Positions 1 to 15,936 of a DNA stretch of 15,936 nt are shown piece by piece (positions within the stretch are counted from its first letter, which is position 1; each line of letters starts with the position of its first letter). The stretch is taken from the NCBI GenBank assembly GCA_902459845.2, contig CABPSV020000212.1, positions 6,954-22,889 of the forward strand, in the 5' to 3' direction. The notes beneath the pieces were generated by a model. That model was not told where the DNA came from. It saw only the letters and a list, made by a program, of their open reading frames with translations, and did not search any database. A program made the translations under genes and the position numbers. The DNA is from Hepatocystis sp. ex Piliocolobus tephrosceles. Lineage: Eukaryota; Apicomplexa; Aconoidasida; Haemosporida; Plasmodiidae.

Positions 1-361
<361 letters not shown>

Positions 362-368
<7 letters not shown>

Positions 369-376
369 ATGGATAA
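362..376 (+). promoter_or_regulatory. Five-codon uORF overlapping the selenoprotein start
   Basis: An ATG at 362-364 opens a frame reading M-K-N-G-stop that ends at 376, past the main start codon at 369-371. Ribosomes starting here would bypass the main start unless they reinitiate. The arrangement is seen directly; an effect on translation is inference. Confidence 0.4.
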
Positions 377-1059
377 TAAAAGAGAAGATAAAAATAAAGA
401 ATATGAAAGTGTTTTAAAAGATAGGAAGTTGAAATATGAAAAATTAAAAAGAAATAGTTTTACCAATAACCGGTTTTTATTATCAATAGTAGGCTTTATA
501 AAGTTTATTTGGAATTGCTTGATATCAACTATAAACATTGTAACACATAAACAAATAAATAAATAAATATACAGATATGATATATGTAGTTTCTAATATG
601 TTGGTATACTTATAAATGGCTTGTATAAATTTATAAAATGTGTTATCTAGTTAAATCATACTTAGGTTAAAATATATATATTTTTTTTTTTTTTTTTAGT
701 TACGCATATTTTTAAGAACTTTATTCGGATTAGCTGATGACCCACATGTATTTTTTTTTTTATTTTTTTTTAAACACATTTCCTTTTATTTTTTTATTGT
801 TACAAATTTATAACTATGTAACAGTTACACAATTATTACATGTTATTAGTGTGTGCGACATACGAGTATATGTGCTATTTGCTTCATTTTTTTTTTTTTT
901 TTTTTTTAACTATTTTTATAGGGTTTAAAAGGTCAGGGAAATGATGGCAATGATGGTAATAATGGTTTTGGTAAAAAAAAAAAAATAGGTACTTTACATA
1001 AAGCAAACATAGTGGAATTAAAAAATTTAAGTACCTGTTTGGGTAGCACATGAGGATAA
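369..1059 (+). CDS. SelK-like selenoprotein, three exons, C-terminal Sec-Gly
   Basis: Model: exons 369-539, 700-747 and 922-1059, all phase 0, with introns GTAACA…TTTTTTTAG and GTATTT…TTTTTATAG. The product is 118 residues. Residues 1-35 are Lys/Glu-rich. One membrane segment follows (about 36-57, FLLSIVGFIKFIWNCL…), then LRIFLRTLFGLADDPH from the middle exon, which resembles the FFKTLL stretch after the membrane helix of selenoprotein K. Next come a Gly/Asn-rich part (GQGNDGNDGNNGFG), a Lys run and a tail ending CLGST-Sec-Gly. The TGA at 1051-1053 is followed by one Gly codon and TAA, as in selenoproteins with Sec near the C-terminus. A SECIS structure lies about 110 nt downstream, strong independent support for recoding. 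Plasmodium is known to make a few selenoproteins, some distantly related to SelK/SelS; which one this is I cannot say. SelK proteins sit in the ER membrane and act in ER protein quality control; that role here is inference. ATG 369 is the first start in frame, since TGA precedes it at 363-365. Confidence 0.85.
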
Positions 1060-1060
1060 C

Positions 1061-1093
<33 letters not shown>

Positions 1094-1152
1094 CCGCTCC
1101 AAAAAAAAAAAAAAAAATAAAATAAAAGAGACATATTTTCTTTAAATAAATT

Positions 1153-1226
1153 ATAACTCATAAATGATTTGCTAATTTTGAAAATACATTTAACATGTAT
1201 AAAATAGCGATGAACAATGATGTTAT
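1153..1226 (+). promoter_or_regulatory. SECIS element (selenocysteine insertion, 3' UTR)
   Basis: The strand folds by eye into a textbook eukaryotic SECIS. Helix I: ATAACTCAT (1153-1161) pairs with ATGATGTTAT (1217-1226), leaving one bulged T. A small internal loop AA/ACA follows. The quartet comes next: ATGA at 1164-1167 faces TGA at 1211-1213, giving the tandem A·G and G·A pairs plus a U·U pair (1168/1211). Helix II: 1169-1179 pairs with 1201-1210 (core GCTA/TAGC and TTTT/AAAA, with A1175 bulged). The unpaired GAAA at 1180-1183 supplies the conserved AA. Helix III is ATACAT (1184-1189) with ATGTAT (1195-1200), closing a 5-nt loop. This is the form II layout. It begins about 100 nt after the TGA at 1051, a workable distance. 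It would recruit the SECIS-binding protein and Sec-tRNA elongation factor. Confidence 0.88.
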
Positions 1227-1294
1227 CCATTTATTATAAAGTAATATGTTGTGTTATGAAAATAAAATAAAAGATAAATAGAAATGGAATGGAT

Positions 1295-1334
<40 letters not shown>

Positions 1335-1835
1335 TTATTTATTTATTTATTTATTTATTTATTTGTCTTTTTACTTATTTATCTATTTACTAATTTATTT
1401 GTATTTATACACATTCACGTCTCTTTACAAAACAATTTTAACATCCACATTATTTGCACATCTTGACTCTTTTGAATTTATAATTCTATATAAAATGAGT
1501 TTATGTTTTTTTTTTTTTTTGTGCCCACTTGTTCAATATATATATATATATATATGTGCTTTTGCAAGCATTTTATGATAAAATAAAAAAAATTCAATTA
1601 ATAACACAAGTGTTTCATCAATTGTCTTATGAATAAAATTGAAAAAAAATAAGTTATCTATGTAACATTTAGAAATAAAAAAAAAAAAAAAAAAAACTGT
1701 AAAAATTAAATTAAAAAAAACAATTTAAAAAAATGCAAAAGGTTAAGAAGTTAATTCATAAAACATATACATAAATATGTGCATGTATGTATGTATAAAA
1801 AACAAAATACATAATGTTCATATTAACAAATAATA
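1227..1835. other. Convergent intergenic region with microsatellites, no gene seen
   Basis: This lies between the 3' end of the selenoprotein transcript and the stop codon of the ceramide synthase. It holds a (TA)n run (about 1300-1331), (TTTA)n just after it, a second (TA)n near 1538-1555, and poly(T)/poly(A) tracts. The longer open frames here come from low-complexity DNA (YIYIYI, FFFF, LFIYLFIY). The region probably contains the 3' UTRs of both genes. Confidence 0.5.
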
Positions 1836-2030
1836 TTAATGCTCTTTTAATTTCTGTGTTTCTTTTTTCTTTGTGGTAATTTTTTCATCTTCATCATCAC
1901 TGCGCACATCTACAATTTCTTCTTTGTTTACTGAAATAAAAAAAAAAAAAAAAAAAAAAAAGGTCATGCATATGTATAAATGCACACATATATGTGTTAT
2001 GTATGTATTATACATATACAAATATGTTGC

Positions 2031-2069
<39 letters not shown>

Positions 2070-2477
2070 TCTCATTTTTTTTTTTTTTTTTTCTTCTCCA
2101 CAGTTTTTGTTATTACTTGATTGTTTTATAAATGTGTGAGTCATTTTTATAATTAAATAGAACCAATAACAGTGCAATAACTGAAAAAAAAAAAAAAAAA
2201 AAATAGTAAAATCAATAATGAAATCAAATATAACAATGCTATAAATGGGCATGACATATTTATATACATGTGAATATATCTAATATATGTATAAATAACG
2301 TAAAAACAATTTTAAACCGCACTAAAAATGGAATCAACATTATGTAACTATATCATATTTCATTATGTAATGTAACACGTGTTATTTTGCATATATGTAT
2401 ATATACAATATACATGCGTACATACGTTTGTATCTTTTAAAACTAATAATTTCAAATTCGCACAAAACAAAAAAATT

Positions 2478-2550
<73 letters not shown>

Positions 2551-3534
2551 TTTTTTTTTTTTTTTGTTTTATTTTATTTTATTTTTTTTTTTTTTCATCA
2601 ATACCATTAACAACCACATACAGCCAAGTTGAATGACAACTCCAGGTACATCGAAATGAGAATTCACAAATCCGTTAGTATATATTCTTATTTCATGGAT
2701 ATCGCTCAGTGGCATAACAACATAAAACGAATATAATATTATACGAAAAAAAAAGTAAGATAAAACAAAACATGTATAAGATATATTTAAATAGAATTTG
2801 TATTGAGACTTGGAATAGACTATTGCTTTTGATAAATATAGTAATATATCTACTACATCATGAACAAGAAGAATAACTAATCCAACCCTCCAAAAATTAA
2901 GCATATGTGAATATGTTAACAGTGATATAGTTGATATATGATGTGTTACAAAAACATAATAATCTTTCCTTTTTTTTTCAAATTTTAAATAAAATAAACA
3001 AGACGACCAAAAACTTATCTGTAATATATAAAAATAATAAACATAATTATTTATATACATATATGGCCATCCTCTTTTATTTTCGTTATATTCATCTTCT
3101 GTAACTAAAAAAAACCATTTTCCTGTCGTTTCTTTTAAACACATTTTTACCCACCCATTTTTATTATTGAAATAACCTGACATAGATAGCAATAAAATAA
3201 AGTTATATAAAAATGAAAAACTGTGCCATAACGCAAACCAAACATTTTCTTTCCATTTATATTCCGCTCCATCTTTAGATATATTCAATTTGTAATTTAC
3301 TTTATCTAATAAAGATTTATTACATCGGTTATATAAAATACTTCCTTTTTTTATTACATCACTACGTATCCCCGTAACCAAAAAACGTAATATAATCATA
3401 CCAATAAAAATTATTAAAAATAAATATATGTCCCATATTGATATTTTTGGATTTAGTATATAAGTTTCAGTAAAACTTAGATTTTTATAATTGTTAAAAT
3501 ATTTATCTAATGTGTGTAGGTAATGTGTGGTCAT
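1836..3534 (-). CDS. Ceramide synthase (LAG1/TLC domain), three exons
   Basis: Exons in coding order: 3534-2605, 2180-2117 and 1930-1836, giving 362 residues. The protein is a multi-pass ER membrane enzyme that N-acylates a sphingoid base with acyl-CoA to make (dihydro)ceramide. The diagnostic Lag1 motif is at residues 198-235: the His pair (H198, H199), STISLLTYSHMLNFWRVG, then VHDVVDILLYLSK with D226 and D229. Hydrophobic segments lie near 33-53, 100-118, 163-182, 198-235 and 250-275, with a last one built across the first splice (…CMWLLM joined to LLHCYWFYLIIKM). The Trp-Phe-Tyr stretch is typical of the final TLC helix. The last exon gives the acidic tail DVRSDDEDEK, matching the RSD-acidic tail of many ceramide synthases. 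Intron 1 is ATG|GTATTG…TTTCAG. The intron 2 donor is taken as A|GTAATA (2116); T|GTGGAG at 2101 also keeps the frame and would lengthen exon 2 by 15 nt. No Hox-like domain is present. Confidence 0.92.
2481..2548. repeat. 68-bp poly(T) run inside ceramide synthase intron 1
   Basis: There are 68 uninterrupted T on the plus strand, so 68 A in the pre-mRNA, followed by further T-rich sequence to about 2595. It lies just downstream of the intron 1 donor and is non-coding in the spliced model. Exact length is likely to be variable and prone to sequencing error. Confidence 0.9.
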
Positions 3535-3834
3535 ACTGAAAATTTACTAAAAATAATATATATAAAAAAAAAAAATAAAAAATAAAAATAAATAAAAAAA
3601 AAATATAAAAAAAAAATGTATAAACAACAAAACATAACAAATTAAAATAAAATACCAAAGAATAATATGCAATATAGTGGAATAAAAATATCAAAAATAT
3701 AACTTCTATTTTCCAAATATTTTTTGTTATAACAATGAGTATGTAAATTATTACAAGGAATGAAGTAAATAATAAAATATAACGAGTAAAATAGAAATGA
3801 GATAAAAAGAAAAGAAAAACAAAATAAATGCAAT

Positions 3835-3903
3835 AATGTAGTTTATTAAATAGAAATAATCTAGTTTGTTAAATAGGAATAATGTAATTTATTAAATATA
3901 AAT
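3835..3903. repeat. 23-bp tandem repeat, three copies
   Basis: Three adjoining 23-nt units begin at 3835, 3858 and 3881, each of the form AATNTANTTTNTTAAATANNAAT with a few substitutions. It lies about 300 bp upstream of the ceramide synthase start and is non-coding. Confidence 0.75.
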
Positions 3904-3918
3904 AATTATAAACAAAAC

Positions 3919-3979
3919 ACAAAAAAATATAAAAGAACACAAAAAAATACAAAAAAATACAAAAAAATACAAAAAAATA

Positions 3980-4012
<33 letters not shown>
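3919..4012. repeat. 10-bp tandem repeat (TACAAAAAAA) running into poly(A)
   Basis: Several units of TACAAAAAAA (clearest 3947-3980) run into 32 consecutive A at 3981-4012. This looks like ordinary slippage-driven low-complexity DNA. Confidence 0.75.
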
Positions 4013-4015
<3 letters not shown>

Positions 4016-4091
4016 TGAGTTAAATATCATTAGCTAGTACTAAAAATGAATAAAATGCTAAAGTTAAAACATAACTATATTCACTTGTGCT

Positions 4092-4146
<55 letters not shown>

Positions 4147-4291
4147 AATATGTATAAACTAAAAACAAATGAACATTATTTTCATCTTTTCACTCTTGTT
4201 TTTGTATATTAAAAAAAAAAAAATAAAAAATTTCAACATATATATAATAAAAAACTTGATTAATTCCATTTTTAGTCAATCACAAAAAAAA

Positions 4292-4366
4292 AGTGAAAAA
4301 GTAAAAATGAAAAAGTAAAAATGAAAAAGTAAAAATGAAAAAGTAAAAATGAAAAAGTAAAAATGA
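4292..4366. repeat. 14-bp tandem repeat (AAAAAGTAAAAATG), about five copies
   Basis: The unit AAAAAGTAAAAATG repeats about five times, then degenerates into related GATGGAAAATGGAAAATG-type sequence up to about 4470. It is non-coding purine-rich DNA. Confidence 0.7.
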
Positions 4367-5067
4367 AAAAAAAAAAGTAAAAAAATGAAAAGATGGAAAA
4401 TGGAAAATGGAAAATGAAAGGATTAAAAATATAAAGATGAAAAACGAAAAGACGACAAATATAAAGATGAGAAATAAAAGGTAATATATATATATATATA
4501 TAACATTATAATATAACAAAATGATAAACTAAAAATACAACTAGTTATTCTTAAGTAAACATGAGAGAATAATAAATGTACAGTATCAACTAAAGTATAA
4601 TATAAACAAAAACATAAAAACGAAATAAATTGCAAATAAAATAAATCATAAATAAAATAAAAATAAAGTCAATCTAAAAATAAAAAAAAAACAAAAGAAC
4701 TTATTATAAAAAATTGTGTATACTAATATTTAACTAGTTTATACACTTATTAATGTGCTCATTAATCAACGTAAACTATTAACAAAAATAAAGAATTAAA
4801 AATTTAGAAACAACAATAATAAATTTACTTAGTTGACACACTTTTTTTTTTTTTTTTTTTTTTTTTTTACTACATATATATAGCACATATGTATGCGTGT
4901 GTGCTTTTTTTTTTTTTTTTTTTATTATGTAGGATTTTGTTAAATTCAAGGTATTATCGTATATACATGTTTTTTCTTTTACATCTTATATTTTTAGAAT
5001 AAAATAATTACCTCGGTGTTTAACAAATTATAAAACACCTATGTATATAGATTTATAAACTATTTCT

Positions 5068-5098
<31 letters not shown>

Positions 5099-5438
5099 GT
5101 GTGTCTTCTTTAATACCTAAACAATGTATATTTTTACTTATTTGTCTTTTTATATATATGAACTTTGCTATATGCTCTCTTGAAAGCTTAAAATGTTCAT
5201 AAGATTCAATGTATTAAATATACTAACATATTCTTGTGTTTTTTTTAAAAACGTATGTGTCATAAAAGTTTACCTAAACCAACTTTGTTTGAAAATTAAT
5301 GCAGATGCTAAAAAAGATCCCAATATATTTTAAAAGTAATTCAATACATTTTAAAAGTAACTAGTTTTATATATGTGATAATAAAAAAAAGTACGAATAA
5401 AAGTATACACGAAAAAATAAAAAAAAAAAAAAAAAAAA

Positions 5439-5475
<37 letters not shown>

Positions 5476-5794
5476 TTAAAATAGCAAATATTGCATATAT
5501 ATTATGTCTATACATATATATTTGTACATGCTTATATACAAAATATAATAAACCTTCAAAAAAAAAAAAAAAAAAATAAAGCAAAATAAGTGGGATAAAG
5601 TTAAATAAACATTAAAAACATTTTTAAGTAAGCCTTTAAAAAAACTGCTATAAAAAAAAAAAAAAAGAAAAAAAAAAAAGTGCTTACTATGGATGTGAAG
5701 AAATAACGGAAAGGTTAAAAGCCGTGAAGAAGACGAAAGAAGTATGCTTTTAATAATATTGCAACAACAAAAATGACAATAACAAAATATACAT

Positions 5795-5892
5795 AAAAAA
5801 GTAAACATAAAAAAGTAAATATAAAAAAGTAAACATAAAAATGTAAATATAAAAAAGGAAATATAAAAAAGGAAATATAAAAAAGGAAATAT
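5795..5892. repeat. 14-bp tandem repeat (ATAAAAAAGTAAAC and variants)
   Basis: About seven units of roughly 14 nt alternate between AAAAAGTAAACAT, AAAAATGTAAATAT and AAAAAGGAAATAT forms. It lies in the 3' flank of the formin-like gene. Unit length and composition resemble the array at 4292. Confidence 0.65.
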
Positions 5893-5925
5893 AAATATTA
5901 GTAAAATTTTTTTTAAAAATAAATA

Positions 5926-5927
<2 letters not shown>

Positions 5928-6022
<95 letters not shown>
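5928..6022. repeat. (TAA)n microsatellite, about 32 copies
   Basis: A nearly perfect AAT/TAA trinucleotide array ends in two TAG variants. On the minus strand it reads as poly-Ile in one frame and poly-Leu in another, which creates false open frames. It lies about 140 bp past the stop codon of the formin-like gene, so it is probably in the 3' UTR or just beyond. Confidence 0.9.
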
Positions 6023-6085
6023 GTAATAGTAATAAGATGGGAACCAGTTGTGTCAAATAAATAAAAGCGAAACAAATAAAAACCG

Positions 6086-6111
6086 ATACCAATACCAATA
6101 CCAATACCAGA
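6086..6111. repeat. (ATACCA)4 hexamer repeat
   Basis: Four tandem ATACCA units (first ATACCAATACCAATACCA…) lie between the two arms of the inverted repeat 6045-6053/6124-6132, 50-70 bp past the stop of the formin-like gene. Confidence 0.8.
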
Positions 6112-6158
6112 GCGAACCCAATTACACAACTGTGAATAATATGTTTTTAATAAATTAT

Positions 6159-9100
6159 TTATTCAAATTCTGCTTCACAAAAGTTTTCAAAACTTAACCT
6201 TCGAACCGATCTCTTCTTTTCCTTTTCTATACTTTTTCTTTTCACTTCACATGCATAATTTATTGTGTTTGTAAGCGACTTTCTTTTTTTTAATTCAGTT
6301 TGTTCTATCTTAAACTCGTCATCATTTATCAATTTGCTCCTACTGTTATAGCCACTCACACTGTTATAGCCACTCGCACTGTTATATACATCCACACCAC
6401 TATATACACCCACTTCTCTACACACACCCACTTCGTTATTTACACTAATGTACATGTCATTGCCTCTTTGGTTATTTATTCCAAAAAGTCCATTCTGTTT
6501 TATACCAATATCTACATGGGTATTATAACCGAAATCATTGATTTCATTTACCATGCTTAGCTGTTTGTTGTTATTATTATTAATATAACCATTGGCAGAA
6601 TTCAAATTCGAAGTGTGATTATTTAATAACATATTTTTGTTTTTTACATTATCTTCATTTTTAACTTGTATCATATTTATATATTTATTGTATGACTCAA
6701 AAAAAAGAAAAAAATTAACAAAAAAATCTTCAGAATGTATAATTTTTTTGTTTTCATCAGTATAACTAAAAAAAGGAAAAAATGGTTTAATATCTCCAAA
6801 CCAAATAATAAGAATTAAATACTTTTTAATTAAAAGAACTATATTCCAAATAATATAAAGCATTTTTTTATAATTATCTTTAGTAAATTTATCTATTTTT
6901 TCTAAAAATTTATCTTCATCACTTATAACTGAATTATTATTTGTACTGGAATTAATATCAACTCCTATTTGTTCAGGTAATTTCGATGATATTTTATCAT
7001 TAATTTCTTTTTCACATAAAATACAACAAGACATTTGAAACTCGTTGTTATACATTTGGTTTAACAATTCTAAATAACAATTTATAAAATCAACAGATTT
7101 TTCATAAATATCTTTTACACAAAATTTATTTATTTTTTTAAATTCATTTAATTCTTTGTCAGTAAATATTTTTCCTGTATGTTCAGCTAAAAGAAGCATA
7201 ATACACTTTTCTCTTGATATTCGACCATTTTCTAAATATCCATACAATTTTTCCATTTTTTTCAATACAACATTCCAATGAAACCATTTATAATTTTTTG
7301 GTGTGTTTAACCAATTACATAAAAATAAAATATTACAAAAAAGTTGTTTTAATAAAATATGTTTATTTATTATCAAATCAATCATATGTAATTTGTTTAT
7401 TATATGTTTTAGTAAATCTTTATATATATAATCAAAATTTTCTATTAATATTAAATATTTGAATCGTTTATGTATATTTTTTATCGAACAAATAAATAAA
7501 CAAAACTCTTCATCTTCTAATATGTTAAAATCATCGTTCTTTTTTTTTTTATCTTCTTTATTTTTTATATTATATTGTTCTTTCGATAAATTTATTACGT
7601 TTTTAGATAAATTACTTCCCTCATTTTCGATTGTGTCATTAACTGTTGAAAAATAATCATTCATATTTAATCCATTGTTGTTATAATTATTCATTTTTTT
7701 CATATAATCATATTGCTTAAAATTAAATTTATCTTCCTTATTACTACTACTACTACTATTTTTATTATAATATTTATTGCGTCCGTTATAATCAGTGTCA
7801 GAATCATTTTGGTCTGATACACTTGTGTCTGACCACTCTGTATCTAATCCAGCTTCTACTCTATCTTTAACGTTTTGTTTTTTTTTTAAAAAATATTTTT
7901 TTATTATTTCTTTTTTTTTATCTGCTCCCACATGCGCATCTAACTGTTTTACTGTTTCATTCCAAAGTGAAAAATGTTTACTAAATTCATCAGGTATAGT
8001 ATGTAAAATAATTTCAAGAGTAGAAGAATCACAAGTACATTTTATAATTGATCTTATAATACGTTTCAAATTTTTATATTCATTTCTTCTTTTCAATGAA
8101 CATAACATTATCGTTATAGGTTGCGAAAAGTATCCAATACAACTAGCTCTTGTTATTTTTTTTTGAAATCTAAAATTAGTTCCACTATTTTTAGAATCGG
8201 GTAACATTTTTGTATTTATTTTTTGTTTTTTTTTTTTAGTAAACCATAATTCTAATCTTTTATCATTTATTAATGAAGCAGATGGAACCAATGATTCACT
8301 AGCTATACAATAGAATATAGACACCCCAATATATTTAATTATTTCATTTTTTATTTCATCAGAAGATTTAAAATAAATAATTTTATTTTGTTCTTCTTTT
8401 CCACTCTTCATAGAACTACGTTTAAAAAGAATTTCATTAAGTCCATCCTTATCATACATACTTAAACAAATCATACCAGAAGTAACAGTGTTTTTTTCTT
8501 TTTTTAGTATTTTATTATATTGAATTATATTTTGTATATGTTTTTCACTTGCTATATAACTATCTTCCACTTTTTTGTAATAATGTAAACCTTCATTTAT
8601 GGCAACATCCAAATCAACTAAATCCAGTGTAATATATTCAAAATTTAAATTCATTTCAATGTGAAAATTGGCTCGATTATTATCTACTATGTTATGTTTA
8701 TTCATTTGATCATTTTCTTTTGTTTCTGAAACAGAACCTGCAACAGAACCTGCAACAGAACCTGCAACAGAACCTGCAGCAGAACCTGCAGCAGAACCTG
8801 CATCTGAATCTCCACAGGAAAGTAAATTTTTCTTCAAAGAATTAGTCAAAGGAATTTTATTTAACATTAATCTCTCTTGTTTTTTTAAGTTTAATTCATC
8901 ATTAACTCGTCCTGTTTTTGTCAAATCATTATAATTTTCGTCTTCTATTTTTATTGTCATTACGTCTGTTCCTACTTCTCCCCATGTTCCTACCCTTACC
9001 TTTTCTTCTTCGTCCATTGTCTTTTCTTTATTTCCTTGCGCTTTTAATCGCATTACTTCTTTATTTATATTTAGAATAACATTTTTTCGATTTAGTAACA

Positions 9101-11402
9101 ATGCATCATTTAGTTTGTTCGACTCATTATTGATATGTAAACTGTAATGTACATCTGATGATTTTTCTTGTTTAATCAAATTTTTATTTATATTCAATTC
9201 ATCAGAAAATGGTATTATATTATTTTTTATATTATTAGTTAAGTCGTTAATGTTATTTAATTTATTATTGTTTGACATACTTATGTTTGACATATTTATG
9301 TTTGACATATTTATGTTTGCATCTCCTGTATCATTTTTTTCATTTTCTTTAATATTATATAATGATTTTGAGATACCATCATCAGCCATATATAGAACTG
9401 TATCGGTCATTGTGCTGACATCCTTTTTTATCGTATTATATGTATCTGTCATAGTAGTACTAGTAGTAGTACTAGTAGTATTACTAGTGGTATTACTAGT
9501 GGTAGTACTACCAGTACTAGTAGTAGTAGTAGTAATATCACTCGTAGAAACATATCCTTCCGTAGTATCATTTTTACAAAATGTATAATTACCTTCAAAG
9601 AAACTTTCTACATCTCCCATCGTCAAAGGAGTATATAAAGAAATCAAATAATCAGTCAGTTGTTTATTCATTTTATGATTCTCTTCTTTTTCATTTATAA
9701 TATTGTTTGAAATATTATTAACACATTTTGAATTTTTGTTAATTTCTTTTAAATCTTCTTCAGACATATTTTCTTTTTTAATTAAATCCATATATTTATT
9801 ACTATCGTCACATTGAGCATTCGATATTTGTATTCCACTATTATTACCACAACCATAGTTAATATTATTTATTCTGTTTTTTGAATTCACATTAGTTATT
9901 ATTGAATTGTTCGAATATGATGAAAATTCATCTTCTAGTTTTCTTTTTTTTACTTCATTAGAAGGTGTATTATATTTATTATAAGATGTTTTATTTATAT
10001 TGTTGTTGTTAATTAGCTGATTGCTATTATTGTTACTTGATATACTAGAAGTATTTTTTTTTTTTAAATAAATGCTATTATATAAATGTCCTGGTTTTAT
10101 TATATTCAATTTGTTATTGTCGTTACTATTTGTTGCATTATTTTTGTTAAAAACAGACAACTTACTAGCAGCTAGTAAATTATCATTTGAATTTGCACTT
10201 ATATTACTAGTTTTATTTTTCATTAGTTTCGAATTTATGTAAATACTTTTATTTATATGAGAAGACGATGATGACATAGATCTAATGCTACTACTAGGAA
10301 CAAATGTACTTTTATAAATACTACTTTTTACATCTTTTTTATGAACAACTGTATTTATATTTCCTATATTGTTATTTACATATACACTTTTATTATGTAG
10401 AGTATCCTTATTGTGTAGAGTATCCATTTTTTTTATACCTCCAGTGATACTATTATTTATATTCCTACTGATATTTCCCATTTTTAAATTCTTATCTACA
10501 TACACACTTTTATTTAATTTAGATGTTGTACGAATTTGCGAGTATTTATTACTAGTGTTATTATCATTATTATTATTTTTTACATATACTGATGGATTAA
10601 TCATTTTTTTGTTTTTTATTTCTAAGGGTGAAACAGCCTTAGATGTATTATTATTATTTATGCTGTTACTATTATTTTTGCTATTATTATTGCTATTATT
10701 ATTGCTATTATTTGATATAATTGTACTTTTTTTATTTTCACAATATTTTACATACCCTTCAGAATCTTCTTTATATGTACTAAAATCTAAAGCGCCTAAG
10801 CTTATATAATCTGATTTATTTTTCTCATTTATAATAGAAATGTTTTTATTATTTTTGAAATTTGTAACATCGTTGTTTGAGAGTTCATTAGCACCGTCGT
10901 CTCTAGTACTGTTGTATTTAATACCATCATCCTTAAGCTCATTATCATTTACCTCAGTAAATATATTTTTGCTACACTCCAACATATCATGATCGTAATT
11001 ATTTTCATTTTTACATATTATGTTTATATTATTTAATTTATAATTTTTTATTATATCTAATGATATTTTTTCTTTATTAATATCATCAGTTATATTATCA
11101 AATTCATTACCTGAACAATAATTCTTTTTTAAATTCTTAATTATATTTATTTCTTCTTCTAACACACTGTCTATTTCCTTCCTTTTTTTGCAACATTCTA
11201 AAAAATCTTTATCATTAACATCGTAATTATTCTTTTTTATTATACTTTCATAACATATTATTATATTCATAGACTTTAAATATGCATATCTGTAGTTGTT
11301 TAACAAGCGCAAAAGCTTATCGCTTAACTTTTTAAGTTTCGCATTTTCCTACAAACGTGTCATAATAAAAAAAATAAAAAGAAAAAATATAAATACTCAT
11401 AC

Positions 11403-11443
<41 letters not shown>

Positions 11444-11543
11444 CCTATTATAACTTTTGTACTCATATTGAAACCATATATAATGTTAAAAAAATTTTTT
11501 TTTTTTTATTTAATACGTTTTCTAAAACAGTAGGAATTGTCAT
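6159..11543 (-). CDS. MISFIT: Formin-like protein with C-terminal FH2 domain (MISFIT-like)
   Basis: Two exons: 11543-11517 (MTIPTVLEN) and 11348-6159, giving 1,738 residues. The second exon is open from an acceptor GTAG at 11349 and has no ATG until codon 27, so a short first exon is needed; the phases match exactly. Residues about 1-95 are charged and helical. Residues about 200-850 are Asn/Ser/Thr-rich with KS[V/I]Y[V/I] motifs and a KKRK nuclear-type signal (about 476). Residues about 1020-1580 read as a divergent FH2 domain broken by low-complexity inserts: IMLCSLKRRN…IPDEFSKHFSLW resembles the IxLxRL…LPTxEE block; ILFLCNWLNTP the GNxLN motif; IIWFGDIKP…EDFFVNFFLFFESY the FGE…FFxxxxxF end. 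No proline-rich FH1 is visible. The tail is basic (KRKSIEKEKKRSVRRLSF). Plasmodium has formins 1 and 2 plus MISFIT, a nuclear formin-like factor needed after male inheritance for oocyst sporulation; nuclear signals and the lack of FH1 fit MISFIT. FH2 call is firm, the name less so. Confidence 0.8.
8731..8802 (-). repeat. 12-bp coding minisatellite (Ala-Gly-Ser repeat), six units
   Basis: Six exact-length units of ACAGAACCTGCA or GCAGAACCTGCA (plus strand) encode alternating GSVA and GSAA tetrapeptides in the formin-like protein. The stretch is much more GC-rich than anything around it. It lies in the linker just before the predicted FH2 domain. Confidence 0.85.
11349..11516 (-). other. Intron 1 of the formin-like gene
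   Basis: A 168-nt intron with donor AAC|GTATTA at 11516 and acceptor ACGTTTGTAG at 11349, containing a (TA)n run and poly(T). Splicing is phase 0 and joins MTIPTVLEN to ENAKLKKLSDKLL. The predicted junction is inferred from sequence only. Confidence 0.65.
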
Positions 11544-11551
11544 GGGGTCAT
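11540..11551 (-). promoter_or_regulatory. Four-codon uORF overlapping the formin-like start
   Basis: On the minus strand, ATG ACC CCA TGA (11551-11540) ends across the predicted main start codon (11543-11541) in another frame. It would matter only if the nine-codon first exon is right. A translational effect is inference. Confidence 0.35.
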
Positions 11552-11987
11552 TATATTTTTTTTATAAAAGAAAAATTTAATTTTTTAAAAAAAAATTCCC
11601 GTTGGAAAAATATAAAAAAGAGGAAAAGAAATCGCATAGATTGTTAAATAAACCTATAGAAATGTATGTATATATATATACATCCTGGTTTAAAACATGT
11701 GCTAATTATATGAATGTGACGTTGCTTGTCTATTTATAATTTTCACGTTTTTATAAAATTTGTTCATATGTTACAATAAAAAAAAATAAATATATAATAA
11801 AATAAAAAATATTTACAATTTTTATTATTACTATCTTTATTATTATTTTTATTTTTTTTTTTTTTTCTATCTTTTTTATTATCCTTTAGCAAGATATTTT
11901 TTAAAGTATTTTTTTTTTTTTTTTTTTTTTAGCACAAAATAAATTTTCGCGTGTTCTTTTATAAATAAATATGACAAATGCACACAT

Positions 11988-12037
<50 letters not shown>

Positions 12038-12549
12038 ATATAACAATATACAATATGTTGAAGTGATCATTGTGTGTAATAAAAGTGAATATTCGGGTAA
12101 GCAAGAAAGTGAATGAACAAATGTCATATGTTGTTTATGCTACAAATAACTTTCTATTTTTTTATGAATACAGAAAAAAAAAAATTGTCTTTTTATGCAT
12201 ATTATTCGAAAAGTGCGTAAGATAATAAAAAGAAGTTGATATTTGTAACTACAATTAGAAAGTAGGAACATGTCAATAGACAGTATATTTTTTTTTTATA
12301 ATATTTTTTTAAGTATTATTATATGTATATATAACATATTCATACATAGTTTATCAGTTTGTATGTATATATAAACATATAATAATTAAATATATGTATT
12401 ATATTTTATATATGTACGAATTCGAACACAAATCATAAGCAATATATGTACGTATTATACATTCACTGGTGCACAAACTTTTTTTTTTTGTTTTTTTTAA
12501 ATCGCGTTAGGAGTAACCTCAAATTGCATCTCTTACAAAATAAAATAAT

Positions 12550-12620
12550 AAAATAATAACAGTAATAGTAGTAATAGTAATAATAGTAATAAGGGTAGTA
12601 ATAGTAGTAATAGTAATATA
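12550..12620. repeat. (TAR)n trinucleotide repeat
   Basis: An imperfect trinucleotide array of AAT/AGT units (AGTAATAGTAGTAATAGT…), interrupted by AAGGG near 12590. It is non-coding, in the divergent intergenic region. Confidence 0.7.
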
Positions 12621-13402
12621 AGAAAAAAATTCCTGTTTTTAATTTTTATTATATAGGAAATATATCCAAAAAATATAAGACTTACAATTTACAATCTTTT
12701 TACTAAATTGAACTACTAATACTTACGGTTTATCCTATGTAACTAGCACGGTTACAAAAAAAAAAAAAAAACATTATTCTTTCATTTCACTATTCATTTG
12801 CTTATTTATTTATTTTACCATTACAAAAGTACAAGTTTTTTATTATAATAGACAAATATGCAAAAAAATAAAATAAAATAATAGCAACAGCAAAAGCCTA
12901 ATTTGTTGTATATATAAAAATTATTGTTACCCCGTAATACTTTTTTTTTTTTTTTTTTGTTTCGTGCTAATTCGTTTTTTTTGTAAACAATTAAGGACTT
13001 TAAAATAAACTTATGAAATATTTATAAATAATGTTGTCCTAAATTTTTTAATTGTTTAATTGTGCAATTCAATTAAGCAAAAACTGAGTATATTATGTTC
13101 CGTAATGCTGAAATAAATGACGCCTTTGATATATTAGTGATAAATTTATATATGTGTACATGGATACATTTGTATACCTTCTTTTAATAATAATCGTTTG
13201 TCATTCCATAGTTTATTACTTTTTATCGCATCATATTATCACCACAAAGTACGATAAAAATATATATATATATATATATTTACAACATACAGTTTTTTTT
13301 TTTTTTTTTTTCTCGTTTTCAATGTTTGTACAATATATTTACCAATGGTGATCAAAATCATAGTGTAAGTTCTGATTAACATAATTCAAATGGTTTAAAT
13401 CA

Positions 13403-13546
13403 TTCAAAACTTCAAAATAATTCAAAACTTCAAAATAATTCAAAATTTCAAAATAATTCAAAATTTCAAAATAATTCAAAATTTCAAAATAATTCAAAAC
13501 TTCAAAATAATTCAAAATTTCAAAATAACTCAAAATTTCAAAATAA
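13403..13546. repeat. 18-bp minisatellite, eight units
   Basis: Eight units of TTCAAAACTTCAAAATAA or close variants (T for C at position 8, C for T at position 1 in the last unit) start at 13403, 13421, 13439, 13457, 13475, 13493, 13511 and 13529. Each unit is itself two 9-bp halves. The array ends about 80 bp upstream of the start codon at 13628, so it is probably in the 5' leader of that gene. Since 18 is a multiple of three, it leaves frames open on both strands without being coding. Confidence 0.85.
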
Positions 13547-13627
13547 CTCAAATGGTTAAAATTACTTAAACGATTAAAAACATAATTTAAATAAATATAA
13601 AAAAAAAAAAAAAAAAAAAAACACAAA

Positions 13628-14122
13628 ATGAAAGTTTTGGGAAAAGACCAGTACATAACAAAATTTGAAACATTTATCGTTATAAAAAAGGAATTAGAAT
13701 ATGTAAAAAACTTAAATAACCAATTATGCTCAAATATCATATTAAACAAAAATGACTCATGTAAAGAAGTGAATGAAAAAAAATTTATGAAAATATTATT
13801 AGATAGAATATTATATAATAGTATACAAAAATATATTATTGACACAAGTCAACATTTAATCCCAAAAGATTTTAGTACTAAAAATTATGTAGAACTTCAA
13901 CCATTATTTCATGATATTTCAAGAAAAATTATCAATTTTATTAAAACAATAGATGTTTATAATTTTGATAAAAAAAAAAAAATACAAATGATAGACATTA
14001 ATTGTGTCAATTTTGTTGACTTATATGTTATTATGAACTATGGAGATAAAAAGTATTACGTACATCCATTGTGTTTATCTCTGTTATATATATATACCCT
14101 GTTTGAATAACATAAATATATA

Positions 14123-14162
<40 letters not shown>

Positions 14163-14393
14163 TTAACTCCCCACATTTAACACAACACTATCTTTTAACT
14201 TCTTATATATGTTTTTAATAAATATTGTGTAATAATTTTATTTTATTGTTATTAATACTACCACTACCGCTATTATTATTTATCATCCATTATTATTTTA
14301 TTTTTTTTCAGATGTGAAGAAAACCAAATAGAACACGTTTTAAAATTGCTCGAGGATATTCATACAACTAAATCAATTGAGGATGAACAATAA
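13628..14393 (+). CDS. Conserved-looking small protein of unknown function, two exons
   Basis: I do not recognise the family. Exon 1 starts at ATG 13628 after an A-rich leader. Its codons show real gene composition (KFETFIVIKKELEYVKNLNN, NCVNFVDLYVIMNYGDKKYYVHPLC). If unspliced it stops at 14110 with 160 residues. A likely second exon, 14312-14393, follows a strong acceptor (TTTTTTTTCAG at 14311) and encodes CEENQIEHVLKLLEDIHTTK plus six residues, ending at TAA 14391. Only one frame of that exon is open and it needs a phase 2 donor. Two fit: CT|GTTTGA at 14101 (184 residues) or CT|GTTATA at 14083 (178 residues). Neither is a consensus GTA donor, so the junction is uncertain. The protein is probably soluble and mostly helical, with Lys-rich parts. 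I see no signal peptide, membrane helix or catalytic motif. Confidence 0.7.
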
Positions 14394-15155
14394 ATTTTAC
14401 TTAAATCAAAAGTAGAATCTAATAAAAATATATCATAAGTACATAAACACATTTATGTGTACATAATTTACACATATGTTTTGATGCTTACTACACATAT
14501 ATAAAATAATGTAACCACATTGTGCTATTAACATAAAAAAAAAAAAATAAAATAAAAAAAATAATGTATAGATGATCTTTTAGTTTTTATGTGAAATATA
14601 ATAAGATACTTATTTTTATTTTTAATTATTGTATTACATCTATGTTGATGTTTGATAAAGCATTAGGTTATATATATATATATATTTTTTTTTTCTGTGT
14701 CTTTTGTTTTTTTGTTTTTTTTTTTTTGCCTGTATTTCATATTTTATTAAGAAACCCTTTACAAAAAATAAGAATATAAAAAAACATTTACCTCTATTTT
14801 ATATCTTATGAAGAAATGCTTTAATAATAAGAATATAACAAAATAAAAAAGGTATCAATTTTTACTTATGTTAAAATAAAAAGATTTGTTAGAAAAAAAT
14901 AAAAAAAATAAAAATAAAAAAAAAAGGTACTACATAGAATAGTAAGTTAAAATTGTGGCAGTTAATATAAAGTGAGAACACATGTCCATTTCAAATTAAC
15001 GGTTAATAGTTTTTAGTATTTGCAAATTCGATTATGATATTATATTAAAAATAATACACTAAATAAAACAAAAAGTAAAAATAAAAAATAAACAACTGAA
15101 AAATTCAAAACTTATAATTAAGACAAACACAAATGTTCTTTTTTTCTTTTTTTTC

Positions 15156-15187
<32 letters not shown>

Positions 15188-15190
15188 TCT

Positions 15191-15221
<31 letters not shown>

Positions 15222-15303
15222 TTATGCGTAAAATGTGATTGTACTACTCTTGTATTGTATTGTATTGTCTTATCTTTTTTTTTTTTTTTTTCTTTGTTAT
15301 CGT
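14394..15303. other. Convergent intergenic region, no gene seen
   Basis: This separates the 3' ends of the small plus-strand gene and cytochrome c. It holds poly(A)/poly(T) tracts, a (TA)n run near 14670-14685, an imperfect 48-bp direct duplication (about 14733-14843), and a strand-biased T/C tract at 15134-15219 broken only by G at 15187. The tract probably belongs to the 3' UTR of cytochrome c. A 19-residue minus-strand frame (14989-14930) is too short to call. Confidence 0.5.
15134..15219. repeat. Polypyrimidine tract (T-runs separated by single C)
   Basis: The plus strand is runs of 6-11 T separated by C or CC, with one G at 15187. It lies 85-170 bp past the cytochrome c stop codon and would be purine-rich in that transcript. 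Confidence 0.75.
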
Positions 15304-15811
15304 TCACTCTGATGAAGCTTTTTTAAGATATTCAATCAAGTCTGCTCTTTCCTTTTCTTTCTTAATACCAGCAAAAATCATTTTTGTTCCTGGTATGTAT
15401 AATTTGGGATTAAGTAAGTATTCAAATAAATGTTTATCACTCCAAATAATACCAGAATTTTTATTAGCATCAGAATAGGGGAAATCAGATTCTCCAGATT
15501 TTCTACCATAAAAGTTATATAAGTTTGGTCCTTGTTTTACTGCCCCTCCTTTTGTTTAAATAAAAAAAAGCAAAAAAGAAAATTAATATATATGTATATA
15601 TATGTATATATATACATATGAATACAAGAATTACTTAGTGTCATTTTTTCAGTAATTTAAACACAGTTTTAAACGTAAAATATGTTAATATTTTTTATTT
15701 TTATTTTTTACCTTTATTAATTGTATGACATTGAGCACACTTTGCTTTGAAAAGTTTTGCTCCTTTCTTATAATCACCAGCAGGAACTTCTACATTTGGT
15801 TCTGGCCTCAT
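15304..15811 (-). CDS. Cytochrome c, two exons
   Basis: Exons 15811-15712 and 15548-15304 give 114 residues. This is the soluble haem protein of the mitochondrial intermembrane space that carries electrons from complex III to complex IV. The haem-binding motif CAQCH has C25, C28 and axial H29; the second axial ligand is M90 in [14 protein letters not shown]. Other hallmark blocks are [44 protein letters not shown] and [17 protein letters not shown]. The C-terminal helix is [16 protein letters not shown]. The intron (15549-15711) has GTAAAA…AAAAG borders and splits the Gly34 codon after its first base, directly after the haem motif. The acceptor CAAAAG lacks a good pyrimidine tract, but the frame and family alignment leave no doubt. 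Length is normal for the family and all key residues are present. No cleavable presequence is visible, as usual for cytochrome c. Confidence 0.97.
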
Positions 15812-15936
15812 TTTTGATATGTTTTTTTATTTTAATATAATATAAAATACAATTAATATCTTTTTTATAATTTTACAATTATTAAAACAATCTTAAGCTG
15901 CAAGTGTTTCGTTAAAGCTTTTTTTTTTTGATTTTT
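15812..15936 (-). promoter_or_regulatory. Upstream flank of cytochrome c, cut by the window end
   Basis: AT-rich sequence upstream of the cytochrome c start. It contains A/T runs and no recognisable element. It should include 5' UTR and perhaps promoter. Confidence 0.35.

Follow-up and report, generated by a model that had tools for sequence, protein, structure and literature searches.

The stretch of DNA analysed here, called the window below, covers 15,936 nucleotides of a Hepatocystis contig; its GC content is low (16-26% per kb), and the draft genome to which it belongs amounts to 12.39 Mb in 611 contigs. Near its start, on the forward strand, lies a real, small gene of malaria-parasite type, predicted to be spliced from three exons and followed downstream by a SECIS-like hairpin (Table 1). 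Three further features were noted on the minus strand of the window: a TLC-domain gene at 2569-3534 (TRAM_LAG1_CLN8, E 5.6e-27), a 1717-codon open frame at 6159-11312, rich in Asn and simple repeats, in which no Pfam match over cut-off was found, and a probable cytochrome c exon at 15304-15555 (NCBIfam Cyt550 domain, E 2.1e-23, under the model's cut-off).

Table 1. Features of the three-exon gene and its downstream region, in window positions.
Feature	Position	Strand	Description
Exon 1	369-539	+	57 codons; a charged N-terminal region, in which DRKLKYE is conserved, and the greater part of the hydrophobic segment
Intron 1	540-699	+	Phase 0, GT...AG, first bases GTAACA; six of ten homologues unbroken across the junction
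Exon 2	700-747	+	16 codons, LRIFLRTLFGLADDPH; the hydrophobic segment ends here; full-length counterpart in seven of ten homologues
Intron 2	748-921	+	Phase 0, GT...AG, first bases GTATTT
Exon 3	922-1059	+	Tail rich in Gly/Asn and in Lys, with the invariant ELKNL..CLG block, then TGA, Gly, TAA
In-frame TGA	1051-1053	+	Position 117 of 118 if Sec; then GGA 1054-1056, TAA 1057-1059
SECIS-like hairpin, 3' UTR	1153-1226	+	Core ATGAT 1164-1168 opposite TGAA 1211-1214

The length of each exon is a multiple of three, and a scripted join of the three yielded 116 codons followed by TGA, GGA and TAA. One codon, for Gly, thus separates the TGA from the TAA, and the product is 118 residues long when the TGA is read as Sec. 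The first-pass annotation had proposed three phase-0 exons, a product of 118 residues and a penultimate TGA followed by Gly and a stop; its exon coordinates proved exact, with GT...AG flanks, and the residue count and the order of the last codons were recovered as well. A search of the draft genome with the spliced protein returned a single matching locus, which is the present gene (exons 1 and 3 matched).

When the spliced protein was used as query, it retrieved two proteins of P. malariae that carry the name 'selenoprotein, putative' (E 4.9e-20 and 1.7e-14). In a second search, with the alignment of these two proteins, 10 of 426 candidates passed E <= 10, with E-values from 5.5e-58 to 3.6e-12. 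Nine of the ten come from named Plasmodium species (two each from P. malariae, P. knowlesi and P. falciparum, one each from P. ovale, P. fragile and P. inui), and in the alignment all ten share 41-60% identity with the Hepatocystis protein. Besides the P. malariae proteins (P0001 and P0002), P. knowlesi P0006 is also named 'selenoprotein, putative'; the P. ovale, P. fragile and P. inui proteins (P0003, P0004 and P0005) bear the UniRef name 'Selenoprotein', and P. falciparum P0007 is labelled 'hypothetical protein'. Among viral contigs, 216 pattern matches contained no relative, and the comparison with solved structures gave a single match, at E 0.31.

Because ten homologues were found at such E-values, the exon frame is not a product of chance. 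It might be objected that the DNA is AT-rich, a setting in which fortuitous open frames could have been joined, and that two database models (P0002 and P0008) lack exon 2 entirely. Against this, six of the ten homologues (P0003-P0007 and P0009) run without a break through both junctions, and the middle exon of only 16 codons has its full counterpart in seven. We consider fortuitous joins extremely improbable. The remaining irregularities have the look of gene-model errors: P0001 is without six residues of exon 2, and this loss, like the complete ones in P0002 and P0008, looks like faulty modelling, while P0010, which is continuous over the second junction only and whose shared part starts at exon 2, looks like a chimeric gene model.

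At the other end of the protein, a block ELKNL..CLG located just before the TGA contains eight positions that are invariant in all 11 rows of the alignment (the homologues and the Hepatocystis protein), and the C-terminal residues of the ten homologues all read CLG(S/N)(S/T). Their protein records end, without exception, in the column just before the TGA. That standard annotation would truncate or miss such a gene had been predicted beforehand, and the damage can be seen in the databases, where the TGA column closes all ten records and exon 2 is partly or wholly missing from three.

The question is then whether the TGA is read as Sec. A hairpin found downstream bears on it (Table 1). SECIS elements share a core, a helix II, an AA bulge and a mini-stem, and all four are present here, in this one species: the core UGAU, opposite UGAA, permits tandem G.A pairs, helix II has 10 pairs with a one-base bulge, the 5' bulge GAAA (1180-1183) contains AA and lies 12 nt past the core, and the mini-stem is formed by ATACAT/ATGTAT. 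From one side of the core to the other the hairpin covers 1164-1214, and the core begins 113 nt downstream of the TGA. Matched to the consensus, the hairpin would have the layout of a type II SECIS. It scored 9.9 with a simple SECIS descriptor and was the sole plus-strand match at or above 7.5 in the window; with both strands counted there were three matches, the other two being minus-strand places at 8.1. In the other loci fetched, 15 more matches scored from 7.5 to 9.4, the best one in a poly-A stretch. Shuffling of the 776-nt downstream stretch gave a score of 9.9 or more in 13 of 2000 cases, and the fold energy had a z of -1.7, a stability that 42 of 500 shuffles equalled or exceeded. The significance of the hairpin is moderate. 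An Rfam scan of the window gave no family at gathering score, and between 900 and 1850 no SECIS family was among the 21 sub-threshold matches at E <= 10. The downstream SECIS announced by the first-pass annotation was located at 1164-1214, though without an Rfam match.

We searched the genome for the enzymes of Sec synthesis. SepSecS is encoded (298 bits, for a curated cut-off of 224.85), and so is SelD (202 bits, cut-off 125). The gene of the latter, a selenide, water dikinase, lies on the minus strand of a separate locus (L017:682-3114). Its open frame counts 810 codons or more, is interrupted by an insert of low complexity and is much extended at the N-terminal end. The Rfam model RF01852 for tRNA-Sec gave 11 matches across the draft, none over cut-off and each an ordinary tRNA according to ARAGORN; with two sequence patterns for the same tRNA, one gave no match and the other three AT-rich places that by eye are not tRNA. 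The tRNA-Sec gene is perhaps absent from this incomplete draft, or too divergent for RF01852. The EFsec domain PF21208 had no match in the genome, and controls gave none either.

Should the TGA be an ordinary stop, the protein would be 116 residues long, and the Gly codon, the TAA and the hairpin would be coincidental. The end of all ten database homologues at this column fits such a reading, as do the 13 shuffles that matched the hairpin score and the lack of an Rfam SECIS match or of a tRNA-Sec. However, truncation of a record at the Sec codon is a usual database error: in SelK, Sec comes directly after GG, and 80 of the 120 SelK-related records listed end in GG. Moreover, the succession TGA-GGN-stop is rare (3 of 1679 TGA triplets on both strands of the window and of loci L001-L017, the present gene included) and it coincides here with a well-placed SECIS, in a genome that encodes SepSecS and SelD and in a family already annotated as selenoprotein. 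An ordinary stop is very improbable in our opinion. From the SECIS, the Sec enzymes of the genome and the annotation of the family, we infer that the protein very probably carries Sec at its penultimate position; the proposal of a selenoprotein gene with a C-terminal Sec-Gly thus agrees with the names given to its homologues, with the shape of the hairpin and with the presence of both enzymes.

The same genome has another gene interrupted by an in-frame TGA (L013:41-1105), which favours the Sec reading of the present one. It starts with an ATG and 24 residues resembling a signal peptide, and 329 codons follow the TGA. A SECIS-like hairpin lies at 1501-1567 of this locus (SECIS_1 22.5 bits for a cut-off of 35, E 0.4; descriptor score 9.5), and for the part downstream of the TGA neither Pfam nor NCBIfam gave a match at E <= 0.001. 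Judged by these features, it is a probable second selenoprotein gene of Hepatocystis.

The Hepatocystis gene is not the founder of a new family. Since Plasmodium selenoproteins are already annotated and published, the family is known and the present gene is a further orthologue. A passage of PMC12486841 puts the selenoproteins identified in P. falciparum at four or more, and an excerpt of PMC3473315 reports that Sel1-Sel4 were found in apicomplexan parasites and have no homology in other species. For Plasmodium selenoproteins the same two excerpts cite papers of 2006 and 2012, and the primary papers, Lobanov 2006 and Mourier 2005, are listed by title among the references of PMC5330540. The Plasmodium selenoproteome is termed reduced in a passage of PMC2375036, and a dissenting statement in the part consulted of PMC7539508 gives a number of selenoproteins below 4, with none in most Plasmodium. 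With the present gene, this small family of malaria-parasite proteins gains one more genome. It also illustrates the harm done by routine gene modelling, the Sec end being cut in every record and the tiny exon lost wholly or partly in three.

We next consider the protein itself. The highest mean hydropathy over 19 residues is 1.85, at residues 37-55. By the same measure the ten homologues range from 0.66 to 1.88; five of them fall under 1.6, four of which are shortened or chimeric models, and these four have the lowest values. The strength of the hydrophobic segment is moderate. A Cys is found five residues before the Sec column in all 11 family members.

Taken together, we hold with high confidence that this three-exon gene encodes a small, probably membrane-anchored selenoprotein, with Sec inserted at the UGA, and that it is the orthologue of an annotated Plasmodium selenoprotein. 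After splicing, the ribosome would reach the UGA one codon ahead of the real stop, where the hairpin of the 3' UTR, together with the standard eukaryotic factors (SBP2, EFsec and Sec-tRNA), would place a Sec, giving a C-terminus ...Cys-Leu-Gly-Ser-Thr-Sec-Gly. The hydrophobic segment (about residues 37-67) would most likely serve as membrane anchor, probably in the ER. The polar, flexible tail would then bear Sec and the invariant Cys as its redox centre, possibly joined in a selenenylsulfide as in selenoprotein S. By analogy with the latter, the product most likely acts in redox chemistry as a small protein anchored in the membrane, with its Sec and a Cys at -5, and the invariant Cys-X4-Sec tail gives rise to a definite hypothesis on this chemistry that can be put to the test.

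The first-pass annotation had called the protein SelK-like. As a description of layout this stands: a single hydrophobic segment is followed by a Gly-rich tail with the TGA near the C-terminus. Membership in the SelK family did not stand to the same degree. Of the 11 family members, 10 are matched at E <= 10 by the Pfam family SelK_SelG (PF10961), with E-values of 2.4e-4 for the best and 0.0094 for the Hepatocystis protein; none of seven reversed sequences is matched. The profile score lies above those of all 400 column shuffles (200 full, 200 block), and the two families have in common an FFKTL-type motif where the hydrophobic segment ends, a Gly-rich tail and a Sec near the end. On the other hand, the Hepatocystis protein scores 17.0, under the curated 23.3. 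When seven sequences of the Plasmodium-type family were compared with 15 SelK proteins by hhalign, the match, around FFKTL, covered 16 columns with a probability of 10%, and the reversed profile scored higher than the real one (22.8 against 21.8). The excerpt of PMC3473315 also gives the Plasmodium families as having no homologues in other species, a published view on which a possible SelK link bears. We lean slightly towards a true, very divergent SelK/SelG member rather than a Plasmodium-only family of similar layout; such a membership is compatible with the orthologous, Sec-containing membrane protein proposed above.

Three known systems can be set beside the Hepatocystis protein. To the Plasmodium orthologues P0001-P0007 it is homologous from end to end (50-60% identity), and it shares with them the invariant C-terminal block and, at the protein level, an end at the TGA column; the database models of the orthologues differ in that they stop before the Sec, and in that part or all of exon 2 is missing from P0001 and P0002. 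The tail of SelK is Gly-rich with Sec close to the C-terminus. To SelK/SelG (PF10961) our protein is similar by its small size, one hydrophobic segment, the FFKTL-type motif, the Gly-rich tail and the position of Sec, whereas it remains under the Pfam cut-off, carries a Cys at -5 from Sec, and has a charged N-terminal region of 35 residues and an ELKNL..CLG block without counterpart in the match. Selenoprotein S (VIMP) is a membrane protein with a penultimate Sec-Gly and a tail Cys paired with Sec. The selenoprotein S family was not among the Pfam matches of the Hepatocystis protein and its family members; a membrane segment, the penultimate Sec-Gly and a tail Cys would be common to both, and the spacing between Cys and Sec is different. 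It is tempting, if rather doubtful, to combine the last two likenesses, in which case the protein would be a divergent ER selenoprotein of SelK type with a Cys-Sec pair of its own, that is, a selenenylsulfide switch like that of selenoprotein S carried on a SelK-like anchor.
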